Of a stretch of DNA of 64,000 bases, positions 1 to 64,000 are shown piece after piece. Within the stretch, counting starts at the first letter, position 1, and the number at the start of each line of letters is the position of its first letter. The notes beneath the pieces were generated by a model. The model searched no databases and was not told the origin of the DNA. It saw only the letters and a list, made by a program, of their open reading frames with translations. The stretch covers positions 10,436,685 through 10,500,684 of the forward strand of contig CP141140.1 of NCBI GenBank assembly GCA_035235625.1, written 5' to 3'. The stretch is from Saururus chinensis (lineage: Eukaryota; Streptophyta; Magnoliopsida; Piperales; Saururaceae). The position numbers and the translations under genes were made by a program.

Positions 1-558
1 AATACTATTTTTTTGGCCACCCTATTTTAAAATATAGATGTAAATTAGAAATCTGAAAAACAAGAAAGTAGATCATACCAAGTTGGACATATGCATCATA
101 TATCAAACATTGTTACCAAAAAACAAATCATACATCAAACACTAAATAATTCTGACGAGAGGGCGGAGACTCAATAGACCATGCTGGGAAGTGAACTCTA
201 CAAACATTTACATTTCCGGATAAAGTTTTAGAAAATGGGAAATTTGTTTTGGGCCCGTTCAGCACTCAGATGTAGGCATTTGTGATAAATATCAAACCAG
301 CTGTGGAAAAACTGCCAAATAAACCACCTCCCGTCTCCTCACATCCATAAAGAGAATTGAGAAACTTCCACGCAGAGAATAATAAATAAAGCCTTTCAGG
401 GGCTCGCACATAATCTCTTCTGTGTGAAGAGATATCCAGAACTGTTGGTGGTAAAGATGGAGGGCCTTGCACATATTATGCTTGCATGTCATTTAAAAAG
501 CGCATGCCAATGCCTGGTTGGAAGCTTGATGGCGTACAGCGAAAACATCAGGAAAACA

Positions 559-2399
559 TCAGGATCGGCACGAAGGGAGCGTAAGCCCCCCACAGCAAGC
601 GGCAATTATAATGTATAGCAATAGAACTATCAAGCACGTTAAGGAAGCCCTGTATTGCAGTTCAAAGCAGAAGCATTAGGGTTTCAGCGTTTGAAGAATT
701 AGGCTTTCAAATTTGGGGGCGTACAATAATAAAAAATAAATTACAGCTTAGCTTTTGTACTTACAGAAGTTTGAAATTTTTCATCCAAAGAGCGCGAGAC
801 AGCCGCTTGGATTGTTTTCTAAAATGAAAACTGTTATCTTGCATGGTCGCAGTTTTATCAACAAGAAGTTCGATACGATCCCCTCTCTCAAGTATTTTCT
901 CGATGTTGTCTACCATGATAGCACGTACCTGATATACATAACAATATTAAAGGGATAAGGAAAAACAAATATAATATTTAAGAGATAATAGAAGACACAA
1001 AAAACCCTAATACTAGGATTCAAAGCTATTCGTTGAAAAATAACAGCAGTATAAACATGAATTATACTGCTAAGGCTCTTAGATGCAAATATGTGAAAAA
1101 TCAATTTTCTAACAATTTTCTCTGATGCAATCTGATCATGTTCCCTGACCGTAAAAAATTTGTTTCCATTGAATCAGTATAATGATTTAGTTCACGAATA
1201 AATTCCTTGATACACTTTCACTCATATCTTCCCCCAAAAAGGTCACCTGTAATATTAGGCAAGCATCTCAATAAAGAGTTGATAAATTTCCACACAAAGT
1301 CTATAGGAGTACAGAATTACGCACATGTTTTTACTCTCAAATTTTACTTTCTACTTCAAATAGTGTAATTGGATTTGATAAATTATCTGTAGTAATGGTG
1401 AAGAATAAATTACTAAATCTCGTATACAATTGCTCCAATACAAACTAACACTTACCTCATCAACTTCACCACGTACACGGTTGAGAGTATCAACACTGGG
1501 GTTACTGGAGAAGTATTCCATTTGCTGGTGTAAGACTCTTGAAAACTCGTCATTCATTGCATAAGCGAGGGCTGAGTGAGCAACTCTCCTATAATTCTTC
1601 ATGAATCTCATATGAATGTCCTCCAAATAGGAAAAAGGTACTCTTCCTGGGAATAAATTGTCAAGTGTCAACATAAATAATGAATTATGAGTAAGACGAC
1701 GCCATAAATACATCAATTACTTGATGAAGGGAACCGTATTATCGAGAAACAAGAAAAACTTGTGTAAGAAGATAAAAAGGAAGTTCGCTCTATAAATCAA
1801 GTACTCCAGCAAAATATGTATGCAAAACAGAAAAAATATTAGCAAAACATGCAAAAAGAAATTAAAATCATATAATTTTAACAATATACTGATATGATTC
1901 CAATTATGTAAGTCACCACAAAGAATGACGGAGAGCCAACAGGTTGCCTGTCAAATTCCTAAAATTTGAAATGCAAACAGGCCATCTGCATCCAATTGAA
2001 TTGCTGCTGCGGTTCCATTTTAGCTTTTATGCTAGCTCTTCTTAAGATGTAAATGGACAGACCAGTAAAACAATATACATAACTGGGACTGACAATCACT
2101 CCAAACTCGATCAAGTTAATCTCTAGGGGACTCGACAAACATAATAAAGTGATAGAAATTAGAGAAAATCATAAAAACTGACTTCCGAAAGTGTCATTGG
2201 CCATGCAGAGGAAGGTGATCCCGTCGGATTTGAAAATGTGGAATACATAGCGATCTTGCGAGAAACAAAGCCTCGAATCGGAATCTGGCAGAAGCTTCTC
2301 CAGGATCCGACGAGCCACGGCTCCGGAGTTTCCGGAGACGGCGCTGAATTCAGCGAGAACTACGGTTCCCCTGGCGACTAGAGCGTAGACGATCGCCAT
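559..2399 (-). CDS. VAMP714: VAMP714-type R-SNARE (longin-domain vesicle SNARE)
   Basis: Four exons on the minus strand: 2399-2183, 1646-1456, 928-765 and 649-559. They join in frame to 220 residues, the usual VAMP714 length. The longin domain (about 1-110) starts MAIVYALVARGTVVLAEFSA and includes RLCFSQDRY and FLCMANDTFGRR. The SNARE motif (about 125-185) contains NRVRGEVDEVRAIMVDNIEK and the central arginine in ERGDRIELL. A transmembrane anchor LTCLIVLLLYIIIAA is followed by the tail LTLPSCRS. The ending and the GNSGAVARRILEK stretch match VAMP714 rather than VAMP711-713, from memory. R-SNAREs of this group drive membrane fusion at Golgi, endosome or vacuole membranes. The ATG at 2399 is chosen because family members begin MAIVYA; a GTG four codons upstream is ignored. 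All introns are GT-AG and the frame is intact, so the gene looks functional. Confidence 0.95.
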
Positions 2400-2900
2400 C
2401 GAGATCGACACAGACGGGCCCTTTCACCTTCAATTCGATCAAACTCGACGTAGAGAGAGAAAGCTAGGGTTTTCCATGGATGTGCTGGGCAAAAGACGCC
2501 GTCGAGTTGACCTTAAGAGGAGAACGTAGAGAGCGAGGACTTCAGAGGAGGAAGATGGTGGATGGGCTTGGGCTCAGCGGCCGGTCCAACTCCAAGAAGG
2601 TCCACCTAGCTCATCACCCCTTCGGAATTGCTGTGGCACTTGCGACACCGAATATGATGTAGCACCAATGAGAAAGCCAGAAAGGCACACGTATCCCACC
2701 CGGAGCATCCAACGGAGGAGCGACCGTTAAGGATATAAACGAGAAAACGACAGGGAGGACACTTGGAGACTGAACACTTGCTACTCTCACTCCCTCGAAG
2801 ACCTGAACGACAGGAGATCTGCTTGGCGAGCTTCACATGCACCGTGTCGCTGCTGTCTTCACAGTGATTGCCAACGTGTTATTTGAGCCGGTGTCTCAAT
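2400..2900 (-). promoter_or_regulatory. 5' flank of the VAMP714-like gene
   Basis: Non-repetitive, moderately GC-rich DNA immediately upstream of the ATG. It probably holds the 5' UTR and promoter. No clear TATA box was found, and the short overlapping reading frames here show no family resemblance. Confidence 0.35.
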
Positions 2901-5900
2901 TAACGGTTCTCCGTATCTCTCCCTTATCGCTCCCGTCTATTGACGGTGTATATATTGATATATATTAATATTAACGTATATTAATATATAGTTTATGTAT
3001 ATTTCTTACTTTGGGCTCATTGTTAAGATAGGAACATCAAAAACTTTTTCCCCTTACTCTATACCCCTTTTTAAGTTTAGCATGCGAACTAAAGAAAATG
3101 ATATTCATAATACAAATTATAATTTATATAGCTAATAATTTTAAATATTCAAAAGATTCATAATTGTATAATTATTTATTAATTATATCAAAACTAATGA
3201 AATAAAAATGACATACTAATGTCAAATCAAACTTATAGAAGAAAAAAATATTTTTACATGCTAGAAGAAGAGTTATGCCACAATTAGGCTTTTCCATTAT
3301 CTTTTAATCTCGTATTGGATACCTACATCATAAAAGATGATGAGTACATAAAAATATTTTATTAAATAGTAATTTAAATAAAACTAAAAGTTCCAAACAA
3401 CATACTAACAAATATTCGTTGGTAAGTCCTTGCATAAATCAACAAAATCATATTTACACATACATTTTATCAGTAAGTATTCAATTCTCAAAGAGTAATC
3501 ATATTTCAAGGTTATCTAGATACGATAACTTCATATAGGAGCTTCACTCAACTAGATAATGGGTCATCATAATGCAACCTCAGTTCTTCTTAAGCTTGTT
3601 TCACCTCATCCATGTCATAAAGTAAACGCTCATTATAGCTCATGGATCTTATACCTAGATTCTAACTTTCATGATCATTAAACCCCACATATTGCATTGC
3701 ACAATATCAATTATCTTTTGATGTTATAGTATGTTTGAACTCAACTTCAGGGCTAGGGAAGCGGTTCTACGTAACTCTTATCCCAAAAGAGCTAAAAGAT
3801 CTTATTCTTATTTCATACTAAACTTTTTTCATCTATGTGGCTAAAGACTCACTTAAAGAGCTAAAGCCATAAGGAATATATAACCCCATGTGTCAAATAC
3901 ATCATTTTTGGGTATGCATCCATCATATCAAATGGTCTTATACACATGCATTATGGTTCATTAACCTTTACATACATAATAATGCATAATTGTCACTTCA
4001 GTCACATTATTAAATGATTCAAATGATACATTTATTTACATAATAATTATATATTTAACATTACTAAAACATGTATTAAAAATCCAAAACATGCATTACC
4101 ATTAGTAAACTCATCGACAAGTCAATTCTCGAATCGATGATCGTCGGTGTATTCATCGACATATTAAACCCTACTAACAATAAATTCGAGGTACCATTAG
4201 TAGCTTCACAGATGACCCTTAGTAAGTTCACTGATGAGTCGAACCTTATAGACACTGAGTTGGTTGGTATATTACTATAATAACCAAAAGATTTGAAAAA
4301 TATCTTTGAACATTTTTTTACTTCAAATTTGACCTCGAAATATTTTGCTTTCGTATTTGATATAGTTTAGAGTGTGTGTGCTTATTTGTTGTGTTAGAGA
4401 CTTAGTTGAACCTTTAGATATTAGTAAACCCAACTCGTCGACTTTAGGGCTTCTAACCTTAGTACTTTAAAAATATTATATTTCTCACTACACATATAAT
4501 TTTGACAGCAAACTTATTGGATTAAAAACTAGACTCAAAGATGAATATAATGTACCAAAGAACACCTACAATAACCTTTGAATGGCCAAGATATTATCAT
4601 TTAAAGTTAGGGGTACTACCGTTTGATCCTACATGAGTTTCTATGTAGGACCTACAGGGGTACATGGGGGCCACTACTCAAATTCAACCCAGGTGAGCTT
4701 ATATGACCTCATAGAATAATGGTCAGGATTTCCTAAGCTTAAGACATGGATTGGTTAGTGAAAAGACCTTTCTCATAATCGAGACTTGGCCAAACAAAAT
4801 TTTATCTACTATGGTCTCCGCAAAGCAGCTATAACTCCCCTCACAAAATTCTAATTTTTATAGTCTTATATAATTTTAAAATCTTATTCAAAGGTTCATA
4901 AAATTATCTCTAATATGAATTTCATGATTCGTATGTTTTGGAGGTCAAAATTCACATCCAATCAAAGTCAAAGTAACCAAGGAGTCTTCCCAAACTCCTA
5001 ATTCCTCTCAACCTCCCAACCAACTAAATTTTTGACCCATAACCAACTTTTAAAATGAGCCAACCATAATTTCTGAACCAATTTACTTTCTAATTACTTA
5101 ATAATTTTAGAAATTTTATTCCTTAATTTATTCAATTTACTTTCTCTTTTGAAAGACCAAGGAAAAATCACTTAAGTGAGTAAGAGTAAACATTTCTTAA
5201 ATGTCTATAAAAGGGACAAGAAAAACCCTCTCTCCTCTATTACATGTCCCTCCCTCTCCCTTGTGGTATGTCCTTCTCCCTCTCTTTCTCTCTCCTTGCA
5301 TCATTTTCTCTCGCTATACTTCTATTTCTCTCTTTGCATATTTATCTATCTTCTTTCTCGCTCAATTTGAACTCACTTTAATTCAATCTTCTTTACTTAT
5401 TTTTTTTCTATATTATATTGGTCAAAATCTCTTGTAATCAGTTTATTAGTGATTAGTTTAGTGATCAGTAGAGTTTGCTTTGATTTTGTAGAAACTAACT
5501 TCGCATAAATTGAGCACGATTTAGAAATCAGTGGTAAGGAAATCAACCTATGAATCTAAATTTTTATGAATATTCTTTATCACCGTTATAAACTATATGA
5601 TTGTTAGAATAAGGTTTGATTGAATTCTAGTACGTGGATTTTTTTGGTTATTTTCTAGCATTTTTGTGATTATTTAATTAGCATTATATTCTTGGCTTAG
5701 TGTTATAAAATCTATATATAATTTTGTAGATGTCTAAAAACCATAAAAAATTAATCATGATGTGTACATAGGTATATAAATTCTATATAATTTTGAGAAG
5801 CCTTAGAGTATGTAAAAAGACCGAATTACTCTTCTAATTTATATTATTTTTATACTACCCAAATAATTTGTTTTCAAGGTCAAATTTTTTGTATTGACTT

Positions 5901-6467
5901 ATTATTATGTTAGAGTGTTCAGTAAATATTTCTGTAATTTTATATGTGCTCGTGATTTATTACGCATTTATCTCTAAAAATTATATTTTTATATACTCTA
6001 TGAATGAATTCTATACAATCAAGAAAAATATAATAGATCTTCTTATTTTATGTCTTAATAATGTATGCTTGATGATCTGATGTTAGGAAATATAATGTGT
6101 TTTATATCCATATAAGATTAAGAAGTTTACTATTATTATGTGTGCATGTGTGAGCATGCATATATATTAAGGGACATGTCTCTTGTATTAAACAGATTAG
6201 ACCTTTACCCTTATATATTATAAAATTATGCATCCTCTTATATTACATTGCATGTCTATGTATGATTAGGAATGGTTAAGGGATTTCATGTAATTTATCT
6301 AATAGGATTATAAAAATAATTTGGGCAATAAATCACACAACAGATAACTTGATACTTTATTTTACCTTAATTAAAAATGAGGGATGTGATGCTTCATGGT
6401 TAAATGGAAAAATAATTTAATAATGTATTGTTCTCGTGCCTGAAAGTTTCAAAAGGATGGCGGTCCA
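2901..6467. other. AT-rich intergenic DNA with an LTR-like remnant
   Basis: No gene is visible. A TATA-like CTATAAAAGGG near 5203-5216, followed by a pyrimidine-rich CTCTCT tract, looks like the promoter region of an old plus-strand LTR. Stretches around 4100-4250 (pieces about ...AGTAAACTCATCGACAAGTC) loosely resemble the LTR family at 21.8 and 62.9 kb. No ends or target duplication were found, so limits are unknown. Confidence 0.35.
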
Positions 6468-7750
6468 TGTTGACATATAAAAAAAAATTCAAAATTCAAA
6501 TGCAAAGAGTTCGGAGCTTGACTAGCTCTGGATGAAATCAATTTTGAAAATGGACAAATTCTCAAAAGTGGACAAAGTCGAAAAGAAAAAAATTTCTAAT
6601 GCTACACACATAGGAATGCGATAAAAAAATTTAAATTTTAAAGGCCAAGATTTCGGAGATTGACTAGCCCTGAATGAGACCAAATCTTTAAAATAGACAA
6701 AGTAAAAAAAAGGAAGCAAAATCTAATCTTACACGCGTAGGAATAGACTAAGGCTTCTAGCAAAAATTATTATGTAAGGACCCTCACGATGCCTCCTTAC
6801 ACTCAAAGTTAGCTACAAAATTCAAAATGGCTAAGAGAGACTCTATAAGCCTCATGTAGCCACATCAAAATAAAAAAATCTGAATTGCAAAGTGTTGTAC
6901 GAGACCTCATAAGTCTTACACCAAAATAGCCTTAAAAATAAAAGGTTAAGTGACACTTGCGGTCCCCATAATAAGTTTTGTTAAAAAAATAATAATAATG
7001 ACGTGTAAAGAGAGTAATGATGTGGAGGGGACTAGTCAAAGGTACGATGCCGGATCTTCTCTCACACTTCCCATTAAATCACACTTCCCACTTCCTCCAC
7101 TAATCAATCCGATTCTTTCTCACCCTACCACTAACCCATTTTCCATCTCCCACTAATTCACTCCCCACTTCCCACGAACCACCCTTCTAACTCATCTCAC
7201 TACTTTGCTTAACCATACAACCCCCATCCTATAAATACCCCTTCATTTTTATGAGAATGGGCTTTTAGCTTTCAAGTCTGCGAAACCTCTAAAAGAGAAA
7301 TCTATAAGTCCATCACACACCAAGTTCCTAAAAAGCCTTGACCTTCAAAAAGTTGAAGAAGATCAAAGAATTGGAAGATAGGCAAAAGCACTCAAGAAGG
7401 AAAAAGAACCTGTGCAAGGGGAGCTCTCATCTTCAAGAGGAATTTTCCTTTTTTTCTTTTTTTTTCTTTTTTAAACTTAAAAGTTGTAGCTACTTTTCCT
7501 GACAATTCTCTTTTCTTATTTTAATAAAATTTCAGTTGTTTCTTCCATTTTGCCAACTAATCGAAGGGTTTTAAAAATTGATTAATCACTACTACTCACT
7601 CTAAAGTATAAAAAGTAGTCTTGATTAATCAAGAGAAGGTCGTCCCACATAAAAAAAAGGTTCTTCTCTACCTCTTGCAATGAAGGATCATCCGATCCAT
7701 TCATTTGTCTTGTGCATAGAGAACTACCAAAATCTACCAACTGTCCAACT
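6468..7750 (+). mobile_element. Old LTR-like repeat R1, copy 1
   Basis: The sequence begins TGTTGACA and has a TATA box with context CCTATAAATACCCC near 7230, followed by a leader-like stretch, as in an LTR. An inverted homologous copy lies at about 24.8-25.7 kb plus 32.2-32.66 kb. Shared segments include GTTAGAAGCCTTA-type and CTTTGACTAGTC-type blocks. No coding remnant or matching second LTR is visible, so this is probably an old solo LTR. The 3' limit is approximate and the family is not assigned. Confidence 0.5.
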
Positions 7751-8044
7751 TATTGTGCAAGACCCCAAATCTTTCTCGCAGTTTTTTCACTGAGATTTCA
7801 TAGTGGACTTAACAAAGAGTTGTAATTTTGTAGTATACTCAATATGTTTAATGACACTTAAGTAGAAAGATTAATTCAATTGATCGACAAATTTATGATC
7901 ATGAAGAACTTGAAGAAAATTAGAAATTGAATATTTCACTTATAATTTCAAGTTTATAAAGCAATTTGACCTCAAAACGCGACCTTCCTCCTCTCTTCGC
8001 TGTATGTTATTCCCAAATGAACTCCAGACGCTTTTCTGCTGGTA

Positions 8045-9290
8045 ATTAAGGTTGCTAACGAGTCAAGCTATCTTGTCAAGATAAATAGGCTCGGCTCGGT
8101 TAACTCGAAGGGAGCTCGACTCAAGCTCGGTTCGAACTTGAAAGTAAAAGAGCAGATCTCGAATAGGGGTAAGCTCGGATCAACTTGACTCGAAACATGA
8201 TCGGTTCGACTCGAGATCGATTCGAAACTCAGCTCAAACTCAACTCGATTTGTTATATAACTTCTTACATATTATATTCGTATTTTATAAATTTCTTAAC
8301 TTTCACATTTCATGTACTCATAATATCTATGTTATTTTATAAGTATATATAAAATAGACTATATAATATGGTATATAATACCCATATTATGCTATTATAT
8401 TTCAAACAAGTATAAATCTCACTACTAATAAAATTAAGAATGTAGGTATGATAAATTAGTTTATTCTTATTATACCCTTATTTATTTATATAATATTACT
8501 TAATTTTTAAAAACTACCTTTAATCATTCTAATCCTAACAAATATAAATATGTAATTATACTTGCATAATAAGCATTCTTAATTCAACCAATCATATTGG
8601 TTAAAAATTAGATATCTAGTGAACTATATTCAGATTTTGTTTACAAATATATCCACTGAACCAAGTCTAGATTTTGTTGAGGTCTAATTATATTGATTTT
8701 TATTTTTGCAGGCAATGCACACACCTTGAAATATGTTAATGCTGAAGTCCAAATAGTGCTCTCTTCATGAATCTTTTTTGTGGTCACTAGAGTAATCAAA
8801 TTTGAAATCTATGAATAGTTGTTATGGCTTTGGTTTTGGTGACTAGTTTAGTTTTTGGTGGCTTATTATATGAGAGATTTGCATAGCATTAGTAAAAATT
8901 TTGTGACGAGTGAAAGTTTTTTGTAGTGTAATTTATTCTTATTTTAACTACAGGTTTTGAAGTGATATTTACAACTTTAATAGAATGGAATTGTAATTGT
9001 TATAATCTTTTTATTTTTGTAATGTTGATGTAATTTTCTAAATTAATATGGTTTGTACGGAGAAAAATAGTTTGGGTTGTAAATGAGATTTGAGCTCAGT
9101 TTGAACATATGTTCGAACTGCTATAGTATATTTTCGAGCTCGAGCTTAAGTTAATTTTTAAGTTCCTTGGCCGAACCGAGCTCAAGCTAGGCTTCTAGAT
9201 GTTCGATTGATTTTGAGCCGAGTTTTTAAAAATCTAACTTGAGTAAAAAAACATCAAAACTCGATTCAACTTGTTAGCACCCTTACTAGC
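8045..9290. mobile_element. hAT-like non-autonomous element with GCTCG-rich ends
   Basis: The ends form an inverted repeat: AAGGTTGCTAACGAGTC on the left, and the complement of TAAGGGTGCTAACAAGTT on the right. Subterminal zones are full of GCTCG/CGAGC words (8085-8240 and 9130-9230) around an AT-rich core. This is typical of degenerate hAT-type MITEs in plants. I could not find a clean 8-bp target duplication. No transposase is present. Confidence 0.55.
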
Positions 9291-9901
9291 AAATGGTATC
9301 TCTGTGGACTTCTTTTCTCCCCCAAAATTGGTTCTTACTCCCTTAGATATTGAGATAATTGCTTTTAGAGTCCAAAATCGCTCAACTGCTTCGTATTCTG
9401 AAATAACTACATGCATGTAGTTATTATCGGAAACCCATTAACGCGTTCATGCCTACTGACAATGAAAACATATTTCCATTGGTAGTTTTATTGATGTGTC
9501 AATGACTAATTTTTTTTAAAATTATGTCATATAAAAATAATAAATTTTCTTGAGAAAAATATGGGGTGATACGTACTTTTCACCTGCCTCTCCCTCATGT
9601 TGTGGTTTCCACCTCCCCGGTCGTCCTTCGGCTATAGAAACCATTCAATCTCACAAAAACCACTCATTCGAGCTACCTCTAACTACAGAAACCACTATGC
9701 CATGCTCCCTTTTTCGATTCAAAATCCACTCGCCTAGCCCTCCCTTCCGATTTGAAATTGATCCACTTTGAATCCACCCACCTATTAAACATAGAAACTC
9801 TCCCATTAAGAAGGAAGGAAAGAAAAAGAGAAATAAGGTACAAATGAGGCAAATTTTACACAACCAACTTTATTCAAAGTAAAAATTTTATTAGAATTTC
9901 A

Positions 9902-10001
9902 TACTCCATTTATCGTATATCTATTTGATTTTTTTAAATAAACTAAAACTTATTTGTTTTGAATAATTAAATAATGATATTAATTTGAAGCAAAGGGAGT
10001 A
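9902..10001. mobile_element. Small Stowaway-like MITE
   Basis: Begins TACTCCATTTATC and ends with the complement of TACTCCCTTTGC, with an AT-rich core of 100 bp in all. The ends resemble Stowaway (Tc1/mariner-derived) termini but the repeats are short and imperfect. Confidence 0.4.
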
Positions 10002-10424
10002 CAAAATATAGAGGGAACAATCTAGTTTTTGTTTGGGCCAAAGAGGGAATTGTATATTATGATGAAATGAAGTATTTCTTCGTGATTCTTGTTAATTAAT
10101 TGTATTTTTTTTTGTCTAAAAAGGGGTTTACTCAAGATATCACTTGGCAGGGCAAGAATACATATATCCATTTAAAATATATGACTCTCTAATTACACTC
10201 TACTTTTCTCAAATTGACTGTCTGGACTTGAAAACTAGTCAGCTTGTGGGATCTCCGTTGAAACGTTATTTGGTATAAATCTAGCTCTTAAATTTGATGA
10301 GTGGGTTTTGGCTACTCATGTTGGAGATTCCCGTTGGTAGGAGAATATGCAATATGATAACTAGTGCAAAATATTTTTTAAATTAAATAGTCAAAAATGT
10401 CTGAGTTAATATAACACCATAAAA

Positions 10425-11083
10425 TACTCCTACCATCTCATATTAATGGTTTTATTTTAAAAAAAAAATTTGTTTCATATTAATAAATTTATTTTGTTTA
10501 ATTTAAATGAATGAAACTTAAAAGACAATATTATAAATTTATTTTTTCGGCTTTATTATTCAATAAAAATTACTAGTTTTTCAAATATAATATTAATCTA
10601 AGTGACAAAAAATAGATATAATACATATTTTATATGCATACTTCTTACTTTTCATCCTATTGCAAAAAGTGTCATATCATTCGTGTTTTAAAAAAAAATG
10701 TATATTTTATGTTTTTTTCGTACTTTACATTTAAATCATATTATACCCATACTTTATTACAGTCATTTGATAGTTTTTTCTTCTAATTTCATAATCTTTG
10801 GGCTCCAATTAACTACTTAGTACTCTAATGATATTTTTTAGTCATTACCCTTATCTAAATTTATGATAATGAAACTATTCGTTTTCAATGCACAATTTTA
10901 AAGGAAGAATACTTCTTATTTTTAGTATTTTAGGTTACATAATCTTTTGTGTTATAATTTGTATATATTTTTTATTTTTATTATTTCTTCTTACTTTTTA
11001 TATTTTTTCATACGTCTCCCCTTACCACATTATTTATGTATCCGTACTTTGTCATTTAGTATTAATATGAGACGGATGAAGTA
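10425..11083. mobile_element. Stowaway-like MITE, 659 bp
   Basis: The left end TACTCCTACCATCTCATATTAAT pairs with the right end, whose complement reads TACTTCATCCGTCTCATATTAAT with a few mismatches (written here only to show the pairing). TA is the expected target. The core is AT-rich and the small reading frames inside have no recognisable content. It lies about 850 bp upstream of the VPS55-like start codon. Confidence 0.6.
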
Positions 11084-11931
11084 CACTACCAGCAATGTAG
11101 TAACATTAAGGTACAATAGTTTAAAATGCACAAATTACTACAAAAATGTTCCTTGATAAATTAAATTAAAATTATAATATATATTATAGATAAAAAAAGA
11201 AAATGATATTTACCAAACAAATTTACTTAAACGAAATTTTTTAATAAAATTTTAGTTAGACAGATTATATGAGCCTGAACTTTGTACGGGGCTTACATAT
11301 TTATCTAACCAAAACACAGTTAAATTTTTTGATTGGATAGATTCGTTAAGTGAATATTACTATGAAAGGTTATGACCGTGGAAGGAAGTTTTGTAATTCA
11401 AGCTATGACATTCTTCAAGCTATGACATTCTACACCGACTTTAGGTTTCATAAGTGATGAACTTAGCTTTATTATTTAGAAAGTCTTAATTAGTAGTCTA
11501 AAAAAGTTAGCCCCGTCTCTGGTGGAGGGTGAAGTAAGATTCTATCACGTCTAAATCTTCATGTCATTAAAATATTTATCATTAAATTAATTGGTGTAAA
11601 CTTTTGTTGGACAGATTCGTCGTAGCATTGTAAAACACCCTTCCAAACATATTACACTGACATCCCTCCCTCTGTTCATCTGCAAGGACATGTCAAAGGT
11701 GCCATCGCTCTCGCCGTGTTGAGGTTCTACTCTGCCACCCCTCATCGTATTCGTGAGCGTCGGGGGGGAGATTGATGCTCCACTTGTACTGAACGGCGAA
11801 GTTGTAATTGAGTCAACCGAAGCTTCTTGACTAGGTTAACGACCCAATTGACATGCTCTAGGGCTTTATCTCTCTGCCGCAGACTTCGTCTTCGATTTCT
11901 AGCGCTATTGTCTTTCGCCTGACCTGCGGAA

Positions 11932-14900
11932 ATGGCGATGACGATCGAAGGTAGGAGCTGTTGTCTATTTTGGGAGTTATTATCAGTTTGATTCTGCTTT
12001 AGCGAGCATCTAGGCGAACCTAATTGTAGAGTTTGGTAGTTTGTCCCTCATTTTTCTGTTGTATGATTTGTTCTATGTTTCCCTTGAGTTTTATGTGTGA
12101 ACAGAGTAGGATTCGAATTTGAATTCGATTTGCGGTATCTAATTTGTCCGTATCTACTATTATTAGCAGATTGAGATTTTTATTCTGTATCGGGGGACTG
12201 TTTATAAGCTAAATTCGATTGACCCTGGCTGCATTTGATGTTTCTTAATTGTTATTATTCAGTTGTATGTGATGCTTTCAATGGACCAACAGGGCATTGC
12301 AAGTCTAGTTCGATTACATTGGAAAAACTGAACTTCTTTTTTAGATAGTGATTGGATAGAACATGTAAGCCTCACACAAACCTCACTTGCGCCTACATGT
12401 GGTGTCCAACCAAAACCAGTTGGGAGGAATTGCTGGGTAGATTCGTTGGGTTATTATCATTTTCCTTCTTTTTTTGTGTCTACTTTTATACAAATTGAAG
12501 GAAAGGTTGTGTTTTATTTTGTTTCTATGCTGGTGATCCTTATGAATCTGTGACTGGCATTCTAGTTCTGGTACTGAGTTCTGACTTGGTTTACTCCGGG
12601 TTTTATTTCTTTGGATATCTTCGGATTTGGCATCTTCATCACCTGTTCGTGGCCCAAAGTGTAAGTTTATAATTTAGCTTTTTAATTAAATCCAATTGAA
12701 CTGTTTGGTTTGAAGCTTTGAAGATTTTAATCTCTCTATGCAGACTTGTTGGACTCGCTTTCATGTTTTCTGCGAGCTTTCTTCTGCAAATCTTGGTAAT
12801 CTTTCTAATATTTGAAATCTGCACTGCACTATTTATTACTCATCTATCTCTGTTAAAACTAGGAGAGATGTAAAATTAATGAAAATAGGCGTCCTAGTCC
12901 CGGATAACATTTGCGTTTTTTCTTTCTTTGTTTGTCTTGGCTCACTGGTGTTATTGATGCCTTTGTTAATTTGGTCTTGCTTAAAGGTCTTAATGCATCA
13001 GGTAAATCTCCTAATTTGCGTCCTTTTGTTGATCTTACACTGCAGTCATCAATTGTTAATTGTTGTCACCTCTATGAACTGCCATTTCATCTCTCTTTGT
13101 AACTATGGCTGAGCAGGTGGTGAAGAATTGATAGATGGTTCCCCGATTTTACATTTCTTGTAAATGAATGAAACTAAAAAGAATTGTTCAATGATAAATT
13201 GGTCAGTTTTGAGTATATACCTTTCCAGGTTAGGCACGTCAGGCAAAATTTACCTGTTCTTCATGTGTAAAGTGGCATGCATATATCAATTCATTCAGGC
13301 TTAGGCAGTTAGACATCAGCCATTGACATCTATAGTTTGGTTTTTAATCTTTATATTTAGCTTGGAATTTTATTTTCTTTTTTTCAACCTTAAAAATTGT
13401 TACTTCTTTTTATGTGCTGTGATGTTAGCTCTTTCTATCTCTACACTTTATTTTAATTGCTTTTGTTTTACTTTCGTAAATAGTAGTTGATCTAAGTGGC
13501 TCAGCTTATCTTTGTAAAAAAAGAGGTGATATTTGTTAAATATAGGGATACCCAATCTTCTTTCTTATTAGCGATCTGCCTGTAACATGATAAGCATCAC
13601 TCCTGGCAGAAAGGTGGAATAAGTTGATAATGTATTAATATTTATTGGTGACCAGAATATTTTTCTTTAGAGATAATATTACTCCACCATTATTGGCTAA
13701 TCATTGCTTCCTTCTTAATTCCTAGTCTACAACTGATGGTTTTGATTAGTTCTTCCTTTTGTGGGTGAAGCAAAAAAAAATTATGTATAAAACGTGGCCT
13801 CATAGGGAGATCACTTGCTTTGCTAACGAGTTGATTGGACCCTGGCACAGAAAACTCCTAAATGTTTCTCCTACTATGTTGAAAAAAAGAAGGTCTACGG
13901 TCTACCAGGTCCTTTCATTCCAATTTGATTTGTCAAAGTTAACTTGAGCCATTAAAATTTATGTCTGCTTCTGACCCTAGCCGTAAAACAGAGAGAGCGT
14001 ACCTATGCAGCTTATAGCATGCTAACATATGACTAAGAACTGTAAATTGTCTGAGGGTAACTACTTGGTATATCACCTTGATTTTGTTGCATATAATATT
14101 AATGGTAGTAGATAAACTGGTAATTTTCTTCATTTATTCATATTTTGAGTTTGTGCATGCTTTCTTCCAGTTTCTTTTTGCCAGATATTTGAATATGTTT
14201 GCTGTTGTTAAATTCTGGTGCTGCCAGAATTAACCCCTGTATTGGAGGATATCTGTATTTAGTTTTTCTTTGAAGATACTTCTGAGAATGCTAAGCTGTG
14301 TGCTGGGACTCAGGATTTTGTTATGAAGATCAGATTGTTTGATTTCCTCATAGAAATAGTAAATAAACAGAGTTTAATCTTTTCCACAAACTAAAATTTG
14401 AAAATTTTATAGGCATTCCTATACAATAATGCTTACAAGAACAAAGCATATGAAGTGTTCCTGGACTCATATTTACTTTTGTGAATGAAACAATAACATG
14501 TCAAATTGTCAATTAGTACATATAGTCTTTCTGACTCAACCTATTACATTGGCAGGCTTGTGCGCTTTACAACAATTGGTGGCCAATGCTCTCAGGTGAG
14601 ATCGACCACTTCAAAATAATTATATATGGAAATGATATGTTGAAATATATGATCAAAATAATACATGGTAAATTTGCTGCTTCCACAGCCCTTATGTATG
14701 TCGTGGTCCCAATGCCCTGTTTGTTTTTCGGAGATGGCTCTACTCGTTTCTTGACCAGTAGGGAGGGTGGGAGGTGAGTCCTTGAGGATTCTGTTTTTCT
14801 AACCATTTGATGATGCTGTTATCCACTGTTTTCCTCAGATCTTTTACAGGCTGACAGATGAAAACATATGAACTTGTAAATTTTTATCTTGATGTAGAAG

Positions 14901-15123
14901 CGTCTTCACTGTCATTTTCCATTTGTTTTCTGGTTTCAGCTGGATAAATGCTGCAAAATTCCTGACAGGCGCTTCTGCTATTGGGAGCATTGCCATTCCC
15001 GCCATATTGAGGCATGCCCATTTGATAGAAACAGGGGCCATGCTCATTGAGTTCACGTCGTTCTTTATTCTCGTCTGCACTGTTTTGTGCTTCCACCGAG
15101 CGAACCTGGAAGACGATTGGTGA
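11932..15123 (+). CDS. VPS55: VPS55-family endosomal membrane protein
   Basis: Six exons: 11932-11950, 12579-12660, 12744-12795, 14556-14595, 14689-14773 and 14940-15123. They give 153 residues in frame. The core is secure: SASFLLQILACALYNNWWPM, then ALMYVVVPMPCLFFG, then INAAKFLTGASAIGSIAIPA and ILRHA, the hallmark of the four-helix VPS55/LEPROT family. In yeast VPS55 works with VPS68 in late endosome to vacuole transport. The C-terminus adds a charged tail HRANLEDDW. The first two exons are inferred only from frame and splice signals. They give MAMTIEV... followed by SLDIFGFGIFITCSWPKV, which does not resemble the usual family start (PGYLRxCLHxGKIALL), so another first exon is possible. Intron 3 is long (1.76 kb). 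Confidence 0.8.
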
Positions 15124-16611
15124 TTTCGGGTACATTTTTGCTTGATCCTTGATGCTAAATACGACTTGTGGCATGGAGCAAATAGATAGTCGTTTCTTTC
15201 TGAAGACAGCGTGTCTCTATTTTGTTGAAACAACTGACTAATCCAGTGGATTAACACTTCAAATGTAATCTAGTTGTTTTATTGTATAGTACGCATTTAT
15301 TGAGAATCTGTCTGGTTGTAATTAATCATTGTTCATGTAGTCTTGTGGGAAGAGTTTTTCATGAATAATGAGCCTAGCGTCAGCTATGTATAAGTTATGT
15401 ATAGTAGTTGTTTATCTACATTGTACTGCCAGTGCATATTAACATTAGTATCACTTACACTTGTGTATACTGTCAATTTTAAATATCTATAATTTCCCAT
15501 GTGAAAGGCTCAGAGGGAAAAATTAAAAAAAAAATCCTACTTCCAATCGGTGAGCCAGCTGGTGAGATGTTTAACTTAATATGCCGATAATTTAGCTTGA
15601 CTTTTCATAGCAAGCATATGTTCATTGATCGCGATTGTTGTAGTAATATGATGCAAGTACATAAAAACTGCTTGCCGAGGCGCCCAGCTGGATGCAATAT
15701 TGGTGGGGCACGGTTGTCATTCACCTGAGTTAGTTGAGTTAGGGACTCGGGACATTTTTCTCCTGAGAAAGGTCAGAGAAGAAACTTCTGTAACACAGAT
15801 GATCGTTTTCTGTTTCGACGGAGGTCTTTTGATGCGCTGCCTAGTTATATTTAGAAAAATAATAATTTTTATTAAAAGATAAAATTTATATTTAAGAGAA
15901 GAGAAAATAATTTTATGATAAAATTTTTTAAATACTCAATCACTTGAATTGAATAAAATGAAGTTATTAATATAAAATATATATTTTTTACTAATTAAAG
16001 TTATTAATGTGGAAGGGAAGGAATATATAATTGAAAAATATGCATCTAGCCATAATGTGCTCCATGATTCAAGCTATGTGACCAAGCTACATAGGGCTTT
16101 AAACATTGAACATAGGCCAACATAGTATTTATGTAGCATGTTAGAAATCATATTAAATCTAATATAGTACATAAATATATATTCGTCTTTATGTTCTATG
16201 TTTAGAGCCCATTTAACATAGTCATGGCTATGGAAGAGTTTTTCTTGCTCTTTCTTAATAATGAGCTTAGCGTAAATTATGTATGCATAAATTATGTATG
16301 AGAGTCATTTATCGACTACATTTACTATACATTTGCTAATATATGTTAATATTAATATTATTTAATATGTGTTAGCGTGTGCGCTATCAATTTTAAATAT
16401 TAATGGCTCTTATACATGGCTTACGTTGGGTACTTATAGTCAGAGAAAAGCATTAAAAATTCTTCTAGTAGCTATGGTAACAAAGTTGGCGTGAAAATAT
16501 TTTTCGTGGATGCATGTAACAACTCTACTAAAAACCAACTATGGGAAAGGTGGGCACGTGTGATGCCCTATCTTTACAAGCTATGTGGTTGGTGTCATGA
16601 TAGGATTGTAT
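15124..16611. other. AT-rich intergenic DNA with a repeated segment
   Basis: No gene was identified. A segment at 15367-15500 recurs at 16258-16420: the two share GAGC(C/T)TAGCGT, a ladder of TATGTAT words and TATCAATTTTAAATAT. A weaker relative lies near 35995-36120. This points to copies of one short, diverged element. A 60-codon frame at 15700 has no family resemblance. Confidence 0.45.
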
Positions 16612-16614
16612 TTA

Positions 16615-17179
16615 AGGGCTATTTGGGTATTAAATTCTTTAGAAACAAAAGTGAAAATTTATGAAATTAATTTTAATAATTTACCATTGAATTTGAATTA
16701 CGATTAGCAATGAAATTTTTTAGAAAAAATTCGGATGTTACGTCAAACCTAATTTTTAAATTTTAAATTAATATAACTCTTTTTCTCGAACTCAAATATG
16801 TATGTACTTGGTACTATTACGCTTATAAATTCGAGCCTATAAAATAAGATTCTACAAGGGTAGGTACTTTTAGATTTTTAAAGTGGGTCTCGCATATATG
16901 TCACACTTCTTCATACTCAAATTGATATAAGAGGTAACCATTAAAAATAACATAATTTATAATTTTCAAAATGGGGCTAAGAGCTGAATCGGCGAAATTA
17001 CCCCGTGAGATGATTTGGTGATTCCGGCCGATTATGACTCAAAATTACTTCAAATCAAATTTCTGGTAGAATTATTAATTCCGCCTACCTATTACATACA
17101 AACATAATTTTGATAATTCAAGCCGAAATTAAGGCGAAATCAATAAAATTTTACAAAAAATCTATACACAAACATCCCC
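16615..17179 (+). mobile_element. Harbinger/Tourist-like MITE family M1, copy 1 (565 bp)
   Basis: Flanked by TTA on both sides (16612-16614 and 17180-17182). The ends are inverted: AGGGCTATTTGGGT on the left and the complement of GGGGATGTTTGTGT on the right. TTA/TAA duplications and these GGG..TTTGG ends fit PIF/Harbinger-derived MITEs. A second copy of identical length lies inverted at 50606-51170. Confidence 0.7.
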
Positions 17180-17182
17180 TTA

Positions 17183-18540
17183 TTTATGTTCATCTAATTA
17201 ATGTTGTCATACACTCGTTCTAGAGAATGATGCTAAATGCATGCAACACATGCTTGCAGGCCTATGGGATCATGAGTGCTTGCTGGATTTCTCAGATTTA
17301 GAATGGTGGCTAGGCGCCATCAAATTCTTGAATATTTTTTCATAAAATGTGGCTATTCCCCGCCCCCCCCGCCCCCCGCCCCTCGATATTTTACAGGCCC
17401 CAAAAAAAATTAATAAATTACTAAATACCCCCTATCTCCCACGAATTATTTAACTATATTTTTACTCTTTTATCGCCTCATTTACAATTTTCCCCTTCTA
17501 GTGTGAGCTCTTCCATCTCCCCCATCGCTTGTAGCTCCTCTTTGCCAACCATTTTCTTTCTTCCCCTCGCTTGTGGCTTATCTTCCACGATTTTTTTCCT
17601 CTCCCCTTTGCCTTACTGCTCATTTTAAAATTTCTAAATGGTTTCTGACAGGGGGTGGTCACTGTCAAAATAAGCAAAATTTGTGGGGGAACTAAGGTCT
17701 CTATCCAAATAAATTTTATCTTGCAAATGATATCCCACACCAAAAAACTTGGAGAAGTTTTTTAAGCTTCTTTATGGTCTCTGGTAGCGAGAAGTCACTG
17801 CCACAATATATAAATATTGAGGGGGACCTTTGTTCCCCATATAATATAGTTTTATTTATCGGAGTATACCTCCCGCTGTAAAACTTCAAAAACTTCTAAC
17901 GGGAGATGATTACTGTCAAAATATGCATAATTTGACAGGGACTTAAGGTATATGTCTAAATTATTTTTATTTGGCAAAAGATACTACCCGCCAAAAAGCC
18001 TTTAGAAATTTTAAAATATTAGGGTAGGCATAAGTAAAATTATAAGAGATGTGAGTATACTCAAGCTTATAAAAAATACCAGTTATTTTTCTATAATAGG
18101 GGCTCTAAGTATTTTTTAGGGGGTAAATGGACAGGTTCTTTCTCATATCACATTCAACTATAATTGCCAATAAGATTGACTTAATTGATACACAATCTTA
18201 ACGAACAGAGACTATCAAGAACAACGCATAACTGCCTAATTTGCAGAAGTATCTGCTGATAGTTACACCAAATCACATCACCCACACCATAAACACGTTC
18301 TAGATCCACACATTTGCCAATTGGATGCCACTTTCCTTATTGTTCAGACGTTAACTAGTAGATAGTATTATACATATACAAACATATAGATATTTCACAC
18401 AAGGCAGTGACCATGGCCGACGGCCGGTGACGCTCAACTGCAAGTCTGAAACCTTTCACCAACAGAACCGACGCTAATTTGTATTAACTTAGCTATATAT
18501 ACTCAGTTCCACTTCCACAAAGGCACGTACAAACGCTACT
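17183..18540. repeat. Intergenic DNA with three diverged tandem units
   Basis: A C-rich tract lies at about 17357-17385. From about 17640 to 18010 three units of 115-140 bp follow head to tail. Each carries a TCACTGTCAAAATA-like core, then an AATTT..GGGGG(A)AC block, then an ATATCCCACACC or TACTACCCGCC block. They are strongly diverged. No gene is visible. Confidence 0.5.
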
Positions 18541-18559
18541 ATTACCAGGCTTCATACAA

Positions 18560-19435
18560 TCAAGGTATCCCGATGATGGGCATGAAAGGAACGTAGTAAC
18601 TGGAGGGAGCTAGACCCCACTCCCGCGGCAAAGGAAGATCGAAGGTCTTGGAGGATTCGAACCCTGAGTTGGAACCGCTGAGTGAGGCAGTGGGGCACTT
18701 GGAGGAGAAGGTGAGAAGCGTGGAGATGGTAAACGAATCTGCACCCTTGGCCTTGACAATCTTGGAGATAAGGGCTTTCTTGGAGGCACAAAGCTGCTCT
18801 GGACCACCGAGGAGCATGGCGAAGCAGTTGGGGGATGAGTACACTGGAAGCTTGGCTTCAAAGGCTCCATCCTCGTCCGTCAGTGCGTAATTCAGCTTCT
18901 TCTCCTGGCCGCATTTCACTGCGATTCTGACACCTACGAAAGAAATCACGATAAAAAAGAAATGTTTAATAGCATGACTTATTGTAAGATAATCAAGTTT
19001 TCTAAAAAATTCTAGCAGTTCGAAATAAAAAAAATTTATTTATTTCTTTTATATTCTAACACTTAAAACGGTAACAAACAATAAATCTCAATATTGAGTC
19101 ACATGAAACTGTAACTCTCAGCAAAATTATATGTATCTCAAGCTTATAAATTTAATATTAATTAATATATAATCCTTTCCTTTATATGAGTGTATGTTTG
19201 TGTATATAAAGGAAGGGCAGGCACTAAATGAGCTAGAGGCCATCCTAATTAAGAAAGCCTGGTGGGAAATAAGAAAAGATGGTGATGGAGGAGAGAGAAC
19301 AAAACCAGAGAGGTCCTGGTGAGAGCAGTCGGCGCAGGAGACAGAGCCTTTCACCACGTCGCAAGTGGAGAACTGAACCAGAGTGAGAAAGAAGGAGAAG
19401 TGAAAAGCTGCAGCTGCTGCAGGAAAGCGAGCCAT
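18560..19435 (-). CDS. Pollen Ole e 1-like secreted protein
   Basis: Two exons (19435-19306 and 18933-18560) join at a GT-AG intron to encode 167 residues. Residues 1-25 are a signal peptide (MARFPAAAAAFHFSFFLTLV...). The mature part starts with VVKGSVSCADC and contains GVRIAVKCG, LTDEDGAFEAKLP, NCFAMLLGG and TLLTFSSKC. This spacing of cysteines and the beta-strand pattern match the Ole e 1-like fold (pollen Ole e 1 allergen/extensin family). The C-terminus is rich in proline and aromatic residues (PSSYYVPFMPIIGIP). Such proteins are secreted to the cell wall; the biochemical role of most is unknown. The reading frame is intact and the upstream ATG is the only one giving a signal peptide. Confidence 0.9.
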
Positions 19436-20353
19436 GACGAGTAGAAAGATGGTCGTCGAATGGGCAAGGAGGGAGCAATCAGTCAAGTACAAATAGAGCA
19501 GCTTCAGGCTCTCAGTAAACAAGCTGGCATGCTTCATGCCCTCGACTTTTGGGCAAATGACATTCTCATACCTCTTTGGCACTGCATCATATGATTGCGA
19601 ATTTGCGACAAAGATCAAACAAGTTGAGTTTTAGTACTCTTTTCGGAGCTTAGACGATACTAAGCAAAAACAGTACTAGATATAGTATAGCTAGAGGCAA
19701 TCCTAATTAAGACAGAGCAGAAGTTATTGAATAAAGGCGTGCAGGTAGCAGAGAACGGAGAAAGCTGGGTGTTCAATTGAAGTAGCTGTACGGGGTCTTG
19801 GCTGGATGCCTTTAGCCTTCAGTTGTCATAATTGATAGGCAGAGGGGGATTGAATGAGGCGAGAAGTTTGGTTCCCTTGCGAGATGGTTATCGTCAGTGT
19901 AGGTAAGTGCAGCAGCAGCTAGCCATGTGAAATATTTACTCCTCATTTCACAAGAAAGGGAGATCATAATATCTGGTCGTGCGATTGGTGGGTAGTAGAT
20001 AGGCTTTATCACGCCTGGTGACTGGTGACCGATGGCTGGTGTCTGGTGGTACGGTGTTAGTTTGACATGAAATTATGTCGCTGATATACAGCAATCAGAA
20101 GGCTGTATGAAACCAAGAAAAACACAAGTCAATGATTTTGTGATTGGTTTGGTTTTCTCTGCACTTGCTGCAGTTCGAGATCATAATCATCTTATAAACC
20201 GATTACTTAATTAAGCCCTGAAGATAAGCATCTCACTCGACCCGTCTGGGATTTAAAATTTAAAATTTAACTTTAATAGTTATTTAGGTCAGATTTAAAT
20301 TTATTATTTTTTAAATAATATCAGATTTAACTGGTAAATTCGACCCACATAAA

Positions 20354-20426
<73 letters not shown>

Positions 20427-21840
20427 GTATTTTGATAGAATTTGACTCGACCTAACCCTAATGAGTCAAATTTAGACTTTTAAATTCAACTAAAATAACT
20501 ACTTAGATCAAATTTAAATTTAGTATTTCTTATATGCTACTGACAAATCCGAACCGGTAGCATCCTTGCATGAAGAGAGGAAGACCGGGGTAGATACCTG
20601 CGATGAGCTTTAAGACATTAGTGCTGCATTTCTAGAGTAAACATTGTTTTTGAATTGCCATAATTTTGAATAAAAATGAAATTGGGCCAAACATGTTCAG
20701 TAAATACAACATTAATGCATATTCTGCTTGCATGTTGATCGTCGGAACTCATTTCTCGTGATGGGCAACATGGGATAGTATAGTTTAGCCAACAAGGAAA
20801 AAAAAGAACGGGGAAAAAAAAGATAACAATAGTTGCTTGCCCTCAATGAATACCAAACTACACTTGTGATAGGCATAAATGTTTGAGTACTTTTTGGGTC
20901 CACTACGCTGACATCCCTCAAATGGAGACAATCAAGTCAGCAATAAATTACGCTTCCTTGTTTGATCAGCGAAGATAGATTGTATTATATATAATGTTTA
21001 GAAAAAAATTAGGTAATTTTTAGATATTTTCTCTATTTTTAATTTTTTTATAAAGCGAGGTGTATTGAGCAGTTTTTGGGTTAAAAGGAGCAAAGAGACC
21101 CACTTGGGAGCTGACTCCCTGGGAGTGGTGCTACAATTTTGGAGGGCGAGAGTCCTCTCTCTCACCACTAACCCTCTTTTTATAAAAACTTAATCCATAT
21201 CGTGGTTCTACTTCGTTAGAAACTCTAGAGAAACTTAGGAGGAGGAAAATTTGGTATTGTACTTTAGAGGTAATGAAAAATTGATTAAGAGGGTTAAGAT
21301 AAGATTTGGATTTACAAAAATGCATAATAAAAAAAACTAAAATATCCGTAATGAGGTATGAGACCAGCTCGTACATTGAAGAGGGGCTCTAACCTAGCAA
21401 CCCACTTAAATAATGAATCGTTATATAAGTTGTGTATTTTGGTTGTGTCATTGCACCTTTTAAATGATGGGAACTTAAAGTGTTGTTTTTCACGGTAAAA
21501 AATTCATTGTGAATTGATCGCGTGATAGGAAATTATGAGTAGAAATACTAATTCTATTCGCATTAGGATAATGATATTCTCACAATAAAAATACTTATAA
21601 AAACTTGCATAAAAGTTTTGGTTGGATTTTACAAGTGAGCCCCACACAAAGTGCACTTTGGCTTTTTTTATCTAGACCAATCAAATTTATGGTCGAGTTT
21701 TTAATGTAAAAATATTATTTCCCTTCTATTATATACACCATTTATGTCTTTAACTTTTGAACTACTCCGATTTTTCATGTTTTGGGTTTTGTAGGAAATT
21801 TGAAATAGAAAACGTTGCTTGACTTGAAAGTGTGAATAGT
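19436..21840. other. Intergenic DNA upstream of the Ole e 1-like gene
   Basis: Positions 19436-20050 are non-repetitive and probably include the promoter of the Ole e 1-like gene. Around 20230-20570 a foldback-like segment is built of AAATTTAAATTT words around the AT microsatellite. Its outer parts (CTCGACCC... and ...CCGAACCGGTAGCATCC) resemble degenerate hAT-type MITE ends. From 20570 to 21840 I see no gene. Confidence 0.4.
20355..20423. repeat. (AT)n microsatellite
   Basis: About 33 uninterrupted AT dinucleotides inside a foldback-like AT-rich segment. Confidence 0.95.
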
Positions 21841-21846
21841 ATACAA

Positions 21847-23910
21847 TGTAACACCCCACCTTTTCGATTATGTCTAACTTAAGGGGTTATGAGAATTAAA
21901 TAATTTTTGGATAAGTTTTAGAGGGTTTTAAAGGTTGAAACCTTCATATATTAATAGAGTTTGAACAAACAAGCGTAACAAATAAAAAATATGTGAAACG
22001 GAGGTTATGAGTGAAAGTTATGACCTCAAGAAGTATAAAATTTAGGCAAAACTTACTTAAAATAGTGGGATAAAGTGATTTAAGTGGTCTATTATCGAAG
22101 GGTTCGTCGATACAAGTCCAACAGTATTAAGAACACACGAATCCTAGTCCGGGGTAGAAAGTTACGCTCGTTTGAAAATAAGTATTTAAAAAAATTTGCC
22201 ACATAGGTGCATGCATAATGCACGATCACCACGCATTACACACAGGGCAAATTGTGCCGTGAGTGGGTTTCAGCAGGCGCCGCCACCAAAAATGGCGGCG
22301 GGGAGTTGCTGTTTCGTCGCAGCTCGAGGTTATAAAAAACCCATTTTGGTCAGTTTTGAAGCGAGAAGTTCATTTTCTGATCGTTTTGAATCCAATTTAG
22401 CCCGTTTAAGAAGCATTTTTAACTAAATCAAGCATGTTCAATGCAATGGAGGGGTTTGTTCTTTGATTTAGCGATCATATAAGGGAAAAATATCCTGAAG
22501 CAAGAAGATGCTTTGCTTGTCATCCTTGAGCACCGGAGATAGAAAAGTAGCCCGGAACAATAGGGGGTTCCGTCCGTAGTTGTTGGGCTACAACGAGAAA
22601 AGTGACCTAGAGTAGGGGAGGATATGTCCTCCATTGAAGGGCCACATAATGAGAGGAACATCCCCAAGTTAAGGGGAAGTTTTGTCTGCAGCTTCTAAAT
22701 GCAGAAAAAGAAAAACGTCTCCATATAAGGAGATGTTCTGTTTGTCGCCTCTAGGCATAGAAAGTAAGAAGTGTCTCAAAGTAAGGGGATGCCATATTTT
22801 CCACCTACAGCTGCGAGAAGTGTAAGGTGTCTCGAGCTAAAGAGAGATTTTGTCTGCTACTTTCAGACGCAATGAGAAAGACGTTATGGAGCTAAAATAG
22901 ATTTTGTCTGTCATCTCTAGATCTGAAAAAAGGATGCTCTAAAGAAATGAACAACTCTGAACGGCGCCACTTTTGGAGTCTCCTATGAGTAAGTATTTCT
23001 AATCTTCTATTTTAATCTAAGTATAAAAAAATATATGCATTCTAAGTAGTTAATTTAAGATGTTAAATGACTTATATGCATGTACATCATAATTAGTGAT
23101 AATAATATACTAATTAAGATACATAATTTGCTATGATATGATGTATTCTAATATATTCTGATACGAATTGCTTTATTATGCTTTATTTGATATGATTCGA
23201 GGTATCCTAATATGCTTTAATATGATATATTATGTTATGATATGATATGCTCTAGTATAATCTGATATGATCTAATATGAGCTGATGGGATCCATGTGAT
23301 CCAATCTACTAAATTAAGTTCTACTCCGCTCTGTGATAGAGTGAGATGTGTGATTCTGTTAATGTCTTAGCTTCCATTTAACTTCGATGATTTATGAGAT
23401 TTTCATTGACTCTTATGATTTATATAATTTATGAGATTTTTGTCTGATTTTTATGATTTATATGATTTTTGTTTGACTCCGATGAATTATGAGATTTCAA
23501 TATAATTCTAAATAATATATTTAAATATAAGGATATATGTATTTTAACGTATATAATTTTGTGATACCTGATGTATATAATAGCTATTAGGAAGAACTAT
23601 GTTCGGATTCGATCGTATTAGAATAATATTATAAATATTATCCAATATGTATGTATGCAACTAACGACAAAATAACATTAGCCCAATCCAAATTAATTAT
23701 AATTATAAGTTTTATTCTGACTTACGCACGATGAGCTTTGAAGCTTCAATGTATGTATGTAAATGTTACAAGTTAAGTCTACATATGAGGAAGCTTTGAA
23801 ACTCTGTAATACGTAGATAAGTGTTATACCTCTCGCATACAGATAGTAATTTTTTATTTAAAAAAAAATATTGGAGATTTTTGGACCCCATCTCGAGTCA
23901 GAGCGTTACA
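21847..23910 (+). mobile_element. Solo LTR, gypsy-type family A (2.06 kb)
   Basis: Starts TGTAACACCCCACC and ends GAGCGTTACA, flanked by a perfect 5-bp duplication TACAA (21842-21846 and 23911-23915). A TATA-like TTATAAAAAACCC lies near 22330. The first 350 bp match the LTR that begins at 62894 (shared GTGAAACGGAGGT, AAAGTTATGACC and CAAAG/GAAGGG..TC blocks). No internal coding region and no second LTR are present, so it looks like a recombined solo LTR. The intact target duplication suggests moderate age. Confidence 0.8.
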
Positions 23911-24389
23911 TACAATTAGGAAGCCAAACACAAGTTATTATGTTATCAGTGCATTGGTTCCGTCATTAGATATTCTAGATGAATAGACCACCAACAAGCA
24001 TTTAAATAATGTGAGTTGTCGGTCCAGTTTCTTTGGTTTTTTTAAGATTCAGTTTCTTGTTTTGGGCATTTTATGTGTTAGTATTTAGATTCAGTTATTT
24101 AGTTGTGTTTAAATATTACTTATGTGTACTTAATATTTATCTTTTACTCTTTCATCTTCAACTACTTTTATTAAAGTTTTTAGCTTAGATCTTCATAAAC
24201 ACGTCTAGTCTAATTACAATTAAATACATATATGAATGAACAAAGTTTTATTCATCGATATATATAACTAATTATGATATATATGTCATATATATTAAAA
24301 TTGTAGAAACAAGGGCCCAATAGGTGAAATTAATAGTGAATGTAGAGACGATTTTGGGTCAAGTAAAAAACGAAGCAAGGCCCAAACAA

Positions 24390-24577
24390 AAAGAAAACTA
24401 CAAGAAATCAGAGATTGTGCATGAGCCCAATACAATGAGGGATATTAAACCTAATAGTTATGGGCCAATAAGACTATCTATAAACAAAAAGAAAACTAAA
24501 AGAAATCAGAGATTGTGCATGAGCCCAATACAATAAGGGATGTTAAACCTAATAGTTATGGGCCAATAAGACTATAA
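24390..24577. repeat. Two-copy tandem repeat (about 92 bp)
   Basis: Two adjacent copies each contain AAATCAGAGATTGTGCATGA, then CCCAATACAAT, then CCTAATAGTTATGGGCCAAT. They differ at only a few positions, so the duplication is recent. No gene is associated. Confidence 0.85.
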
Positions 24578-24685
24578 TAGACAACTGGGCTAAAACCCAT
24601 TCACAATTAAAGAAATATTTTAAAAATTGGGTCGATAAGGAGATATGAATATATAATTGAACTAAGCCTATGGCTACACGTTTGA

Positions 24686-24722
24686 TGGGCTGGCCAACCA
24701 AACGTTTGCTCGTTGGCCAGCC
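24686..24722. repeat. Short perfect hairpin
   Basis: GGGCTGGCCAAC and its exact complement GTTGGCCAGCCC are separated by a 13-base spacer. It stands just outside the R1 repeat and could be the tip of a small foldback element. Confidence 0.6.
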
Positions 24723-26029
24723 CGTTGTGGCTGGCAAAAAAACAAGCTCAGCCCTGAATATTTCATGCCCATCTAGGGTCATGCTTGAATAGTTTATGCC
24801 CTTTATAAATAGAGCTAGGCTATTTATGAATTTTGATAATTTTTTACACACAAGACAAAGAAACGATCGGATTATCCCTTGCAGTAAGAGATGGAAATAA
24901 TTTTTTTTATAATATGTAGGACAACCTTTTTTTTTATTTGATATTTTTTTTCTAATTAAAATATAATAGTGATAATTAATTAAATTTTGAAAATTTTTGA
25001 TTAAATGATAAAATAAGAACATAACTTAAACTTTACTATAAAAAAATTGTCAAGATAAATGATTATAATGTTCAAGTAAAAATAAAAAAACAAAAACTTC
25101 TTCTTAAATATAAGAGCTTCATTATTTGACTTCTTCTTTCACTTAGACGCAACACTTTTGTTTGTCTTTTAGTACTTTAAACTTTTCTAACTTTCCAACT
25201 TTGATAAAGGCTAAGGTTTTTAAATTTTTTAAATTTATTTTGGTGAGTGATGGGCTTCAGAATTTCTGTTTGAATATGCCTTACACTTTAAAATCTAAAA
25301 ACAAGGAAGATTGTTTGATTAAGTCTAGTAGTGGATAGTGAGTTAGTAAGGTAGTTTGTATGAAGTAAGTTAGTGAGGTGCTTGTAGAAAGTAAGTTAAT
25401 GGGGAAGTTTGTGGGAGGCGGGGGACTAGTTTTGAAAATAGTGGGAGAAATTTTGTTATAAAGTCTTTGACTTGGTATTCTCCCACTCCCTTACTCTCTT
25501 TACACACTCCTCTTTTTTTTTTTTCTATTTTTTATTTACTTGGTCTTCCTACCTCAATGTGAGGTCCATGGAGTCTTTTAACATATTCTCTTTCTATTTT
25601 ACTTTGAACTTCGAGTTTTTTAAAATTTATTTTTTTGTGTTTTAGCTATTTTAGTCTTTTGTGGTTAAATAACTTAATATTTAAAAGCAAAACTTAATGT
25701 GGGGCCCACGAGTCTATGTAAGGTCCCTGATTTTTTTACGATTTTTTGTAATTTTTTTGCTATTTTTCTGGTCATTTTCAGCGGAAAAATGTGACGCTTA
25801 GGCGTATTTGCATTTATATATTTTTTCCGTATTTATACTCGTAAAGTCGGGTATGGGGCTTAGTCGCAGGCTGCGGGCCTCGCTGCACGCTTACGGCGCG
25901 ATTTTTGGAAGTACGACGCGTAACGAATGAGGTAAGCGTGCATTGGGGATACGATTAGAAAAAGAAAAAGAAAAAAAATATACAGAAAGGATTGGGCTTG
26001 GGCTCGGCCAAGCCCAATCCCGAATCTTC

Positions 26030-27420
26030 TGGACAGTGCCTCTCGTCCCCCTTCCGGCTCCATTTGCCCAGCCGCCGCCGGCCGCCGGTGGGCCATAGGG
26101 CCTCCGCCACTGGCTTCGCCCCGGTCGTGCGACGACAGGGGGCCACCGTCCCGGCCACCACGGCCGCTCCGCCCTCCGCCCCATCTCTCCCGGTTGGTCC
26201 TCTTTGTACTGTGTATTTTGAGTTGAGCCACCGCCGTGGGCCGCCAAGGGCTGGCCGGCCGGCCACGGCTCCGCCATGGGCCAGCAACAGCGGGAGGACA
26301 CCCCTCCCGGCCCCACTTGGCCTCCTCCGCCGCTCCAGTTGATTTTCCCCCTCTGCCCTTGTTTTTGCCCCCCTTCACTCGACCTCGCCGGCCAGCTTTG
26401 GCCACCGTTGGACGGCTCGACTGTGCTCAATCTGACTCGCCTTGGTCCGGCGACAATGATGGGCCACTCCTCCTGGCCCTAGGGGCCTCCGCTCTGCCGC
26501 CCCACTTATCTTTCTCCTCTTCTCTGTTTCAGCCGGTGATATGTTCCGGTGAAACAAAGTCCGCCGGCGGCGAGCCACAGCCGAGCTGACCTCCCTCTAG
26601 CCTTGCCTTGGTCCGGCGAAGGCAGTGGACCACACCTCCATGCCCGGTTCCACCTCCGCCCTCCCTCTTTTCTCCGGCCAGACCCATCTTCGCCTCTGTT
26701 TCTGTCTTTGACGGACTTTGGGGCTAAGTCAGCGAGAGCCAGCCTTCGGCTCACCTCTTGCAAACCAGCCTTGGGCTGACGACGGTAGGAGTGTCCCCAT
26801 GACCTCTCTGCCCTTATTGGTTTTCCCCAGTCAGCCCCTCTGTGTTTGGCTTTTGACGCCATCGGCATTGGCCAGTAGTGGCTGAATGGCCACCGAGGAT
26901 TCCGTCTCAGTCTAGTAACGACTAGAGACGGTCCCACCTCACACGGTTTGATTACCTATGACCCGTGCTCCTCCCTTTGGCTCACAACCCTAGCTATTCC
27001 GCTCACCGACATGTGTGTCGTTGACCCCTCTTGCCCATCTTACGCTGTTGGTACCGGATGGCCTCTGGCAAGAATTTGTATGACTTACCTTGACAGAAGG
27101 TGGACGAGTTCACCTGCACAGGCCTTGGCTAGTGACGGCCTCGTAGCCTTTGCTCGACCATGAACCCTCCCCTTGCTATCTGTCGTGCGAGATGCACAGC
27201 TACCCGCACCATTAGTTTTGGTTGTGGGTAGTGATCGGCAACGTTGTTGTTTAGTTTGGCTACAGCTAGGGCCTTAGCCCTATTGGCTTTTGTGAGCCTT
27301 GGGTCGCCTCCTTTCAGCCCTCTCCCCCGCCCCTTTGGGTCGCGTGTGCATGTGGCCACACGTGTGCTTTTGGGTTTAGGCGTCATATTCACACCGCCTG
27401 ACCATCGGTTGGCTTTGCCA
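26030..27420. other. GC-rich block within the long LTR
   Basis: Strong local shift to high GC with many CCGCCG and GGCCGG words, in contrast to the AT-rich surroundings. Open frames occur in several registers on both strands (up to about 180 codons), as expected from base composition. None shows a domain I recognise, so no protein is called. Confidence 0.6.
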
Positions 27421-27421
27421 C

Positions 27422-28853
27422 TGATCGTTTATAATTAAAACCCTTTATAAGTGTACAAGGTAATTGTACTAGGATAAGTATTTAAGGGTTGTCGAACCTC
27501 AGGGACGGATGGATTATTACTAAATCTAAAGAGGAATTTGCTGATTAAAAACTAGAAAAAACTTAAACTTAAATTAAGCAAAATAAAGGAATCAACTAGT
27601 TTAAAAGCAAGAGATTAATATGATGGAAATTACTTAGGAAATCGAATCCACTATAGAACCATAAAAATTCCTTAACTTTTAATCTAAATCTAGTGTGAAT
27701 ATGATCAAGTATTCTCAGCTACAAGCTAAAATTACTTCAAAAAGAGTCATTAATTAACTTCCATGGCATGAACTATCTTCGACAATAGCACGAATCATCT
27801 ACACTAAACTAGCTATAGGCATGACCTGTCTAATCTTAGTATAACTCATCTCAGTCATTAATTATCTGAACATTAAAACTATTGTATGACCATCTCATCT
27901 AAATCACATAAATTAGAATCGATAAAAATATCAAAACCATATCAATCTATCATCTATAAGACAATAAATCAACATAGACTTGAATAAATATTAAAAGCCC
28001 TTCCATTAAAAAGAAAATCCATATCATACAATTGTCATCATTCACAACTGAGATCTACATTAAAAAGAAAAGAAACTGAAACTTATCTATAGCTTCACCA
28101 ACTCCTAAGTAAAAGAAAAGTCTAACTTTCCATGGTAGAAGAAATCACTTGAATCTCCATTGAAAGCTTTGAGTTCTCTTTCATCTTCTTCTTCCTTTTT
28201 CTCTTCATAAAATCTACTGGAAACCTCTGGTTTTAAGCCAAATATGTCTTTTTATATGTATAAGATCCGTAGGAAGAAGTCCAATATGAAAAGGATTGAA
28301 ATTTGGGTCAAACAAGGAAACTGCGCGTTATGCCGTTTGAACGCCTTGCATGCCCGTTCGAACGCTTGTACTGAGTTTTTCTTCAAAATCACGTTATCCC
28401 GTTCAAACGCCCTGCAGCCCGTTCGAACGGCTACAATGTTTTTGCAATCTGGACAGTTTTCCTGGACAATCCATATTCTGTTCATTAAGCTTTTCTTCAT
28501 GTCCATATTAGTTTCCAACTTGTTTATAACTCCGAAATGTTGTCCAAATCACTTTAAAGCATGTCAAGACTATTTTGAACTATTTCAAACATCGTCCAAG
28601 TACCTCGATAAGCGCACTTTTTTTACAAAATATAAAATATCATACTTTAGACATGTATAATATAATTAAAATTCCAACTTGATTTAAATACACATCTAAA
28701 CTACTAATAACTACAAAATTATTAATAATTAAACTAAAATACTAATATCTATCTTAATCTAAATAAACAATAACTAATTCTAAATTAACCTAATCTATAC
28801 TAGCAAATTAGGTAAAAAGGCATATAAAATAGATATAGATTTCATACTTATCA
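27422..28853. mobile_element. Nested solo LTR with TGAT...ATCA ends (1.43 kb)
   Basis: Begins TGATCGTTTATAATT and ends CATACTTATCA, flanked by a perfect 5-bp duplication GCCAC (27417-27421 and 28854-28858) that cleanly interrupts the GC-rich block. TG..CA ends and a 5-bp duplication indicate an LTR. Near 27490 it carries a GTTGTCGAACCTCAGGGACG block typical of a widespread plant LTR group. No coding region. It is the youngest layer of the nest, and its target duplication is still exact. Confidence 0.75.
28322..28436. repeat. Cluster of CCGTTCGAACG motifs
   Basis: Four variants of G(T/C)TYGAACGC occur within 115 bp, including the 12-bp palindrome CCGTTCGAACGG near 28420. A similar cluster lies at 59980-60085 inside an unrelated LTR. 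Confidence 0.7.
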
Positions 28854-29469
28854 GCCACCGAGTGGAGTTGACACAGAGCCGCCCTCCACCTCTCCTCTAT
28901 CTTCGAGCATTGCCCCACGCTCTCCGCCCATATGTGGGCCTATGTTGATGTGAAATTGTCACCGTTGGGTGCTATCCATGGCTGATTTCGACATCGTGCG
29001 ACTGGTCGGGTACATCTTAGCCACCGGTCGATCTTCAGTGAGCACACCATCGACTTCTGGTCGCACTGTCACCTAGGTTGGCTTGATTTTTCTCCTGGTT
29101 GCCCTAGTGTGCTGCCGTGGATCGCGGGTTTTGCCACATTGACTTTTGACACCCTGTTTGGCTGTGATTGTTTATGGCACTTCCTAAAATCCTCGGGACA
29201 ATAGCTCTCTCCACTTGGCAAAGCTTTTGGCTGCCAACTCCGCAGCCGCCACCGCTACGTGCTCGCCATCAAACGTCATAATTACGAGGTAGGGGAGCTT
29301 TGAACTCGTAATTTCATGATAGCATGCTTTGAATGAGTAGCAGCATGCTAGGATTGTATGATTCCATGCTTTGGATGTTAAGTTAACAATCCGATTGCAT
29401 GATGTGCATGTAAACATGATTATATGGTATGTTGAAATGCATATGACATGCATGTTGGCTGTAAGTACA

Positions 29470-29910
29470 TTGGATGTATGTATGTGCTAGTGATGGCTAG
29501 CGTGTTTGTTGGTAAGTTTCGTATGTAGATTGAGTATGTGCTAGTGATGGCTAGCATGTTTGTTGGCAAGCTTCATATGTATGCATGTGCTAGTGATGGC
29601 TAGCGGGCATGTTTGAAGTATGTTTGGATTATGCATGTGCTAGTGATGGCTAGCGTGCATGTTTAGAGTATGTATGGATTATGCATGTGCTAGTGATGGC
29701 TAGCGTGTATGTTTGATGTATGTATGCATGTGCTAGTGATGGCTAGTGTGTATGTTTGACGTATGTATGCATGTGCTGGTGATGGCTAGCGTGCATGTTT
29801 GAAGTGTGTATGGATTATGTGCTAGTGATGGCTAGCGTGTATGTTTGACATATGTATAAATGTGTATGTATGCACTAGTGATGGCTAGTGAGCATATTTG
29901 TAAGTTACAT
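29470..29910. repeat. Minisatellite, about 9 units of 42-52 bp
   Basis: Each unit carries TGTGCTAGTGATGGCTAGCG followed by a variable TATGTTTGAxxTATGTATG stretch. Copies begin near 29486, 29535, 29587, 29636, 29687, 29731, 29773, 29818 and 29874. It belongs to the long LTR. Confidence 0.9.
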
Positions 29911-30599
29911 ATGTATGACAATATGTGTATGTTATACATATTTGTGATAGACATACGTATGTATGATGACTATTTACCTATGATATGGTATGTGTAAGTG
30001 TATGTGGGCAGACGTATGGGCGATGGACAATAAGAGGCAACAGAGGTTTTGTCTGGATTTGGATATGGATGTGTAAGCGTATGACGGATGACAGAGGATA
30101 TGGGTATGATGGGTGAGGTTTGTCAGACAGTAAGAGTGTTCATAATTGTACAGGCATAACGTACAAATTATGAAGTGAAAAGTAAGCATAATAAGTGAGA
30201 TATAAGTAAGAGGGTGACAACTGGGTTGACTATGAGGAGCTTCATTTGATGATGTCAGTGTAAGATGATTTGTCCATAAGGTGGATGGCGAAGTATGTAA
30301 GACTGTAAGGGTCTGATGTACGATGTGTTATGATCATGATGTGGAGGGGTTAAGTGAAGTATGCTGCCTGGACGAACTTGGGTTTCGATCGGGCTCAACT
30401 TCGGTTTGATCAGTCGAGGACTGTGAGTTTGTGTGGCATAATTGTACCGCATAATATACTTAATTCAAACTTGAATTATAAGCACAACTAATGATAGTGT
30501 TGTGAGTTTGAGACCTGAGGGTTCGACGGATTATGTTCCGTGTTTGAGCTAGCCGATAATGAGTCGGTTGAGCATTTCTCATGTCTTACCATGGTGTTT

Positions 30600-31050
30600 A
30601 TCCTGCGGGATGTTGTCTGTATGCTGTATAGAGCACCGAACGTCTGATGCTCTGTTGAGAGCGACGTATATTTATGATTTGGTCTGCGTGCTATATAAGC
30701 CCAGACGCTTGATGCTCTGTTGAGAGCGATGTACGTTTCTGACTTTGTCTGTGTGCTATATGAAGCCCAGACGTCTGATGCTCTGTTGAGAGCAACATAT
30801 GTTTTCGATTTGGTCTGCGTGCTGTATAAGCTCAGATGTTTGATGCTCTGTTGAGAGCGTTGTATATTTTTGCCCAAGAGTGGCATTGTACATTTCTGCC
30901 CAAGTGGCATTGTATGTTTTCTGCCCAAGAGTGGCATGGCACTCTATAAGACCCATTATGGTGGGCAATTCTCTTGCACTATAAGACTCATTATGGTGGG
31001 CGATTCTATGGTACTATAAGACCCATTATGGTGGGCAACTGTATGACCCC
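30600..31050. repeat. Two short tandem arrays in the long LTR
   Basis: Four units of about 60 bp carry CTGATGCTCTGTTGAGAGCG plus TTTGGTCTGCGTGCT (30640-30860). Four units of about 40 bp with ATTATGGTGGGC then run to about 31040. A looser TATGAGTACGACTGTAAG array follows at 31270-31470. A 149-codon minus-strand frame here is a product of the repeat and is not called as a gene. Confidence 0.8.
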
Positions 31051-32657
31051 TTATGTGTGGGTGTTTATATTTGCGCGCTCAGGTAAGTAGTATCATGGAT
31101 CTACTCTTACCTGTTTGATCCAATGCCCCATGAGCATTGGTGTGCCTTACCTTTAAAAAAGTCCATGGCGTCTAGTCACTCCCTGGAGGTTAAGGTGATG
31201 CCCTAGTGGCATTCTTTTCCATTTCGACATTGGAGCTTATTAGTTGTAATGAGCTTTAGTGGTCGATAGTATGCGTACGATTATGAGTAAGACTGTATGA
31301 GTATGAGCACGACTGTAAGCGTATGAGTATGAGCACAACTATAAGAGTATGTGTATGAGTACGATTGTGAGAGTATGTTTCTGAGTAAGACAATAAGTGT
31401 ATGATTTTGAGTAAGACTGTACGAGTAAGGTCGTACAAGTATGCGTATGTTATACGAGTATGCATACAGTGGTACAAGTAAGTTTGTATGACCCTAGATA
31501 AGGGTGTTTGTGTAAGTTTAATTTGATGGTATGAGTTTGGCACGATGGTGCATTTGGTATGACTTTGGCACGATGGTGCATTTGGTATGATTGTATGCGT
31601 ATGAGCATGATATTGATACTCATACCTGCTTCATGTTTGAGTTGCATGAACGCATGTATTTATGAACTTAGTGAGTTCACTATTTTGGATTCCCCTACTG
31701 GGTACTTTCCTACTGAGTATGAAAATACTCATTACCCTACTTTTTAGCCCTGTTGTACGGGAGGTTTTGCAGGTTGTGCGGAGAGCTCCTGGAGATGGAT
31801 GCTCGCTTCCGAGGTGGATTGATTCCCTTGGACTCAGGTATATGCTTCACTCACTACGAGTATTTTTGTGCCATGATCTCTTGTATTGGGTGAGATGAGA
31901 AGTTAGATGTTTATATTCTGGACTTTCGGTTGGATTAGTCTGTAGACTGTTATGGGACTTGCACTCAGGGATGCCCGAGAGGGATTTGTATTTAAAGTCT
32001 ATGATCATAACAATTTATTTGTACGTGTGTTTTAGAGTAGAGCCTGATGATATTTGCTTTGGCCGTACGATGTTTGACCTTATGATGAAAATATTTAGAT
32101 GCAAAATGGATGTTTAGTGTTTTAAATTATAAACTGTTTTATCAGGTTTTGATTTCATCATTTTTCCTCTAATTTACAGACGTTACATTGCAAAAATTTT
32201 CCGTAAATTTTAAGGAAAATGTTTAAAAAATCTCAGGCGTTACAGTCTCACTTAGTTATTTACCAATTTTGGTTTGACGACTATTTTGGTGTGAGATTCA
32301 TGAGGCCTCACTTAGCCTTTTGTAATTTTATTTTTTTAATTTAATAATAATTTTGATGTAGCTCATTTTAATATGAGGCTTATGAGATCTCACTTAGCCA
32401 ATTTAACTTTTGTGGTTAATTTTAAGTGTAAGGGGAGCTCATAAGGTTATCACCCAATTTTTTGTTAGAAGCCTTAACTTATTCCTATGTATGTAAGATT
32501 GGATTTGGCGTCTTCTTTTTCTCTCACTTAGACTTTGTCCACCTTAGAGCCTTTGTCCTTTTTAAAAATTTGGTCCACTTTTTTAGAGCTAATCAAATTC
32601 CAAAATATTAAATATTTAATTTAATTTTATTATTATTTTTAAAAAAATATGTTAACA

Positions 32658-33870
32658 CCGGCCAAAGCGTAAACTATGTTGGCCCAAAATGAGGAAAAGA
32701 TTTTTTTTTATTATATGAGATAGTTTCGTATTGTTGAGATAAGGAAAATTTAAGGGAAAGTTGCATATTTTAAAAGGAAAAATTATTTAAATTCACTTCC
32801 TTTTTTTACGAAGGTCCCAACCCCAAAAGCTAAAGAGTGAAAACCCATTAGTGTGGGATGAGAAACCTCTCACCTTTCATTTTAACCAGTCCACCCCCCC
32901 TAATATAGTTAGTAGATATTTATCGTATGTATATAGGCGAGGTAGGCCCTCATCCATTAAAGAGACCTCACTCAAAGGCTTTAAAGCTATGACCTGCATT
33001 CAGAGTTGCGCTAGCTTTTCACATGAGAGGTTAAGGCCAAATTGGACACTTAATATAGCATTCACTAGGGCCGGGCCTTGGCTAGTCAATCCAAGGAAAA
33101 TAATAAGAGTAAAAAAAAATAAACAATAATAATAATAGAAAACAAGAGATTAATACATATTATATAAAAAACTCTCATTAAAGAGTCCAGTTGAGGTGAG
33201 CTTAGGCTCACGCAGCCACTCGTGAGCCCAGGCTCACCTCAACTGAATCCCTCATTAAATGCCTTAAGAATATTAGTATAAACCTTGATTAATTTTTTGT
33301 ATGTTATTATATTACATGAAAGTTTGTGTATGCATGAGTGGAGATCGTGTCAATTTCTCACATTGATGATTACGCAAGATTTGTGATAAGTTTTTTTAAT
33401 TTCCCTTTAAAAATCTTTTAAGCATTGTTATTAACGATGCCAAATTTTAATATAAAAAGTAATATGACTATAGTATATGGAGAAAGCTCTTGAGATAAGT
33501 AATATTTTTTTTTATGAATGACTTCCAAAAAGAACTTTAAGGATGATTCTTGTTTTGAGATACAACCTGTCAAAGTCTGAATGCCAAAAATATATGAACC
33601 GGCTTGCCCCTTAACGTGCTTGGCACCCAGAATATGGAGACCGACTGGCTATATGTATTTTAGAGTTATAATAAATAAAGAACCCTTGCTTTCATGTATA
33701 AGTTCAAGAATGTACATGGCCAATGAACCTCCGACTTTCACTATGCTAATGACCAACTCATTTGTGCTCTCGGCCGAGTGTAATACAAATCACGTGGTAC
33801 ACGTATTCCGTGGAGAACGTTTAAAGAAGATGAATGAGTTTTTGAAATTTAAAAGAAATATTTAAGTTAC
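32658..33870. other. Intergenic DNA without a gene
   Basis: AT-rich, no family recognised. It contains one strong hairpin at 33188-33241 (separate entry). Confidence 0.5.
33188..33241. repeat. Hairpin repeat, AGTTGAGGTGAGC family
   Basis: AGTTGAGGTGAGC..AGGCTCACG is followed after 8 bases by its near-exact complement, making a stem of about 23 bp with one or two mismatches. A longer relative with the same words lies at 55354-55525. Confidence 0.75.
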
Positions 33871-33873
33871 TAA

Positions 33874-34695
33874 GGGTCTCTTTGGATCGGTAAAAATTGG
33901 GAGAAAGGGAAGAGAATATGAAAGTGAAACCATATGAAAGTGAAATTAGGAAATTTCTAATTTTTTTTTACTATTTAGGTATAAAAATGATATTAGAAAA
34001 AATTAAGAGCAACAGTGGCAGTAGCGGTGGCGGTAGTGGTGATGGCGGTAATTGTAGTAGCGGTTGTGGCAGGGGTAACAATGGTGGTAATAGTGACAGT
34101 GACATTAGTAGTGATAGTGGTAGTGGTGACGGCGAGACAGTAATATAGCGGAAATAGTGGTGGTGGCGGTAGTGGTGGCAATGAGGGTAGTAGCAGTGGC
34201 GGTGGTTATGGCAGTGGCAAGGCTAACGGTGATGAAGGCGGCGATGATAGTGGGGGTAGTGGTAATGGTGATAGTGATGGTGGAGGTAGTGGCGGCTGTG
34301 GTGGCAGGTCAAAGGTGGTGACGGTGGTGGTGGTAGCAGTAGCAACTGTAGTGGTGGTGGTAACAGCGGTAGTGGTAATGGTGGTAGTTGTGCGATGGTG
34401 ATGATATCAACAACAGTGGTGGTAGTGGTGCCAGTATTAGCGGTGGTGGCAGCAATAGTAACAATGGTGAAGGCGGTGATAATGATGGTGATAGCAATAG
34501 CGGCAAGACATAAGTCTTTAATGTATTAATTTTCTCCTAAAATTCATAGATTGAGAAAGTTTTTGGGTCAATTTTTTTATCAATTTTCTCTTAGTTTTTA
34601 CTATAATTTCTCTTTCCCCGAAATACCAAATAGTGAAAACAAAATTTTTTAAGAAGATTTATTTCCTTTCTACTTTTCACTAATCTAAATAGCCC
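33874..34695. mobile_element. Harbinger-like MITE with an internal trinucleotide expansion
   Basis: Flanked by TAA on both sides (33871-33873 and 34696-34698). The inverted ends are GGGTCTCTTTGGATCGGTAAAA on the left and, on the right, the complement of GGGCTATTTAGATTAGTGAAAA with some mismatches. The middle 500 bp are an imperfect GGT/AGT/GGC trinucleotide array. The total length of 822 bp is unusual for a MITE and is explained by the array. Confidence 0.65.
34005..34507. repeat. Imperfect (GGN/AGN)n trinucleotide array
   Basis: About 165 triplets, mostly GGT, GGC, AGT, AAT and GAT, keep a three-base period throughout. Frames across it read Gly/Ser/Asn on one strand and Pro/Thr/Leu on the other, as expected from the repeat. 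No start context or conserved domain supports a protein. Confidence 0.9.
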
Positions 34696-34879
34696 TAAAG
34701 ATAAATTATAAGAGAAAATTAATATATTTGGTTTTATATTAAAAAATATCTTGTCATATTATCATACGATGGGTCGTATTAAATTAGAGGACGGGGTGAT
34801 AAAAACCCACCTGCCCCCTAAATATTATGAATCACATGGATATATACCTCCAGCGTGCCCGATGCACAATAATGGGATT

Positions 34880-35322
34880 TTAATTACAATGATCCTGAAA
34901 TGATCTCCATTATGAAAAATAATTTCCTTTTATGTATATATCTTATTTAGTACGCAAGTACTCACTTCTCTTTTTGTAACATCTGATGACGAGTAACTGT
35001 ATTATGGAGCATTACTAAAGAATTTTATGAGTTGTTGATAATAAACAATTGGTAATAATAATGTCAACAATACTATGTTTGATGTTTTTCTCTGTAATAA
35101 ATATTTTTTATTATAGATATTATAAACCATGACAATTATTATAAGGTTATAAAATGATCTCCAATATGAAAAATGATTCCCTTTTATTTGTATGGTTCTA
35201 ATGATAGGAAATATAGAAATCTTTCACTGAATGCACAAGTACTCCGCTCTTTTTTTGTTGCAGGTAATGGCGATAGCAAGTAGCTATATAGTGGAGCATT
35301 ACTAAGGAACTTTATGAGTTGT

Positions 35323-35354
<32 letters not shown>

Positions 35355-35609
35355 TGTTTGATGTCTATCTACGCATTCAATGTTTTAGATTATAAACTAA
35401 GACAATTATGATAAGTAATAAGACCTGATGTATTTGATATGTTTTGATTAATTACTTAATAATAATTCAATGTGGGATGGGAAAGAGCATGAAGTGATCT
35501 TCTACTTATGTGAAGACAAAAATAACTAACAATTTTATAATTTTTTTTAAAATGTTATGAACTTAGTGCCTCGAAAATCCCAAAATTGCCTTAAAATTTT
35601 GGGGCATGA
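34880..35609 (+). mobile_element. 3' part of a degenerate LTR with an internal duplication
   Basis: A segment of about 260 bp at 34890-35150 is repeated at 35151-35440. The shared blocks include GAAATGATCTCCATTATGAAAA-like text, GTACTC(A/C)..TCT and GAGCATTACTAA. The sequence ends TTTTGGGGCATGACA near 35609, an LTR-like terminus. No 5' end or target duplication was found. Confidence 0.45.
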
Positions 35610-36378
35610 CAAATAAAACCCTTTTTTTAAAAAAAGAATTGTCTTATTACTATTAAACTCCTCCACTAACTCTATTTTACAGAGTCCCAAGTCGGTTAAG
35701 TGATGGACCACCACATGAAGAGGGAAACCCAACAGAGATGTGGGCACGCCTTGGCACTAACCAATCGGTCATGGGCTATGAGGACATAGGGATAGGGGAG
35801 GGGCGCACAAATGCTGAAAATGGGCCAATAGCTGAGTGCAAAAATAAAATTATTTGCTTGGGTTGTCTGGCCTCCTTGATGGGGGAGGAGGTCGGAGCCT
35901 AGTAAAAGTTTTTACTTCAAATTCAAAAGTACAGAGGGAAGTGACTCGGTCAATCCACAACCCCCTTATGCAATATTTAAATTTTATGTTCTCTACTAAT
36001 AATGAGTTTAGTGTAAAAAAACACATAAAAATTATTGACATTTTAAATTAACAGCATACAAGCTAGCGCACATTAATATCATTGGCTCTGAGACTAACAT
36101 ATGCACTATCAATATCCCCAAACGGACGACTCCCATGTAGTCCTTACTGTAGGCTCACTATAAGGAAGCAAGCATAGAAAATGCTTCTCACACAACCTTG
36201 TTCACTTTTGAGCCTCCTTCAATTGCCAAATTATGATTAGTTAGAGAAAAATAATTCTTATATTATTTATTAGCTGAGACTATTTTTCTCATCTAATTAA
36301 AAGTAGTATAAGACTTATAACATAAAAAAATAAAGTGTAAGAATATTAGTTTCCGAGCAACTAAAAAGGCTCCGCTTG

Positions 36379-36926
36379 TAGGGGTGTAAACGGATGGATG
36401 CGGACGCAGACAAGGCATGTCCGTAGCCGTCCGTTTTTACACGGACTAAGTGTTTGTCCGTCCGTATTTGTTCATGATAGATACGGACGGACACAGATGG
36501 AATGAAGGTGAAAGTTTAACATATACTCTTTTGTTCTTAAATTAAGAGTAGTTAGTAAAAAATTAATTAAAAAATAAATTATAATAATAGTAAGATAGTT
36601 TAATCTAATAAATAAATAAATAAATAATAATATTATAAAAGACATGTGAGAGTATAATATGTATTTTTTACAATCTTGTTGTGAAGATTAACTATGTGAG
36701 TCAGTGTGACATATATTAGTAATTTAGTATAAAGTAAAAATAAAAATAATAAAATATATAGTTGGCAGATACGGATGGCTACGGATACGGTTAACCCTTG
36801 TCCATATCTGTCTATATTTAAGATGGACAAAAATCAATATTATCTATTTTAATATAGATAGATGCAAATACAGGCGGATGCGGATAAAGACGGACACTGG
36901 ATAAACGGACACCGTTTACACCCCAA
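36379..36926. mobile_element. hAT MITE with perfect 8-bp target duplication
   Basis: TAGGGGTGTAAACGG at the left and CCGTTTACACCCCAA at the right form a 15-bp inverted repeat with one mismatch. Both sides carry TCCGCTTG (36371-36378 and 36927-36934). Subterminal GGACGG/CCGTCC words repeat on both sides around an AT-rich core. These are textbook hAT features. No transposase. The element ends only 210 bp before the SNX1 start codon. Confidence 0.88.
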
Positions 36927-37136
36927 TCCGCTTGCCAGACAATGAAGCGCGGACGCGGATCCTCCGAAGTTAAAGTGAAGCAGGAGTACTAGAATTGAGC
37001 GGAACCCCGGGGAGGAGTAAGAGTCGGCGTACGTGCCAAGGCTAGGCCTAGCACTTTCCCGCACCCTCCTCTCCATCTATCTCTTCCCCGCTTCTCGTCG
37101 GATCCTCCTAATCCGAACTTACAAGAATTCGAAGCA
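36927..37136 (+). promoter_or_regulatory. Proximal promoter and 5' UTR of SNX1
   Basis: Only 210 bp separate the hAT MITE from the ATG. The sequence is GC-rich and ends in a pyrimidine-rich leader. No TATA box is evident. Any distal promoter must lie within or beyond the MITE. Confidence 0.4.
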
Positions 37137-40100
37137 ATGATTACTGCGGTAGTTGACAATTAACTCTTTCTATTATCACCCTTCCATATCTAGTTCGATT
37201 TTGATTTCTTTGTTTACACGAGCTTTGCATTTATCCGTTTGATTATTCAACACTAATTCAGCTGTATTTGATTGCTCGCATCTCTGTAATTGCAGCAGAG
37301 GACCCATTCGGGATCTTCTCAGAGCCCGAGATCTCCTACTTCGACGATGCCCTACCTGTCTATCTCTGTGACCGACCCGGTTAAGCTGGGCAATGGCGTC
37401 CAAGCATACATCTCCTACCGAGTCATCACCAAGGTACTTTATGAATTATTTCTTTGTTAATCGTGCATTTTCAGCTTGTGGCAGCTTTCTTGTCGATCAT
37501 AATTCTTTTGATCAACTTCGTCTTCATTTGATCAATTTGATTTCTGTTTTCTTTGACGTATTATTATTTATTATTTTTGTCCTGCTTAGAATAATTTTGG
37601 TCACTTATTTGTTTTTATTTGAAAAAAACTAAGTATAAATGATTCGAGTTATGTTGTATTCCTGGCGTGCAAAATCATTTGTTGGTGTGGCGCATGGTTA
37701 TGCCTCAATATCATGTTGTTTACTTTTCCCCCTAAATTTTCGTAATCTGTCTGGTAAATAAGGAGAGAGGTGGCAACACAGTCTTTGTTGAAACATTTTA
37801 CGTATTGTAGGTTATCATTTCTAGAACCTCAGAGATTTATCCGTCTAAGTTGGTTACTTTTGGCTGAGTCATTCTTATTTCTCTGCACAAATTTATTGTT
37901 AATATGATTTGTGCAATTACTAATAACAACATGGCCGGGTTCATACTAATGAAAGGAGAAAGATTTCTCGCATCTTATGTAATGGAGTGGTTACTGTTTC
38001 ATTTTGACTGCCCATCTCATCAAGTTATCAGGACGAGACAGCAGGTAGGCTGAACTTAATTAAGATTTCTCTCATTTTATGCAACGTTGTTGCTTGCTGT
38101 TTATCTTATACAATCTGCTTGTCTACGACCGACTGAGTACTTTTTACCTGTATGTATCATTTTTTTGTCTTTTGTTAATTTTTGTATTGCGGGGGGGGGG
38201 CCGGGGATGGGGGGGGGGATTTGAATTTTTCATCAAACTGCTGCACTTATAGCTCGAAATATGTTTCTCCTAGTAATTGGAGGCGGCTTCAAATTTCAAA
38301 AGGATGAATAGTGAAGTTATGGTCACTATGATGGGATAGTTCACAACTATCTACCAGCTATAGGTCATTGCCTGTGCAAATTAACTATTGTCTTCACATC
38401 ATACTTTATACATAATAAAGGAATATTACATTTAATGGGTAGTATATGCTTTTAACAAATAGAGCCACGGACTGAAGATACTCAATTTTTTTCTTTCTCA
38501 AGTTACCATGCTGTGTTTATGTATGGGTTCATTTTCTGCCAATTTTTGTTAATATTCTTGAAATGTGTTTTTCTTGTCAGACGAACTTACCTCAATATCA
38601 AGGACAAGAAAAGATTGTCATTCGTCGTTACAGTGATTTTGTGTGGTTGCGTGATCGGCTCGCTGAGAAGTACAAGGGGATATTTATTCCTCCTCTTCCA
38701 GAGAAGAGTGCCGTAGGTGAAAAGTTCAAGCTTATCTCATTTCCCCCCTTCTTGATGCAGCTTTTCTCCTTGATATATTAAATTAATAAATTTAATTATG
38801 ATGCTTGAACCATAATCATGACTGGAATTATATGTAGTTTTATTTGTGTTTACTAAATTTTTGCTACCTAAATTGCAGAATTATCAAATAGTTAAGCTAC
38901 ATTGATATCTTTTGATGTACCTGCATTTCAGAGAAGTTCCGTTTCAGTGCTGACTTCATTGAGATGAGACGTCAAGCTCTGGATACCTTTCTAAATCGAA
39001 TAGCATCACATCCTCAGCTTCAGCAAAGTGACGATTTAAGAACCTTCTTGCAAGAAGATGAAGAGGTGAATTTTGTCTTCAATATGTAAAAAACAAAAAC
39101 ATGTACGTGTCTTTAAAATTTAGGTAGACTTACATGAAAAAAGGAGGGTACAAGTACTACCCTGTTCCATGAAAAAAAAAGGTGGAACACTAAAAAATTT
39201 CCATTTTCATAGTTTTTCTTCCTTAGTTCAATATTAAAACATTGGGGGGGGGGAGAGAGATGCTTGTTATCTTACTAGTATTATCCAATTCAGTCCATCA
39301 AATGATGGTCATGTTGATTCGCAGCTATCCATGTAGCTGCCCTTGTGCTAACATCTATACTATTGATAGTCCAGACATGAAGCTGATGCAAGCGGATCCT
39401 CAATGTGATGTTTTGTTGGCGATTTGTGCCTTGATTGAGTCTGTAAACATAGTCAATCCAGTCACAAGGACTTAAAGCACAATTTCTTGTTATATTCGTG
39501 GCTGAAATGTTTGTCTTAAGTCATTAGGAGATCTTTCCTTTGTGTTTTAAGCTTGGTGAACATCACTTGCTTTTCCATAAAGCTTTTATAGTTAATAGTG
39601 GTAGTACTATTACTTCTGGCAGACGATGGAAAGAGCAAGATCGCAAGAGGCAGGTTTATTCAAGAAGAAGCCAACTGATTTAATGCAGATTTTCAAGGTA
39701 ATCAGCCTCTTTGTAATATATCTTTTTGGTTATTAGTTGATACTACATGGTCTCTCTCTGTATTTTTCTTTGATATTGATTGATATGGATAAAAATTAAG
39801 CATATGATCTGATGTTATATTAATATTATATAGGATGTGCAGTCAAAGGTTAGTGATGTAGTTCTTGGAAAAGAAAAACCAGTTGAAGAATCAACTCCTG
39901 AGTACGAGAAACTAAAGCATTATATATTTGAACTTGAGGACCACTTAGCAGAGGCACAAAAACAGGCTTTTCGTCTTGTCAAAAGGCATAAAGGTAGAAA
40001 GGAGTAGAAGAGACTAACATTTTCATGTAACCTGCATGTTACTTGTGGCTGGTATACTTTTTCTGTTTTTGCTTATAAGATTATTTGTGGAAAGTTAATT

Positions 40101-41467
40101 TTTGATGGAAGTTTCATACTTTTTTTGTCATCCCAATCAGAAATGGGACAGTCTCTATCAGACTTTGGTAAAGCAGTCAAGCTATTGGGTGCTTGTGAAG
40201 GAAACTCTCTTGGGAAGGCTTTTGCTGACCTTGGCATGAAGTCTGAAATGTTATCCGTCAAGCAACAGAAGGAGGTAAAGCCTCTGCTTGTGTAAGTTTA
40301 CTCATCGTACAGTGTGGAATTATACTCATTCTTCATTGATGATGTAGGCTCACAACTTATTAATGAATTTTGAAGAGCCTTTGAAAGATTATGTGCGTGC
40401 AGTTCAATCTATAAAGGCGAGGCCCATTCCATTCTTTCTTACCTTCAATATTTTTTGTCAATAGAGAGCAATTATATGTTGGGAGTTTCCCTTGATGTTC
40501 CTTTGGTTAGTTGGGCCATCTTATTATGTCGCTGCAGATTTTTTCTCACATCCTTGAAGGTGAACTTTTTTTTTTATACTGCTGGAAGGTTGCCTATAAC
40601 TCGGAATGTCTTGAAATTTCTGGGTTCATTAGCAGAAGGCAACAGTCCTACTTCATGCTTCATGGAGGTGGAAGTCATTTTAGGTCCCACAAAAGGCTGG
40701 GCATTTTGAAAATTCTGTGCAGTTGGATGGCAGGAGAATGTTACTGCAGGAGTCCAGCAATTGATTACTCGTGTTTGTGTCGGTTGGCAGGTTACAATGT
40801 CTGATAGGGCTAATGCTTTTAGACAGCAATACGAACTGGCAGAAACTACTAAATTGAAGGAGATTAATCTGTATGACTACCTTTTCCATATTCCTTAATT
40901 CTATTGAGCAATTGAATTGCATAACGAAAATACAAGCCTCATATATATTAGCATGGCACTCTTAAAATTGAGATATAGTATATGTTTCTTAATGAAGAAA
41001 AATTTCTAAAGAAAAAATATTGGGCTTGGCATTATTTGTTTTTAGTTTGTAATGGTTACACAACTTTCCTAATTTGCATGCAAATACCTTTTCTATCGGG
41101 CTGGTGCACAGAGACAAGCTTATGCTAATAAGGTCAGATAAGGTGGTAGAAGCAGAAATTGAGTATAGGGAGGTGAGGAATTATGGAAATTTTGGTTGTA
41201 TATTGTTGGATATTTTTTGTCAACGCATTGACTTCTTGTTTCAATCTAATACAGTTGAAGGCAGATAGTGAGGAGGCAACAAGAAGATTTGAAACAATTG
41301 CGAGACTGATGAGTGAAGAGATTGTCCGGTTCCAAGAACAAAAGACGGCTGATATGGGTCTTGCGTTTCATGAATTTGCAAAAGGTCAGGCGCAACTTGC
41401 AAACGAGATTGCAGATGCGTGGCGTAGCCTTCTCCCAAAACTTGAATCTTGTGCTTGCCATACGTGA
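37137..41467 (+). CDS. SNX1: Sorting nexin 1 (PX-BAR retromer-associated protein)
   Basis: Eleven exons: 37137-37148, 37296-37433, 38581-38716, 38932-39065, 39623-39697, 39834-39993, 40141-40274, 40348-40416, 40791-40870, 41112-41172 and 41255-41467. They give 403 residues (Arabidopsis SNX1 has 402, from memory). After a Ser/Pro-rich start ([10 protein letters not shown]) comes the PX domain (about 22-140): [33 protein letters not shown] with the phosphoinositide-binding R66-Y67, and FIPPLPEK. The Vps5/BAR part (about 165-395) contains [40 protein letters not shown] and [14 protein letters not shown]1 binds PI3P and curves endosomal membranes with SNX2 and the retromer core. The first coding exon is only 12 bases. 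Intron 1 ends in a tandem CAGCAG acceptor. Intron 8 begins GC rather than GT. Confidence 0.96.
38189..38219 (+). repeat. Poly-G tract in SNX1 intron 2
   Basis: A run of ten G, then CCGGGG, then a nine-G run within about 30 bases. It is able to form a G-quadruplex in the nascent transcript. It lies mid-intron, away from splice sites. Confidence 0.7.
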
Positions 41468-42084
41468 CTAAGAAGAAAATGGCACCCGAATAATTTCCAA
41501 GAATGTGGGGTTCTGCAACCCCAAATGTGCCTCTTTTTTCTTTTTCTATATTTCATTTGATGAGGTAATTTTATAGTTCAAATAAGACGGCAATGGTGGA
41601 TATATCTATTTAGAAGTTTCAAATGGCGACTACAAGTAACATATTTTTTTGCTAAAGGACTACAAATAACATGAAATCACTAACCGATCGTCTATGGTGC
41701 TCTTAACCCTTCGCCTTTTCCTTCTCCTGATTGAGTTCCGGTCCACCTTGCATCTTATCTCTAATTTTGGCATTAAGTTGAATGTTCTGACCATCGGCGG
41801 TCATGTTTGTAGCTTGAGTCTCATCCAATCGCCTATTCACAATTTAACACTTCTGAGAGATTGTTATATAAAAAGAAAACCTCTTCTGCGATATTGAAAA
41901 TGTTACATGCGGTCGCCACACTCGTGCGATTTGAAGGCCTGGGGCATGGACCCTGGACCCAGCCACGCAGTGTTTTAGTGGTCGACATTGAACTAAGAAA
42001 TCACCAAATCCTATTCCCATCCCAAGAAACCGCCCACACGCAGAGCCATACCTCTTTCCTTCTTGTTGTCCAGTTTTGGGAGCC
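41468..42084 (+). promoter_or_regulatory. SNX1 3' flank and promoter of the next gene
   Basis: The SNX1 3' UTR probably fills the first 150 bp or so. A TATA-like TATATAAAA at 41865-41873 lies 212 bp upstream of the next ATG and fits a promoter with a leader of roughly 180 bp. No reading frame here is convincing. Confidence 0.4.
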
Positions 42085-42840
42085 ATGGCCGCTGCAAGAC
42101 AACTCCCTCGCGCGACGCGTACTTCACCTCATCCGCTTTTCACCTCCCTTCGCTCTCGCTTCAACTTCAGCACGACGCTTTTCAGCTCTAACAATCGCTG
42201 CACTACTAAGTTGTGCAGCTTCAACCTGAGTGGTCTCTCTCGTCGCTGGGCGCCATCTATCAAGGCATCGTCTGAAAGTGTCGGGTTCGGAGACGAAGAC
42301 GGAGTCTCCCTGGGAACCATGAAGTTGCCTCCAGATACCGACATTGGCAGATTCGAACAGTTGCTTTTTCAGGTATCGAGTACGATTCACTACTCAACAG
42401 TCACCTGCTCTACTAACGACCGTGTTGTTGTAATTGATCTTTGTGGGTTTTGTGGCAGTGGGCAAACAGTCTATGCCAAGGTGCAAACATGCCACTTTCG
42501 GTACCTTTGAAGGTTTGTTTTTAGGCGTCAGCTACGCTTTTTACTGTTCTAATTGTAGCCTATTGAATTTGCATGAGCAACCCCATGATCTGATCATTGT
42601 TAGGTGGATAAGGTAAAAGGGGGAGTCAGATTAGGATTTATCAGAATAGAAGACGAGGGGCGGACTGAGGTGTTTGTATACATTGACTGTCTGGTGTTGC
42701 CTACCACGGGCAGCTCGGGGCCCATGTTCAGGGCCACAAGGAACGGGCTCTTGAAAGATCAGCCACCTCCTGACGAGCCAAGGATCATGAGAAGTCTCCT
42801 TGCGGCCTTGCAGAAATCAGTTGAAATAGCAAAAAATTGA
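42085..42840 (+). CDS. Conserved plant protein of unknown function, probably plastid
   Basis: Three exons (42085-42372, 42459-42512, 42604-42840) encode 192 residues in frame. The ATG sits in a GCCATGG context. Residues 1-65 are rich in Ser, Arg and Thr with almost no acids, as in a chloroplast transit peptide. The conserved part starts near 78: MKLPPDTDIGRFEQLLFQWA, LPLKVDKVKGGVRLGFI-like, EVFVYIDCLVLP and PPDEPRIMRSLLAALQKSVE. I recall closely similar Arabidopsis proteins (At5g52960-like) that carry no assigned activity; some database names for them are unreliable. No catalytic motif is visible. The frame is intact and the gene is 620 bp downstream of SNX1 on the same strand. Confidence 0.85.
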
Positions 42841-43307
42841 AAGGGTGGGAAGGATGCTAGTGGTTTCTAGAACTGGATTGTATTAGTTGATTTTATTTCT
42901 TTACTTTTTGTTGTGGAGCTACGGTGAAAACAAATATCCAAGGGAACATGAATTTCTTATAATCACGTAACATCGTTTTTTCAGATGGAGTGAGACTTTT
43001 TTCTTTTTGCATAAAACATCGTTTTTTCAAATGGAGTGAGATTATTTTTACCCTTCATACGAACTTCGATACTGCCTTGGTATGTGATAAAAAAGATTCG
43101 TGAAAACTTATTCATAGACCATCATGAAATAGTCAATATATACCGACTTGAACGAGTACTATTTATTTTTGGCCCGCTGGACAAATGCACCATGAAGGCC
43201 AATTTATTTGCAGCCATCATACCCAACAAAAAGTTAAATAAAAAAAAGTTAAATTTATTAATTTTTTTACTCTATCAAATAAGAAAGATAATATTAAGTA
43301 ATTAGTA

Positions 43308-43551
43308 TACCCTCCGTACAATGTAAATAGTTATATTTAAAAAATAATAAATTTTATTTCATAGTGAAATTCACAATTAAGAGAAAGAAAAATAAACTTA
43401 TAATACTCTCTTTTAAATATCTAATTGCTTAAAGTAAACAAAATGAAGCTCTAGAACAAATTTTTTTGTTATATAGAGCTATTAATGTAGGATTGAAGGC
43501 GTATAATTTTTTTTTTCAAATTAAGACAATTAATATACAATAAAAGGAGTA
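43308..43551. mobile_element. Stowaway-like MITE (244 bp)
   Basis: Begins TACCCTCCGTACAATG and ends with the complement of TACTCCTTTTATTG, with an AT-rich core. Length and ends fit Stowaway MITEs, whose TA duplication is included in the limits. Confidence 0.6.
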
Positions 43552-43615
43552 ACTGGTTCATCTCTTGGCCCCTTATGACGAATTCTTAATTTGAATTTTT
43601 ATACTCATTCGTTTA

Positions 43616-44009
43616 AGGCGCATTTGGATGCCCGCTTTCCCATGTGAGAAAGTGTCTTTTAGAGCTTATAAAGGCCATTTATATTTATCTCTATTGGAAG
43701 TCATTCTATATAGAAATGACATTTCCAACCAAAAAGTAACGAAAATAATTTTCATGTTAATTATGTTTAAATTTGACCAAAACACTCATTTCTTACATAA
43801 CCCTTCTCATGAAGAAAGTTCCCCTTTTTATTTAAATGTCGTGAAAAGATTTGATACCCCTCATTTCACTTGATCTAAAAGTGCATTTCTCTTAAAATCA
43901 TAAAAAAAATAGAACTCAAATATGACACCATTTTGATTTTCTGAAGAAGAAAGGAAGATAATTGACAATCCATTTTATTTCCCCACCAAAGATGCAACCA
44001 AACTCCCCC
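43616..44009. mobile_element. Harbinger-like MITE (394 bp)
   Basis: Flanked by TTA at 43613-43615 and 44010-44012. The ends are inverted: AAGGCGCATTTGGATGC and the complement of AGGGGGAGTTTGGTTGCATC, with mismatches. Short frames inside are not called as genes. Confidence 0.6.
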
Positions 44010-44327
44010 TTAATGTGGCCATAATGTCAGGTTAACTATAAAAATTTAAAGGTCTGGGGCTTAGATCTCTCATATTCGAAATTCTCAATGCAATTGGATT
44101 TATCCTATAAAAAACTAAGTGCTTCAAGTTCCTTGTTGATGATTAGATAGGCATAGTGTGTCTTATTTGGTTTTTTAAAATAGTTAAAATTAGTTTATTT
44201 AAAAAATTAAATAGGACTTAATATTAGGAGTGAGAATATATTATTTCTATAAATATTAATATGGGAATTTGAGTGAGCACTTTGATACCATATGTGCATC
44301 GATCTTTCCAAGTACATATATTGACAG

Positions 44328-44815
44328 AACACGAATTTACTTGAGCGGTCATCTCTCTAGGCTCACGTTGGCCACCGGTGAAAATTAAACTCATCAGCGG
44401 GCAGCCCTCACAGATGGTAACAGCCTTCCTAACCCCGTTAACCTATTATTGCTACCGTATCCTTCCGTTTGTTTCAAACTCCAACCCTCCCCTCTTCTTC
44501 CGCCGCAAGGGGCTGCTTCCAACTAGCGAAATCATCCACCCATCAGCCCTCCTTCAACTCAAGTTGTTTTAAGGTATTCATTTATCGACTCTTTTGAAGG
44601 AGGGCTGATGGGCGGATGGTTTCGCTGGTAGGCAGCCCCCTGTGGCGGTGGAGGAGGGGAGGGTTGAAGTTTGAAACAAACGGAACGGTAGCAATAATAG
44701 GTTAACGGGGTTAGAAAGGCTCTTTCCGTCTGTGAAGGCTGCCCGCTTATGTGTTTAATTTTCACCTGTGGCCAACGTGAGCCAAGAAAGACGACCGCCC
44801 CAGCAGATTCGCGTT
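44328..44815. repeat. Large inverted repeat, about 215-bp arms and a 36-bp loop
   Basis: The left arm (about 44328-44557) is complementary along its length to the right arm (about 44594-44815). Paired examples are GGCTCACGTTGGCCAC with its complement, CTAACCCCGTTAACCTATTA with TAATAGGTTAACGGGGTTAG, and CATCAGCCCTCCTTCAA with TTGAAGGAGGGCTGATG. Mismatches are few and spread evenly. The loop-side words CTCAAGTTGTTTTAAGGT recur inverted once more at 44833-44851. It could be a foldback element or a locus making long double-stranded RNA. It ends about 450 bp before the next gene. Confidence 0.9.
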
Positions 44816-45211
44816 AATATTGACAAGGTGAACAACCTTAAAACAACTTGAGCCAGGTAAGATACGTACTTCAGACTCCAAGGAAAGATCCAAATCATCC
44901 AAACCTTGAGGCTTGAGCATTTAATAGCCAACCTAGGTCTCATCAATGGGAAGAAGACAATTGATCCTCAAACTTCACGTCAAACAACGGAAGGAAACCA
45001 CTGGAAGTCCAGACAAGCTCAGAACAGAGAAGCATTTGCAAATAATATTGCAATGAAACCCATAAGCCATGGTGTTAGCAAATGACCCAACCAGAATCTT
45101 TCTTTAGTGCAGACAAATTGAATATGCAGTTATGGACTTAAGCTCTCTTCTGGAATCTAACACCCCTAGATTCACCTAGCCTTCCGTCTTATTGTTTGGT
45201 ACATGGCCTTG

Positions 45212-45219
45212 TATAAATA
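45212..45219 (+). promoter_or_regulatory. TATA box of the oxidoreductase-hydrolase gene
   Basis: TATAAATA lies 52 bp before the ATG. With transcription starting about 30 bases downstream, the 5' UTR would be only about 25-30 bases. Confidence 0.6.
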
Positions 45220-45270
45220 ATGAAGGCCGGGGCATGAGGCAAGTGGCGTTGGTATGTGGTCTGAGGGAGA

Positions 45271-48200
45271 ATGGAGGGGGAAAGGAAGGTGCTTGAAGAT
45301 GGATACGACGCTGTCGTGGTCGGGTCGGGCTACGGCGGGTCTGTTGCTGCTTGCAGGATGGCCATGGCTGGCCTAAGGGTGTGCTTGGTTGAGAAAGGCC
45401 GGAAATGGGAAGCAAGGGACTTCCCCACAAACAGTCTTCAAATGCTTTCGTCAGTTAGGATGAACTTAACGAACTGGGGATTGAGTTTTGGCAAGAGCGA
45501 TGCTCTGTTTCAGGTGTTGATCCATTGGTTAATCACTCATCTTTAATCCTTTTGCTTAATCCAGTGTTATTATCGACTCTATTTATGATGCTGCAGATCC
45601 ACATACAAGAAGATTCACTAGCAGGAGTTGTGTGTGGCCTGGGAGGGGGGTCTTTAGTTAATGCAGGAGTTATAATATCCACGCCGATACGGGTGAGGAA
45701 GAGCCCGAATTGGCCAAAAGAATGGGAGAAGGATTGGGCAACGTCTGAGGCGTCCGCATTAGCAATGCTGAGGCCGGAGAGTGCTCCTCTGGAGTTCTCT
45801 AATGGCAGAGTCATGAGAGAAGTAGCCGAGGAAATCGAAGTTAGCAGCCCAAACCATGTCAAGTTGACTATCAATTTTGGTAGTGGAAAGGAAGCCGCTT
45901 CGGGGGAATCGCAGCAGCTGAGCAACTGTTTGGCCTGTGGGAACTGCATGTCCGGATGCCCTTACAATGCCAAGAAATCCCTGGACAAGAGCTACTTGGC
46001 TCTGGCGATGGAGGTACGGTCATGGAACACTTTCTTTGTATTTATTTGGCCAGAAGTAGGATAATTTCAGTTTCTAGCGTTTTTTTATCTTTGTATTGAA
46101 ATGACGCAGTTGATAATCAGTTTCCTGATAGCAATTAGTTACTCATGGCTGCAGGCTGGATGCACAATAAGAACTGGACGCCAAGTGAAATACGTAGTAA
46201 AGAACCCAGACGAAGAGCGTGAGGAACATGGTACAGTGAGTAAGAGAGAGCAAAGGAGGTGGCGGGTTCATTTTGATAATTTTGAGTATATTAGTACTGA
46301 TTTTGTAGTTCTTTCAGGTATGGAGTAGTTAAGTATATCTGCCATCGTGATTTTTTTTCTCACTGACAAGAGAATAATAAATCCGTGAAATTACATTTCT
46401 TGCATCTGTAGCTGGAGTTCTAGGCACTAGAGAGATCCTTTTCCAGTCAGAGAGAAGAGGTTTGAGACTCTCAGAGAAGCTTGGCTTTGGGTTCAGCTGC
46501 AACGGAAGCAATGTGGCTTATGTCACCGGATGCTCCGCGCCACTGAATGCTTATGGACTTAGCCATAAAAGCTTCTCAAAGGTTCCCTTCCAGGATCGAC
46601 CCGGTCCTGCAATCACTTCATCTTATACTTCATCTCTGGGCTTCACAATTCAGGTAAAAAAGAAATTTTCTCCTATGGGAAGTTGGATTCTCTATTTCTT
46701 AGTCATATCCTCTTGCATATGATGTAGATAGAGCCCATAATCAAGTATCAGTGATCTACTTGGATTGAAATTGTGAGTCTAATTAGGGAGCCTTTTGCAG
46801 AGTGGAGTGCTTCCAACAGCTTATCCCTACTTAATATTCAAAGGTATTTGCACCTATGGGTGGCCCTCCGGATTCTGGTTCTTACATGGCGTTATTGATA
46901 AACTGAAGCGCTTGATGGGATCAAAATCATGTCAGGGGATGGTGCTTAATGCGATCGGGCATGATGAATGTGACGGTAGAATTATGCTGGACAAGAGCAC
47001 AGATAAGATCCGGTTCACTTCCCCTCGGGATGCATTACTTGCAAAGAAGATTCATGTATTTCAAAAGCTTACCAAGAGACTAGGAGGGATCCTGTTCATG
47101 TCAAGGTTTCGAAGTACGTCGGTTCATCTCATAGGAGGGTGCACTGCAGCATCAAATCCTTCAAATGGTGTTTGTAATCCAGATGGTCAGGTTTTTGACC
47201 CTTGTGGTCCTACTCCCTCAGTGCACCAAGGCCTATATGTTTGTGACGCCTCTTTGATCCCTTGTTCAATTGGTATCAATCCTTGCCTCACCATAGCTAC
47301 TGTCGCAGAGCATGTGAGCAGACACTTGGTTGAAGAGGTCATCCGGTATAAAAGCTTAAAGTTCCCGATCGAAGTTTTAATTGAGAGATTGAGAACTCGT
47401 TTTGATCAGGCAGGTTCAGAGTTTGTAGATAAGTTGGTCGATTCTGAACCTGTTGTCAGGAACTTAGATAGTACTCTTAAGCCTCCAAAGAGAGTTCCCA
47501 GCATTACGTCTGACGAGACTGTAACCATAACAGAGATCATAAAAGGTTATGTTGCGGGAATGCCGTGTACAGCTTATTTAATAATGAAGATGAACTCAGG
47601 AAGCCAGAGAGTTTGTAAGAACGAATGCTCAAGTGTGGACTCACACTCGGTCCTTAATGGGAAGGTTGGTGGATATGTGATACTTCGAGGTGTAGAAAAG
47701 GATAAACTCTATATTCTTGATGGGAAGGTAAATATGTGTAGTACAGATAGCAGAACACCATATACGCAGTTTATGGATTACCATCTCCAATTGGCATCAG
47801 CCTCTGGTTCAAGGTATACAATTTTATTTGAAACGTAATTATTGTTCAAAACTACTCTGCCGTTGGTTTTTATTTTTTATTTATTAAATTCTCCTTGATT
47901 CGACCAGCTAATATTTTTTGGGGAACTTGGTTGACATATTTAACCAGAACATGACTGAATGCAGATACATTCTCGAGGGGAGAAAGGTCATGAATCCATA
48001 TCTTATGGGTTTGTATGCTTGGAAAGAGTCCACAACTTTACATGTCACACTCAGATCAGTTTATCCAAAAGATCAATCTGAGATAAAACAGCAGCGTGAT
48101 CGATCAAAATGTGAAATTGACCTCAAGGGCGAGCTATATGTGTCTCCTTTTGAACTAGCAAGGAGCTTGATAAGCATGAGAGGGACTAACGGAGGAAAGT

Positions 48201-49803
48201 TCGTGTGTGCTCTCTTGCGAAGTTTGCTGAGAACCTATCTCTTACAAACACCTCGATCAATTCATCGAACATTTGATCATTGTGATGTGATCAACATGCC
48301 CTACCCAACTTTTATTCTTCATGAGATAAAAACAGGTAAGTTAATCCATAACAGTTGGATGCTCTTATTCACCGGTACTAAAGCTACATGTCTCATTTTA
48401 TATTTTCTTACTTTCCAAATAAATTGTGCAGAGGATGGAGTTATAATCAGTTGCAAACAATGGGAATCTAATGGAAACAAGTGGAAACTCGATGGCCAAA
48501 ATCAACCATATCCGGTTTTACTTCTTAATGGCCATTCCACAGAGAGTTTTTGTTTACCAACGGAACCAAAAGATCTCGTACGAACGTTAGTTTTAGAAGG
48601 TTATGAGGTGTGGCTGCTACAGTCAAGACTACACCCTCTTCATCCTTCATATGACTTTACAATAGATGACATTGGAAAATTTGACATTCCAGCAGGTAAG
48701 CATCAAGTCATGAATGAGAAAAAAAGAGCTTGAAACCTAGTTTGAAGGTTGTAATCAGAGTGAAAAAAATTGGAAAGTCTATAATACATTTTTTTAATAT
48801 ATTGCAGCAATTAAAAAGATCCAGCAGTTGCATGGGCCGTCATCAAAAGTGCATATAGTCGCACACTGTGTGGGAGGATTAGCTGCACATATGGCTCTAA
48901 TGGGTGGTCATGTTTCTGCAAGCAATGTAGCATCCTTGTCTTGCACAAACTCTTCCATGTTCTTTAAAGTCACCCCATCTTCCTTGTTCAAAATGAGGCT
49001 TCCTCTCATACCGGTAAGTTATGACTCTGGTTGATTTTCATCAATGAACTACCGGCCATCATGCATTTACAACGACTTACGGAGCTTAACCATCCTGTGT
49101 ATAGGTTACCATGAAAATACTGGGCCAGAACACCATCGTGTGCATGTTGGAAACCTCCAAGACTGGCTTGCGCCATCAGCTCATCAGAATGATAGCCAGA
49201 CTAATCCCACGCTATGAAAGATGCACCTGTGACGAGTGTGAAGTCTTCTCAGGCATCTTTGGCAACACATTCTGGCACAGCAACATCAGCCACAAGCTGC
49301 ACTACTGGCTCAACGAGGTGAGCTTGCCAAAGCTGCCCATGTCGGCCTTCCCCCACCTCAGAAAGATCTGCCTCTCGGGTTTCATTGTGGACTCTCGTGG
49401 GAACAACTCCTACCTGATATACCCAGAGAGAATAGCCGTACACACCCTGTACATATCCGGGGGAAAGAGTATTCTGGTGACCCCTCAGACCTCGTTTCTA
49501 GCCCACGGGTACATGAAGTTGCACCACCCTGGTTTCCGCCATGAACGAGTGGTGGTGGAGGGCTTTGGGCACTCGGATCTTTTGATCGGGGAGGAGTCCT
49601 ACAGAAGGATCTTTCCCCACATACTTTCTCATATAAAAGCCACGGAGAGAGGAAGCAATGGCGATGTGGAAGACAGAAGCTGCAGCATAGAATCCTTGTA
49701 TTGGGCTAAATCAGATGATGAATGTGGTACTTTCGGATCTTGCTCTTCTTGGTCGTTTATTCTGTTTCTGTTCGTTTTTTTAGTTTGGTTTGTATGTAAC
49801 TAA
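45271..49803 (+). CDS. GMC oxidoreductase-alpha/beta hydrolase fusion protein
   Basis: Nine exons: 45271-45513, 45597-46013, 46155-46317, 46412-46653, 46801-47813, 47965-48335, 48432-48695, 48808-49013 and 49105-49803. All join in frame to 1205 residues. The N-terminal half (about 10-540) is a GMC-type, cholesterol-oxidase-like flavoprotein: FAD-binding GSGYGG at 18-23, GLGGGSLVNAG, and the C-terminal active-site region with H464 (SVHLIGG) and N515-P516 (INPCLTIATVAEH). Residues 192-202 are CLACGNCMSGC, a CX2CX2CX3C pattern. From about 820 an alpha/beta hydrolase domain follows, with PVLLLNGHSTESF, the nucleophile elbow AHCVGG (C925 where serine is usual) and GFGHSD (H1129). The last 18 residues are a hydrophobic tail, likely a membrane anchor. 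I recall comparable two-domain proteins in actinobacteria. The substrate (a sterol or long-chain alcohol ester?) is inference. No breaks seen. Confidence 0.88.
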
Positions 49804-50605
49804 ATTTATAACTAAATAAATAAATTATGGTGTTCTTCGTAAGGGACAGTTTGGCCGAGTAGTCGAAGGTGTTATTTTTGTTCCTCTATTTAAGAGTTGT
49901 GATGAAATAAATGTAATGAAAAAAGTTGATTGAATCAAACAAAGAATGCTTCGTCATTAAAATACGGTACTAATGATACACTTGGGTGTCTACCTCTACC
50001 TCCCAACATAAGACAATTAACTACATGCTATTGAAACAACTTCACAAAATATTTCAGCAAACTATGTTATAGAATTGCTCTTGTAAAAAAAATTAAGACA
50101 GAAATTAAGTAGAAAATAAGTTTTAGTATTTTATAAGAAATCTTGTTGAAGGCAACACGTTCTATTTAAGTAGGCGCATTCGTCTGTTAGCAGATATATT
50201 TTTATGTAAATAAAATTGAACCAATTTTAAGTTAATAGATAACTAAATAAATTTATCTTAAAAATAATTATTTTATTGACCCAACCAACCCGCCTGATGT
50301 ACATGCGAACCAAACCGAGCTAGCCAAACTACAATGGTATGTACTTGTGTGGGTTAGCTTACCTACGTGCATAGGTTAAGCATGTATCTCCCCTACAAAA
50401 GTGAGGTGGCCCAAGGGCCAAACTTGAAAGACAAAACTTATGCATTATATATCAATAAATTCACTCTTAGATGATGTAGGACTATTCACTCTTTTAACAA
50501 ATTTACATGTATGATTCTTATTTACTTCAAAGTAGGTTTGAGCTCTCAATACTCATTTGAGTTTAACCTATATAAACCCACTTCTAACATAATGAATCAA
50601 ATTTA
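49804..50605. other. 3' flank of the fusion gene
   Basis: AT-rich, no gene. The first 150 bp probably include the 3' UTR and polyadenylation region (AATAAATAAATTATGG near 49818). Confidence 0.4.
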
Positions 50606-51170
50606 TAGGTTGTTTGTATATAGAATTTCTATAAGATTCTATCGATTTCGCTTTAATTTCGGCTCAAATTATCATAATCTTGTTTGTGTGTAGAATGTGG
50701 GAGGAATTAAAAATTTCACATGGAAGTTGATTCAAAGTCGTTTTGAGCCGGAATTGACCGAAATTACAGAATCACCTTAATAGGTATTTCTGTCGATTTT
50801 GACTCTCAACTCTCGTTTTGAAATTATAAATTTTGTTATTTTTCAATGGTTGTTTCTCATATCGATTTAAATTTTGAGAAACATGCCATATAGGTAGGGC
50901 CCACTTTGAAAGTTTAAATTTACTTACCCTTGCGAGATCTTATTTGATAAGCTTAAATTTAGAAACATAATATTACTAAGAACATGCATATCCGAATTTA
51001 AGAAAGAAAGTTATATTAGTTCAAAGTTTAAAAATGAATTTAATGTGATATCTAAATTTATTCTAAAAAATTTCTTTACCAACCATAATTTACATTCGGT
51101 GATAAATTTTTAAAATTAATTCTAAAATTTTTCACTTTCATTTCTAAAAAATTCAACACCCAAATAGCCC
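50606..51170 (-). mobile_element. Harbinger/Tourist-like MITE family M1, copy 2 (565 bp)
   Basis: Flanked by TTA (50603-50605 and 51171-51173). It matches the copy at 16615-17179 in reverse orientation along its whole length and has exactly the same length. The AAATAGCCC end here is the complement of GGGCTATTT there. Confidence 0.7.
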
Positions 51171-51222
51171 TTAGGCTCTACTCCCAAAGGGCGTGGGTTT
51201 AAATCCCACAATTGTCAGTTTT
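51171..51222 (+). other. tRNA-Leu-like 3' half (fragment)
   Basis: GGGCGTGGGTTTAAATCCCAC resembles the variable-arm end and T-arm of plant tRNA-Leu, including a perfect GTGGG/CCCAC stem and a B-box-like GGTTTAAATCC, followed by AATTGTCAG, close to the expected 3' end. No 5' half is present on the other side of the adjacent MITE. It is a fragment or a SINE head, not a working tRNA gene. Confidence 0.3.
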
Positions 51223-52902
51223 GCTCTCTTGTTAATTTCTTTTTCACGGAAGTCGATTAAATTCTACAATCTCCTAAACACATATACTTAGAATTTTATA
51301 TAAGTCAAAATATCCACTTTCATGCGAACGGTCACAGAATAGGTGTAAACCAAAGTTAACTTTTACATGGCAAAATTCTACCCTATTTCATCATTTCAAC
51401 ACATGAATGCTTAAAAGTAAAATAATATTAATCTTAGTTACCTTTCAAACTATCTACCCATATAGTACAACAACATAAAAACAATAATAGGGTTCTTCCC
51501 AACAAGGACAAACAACCTAATTAATTTACCAATAGGTCTCCAGTAAAATTATATTGTGTACAACAGTATAATTTTGGTATTATTTGCTTACAATAAATTC
51601 CCTTGTAAAGCAAATCGTGACTCGTAAATAAACCCAATGACCTCTTAGAACCCTCAGACCGATCATAAAGTAATTCTCTTTATTTAAATATATATAAAAA
51701 AAACTTTGTGCACCGATATCCACCATAAAATGCCTAAGCTACAATAAATAAGAAGTTATATGACTCAATCTCTTGCTAAGACCCATTAGTTATTCATATT
51801 TTACTATTATCGCAAGTGAGCATGAGTAAAATTGTATTATTATATATAATGTAATTTAGTTAAGACCTATTAGTCAACATGGATGACCACTAGGTCTTAG
51901 CAAGAATTATCCCTATTTATTAAAATCAAAATTATGAAAATACAATTTCTCAATCAACGAAGCGTGAGTTAAACAAGGTACGACGCAAATTCAAAGAGGA
52001 GCATTGACGAGGTCTCTGAATCCTCGTTGGGCCGAATGTTGAAAAGCCGAATGAATTGCCATCGTGCTCCAACCGAAAAAATCTTCCTCTAACGAACAAT
52101 GATCTCAAAAACTCAAACACAAGTCTGCCACAGGGCTCATAACCCAAAGCCAATCCAAGCTGATGGAAATTACAGTGTTGCACCGGGATAATATTTTTTC
52201 TTCGTTTATTTTTTTTACTCGCTTTACTTAATATTAATAACTCTATTTAGTTTTTTAAATTAAAATTAATTTATTTTAAAAAATTAAATAAAGTTATCAA
52301 TTTGGGATAAACAAAGCTTAATTTTTAAAAAACCAAATTAACTTGGCCATTGCAAAAAAAGGCCAGAGTTGTTGACCAGCTTGACTCGGTGCAACTCGGA
52401 AACCAGTCCAATCTAGGTTATACTCCTGTCTTTCACAATTGCCCTGACACCCTCCTTCTCATTTTTCTTGTTAACCTTCTTCGTCTCTTTCTTTCGCCTC
52501 CTCCACGGCCAATAGTCCTTCGTCGCCAACGAGTAGTTTAACTGCTACTAAAATCACTCCTCTACTGTAGGCTATGTCTATAAACCTCATCTTTAGATCC
52601 CAACGTCGCGATAATACTACAATAACTATTGTTTACCTCCTCAACTCAAACCCAACCCCTCAGAGATTTCTAAAAATAACATATTTTTGGTATGTTGTCC
52701 GCCCTAGCAAGAACCAGAGCGATAGTGGAGTTAAATTATTGATTACTTTCACGACTTGATGGAACTATGACGTCTCTTAACTGCTCAAAGGTTTCTGCCA
52801 TGACAATTGAGAAAAACCTGCGTCATCATCTGTGTCAACTTGAATGTACTTAATTGAACCGGGTTGACCTGGTCTGATCGCGTGAGTTCAAACGCAATGA
52901 TA
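51223..52902. other. Intergenic DNA without a recognised gene
   Basis: AT-rich with two short GC-richer patches (51950-52150, 52350-52540) that contain small frames of no recognisable family. Confidence 0.4.
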
Positions 52903-53063
52903 TACTCTCTCCGTCCGATTTTAATAGCTCCATATTTCATTTTCGTTATTTTTATCAAACACCTTTTTTCTGACTCTCACAATAAGTATTAACCATGAAA
53001 GTATAACTGACTCCTCTTCCCGGCATTGGGCAGTAAACGGCAGCCACGGGACCATGGCGTTAG

Positions 53064-54126
53064 CCGCTGGTTGGAAACCTCTTGCAGATAAACCGCAAAA
53101 GGCCTCACGTGGCCCTCACCAATCTTGCCCGCTCCCACGGCCCATTGTTCTTTGTATGGCTCAGAATGAAGCTCCTTGTCGTGGCCTCCTCCCCGGCTGC
53201 TGCCGCTAAGGTCCTCATGGCACATGACCAAATTCTATTGGCCCGGTTCATCCTTCACACTTTCATAATTGGGTTCTATACTCCCTACTCGCTAGCTTAG
53301 GCAATGGAGTGCAACAAGAGGTAGAAGAAACTTAGAAGTGTTTGCAAGTCGAAGCTGTTCTTTGTGAAGACCCTAGGAGCTGCACTCACAGATGAGGGAG
53401 GAGAAGGTCTTTCAGCTGGTGCAGTCTGTTCTGCAGAGACAAAGGGAGGAGGTTAAGATTGCAGGACTAGTTTTCAAAACTGTTTTTAACACTCTGGGCA
53501 ATGTTATTTTCTCTAAAGATGTCTTCGATTTAGAGAAGAGCCTTATTTCCAGAGTCATGGAGCTGGCTCTGGCTCCAAATGTTGCAGACTTTTATCCAGG
53601 ACTGGATAGGTTTGACATTCAAGGCCCAAATAGAGAGAGTATGGGGTACGCATATAGAGTATATAAGATGTGGGAGGCACTCACGGAGAAAAGGAAGCAT
53701 CAGAGGGACTCAAATTCAAATGAAAACTTCTTGTCCATGCAGCTCACCACTGGTTTTGATGATCTCCAGCTCAAGGCTTTATTCACCGTCAGCAATCTCA
53801 ATCCAAGTAATTTTTCTAAGTGGATTTCTTTGTCCTTCTCATCTCTCTTAGTTTCATAAATGCTGAGCTCAGCTTACACAAGACATATTTGTTGCTGGGA
53901 CGGATACATGCACCACCACAATCGAGTGGGCACTCTCTAAGTTAATCAGGAACCCGGAAGCCATGGCTAGAGCTCGGAATGAGGTGGAAAGGGTGGTGGG
54001 GCATAGAAGAAAGGGAGATAACACAGTAAAAGAGATCCATCTAGTCCACCTCACCTACCTCCAGGCATGCATCAAAGAGACACTGTGTCTGCACCCACCC
54101 ACCAGTCCCGCCTACTTACACCAAAG
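53064..54126 (+). pseudogene. Cytochrome P450 pseudogene (CYP71-clan type)
   Basis: Pieces in order: PLVGNLLQI, then HVALTNLARSHGPLFFVWLR and LLVVASSPAAAAKVLMAHDQ (N-terminal beta region). About 140 bp later come VFNTLGNVIFSKDVFDLEKS and DFYPGLDRFDIQG, then the I-helix FVAGTDTCTTTIEW and KLIRNPEAMARARNEVERVV, ending with YLQACIKETLCLHPP (K-helix ExxR region start). The piece is cut before the PERF and heme-binding segments, so it cannot be active. The reading frame has stops and shifts between the first two blocks (for example after LLARF). An intron-like gap remains at about 53800-53886 in front of the I-helix, so the copy came from genomic DNA, not mRNA. The sequence is closest in style to CYP76/CYP80; that assignment is from memory. 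Confidence 0.85.
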
Positions 54127-54179
54127 GTTGTACGGAGGCATGGCCTCTTGATTTCATGTCCATCCTCCTTCCCTTTTCT

Positions 54180-54760
54180 TCTCACGATCCTCTGCTCCAG
54201 CGTGAGCACACAAGATAGTCTATGATAGAACAGAAAGAATGGAAGAAGAGAGTGGGGGAAGAGGCTCTGATGGCAAGACACGCTCTCGGTTAGCCTACCC
54301 AGTCGATTCCTGTCACCCTCCTGATCTCCACCTTCTCGTTCGACCTGCCCAGCCCTCAGGTGCTCTTCATCGACATGTTTCGCCCTAGCACCTCCACCGC
54401 GAAGTTGATCATGTCCTTCGCCAAGGCCACACACCGCTTTGTCTCCCCGCGGCTGGGAGTCCGCTCGCACTCCTCCAATGTCCTCCCCCACCATCCCCGC
54501 CATGGTCGAGTTCTCGTCCGCCCCGAACACCCACAACAGCTCCCCCATCAGGGTGGCACTCAAGAACGGGAACCTCCTTGCGATGGACCGCGGCAGGAAC
54601 GACCGCGCGTGCCGGCATCTTGTCCGATATGTTTGGCATTTTCATCACGCTGCCTTGCTTCAACGTCGACTCCCTGAAGAACTTGCCCTCCTCCACCACC
54701 CACCTCCTATTCGCCGGACTGCTCACTCCTGACTTGGCACCAGCAACTGCGTTCGTATGC
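54180..54760 (-). pseudogene. BURP-domain pseudogene (polygalacturonase-1 beta-subunit-like)
   Basis: On the minus strand: KFFRESTLKQGSVMKMPNIS, DKMPARA, then after a frame change ATLMGELLWVFGADENSTMA, later GDKAVCGLGE in a shifted frame, and ESVSCHQSLFPHSLL near the end. These follow the order of the BURP domain of PG1-beta/RD22-like wall proteins (FFRE..LK.G..M.MPDI.DKMP..., GE..RC.., SVSCHQ). At least two frame changes break it. It starts inside the element and lies tail to tail with the P450 piece, so the two fragments are unlikely to come from one locus. Confidence 0.8.
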
Positions 54761-55018
54761 TCGGGGTGGTTTTTTGCTTTGTGTTGGGAGAAGGAGACAG
54801 GCCATCAAGGTTTTCCTTTCCACCCAAGGAAGAAGAGGTTTAAGAGGCAACACGAAGGTATTAGCCTCTCGATTCTGAGTTTCTGGCTTCAGTGGAACGA
54901 AGAAACAGTGCGAAGCAATAGATACCCATGTAATGGTTTAAATTGAGGGAAATGTAGCAATTAATATAGTATAGTGCTTTTTTTCTATTGGAGCTATTAA
55001 AATAGGACGGAGGGAGTA

Positions 55019-55790
55019 TGTTAGTATTTTTATTGAAAGTCTAATAATAATTGCTGAAAACAAAGAATTACTCCCCCTCATATATTTATAGTTTTATTTA
55101 ATTTTTTTAAATAAATTTAAACTAATTTATTTAAATAATAGAATTAAGATATTAATATAAGACAAAAATTATTTAAGTGGTAAATAATTTTTATTAAAAT
55201 ATTAATAATTTTTTAAAATTTATAAAATTAAAATTATTTATTTTACTATTTTCTTTGATCATAACCAAGAATCTTGATGTGACTAAAATTGCAAAGCATA
55301 AAAATGCTATAGCTCATGAGATAAATGCACACTAATTTTTTTTAAGAGGGCCGCTAAGGTGAGTCTGGGCTCACGCGTGGCCCAGGCCCACTGGGCAGTC
55401 AAATTTATATTTGACGGCCCACATTTGCCCCCTAAGTAACGTGGACTATTGGATATAAATCCAATGGCCCGGTGGGCCTGGGCTCACGCAGCCACGCATG
55501 AGCCTAGGCTAACCTCAACTTTTTCCTTTTCTTAATAAGTATGTAATTTTAAAAATAAATAATATTTGTTAAATTAATATTTATTATTTTTAAATAAAAA
55601 ATATTATATATAAAAAATATTTAAAAAATAATTATTAAAATAAAAAAATATTTCTCAAATTAGTGTATTTTTATATATTTTTCTTTAATTTCATCCTTCT
55701 TGATGAAATCACGTTTAAGTTGATAAATATCTCTTTAGAGTAATTTCGTCCGACGAAATCCCCATTGTGGTACGAGCACTCCCCGTTGTG
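55019..55790. other. AT-rich spacer
   Basis: Contains a possible lone Stowaway-like end at 55069 (TTACTCCCCCTCATATATTT) without a partner. No gene. Confidence 0.4.
55354..55525. repeat. Foldback repeat, AGTTGAGGTGAGC family (long copy)
   Basis: GCTAAGGTGAGTCTGGGCTC at the left is mirrored by GAGCCTAGGCTAACCTCAAC at the right. Internally GTCAAATTTATATTTGAC and GGCCCA/TGGGCC pair as well. It shares words with the short hairpin at 33188-33241. Confidence 0.65.
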
Positions 55791-55799
55791 ATACAAAAT

Positions 55800-56210
55800 T
55801 AATAAGGGGCAACCAGCTCGAGCCCCTCAGCTGCAATTCCTCGAACAGGTAAAGCTCCAAGCTTCATTTTCTGCGCTGTTCGCTTCGAATCCATCGTCGT
55901 GGATCGTGACTTTTGTTGGGCTTTTGTTCTGCTGTTAGCTTTATTGTGTTTCAGCCTCTGGAGAGTGATATTTTCTGTGTGTTCTCTGTTTTTTTTATGC
56001 TTCGTGGTTGATGGTTGAGGGAGAAAGTTCGAGTCTTTAGGTGTAATTTGAGCATGTATAGTTTGATTTGCAGATTAGTGAGTTGATTTTGTGGGGGTCT
56101 TGTGTGGAATCTTTATGGAGGGGAGCTTGTCAGGGGCGAATTTGATGTCTGGTCACTATGGGATGCTTGATTTACACGGGCCTCCGCATTCCCATCAGCA
56201 TCAGTAACCG
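55800..56210 (+). other. 5'-UTR-like orphan segment
   Basis: GC-richer sequence with GAACAGGTAAAGCTCC (a good donor context) followed by T-rich intron-like DNA, as seen at the 5' end of plant housekeeping genes. No coding exon follows before the microsatellite. It may be the start of a lost gene. Confidence 0.25.
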
Positions 56211-56331
56211 AAACATGCATACATTATAAAAAACACATAAAAGACCAACAGCATAAAGGATCAATAATGTCAATCTAGATGACTGTAGGGTATATATGAG
56301 CTCACAATTAGTAAGATATCACAAGTTACAA

Positions 56332-56455
<124 letters not shown>

Positions 56456-56497
56456 CTAAAATACAAGGCAGAAATGCAAAATATGAAAATAAATAAC

Positions 56498-56757
56498 CTT
56501 GATTGGGCGTTGAGATACATGCTTGCAGCTCTGGTATTGCACCCTCAGAACAATCTTCTTGGTTGTCTTTGCCTGCAACACATTTAATTCGATTATCATT
56601 ACCAATCGTCTAAATTTCACAAAATAACATCACACAAAAGAATATTTGTGAAAGACCAAATGCTCCACTTCTTGTGGAAGACAAGTTTGGTCTGCCCACC
56701 GTAGTGATGGCGGAACTCAAACAACTGATGGTCAAGCAGCTTCACTTCCCTGATAAT
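56498..56757 (-). pseudogene. Orphan exons of ribosomal protein eL42 (L36a/L44)
   Basis: On the minus strand a complete internal exon (56572-56498) encodes 25 residues, [20 protein letters not shown] plus QRPIK, nearly identical to eL42 and bounded by AG and GT. Upstream (56757-56668) YGGQTKLVFHKK is followed directly by TGGAGC where a GT donor is expected, and the residues before it (HQLFEFRHH) do not match eL42. The final exon (RCKHFEIGG...) would fall in the microsatellite and is absent. eL42 is a 60S subunit protein near the E site. This copy looks truncated and non-functional. Confidence 0.75.
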
Positions 56758-58439
56758 TCAGAAAATGAAGAACGAGTGAAACTTGTTCAGACATATTGTC
56801 GAACAATTAATGCAAGTTCTTACTAAAAGACAAGTTCCTATGGGAGGAAATATGAATGCTACAAATATGAATGGAGGCAGAAGAAGAGGTGGTAGAATAG
56901 GATAGGGCAATGTGAATTTAGAAGGACCTCATCAACCTGTAATGCAACAATAGCAACAATTTGTAGTATCTCGAAATAAACAAATTATTGATGATGAAGA
57001 TTCTAGTGAAGAAGATTATGAAAATCCAAATCCATAGTTTAGAGATGATTATTTTAAACCCAAGCTTGATCTGCCGATGTTTGGAGGTCAAATACATGTG
57101 GAAATTGTTTTAGACGGGATGAATGATGTTGAAAAATATTTTGATTGTCTTGATGTACTAAAACATAAAAAGGTTAAACTAGTTTCATGCAAGCTCAAAA
57201 GTGGAGCTTCAGCTTAGTGGGATCAATTGCAAATGGAGAGAGTTAGACAAGGTAAATAACTAATTAAAAGTTGGAACAAATGAAACAAATGCTGAGAGCT
57301 AGGTTTCTTCCACCTGACTATGAATAGATTCTATTTCAAAATTATCAGAATTGCAAACAAGGAGGAAATTCAATCTTTGAATATATAGAAATATTTCAAA
57401 GATTGGGAGCACAAAATAATCTTCATGAGACAGAAGGACAACAAGTGCAAAGATTTATATAAGGTCTTATATACTCTATTAGAGATAGAATTACTGTTGC
57501 TCCTATATATACTATGAATGAAGCATATCAATTGGCTATTAGAGCTTAAAAACATTTGTCTAATACTTTTAACAGAGTAAACAACAATGTAAAATATCAA
57601 AGGAATGATTCAGGATTTCAGAAAGGAAAAGATGTTTTAAGAGAGACGACTTGTTTAAAAGGAATGCAAGTTGAATTAATTGTAGCCACTTGAAGTTCAA
57701 GCAGATTTCAGGAGAAAGAAACTTCAAATTTCCAATCTAACAACTCTTATGCTAAGTGTCACGCCCCGGTGCTGCCCGTCCCGAGCCGAACCCGGTCCAG
57801 GGGCCAGTCAAGCGCGCGGGGGCGACAAGGGAAATTGAGATACGGTTTAGTGGAATACTTAACCCTAAACACGGGTGACTTAACAGAATTACGGAGTATG
57901 CACACCACTTTGAGCAAGAGTAAATAAGTAGAAAAGAAGAAGAGTTGCTTAACTCAAAATAAACAACTAGCCTCAAACCCACAAGCTTAGTCAACCATAG
58001 CCCACACTGGCTCTAAAATAAGTCTTAGACATCACAACTGTATAAAGTGACATAAATCCAACAGGGAACCATACACAAAGGTTCTAAACATAAAGCATAA
58101 ACCAAGGAAACTAAGTCACATAAGAGTCTCCACGATCACATCCAAGTTATCTCCGATCTTTCCTCAAAGAGGAGATCTTGTCCGTCTGCGTGTCGCACCA
58201 CGCAGCCCCAAAGCAAAAACACAAGAAAGAGGGGTGAGTTTAACAAACTCAGCAATAGTTTTTAATATAACTATCATCATCGGAAATACAATAGCATAGC
58301 AATATAATCATTCAGATCAAAGATTGACAAGATGTATCATTTTCTGATCACACAGACACATCACCTAAACCTGCATCATAGTGTATAATCCACATAGTGC
58401 TATTCTCATCATAACAACCTACATGAAATGTATCTCCAA

Positions 58440-58770
58440 CATACATATCAAATCATGCCTCAACATCATATCAACCTGCATAAAATGTATCTTTAACATA
58501 CATATCCAATCATACATCACATCATATCAACCTGCATGAAATGTATCTCTAACATACATATCCGATCATGCATCACATCATATCAACCTACATGAAATGT
58601 ATCTCTAACATACATATCCAACCATGCATCACATCATATCAACCTGCATAAAATGTATCTCTAACATACATATCCGATCATGCATCACATCATAATAACC
58701 TACATGAAATGTATCTCTAACATACATATCCGATCATGCATCACATCATATCAACCTCCATCAAGGAGTA
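58440..58770. repeat. Minisatellite in the solo LTR, about 6 units of 55-60 bp
   Basis: Each unit carries ATCACATCATATCAACCT, then CATGAAATGTATCTCTAAC and ATACATATCCGATCATGC with minor changes. It occupies a position in its LTR comparable to the array at 29470-29910 but shares no sequence with it. Confidence 0.9.
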
Positions 58771-59979
58771 ATTACAATTTAGTGTCACACAAACAGGAAC
58801 ACAGACAAGGCCACGAAGGCGTGTCATGGTCCAGAATTCTACACAAGAATTTAAGAAGTTTGGGGTTGTCAATCCCTAAGACTGCTCGCCCTAGACGATC
58901 CTGGCCAAGGATGTCCCATTCTCACACAGAGAATCTAGAGCAGGGGTGTTTGCCCAGGGATATTTCCTGCGGAAGGGAGAGCCCGAGTTCCCACACAGGG
59001 AACCCTAGAACACATGGTAGTGGGTGCACACGGCATACCATACTGGATTCTCAGGGTCCAAATGACACTCATAATAATAATCTCAAATCCGCAAGATAAG
59101 TACACAACTCGTCCCCCACATAATTCCATTTCTCTAGACTCAACCCGGGGAGTGCACTCGTTCCACACAGGAACTCAAATCAAAACATGTCCTTTCGGAC
59201 CAATCAAGTTTTGATTAAGCCACGACCGATTAATCCGACACGCAATTTTACCATATTGCACCCAATTGATTAAATTCGATTAACCTCGATAAAGCCTCAA
59301 TTGGAAATCTATTTTCATGATGCATGTAATATAGTACATACGTGGACAAGGCATACATGAATTCTAATTCATGATAAGTGCTCTCATCAACCCCTAATGC
59401 ATCATTCATAATCATAATATCAAGCTTCAACATCATCATTAAACCCCACATGTGTGTACCTAGTAGAAGCACTTCACACAATGCATATCAACATGCTTGA
59501 AATTAACTCACTACCACACTACACATGTGAATTAACATTTAATCATGAATTCCAGCGGAAATCATAGGAGAAGAATCATTGAAATCATAACTCAAATCAA
59601 AGCTCAACCAGAAGCTAAACACATATAAGATTATTCACTTAATCCTTAAGCCATGACATTTACTAACATTCGCACATCAATTAACCACATCCTAACATGA
59701 CATATTAGTCCGTTAGTAGGCTATAGCTCTACTGAAAATATACTTATCTATAGAGAATCAACCAATCATAACTTCAAGATGGCAATTCCAACATCATACC
59801 ACAAACCATAAGTCATTCCTCAAATCTCTAAATATATACCTCAACTTCATAACCTCAATGGTATGCCTTTCTAGTAGCATAATATAGCTCAAAATACTCC
59901 ACATTCATATGAAATTGGCAAGTTAAAGTGGAATCACCGAAATAAACATCATGCAAATAGAACAAAATTCTGTTGTGTA

Positions 59980-60085
59980 GCCATTCGAACGCCCAGAAGT
60001 GCCGTTTGATTGGCTAAACAGGAAATATATCGAACTGACAGTGTTGCCGTTCGAATGCCCAGGAGGCCATTTGAACGCCAACAAG
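59980..60085. repeat. Second cluster of CCGTTCGAACG-like motifs
   Basis: Four variants (CATTCGAACGCCC, GCCGTTTGATTGG, GCCGTTCGAATGCCC, GCCATTTGAACGCC) lie within about 105 bp, like the cluster at 28322-28436. Confidence 0.65.
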
Positions 60086-62460
60086 GCAGAATCGACCTTT
60101 TTCTTCCTTTCGAATTTTTAAACTGAAACTCCATTGATAAAACTCAAAATCACCATCTAACAACCTAAATGCCATTAAAAGTCCACCATAACTTCCAAAA
60201 TGCTAAACCACATCATAACAAGATAAAACCTTATGAAATTGGGATTAAAGATTACCATTTACTAATCATGCCATTAAAGCATTAAATCAAGTAAATCCAT
60301 TCAAAATAACCACAAAATCAAGAGTTTTACTATAGGAAGACTGAAATTTCGAAAGTCCATTACCTTATCCTTTGATTAGGCTTGGATTTAATGGTCACCC
60401 TTCTTGAAAACCTTACAAAGACATAGAGTTTGAATTAAACTCCATGAAAACCGATTTAACATAGAAAACCCAAATTAAAAACTTAGATCTAGGGCTTGTT
60501 GAACATAAAAATCGGATTTTTAGAGTTAGGGTTTGAAGTAAAGATGTAAATCAGTAGTTTTGATATTTAAAAATGAATCAAAACAAAGGGGAAATGGTAG
60601 ATTTAGAAGAGATTAAGAGAAAATCTAGGATTTGATGCTTAATTAGAATGGACTTACCTTAAACACCTTCTAATCCGGGCCTAATTGGGGATTAGGCCTA
60701 ACCTCTCCACCTCAGCCTATTTAAAAAATGGGAATGGCTCAGCTCTGGCCTTTTATAGTAAGCTTTTGGGGTGTGTATGGGTAAATTGTGGGGTATGAAT
60801 AGAAAAATAGGCTAAAAATGGGTAATTTTGTTATTTGAGCACTAATGAAACCTAGAAAAATTATGAAAGTTTTTTTAAAGTCTTGTGTTGATGTCTGGGT
60901 TCATTTGGTCCAAAAACCTAAATTTTGACAGTGGGGCCCACAGGGGGTCCCGCCAAACCCTAATTTTCGAAAAAATAGTAAAAATTCAGAAAATTCTCAA
61001 AAATTCATATTTGATTCAAAATCACTTAAAACCACTAATTAAAAAGTTGATTTTTATTAAAACTATTATAAACATCATTTATTTACAAAATCACCAAATT
61101 AATAAGAAAATGAGTTAACCAAGCAATAACCGATAATTAAAAGAAAATAAAAACTGGTTTAGTGATCAGAGTCCTTACACTAAGTCTGCATCTAGTAAGT
61201 GTTATAGATGTTTGCAACTTGGACATTTTTCAAATCAGTGTTCAGTTTCATAGAAAGACTTGCCTAAGTTTAGAGAAACTAATGCAATGGTGAGTCATAA
61301 TAATGAGGATGCTGAAAATTCTCAAGGTGAACAGGAAACAATATAAAATGAACAAGAAATTGAAGAGGTATTGGAAGATGCAGGTTTGGACTATGAATCA
61401 TATCCATTGAGTCTTGTAGTTAAAAGATTAATGTTGACTACAAATGATGAAAGTGCAAATCAAAGACATAAAATTTTCTGTACTAAAGGAACAATCCATA
61501 AAAGAGTTTGCAATGTGATTATTGATGGAAGAAGTTCTGAAAACTTGATTTCCAAACAAGTTGTTAGCAAGTTGGGATTATCTTTAGAAAAGCATTCTTC
61601 ACCTTACACTAATGGTTGGATCAAGACAATTAAACCTGTAAAAGTGAAGTGCAGAGTACCATTTTCTATAGGTAAAACGTATCAAGCAGAGATAATATGT
61701 GATGTTGTTGAAATGGATGTATGCCATATCTTTCTTGGAAGACCCTGGTAGTATGATGAAGCAGTGACACATGATTGTAGAAACAATACTTATTCTTTCC
61801 AACATAAAGGTGTTAAAGTAGTATTACTGCCTAGTGTTTGGAAACAAGAAGTACATAAAGCCAGTTGTTAGCTTGGTAAGATAAGTTCGGATTAGTTTGA
61901 AAGAAGGAAAAATAGTATTTGTAGTGGTGTGAAACACAAACAGTAGCTAAAGAAATTCCTTCTACAATTGATAAATTAAGGGCTACACACCATCAAATAG
62001 ACTTTCATCCAGGAGTAAGTCTACCACATCTTTCTCATTATAGAATGACTCTTTTTTAGCACAAAGAATTACAAAGACAGGTTGAGGATTTATTGTAAAG
62101 AGGTTTGATTAGAGAAAGTATTAGTCTTGTGACTATTCCTGCCTTACTTGTTCCCAAGAAAAATGGAGAATGAAGGATGTGCATTGACTGTAGAGCTATT
62201 AATAAAATCACTGTAATGTTTGGGAATTTTCAAGTCGACCACAGGAAATTAGGGTATTGGACTCCTTGACCTTCTTATGATAATAACTTGATAATCAATT
62301 AAAAGTGATGACTGAATCCTATATGAATAGAAAGTAGATAGAAAGAGCTTCGAAACGCCACCAAGAATGTGCGAATCAGAGTTAAAAAATGAGATATATA
62401 ACCGTTCGAAGTTGAATATATCGCACAAAGCCCGTTTACCCGGATGGGATGTGTAAATTG

Positions 62461-62893
62461 GCAAAACAGTCAAACTATAGGGTGTTTGTGAAGGAAACTC
62501 TCTTGGGAAAGCTTTTGTTGACCTTGGCATGAAGTATGAAATGTTATCCGTCAAGCAACATGAGGTAAATCCTCTGCTTGTGTAAGTTTGCTCATCATAC
62601 AGTGTGGAATTATACTAATTCTTCATTGATGATGTAGGCTCACAACTTATTAATGAATTTTGAAGAGCCTTTGAAAGATTATGTGCATGTAGTTCAATCT
62701 ATAAAGGTGAGGCTCATTCCATTGTTTCTTACCTTAGTGGTATGTCGCTGGAGAGCAATTATATGTTGGGAGTTTTTCTTGATTTTTCTTGGTTAGCTGG
62801 GCCATCTTATTATGTCCCTATAGATTTTTTCTCACACCCTTGAAGGTGAACTTTTTTTTTCATGCTAGAAAGGTTGCCCATTAACTCGGAATG
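62461..62893 (+). pseudogene. Duplicated internal fragment of SNX1
   Basis: This segment matches 40165-40611 of the SNX1 gene over its whole length: the 3' part of exon 7, intron 7, all of exon 8 and the first half of intron 8. Introns are retained, so it is a DNA-level copy. Exon 8 remains readable ([20 protein letters not shown]) with two substitutions (RA to HV). It lacks a start, the PX domain and the rest of the BAR domain, so it cannot make a sorting nexin. At 62893 it is cut by the next LTR. The donor after exon 8 is GT here but GC in the parent. Confidence 0.92.
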
Positions 62894-64000
62894 TGTAACA
62901 CCCGTAAATTTTTTTAAGTACTTTTTATAATTTTTATATGTGAAGTATATTAAATAGGGCTCGATGAGACGAGCGTAACAAACCCAAGAACACGTGAAAC
63001 GGAGGTCGGGACGAAAAGTTATGACCAAGGGAAATGTGTCATATGGGTAGGACCCAATTTAAAAATGTGAGACAACCTATCCAACTTTAGTCTAGTATCA
63101 AAGGGCTCATTAATACGAGTCCATCAATACAAAGAACGCATAATTCCGATATCGGGATAAAAAGATATAAGATTTTAAAATTTTAAAATAAAATAATAAA
63201 AAAAAGTGTCAGAAATCTGACGCGCGTCAGAAATATGAAGCACGCCAGATGTGTGTGTCAGAAATTTGATGCACGCCAGATGTGTGTGTCAGAAATTTGA
63301 CGCACATAAGAAATGTGCATCAGAAAATTGATGCGCATCAGTGATGCGTCAGTGTCACTGACGTGCGTCAGTGATGTGTCAGACTCGCGTCACTGTCTTT
63401 TTCTTATAAATAGCAGCCAGTTCTGATTCAGTTCATTTCAAAATTTCTTTTATTTATTTCTTCGTCGTTTTAAGTCCTATTTAAGTCGTTTAAGAGGCAT
63501 TTATACCAAAATCGAGCGTGCTGAACGTCATGGCGGAGTTATTTTTCTATTTTGAGATCTCTACAGCCCTGAAATCTACTATTTAATTTCAGACTACTCG
63601 GAGTATCATTCATTTTCTCGCTCAAAAATCGAGGTAGGGGCTTTTATCCTCTTTTATGACTTAAATACTTAATTAGTTGTCTTTAAAAGTTTATATGAAT
63701 AATTCTAGTTACTTTCCATGTATGTTTTGGAATTGCCTTGTATACTTGATTTATTAAGTATCTTTTGAATTTAATTAGGAATTATGCTTTCTGTTATATG
63801 TGATGTAAAGAAAATCTAGCTTCACCATTATTTTAAAGTATGGTAAGATTAAAAAACGATTTTCATGAAATTGTTGCTCTATCAAAATGATTTTAGAAAT
63901 ACATATAATCATGATCACCGAGTTGCTGAGATGAGATAGAGAAAGGGTAACTGTCTCGTTGGAATAAGCGACTAACCCTATCTTTAAAATCATTGTCAGT
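62894..64000 (+). mobile_element. LTR of gypsy-type family A, running off the window
   Basis: Begins TGTAACACCCG directly after the SNX1 fragment. It matches the 5' part of the solo LTR at 21847-23910. A promoter-like region follows: a dense array of TGACGC/GCGTCA words (63208-63400), then a TATA box in CTTATAAATAGCAG at 63406. The 3' end is outside the window, so it is unknown whether an internal region follows. Confidence 0.75.

Follow-up and report, generated by a model that had tools for sequence, protein, structure and literature searches.

Fragments of three genes within a Stowaway-ended element of Saururus chinensis, and a family of elements that carries other cargoes between the same ends

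Stowaway (Tc1/mariner) elements have ends of the CTCCCTCCGTCC type, and ordinary Stowaway MITEs are a few hundred bases long and empty. Pack-MULEs and Helitrons are the classic gene-capturing transposons; Pack-MULEs keep introns, MULEs are flanked by 9-11-nt duplications and Helitrons have characteristic ends of their own. Closest to the locus reported here are the Pack-Mariner elements of rice and maize, described as having Stow (Mariner) ends, TA duplications and cargo from multiple loci (Gisby and Catoni 2022, PMC8903248). According to the same source, 19% of the rice Pack-Mariners draw on more than one locus, fused copies are seen in cluster #217, and the Mariner Pack elements described are mostly low-copy, with gene stretches of 58-280 bp in the examples described, and packFinder drops singletons. 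In the literature searched, the term Pack-Mariner occurred in PMC8903248 only, and no paper joined Stowaway with the string CTCCCTCCGT.

The window analysed here is a stretch of 64,000 nt of the S. chinensis genome (C1:10436685-10500684), and the genome searched comprises 516 Mb in 11 contigs. The near-perfect inverted Stowaway ends around 2.1 kb that a first-pass annotation had reported in the window are real. The element extends over 2.1 kb from 52905 to 55016 with a TA on either side (Table 1); the inverted arms (52902-52932 and 54989-55019) are 31 nt long and 94% complementary, and its two 30-nt ends are identical at 28 of 30 positions. These ends are short, inverted and of the CTCCCTCCGTCC type, taking that motif as it is generally known, and the duplication of TA is that of Stowaway (Tc1/mariner) elements. 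Only three sites in the window lie within eight mismatches of the 30-nt end (52903, 54989 and 43474), and none did so in 50 letter-shuffled windows, so the ends of the element exceed chance. Elsewhere in the window we note a worn Stowaway-like element (43306-43503), small at about 198 bp, with inward-facing ends at 9 and 7 mismatches from the family end, pieces of a GMC-type oxidoreductase gene to the left of the element (45459-47835, + strand; Pfam PF00732 and PF05199) and an ORF matching DUF7148 (41992-42507).

Table 1. Features of the Stowaway-ended element, in window coordinates
Feature	Position	Strand	Basis and remarks
Left TA target-site duplication	52903..52904		Read from the arms
Left terminal inverted repeat (CTCTCTCCGTCC...)	52905..52932	+	Inverted-arm search
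Left end region	52905..53012	+	Alignment of 20 elements
Cytochrome P450 fragment (part of exon 1, intron, part of exon 2)	53013..54111	+	87.5% identity to the C8 gene; PF00067
HMG-box fragment 1, start of the HMG box	54115..54252	-	92% identity to L056 (C6); frame read in L056
BURP-domain fragment	54251..54806	-	88% identity to L055 (C10:35909463-35910010)
HMG-box fragment 2, first-exon side	54793..54895	-	70% identity to L056 (C6)
Right end region, common to other-cargo elements	54925..55016	+	About 90 nt; start approximate, by eye
Right terminal inverted repeat	54989..55016	-	Inverted-arm search and comparison of the ends
Right TA target-site duplication	55017..55018		Read from the arms; TA count

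The cargo had been described as a truncated P450 gene on the + strand and a truncated BURP gene on the - strand. Both fragments are present according to Pfam, and both could be aligned to candidate parent genes (Table 1), but the count of two genes was wrong, as an HMG-box gene contributes a third; the element thus holds pieces of three unrelated genes, whose closest relatives lie on three chromosomes (P450 on C8, HMG-box on C6 and BURP on C10). PF00067 matches the P450 part in three + strand pieces with E-values of 2.6e-8, 0.0011 (the middle piece, below the Pfam cut-off) and 3.4e-21. The closest P450 gene belongs to a cluster on C8 and lies on the reverse strand of L021, the stretch fetched around it. 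The alignment to this gene continues across the intron-like gap of the fragment (approximately 53807-53882, limits by eye), which is therefore a real intron, and it also passes through the intron in five other copies of the element, which are 90-91.5% identical to the gene; other members of the cluster are 68-81% identical to the P450 part. The retained intron supports capture at the DNA level, as had been proposed, and a processed (RNA-level) capture was rejected on the same grounds. Relative to the closest C8 gene, the P450 piece in the window is broken by stops, small gaps and a 24-nt deletion. In-frame stops interrupt that gene too, so the captured sequence may instead have come from a closely related gene. 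Four copies (L019, L020, L023 and L025) retain about 115 nt of sequence upstream of the P450 gene at 72-78% identity, and no match to this upstream stretch was found in the window copy, L009, L011, L013 or L017; its presence in some copies suggests that the captured stretch probably once extended further.

The BURP fragment matches PF03181 on the - strand with an E-value of 7.2e-8 (a second, overlapping frame scores 2.1e-4, below the cut-off), and its closest gene, L055, encodes a BURP domain that covers almost the full length of the model (E-value 6e-66). The HMG box of L056 was recognised with an E-value of 8e-13 for the part tested, in a piece translated by eye whose frame, computed afterwards, agrees. 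In the element the BURP fragment lies between the two HMG pieces, where it replaces about 320 nt of the HMG-box gene. The first-pass annotation would have taken its reading as refuted by the same P450-BURP arrangement in relatives lacking the ends; as far as this one genome can show, the outcome favours that reading: the closest genes are on C8 and C10, and the stretches fetched around the P450, BURP and HMG source genes (L021, L055 and L056) contain no 30-nt end within eight mismatches.

The same ends enclose other interiors as well. The first 198 nt of the element, used as a query, gave 42 matches at 39 places, from the best 40 of 133 candidates, and all 39 places were fetched and scanned for the 30-nt end at eight mismatches or fewer. 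With the window copy added, 25 two-ended elements were identified, of which L042 is a doubtful member (its ends are alike at 20 of 30 positions and one side lacks a TA). Grouped by shared interior, using plus-strand matches of at least 150 nt only, these fall into 13 cargo groups: P450-HMG-BURP with seven elements, the L035 type with three, the L016, L038, L040 and L051 types with two each, and seven singles. The LDH elements were placed apart although their right-hand tract is common with the P450 group. When 20 elements are aligned, the end regions correspond whereas the interiors differ, with a poorer fit for L042 and L048; judged by eye, the initial part of the left end region that elements with other cargo also possess measures very roughly 58-97 nt. 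Element lengths range from 0.84 to 3.6 kb including nested insertions. A TA is present at both sides in 24 of the 25 elements, and the base before the TA is an A and the base after it a T in 21 elements each, which likely reflects a target preference of the family.

Cargoes were named from Pfam matches of ORFs of at least 48 aa, selected in one representative per group (part of them for L048 and L050). Matches above the cut-off were obtained in 7 of the 13 groups and comprise P450, BURP, LDH, NAD-binding, beta-amylase, tubulin chaperone C, rubredoxin and ankyrin; the IPO5-like match of L046 is below the cut-off, and the submitted ORFs of five groups (L036, L040, L042, L048 and L050) gave no Pfam match, so not every interior can be called genic. 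The ankyrin and beta-amylase cargoes are multicopy and occur at several places each. Besides P450-HMG-BURP there are 12 groups with different cargo between the family ends (one of these groups being doubtful), so capture is a habit of this Stowaway-ended family. Several further loci deserve mention. L024, in which one end is clear and the right end worn, carries a germin-like cupin and is not among the 25. L026 (C6:41265363-41268460) has a single family end and a DUF1191 match in the 3 kb inward of it, which is either cargo or a neighbouring gene, and L026, L043 and L044 have only about the first 425 nt in common; these were left uncounted. L040, L041 and others occupy about eight places, mostly 1.3 kb long and with ends 90-100% like those of L040; L040 and L041, the former with cargo that has no Pfam match, are 96% alike throughout, and these places are possibly a young burst. 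The LDH-carrying copy L018 contains a further insertion of about 745 bp (3142-3887).

A census of ends with at most one mismatch found 180 places, as against none for the reversed control pattern. Among 100 listed of these 180, there were 14 inward-facing pairs within 10 kb, spaced 842-2131 bp apart, and no outward-facing pairs. No pair in that sample was shorter than 842 bp, and when the two ends were placed next to each other in one query, the best 40 of 785 candidates, very common words being skipped, included no compact empty copy. Small copies with the family ends may nevertheless exist.

Comparison between cargo groups bears on the order in which the pieces were acquired. The right-hand HMG tract is related to a tract in the LDH elements L016 and L018, and its score was reached in none of 500 shuffles for the window copy, L016 and L018 (306 of 500 for L035 and 13 of 500 for L040). 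A tract common with the LDH elements suggests that the HMG-box piece was captured first and the others later, inside it. As judged from sequence identity, the second HMG piece, being less gene-like than the first, would fit an older age. Based on this nesting and on the tracts shared between elements, we hypothesize that an ancestral element acquired a fragment of an HMG-box gene that the LDH-carrying branch still has in part, and that P450 sequence from a C8-like gene, more HMG sequence and BURP sequence from a C10-like gene were subsequently placed inside the older sequence. The composite then multiplied to at least 17 places, yielding the deleted and interrupted copies observed. A transposase supplied from elsewhere presumably recognises the ends of about 30 nt, with insertion at a TA and its duplication, as seen in the flanks. 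For the capture step itself we consider it plausible, though we hold this tentatively, that unlinked genes were copied into the element while a break within it was being repaired, with the template switching at a few matching bases and the new pieces replacing the older middle. This reading is drawn from the position of BURP inside HMG and from the occurrence of P450/BURP in some elements and LDH in others beside the same HMG tract; the HMG-BURP borders have 2-4 matching bases and no visible transposon end, both judged by eye.

Alternatively, Stowaway copies on either side of each gene piece may have fused, the whole later becoming mobile as a unit, an explanation that we regard as possible but somewhat doubtful and that differs from the favoured reading in the capture step alone, the element being the same. 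Such fusion of neighbours is a published model for Pack-TYPE elements, with a rice Pack-Mariner as an example (PMC8903248), and by eye an internal stretch of the LDH element L016 resembles a leftover end and L049 adjoins a further Stowaway-like end in its flank. In L021, some 2 kb away from the P450 piece, a single 500-nt segment also contains seven weak 14-nt matches to the end, with three mismatches each, which look like a tandem repeat. On the other hand, the BURP piece sits between the HMG pieces with no visible end remnant at its borders, three source genes on three chromosomes demand serial fusions, and the stretches fetched around all three source genes lack the family end at up to eight mismatches, though copies could have left them since.

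The composite element is dispersed in the genome: the proposed search for insertions with both ends and the same interior found near-full copies on other chromosomes. Three match the window element from end to end (L009 on C4 at 94.7%, L010 on C2 at 95.2% and L011 on C8 at 91.0%), four are interrupted by other DNA (L012, L013, L015 and L017) and six miss internal parts (L014, L019, L020, L022, L023 and L025). Queries made of the P450 part and of the HMG/BURP part gave 28 matches each; leaving out source genes and their relatives, cargo pieces are found at at least 17 places. Sixteen of these are common to both searches, and the other one, L014 at C1:49.685 Mb, shows the start of the P450 in the full-length comparison. 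The P450 distance from a copy to the nearest gene is 0.087-0.112 in seven long copies, as against 0.143 in L012 with its 194-nt piece, and between copies it is 0.026-0.027 from the window element to L009 and L010 and 0.013 from L009 to L010, which agrees with one capture followed by spread. The BURP distances fit one capture plus spread less neatly, being 0.109-0.127 to the closest gene yet up to 0.143 between copies.

Sites lacking the element were sought for nine copies with probes made of the two 90-nt flanks fused at a single TA, and a decided outcome was obtained for seven of them, all but L018 and L020. Element-free sites were recovered for five: the window copy, L009, L011, L016 and L017. 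For the window copy there is one such site, 21 kb away (C1:10511834-10512006), which aligns continuously at 79% over 178 nt and has one TA; L017 likewise has one, at 85%, continuous and with a single TA. More than 100 are listed for L016, in a repeat on many contigs, and the two compared (87 and 89%) have the TA intact. Sites spanning the joint number 26 for L009 and three for L011, and in those compared the alignment is continuous and the TA itself is changed. L010 and L013 found their own flanks only, in the best 40 of 639 candidates. L016, which carries LDH, is inserted in one copy of a repeat seen at L062, L063 and many other places on several contigs; the spacing between copies is often about 320 bp, and the repeat is probably a tandem satellite.

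These observations also bear on whether two unrelated Stowaway insertions might flank a decayed chromosome piece, so that the 2.1 kb would be no unit. The window does contain a further Stowaway-like end pair, but this explanation is very improbable, since the same ends and 2.1-kb interior recur at unlinked places, the two ends of the element are nearly identical and the flanks run continuously into an element-free site. The same pair of ends around the same cargo elsewhere, together with the element-free flanks of five copies, settles in favour of a single unit the earlier concern that the ends could be separate MITE insertions.

In its superfamily ends and duplication, its non-autonomous nature, the host coding DNA inside it and its presence in more than one copy, the element has the properties of Pack-TYPE elements, and we classify it with high confidence as a non-autonomous Tc1/mariner-type, Stowaway-ended carrier of host gene fragments (Pack-Mariner or Pack-Stowaway). 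The Pack-type Stowaway proposed in the first-pass annotation is thereby supported, gene fragments being both joined and dispersed. A Pack-MULE or Helitron, for which similar cargo behaviour might speak, can practically be dismissed in view of the TA duplications and short CTCCCTCC-type ends, as opposed to MULE duplications or Helitron ends. The element resembles Stowaway MITEs in its type of ends and its TA duplication, and differs from ordinary ones in that it is 2.1 kb long with three gene pieces, the listed pairs of its family spanning 842-2131 bp with none shorter among 100 of the 180 near-perfect ends. It is like Pack-MULEs in its retained intron and in carrying host gene pieces, with several loci per element (PMC8903248), and unlike them in its superfamily, its short ends and its duplication, which is of TA only and not of 9-11 nt. 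Arabidopsis Pack-CACTA elements (Catoni et al. 2019, via PMC8903248 and PMC13317346) are similarly non-autonomous carriers of gene pieces but have CACTA ends, with capture by neighbouring insertions, and CACTA elements duplicate 5 nt (PMC8903248). With the Pack-Mariners of rice and maize it has in common the Stow ends, TA duplications, lack of autonomy and coding DNA inside (PMC8903248); unlike those, one set of ends here encloses 13 interior groups, several of them multicopy, and three genes are combined in one element, a difference drawn from the examples described in PMC8903248, the tables of which may include a similar family.

No partner transposase could be tied to the family ends in genome searches and in stretches beside two transposase copies, and seven ORFs scanned in the window element gave no transposase match. 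A genome search with PF13358 (DDE_3) found no match and this model is uninformative, since a mariner-like query did match, and mariner-like transposase pieces are present in the genome. Three short stretches beside two transposase copies (L064 and L065 on C11, L066 on C9) contain no 14-nt end start within four mismatches. The mariner-like transposase adjoined by L064 and L065 (C11:21956900-21957560 and 21958000-21959400) has an open frame of 476 aa without stops, and our guess is that it is a domesticated transposase.

Elements of this kind are already known, and what is distinctive here is the number of cargoes per pair of ends, the copy numbers and a readable history of nested capture. Small transposons of this type have time and again taken up gene fragments, joined them and dispersed them. 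As the same ends enclose many cargoes with identifiable source genes and nested captures, the junctions let each capture model be tested, and the nested order bears on the open question of mechanism. If the repair-copying reading is true, it would constitute a general capture route for DNA transposons distinct from the fusion of neighbouring insertions, and this Stowaway-ended family would be a record of successive capture events. Annotators should be aware that scattered sequence resembling P450, BURP, LDH or other genes in this genome can be the cargo of transposons and need not represent genes.
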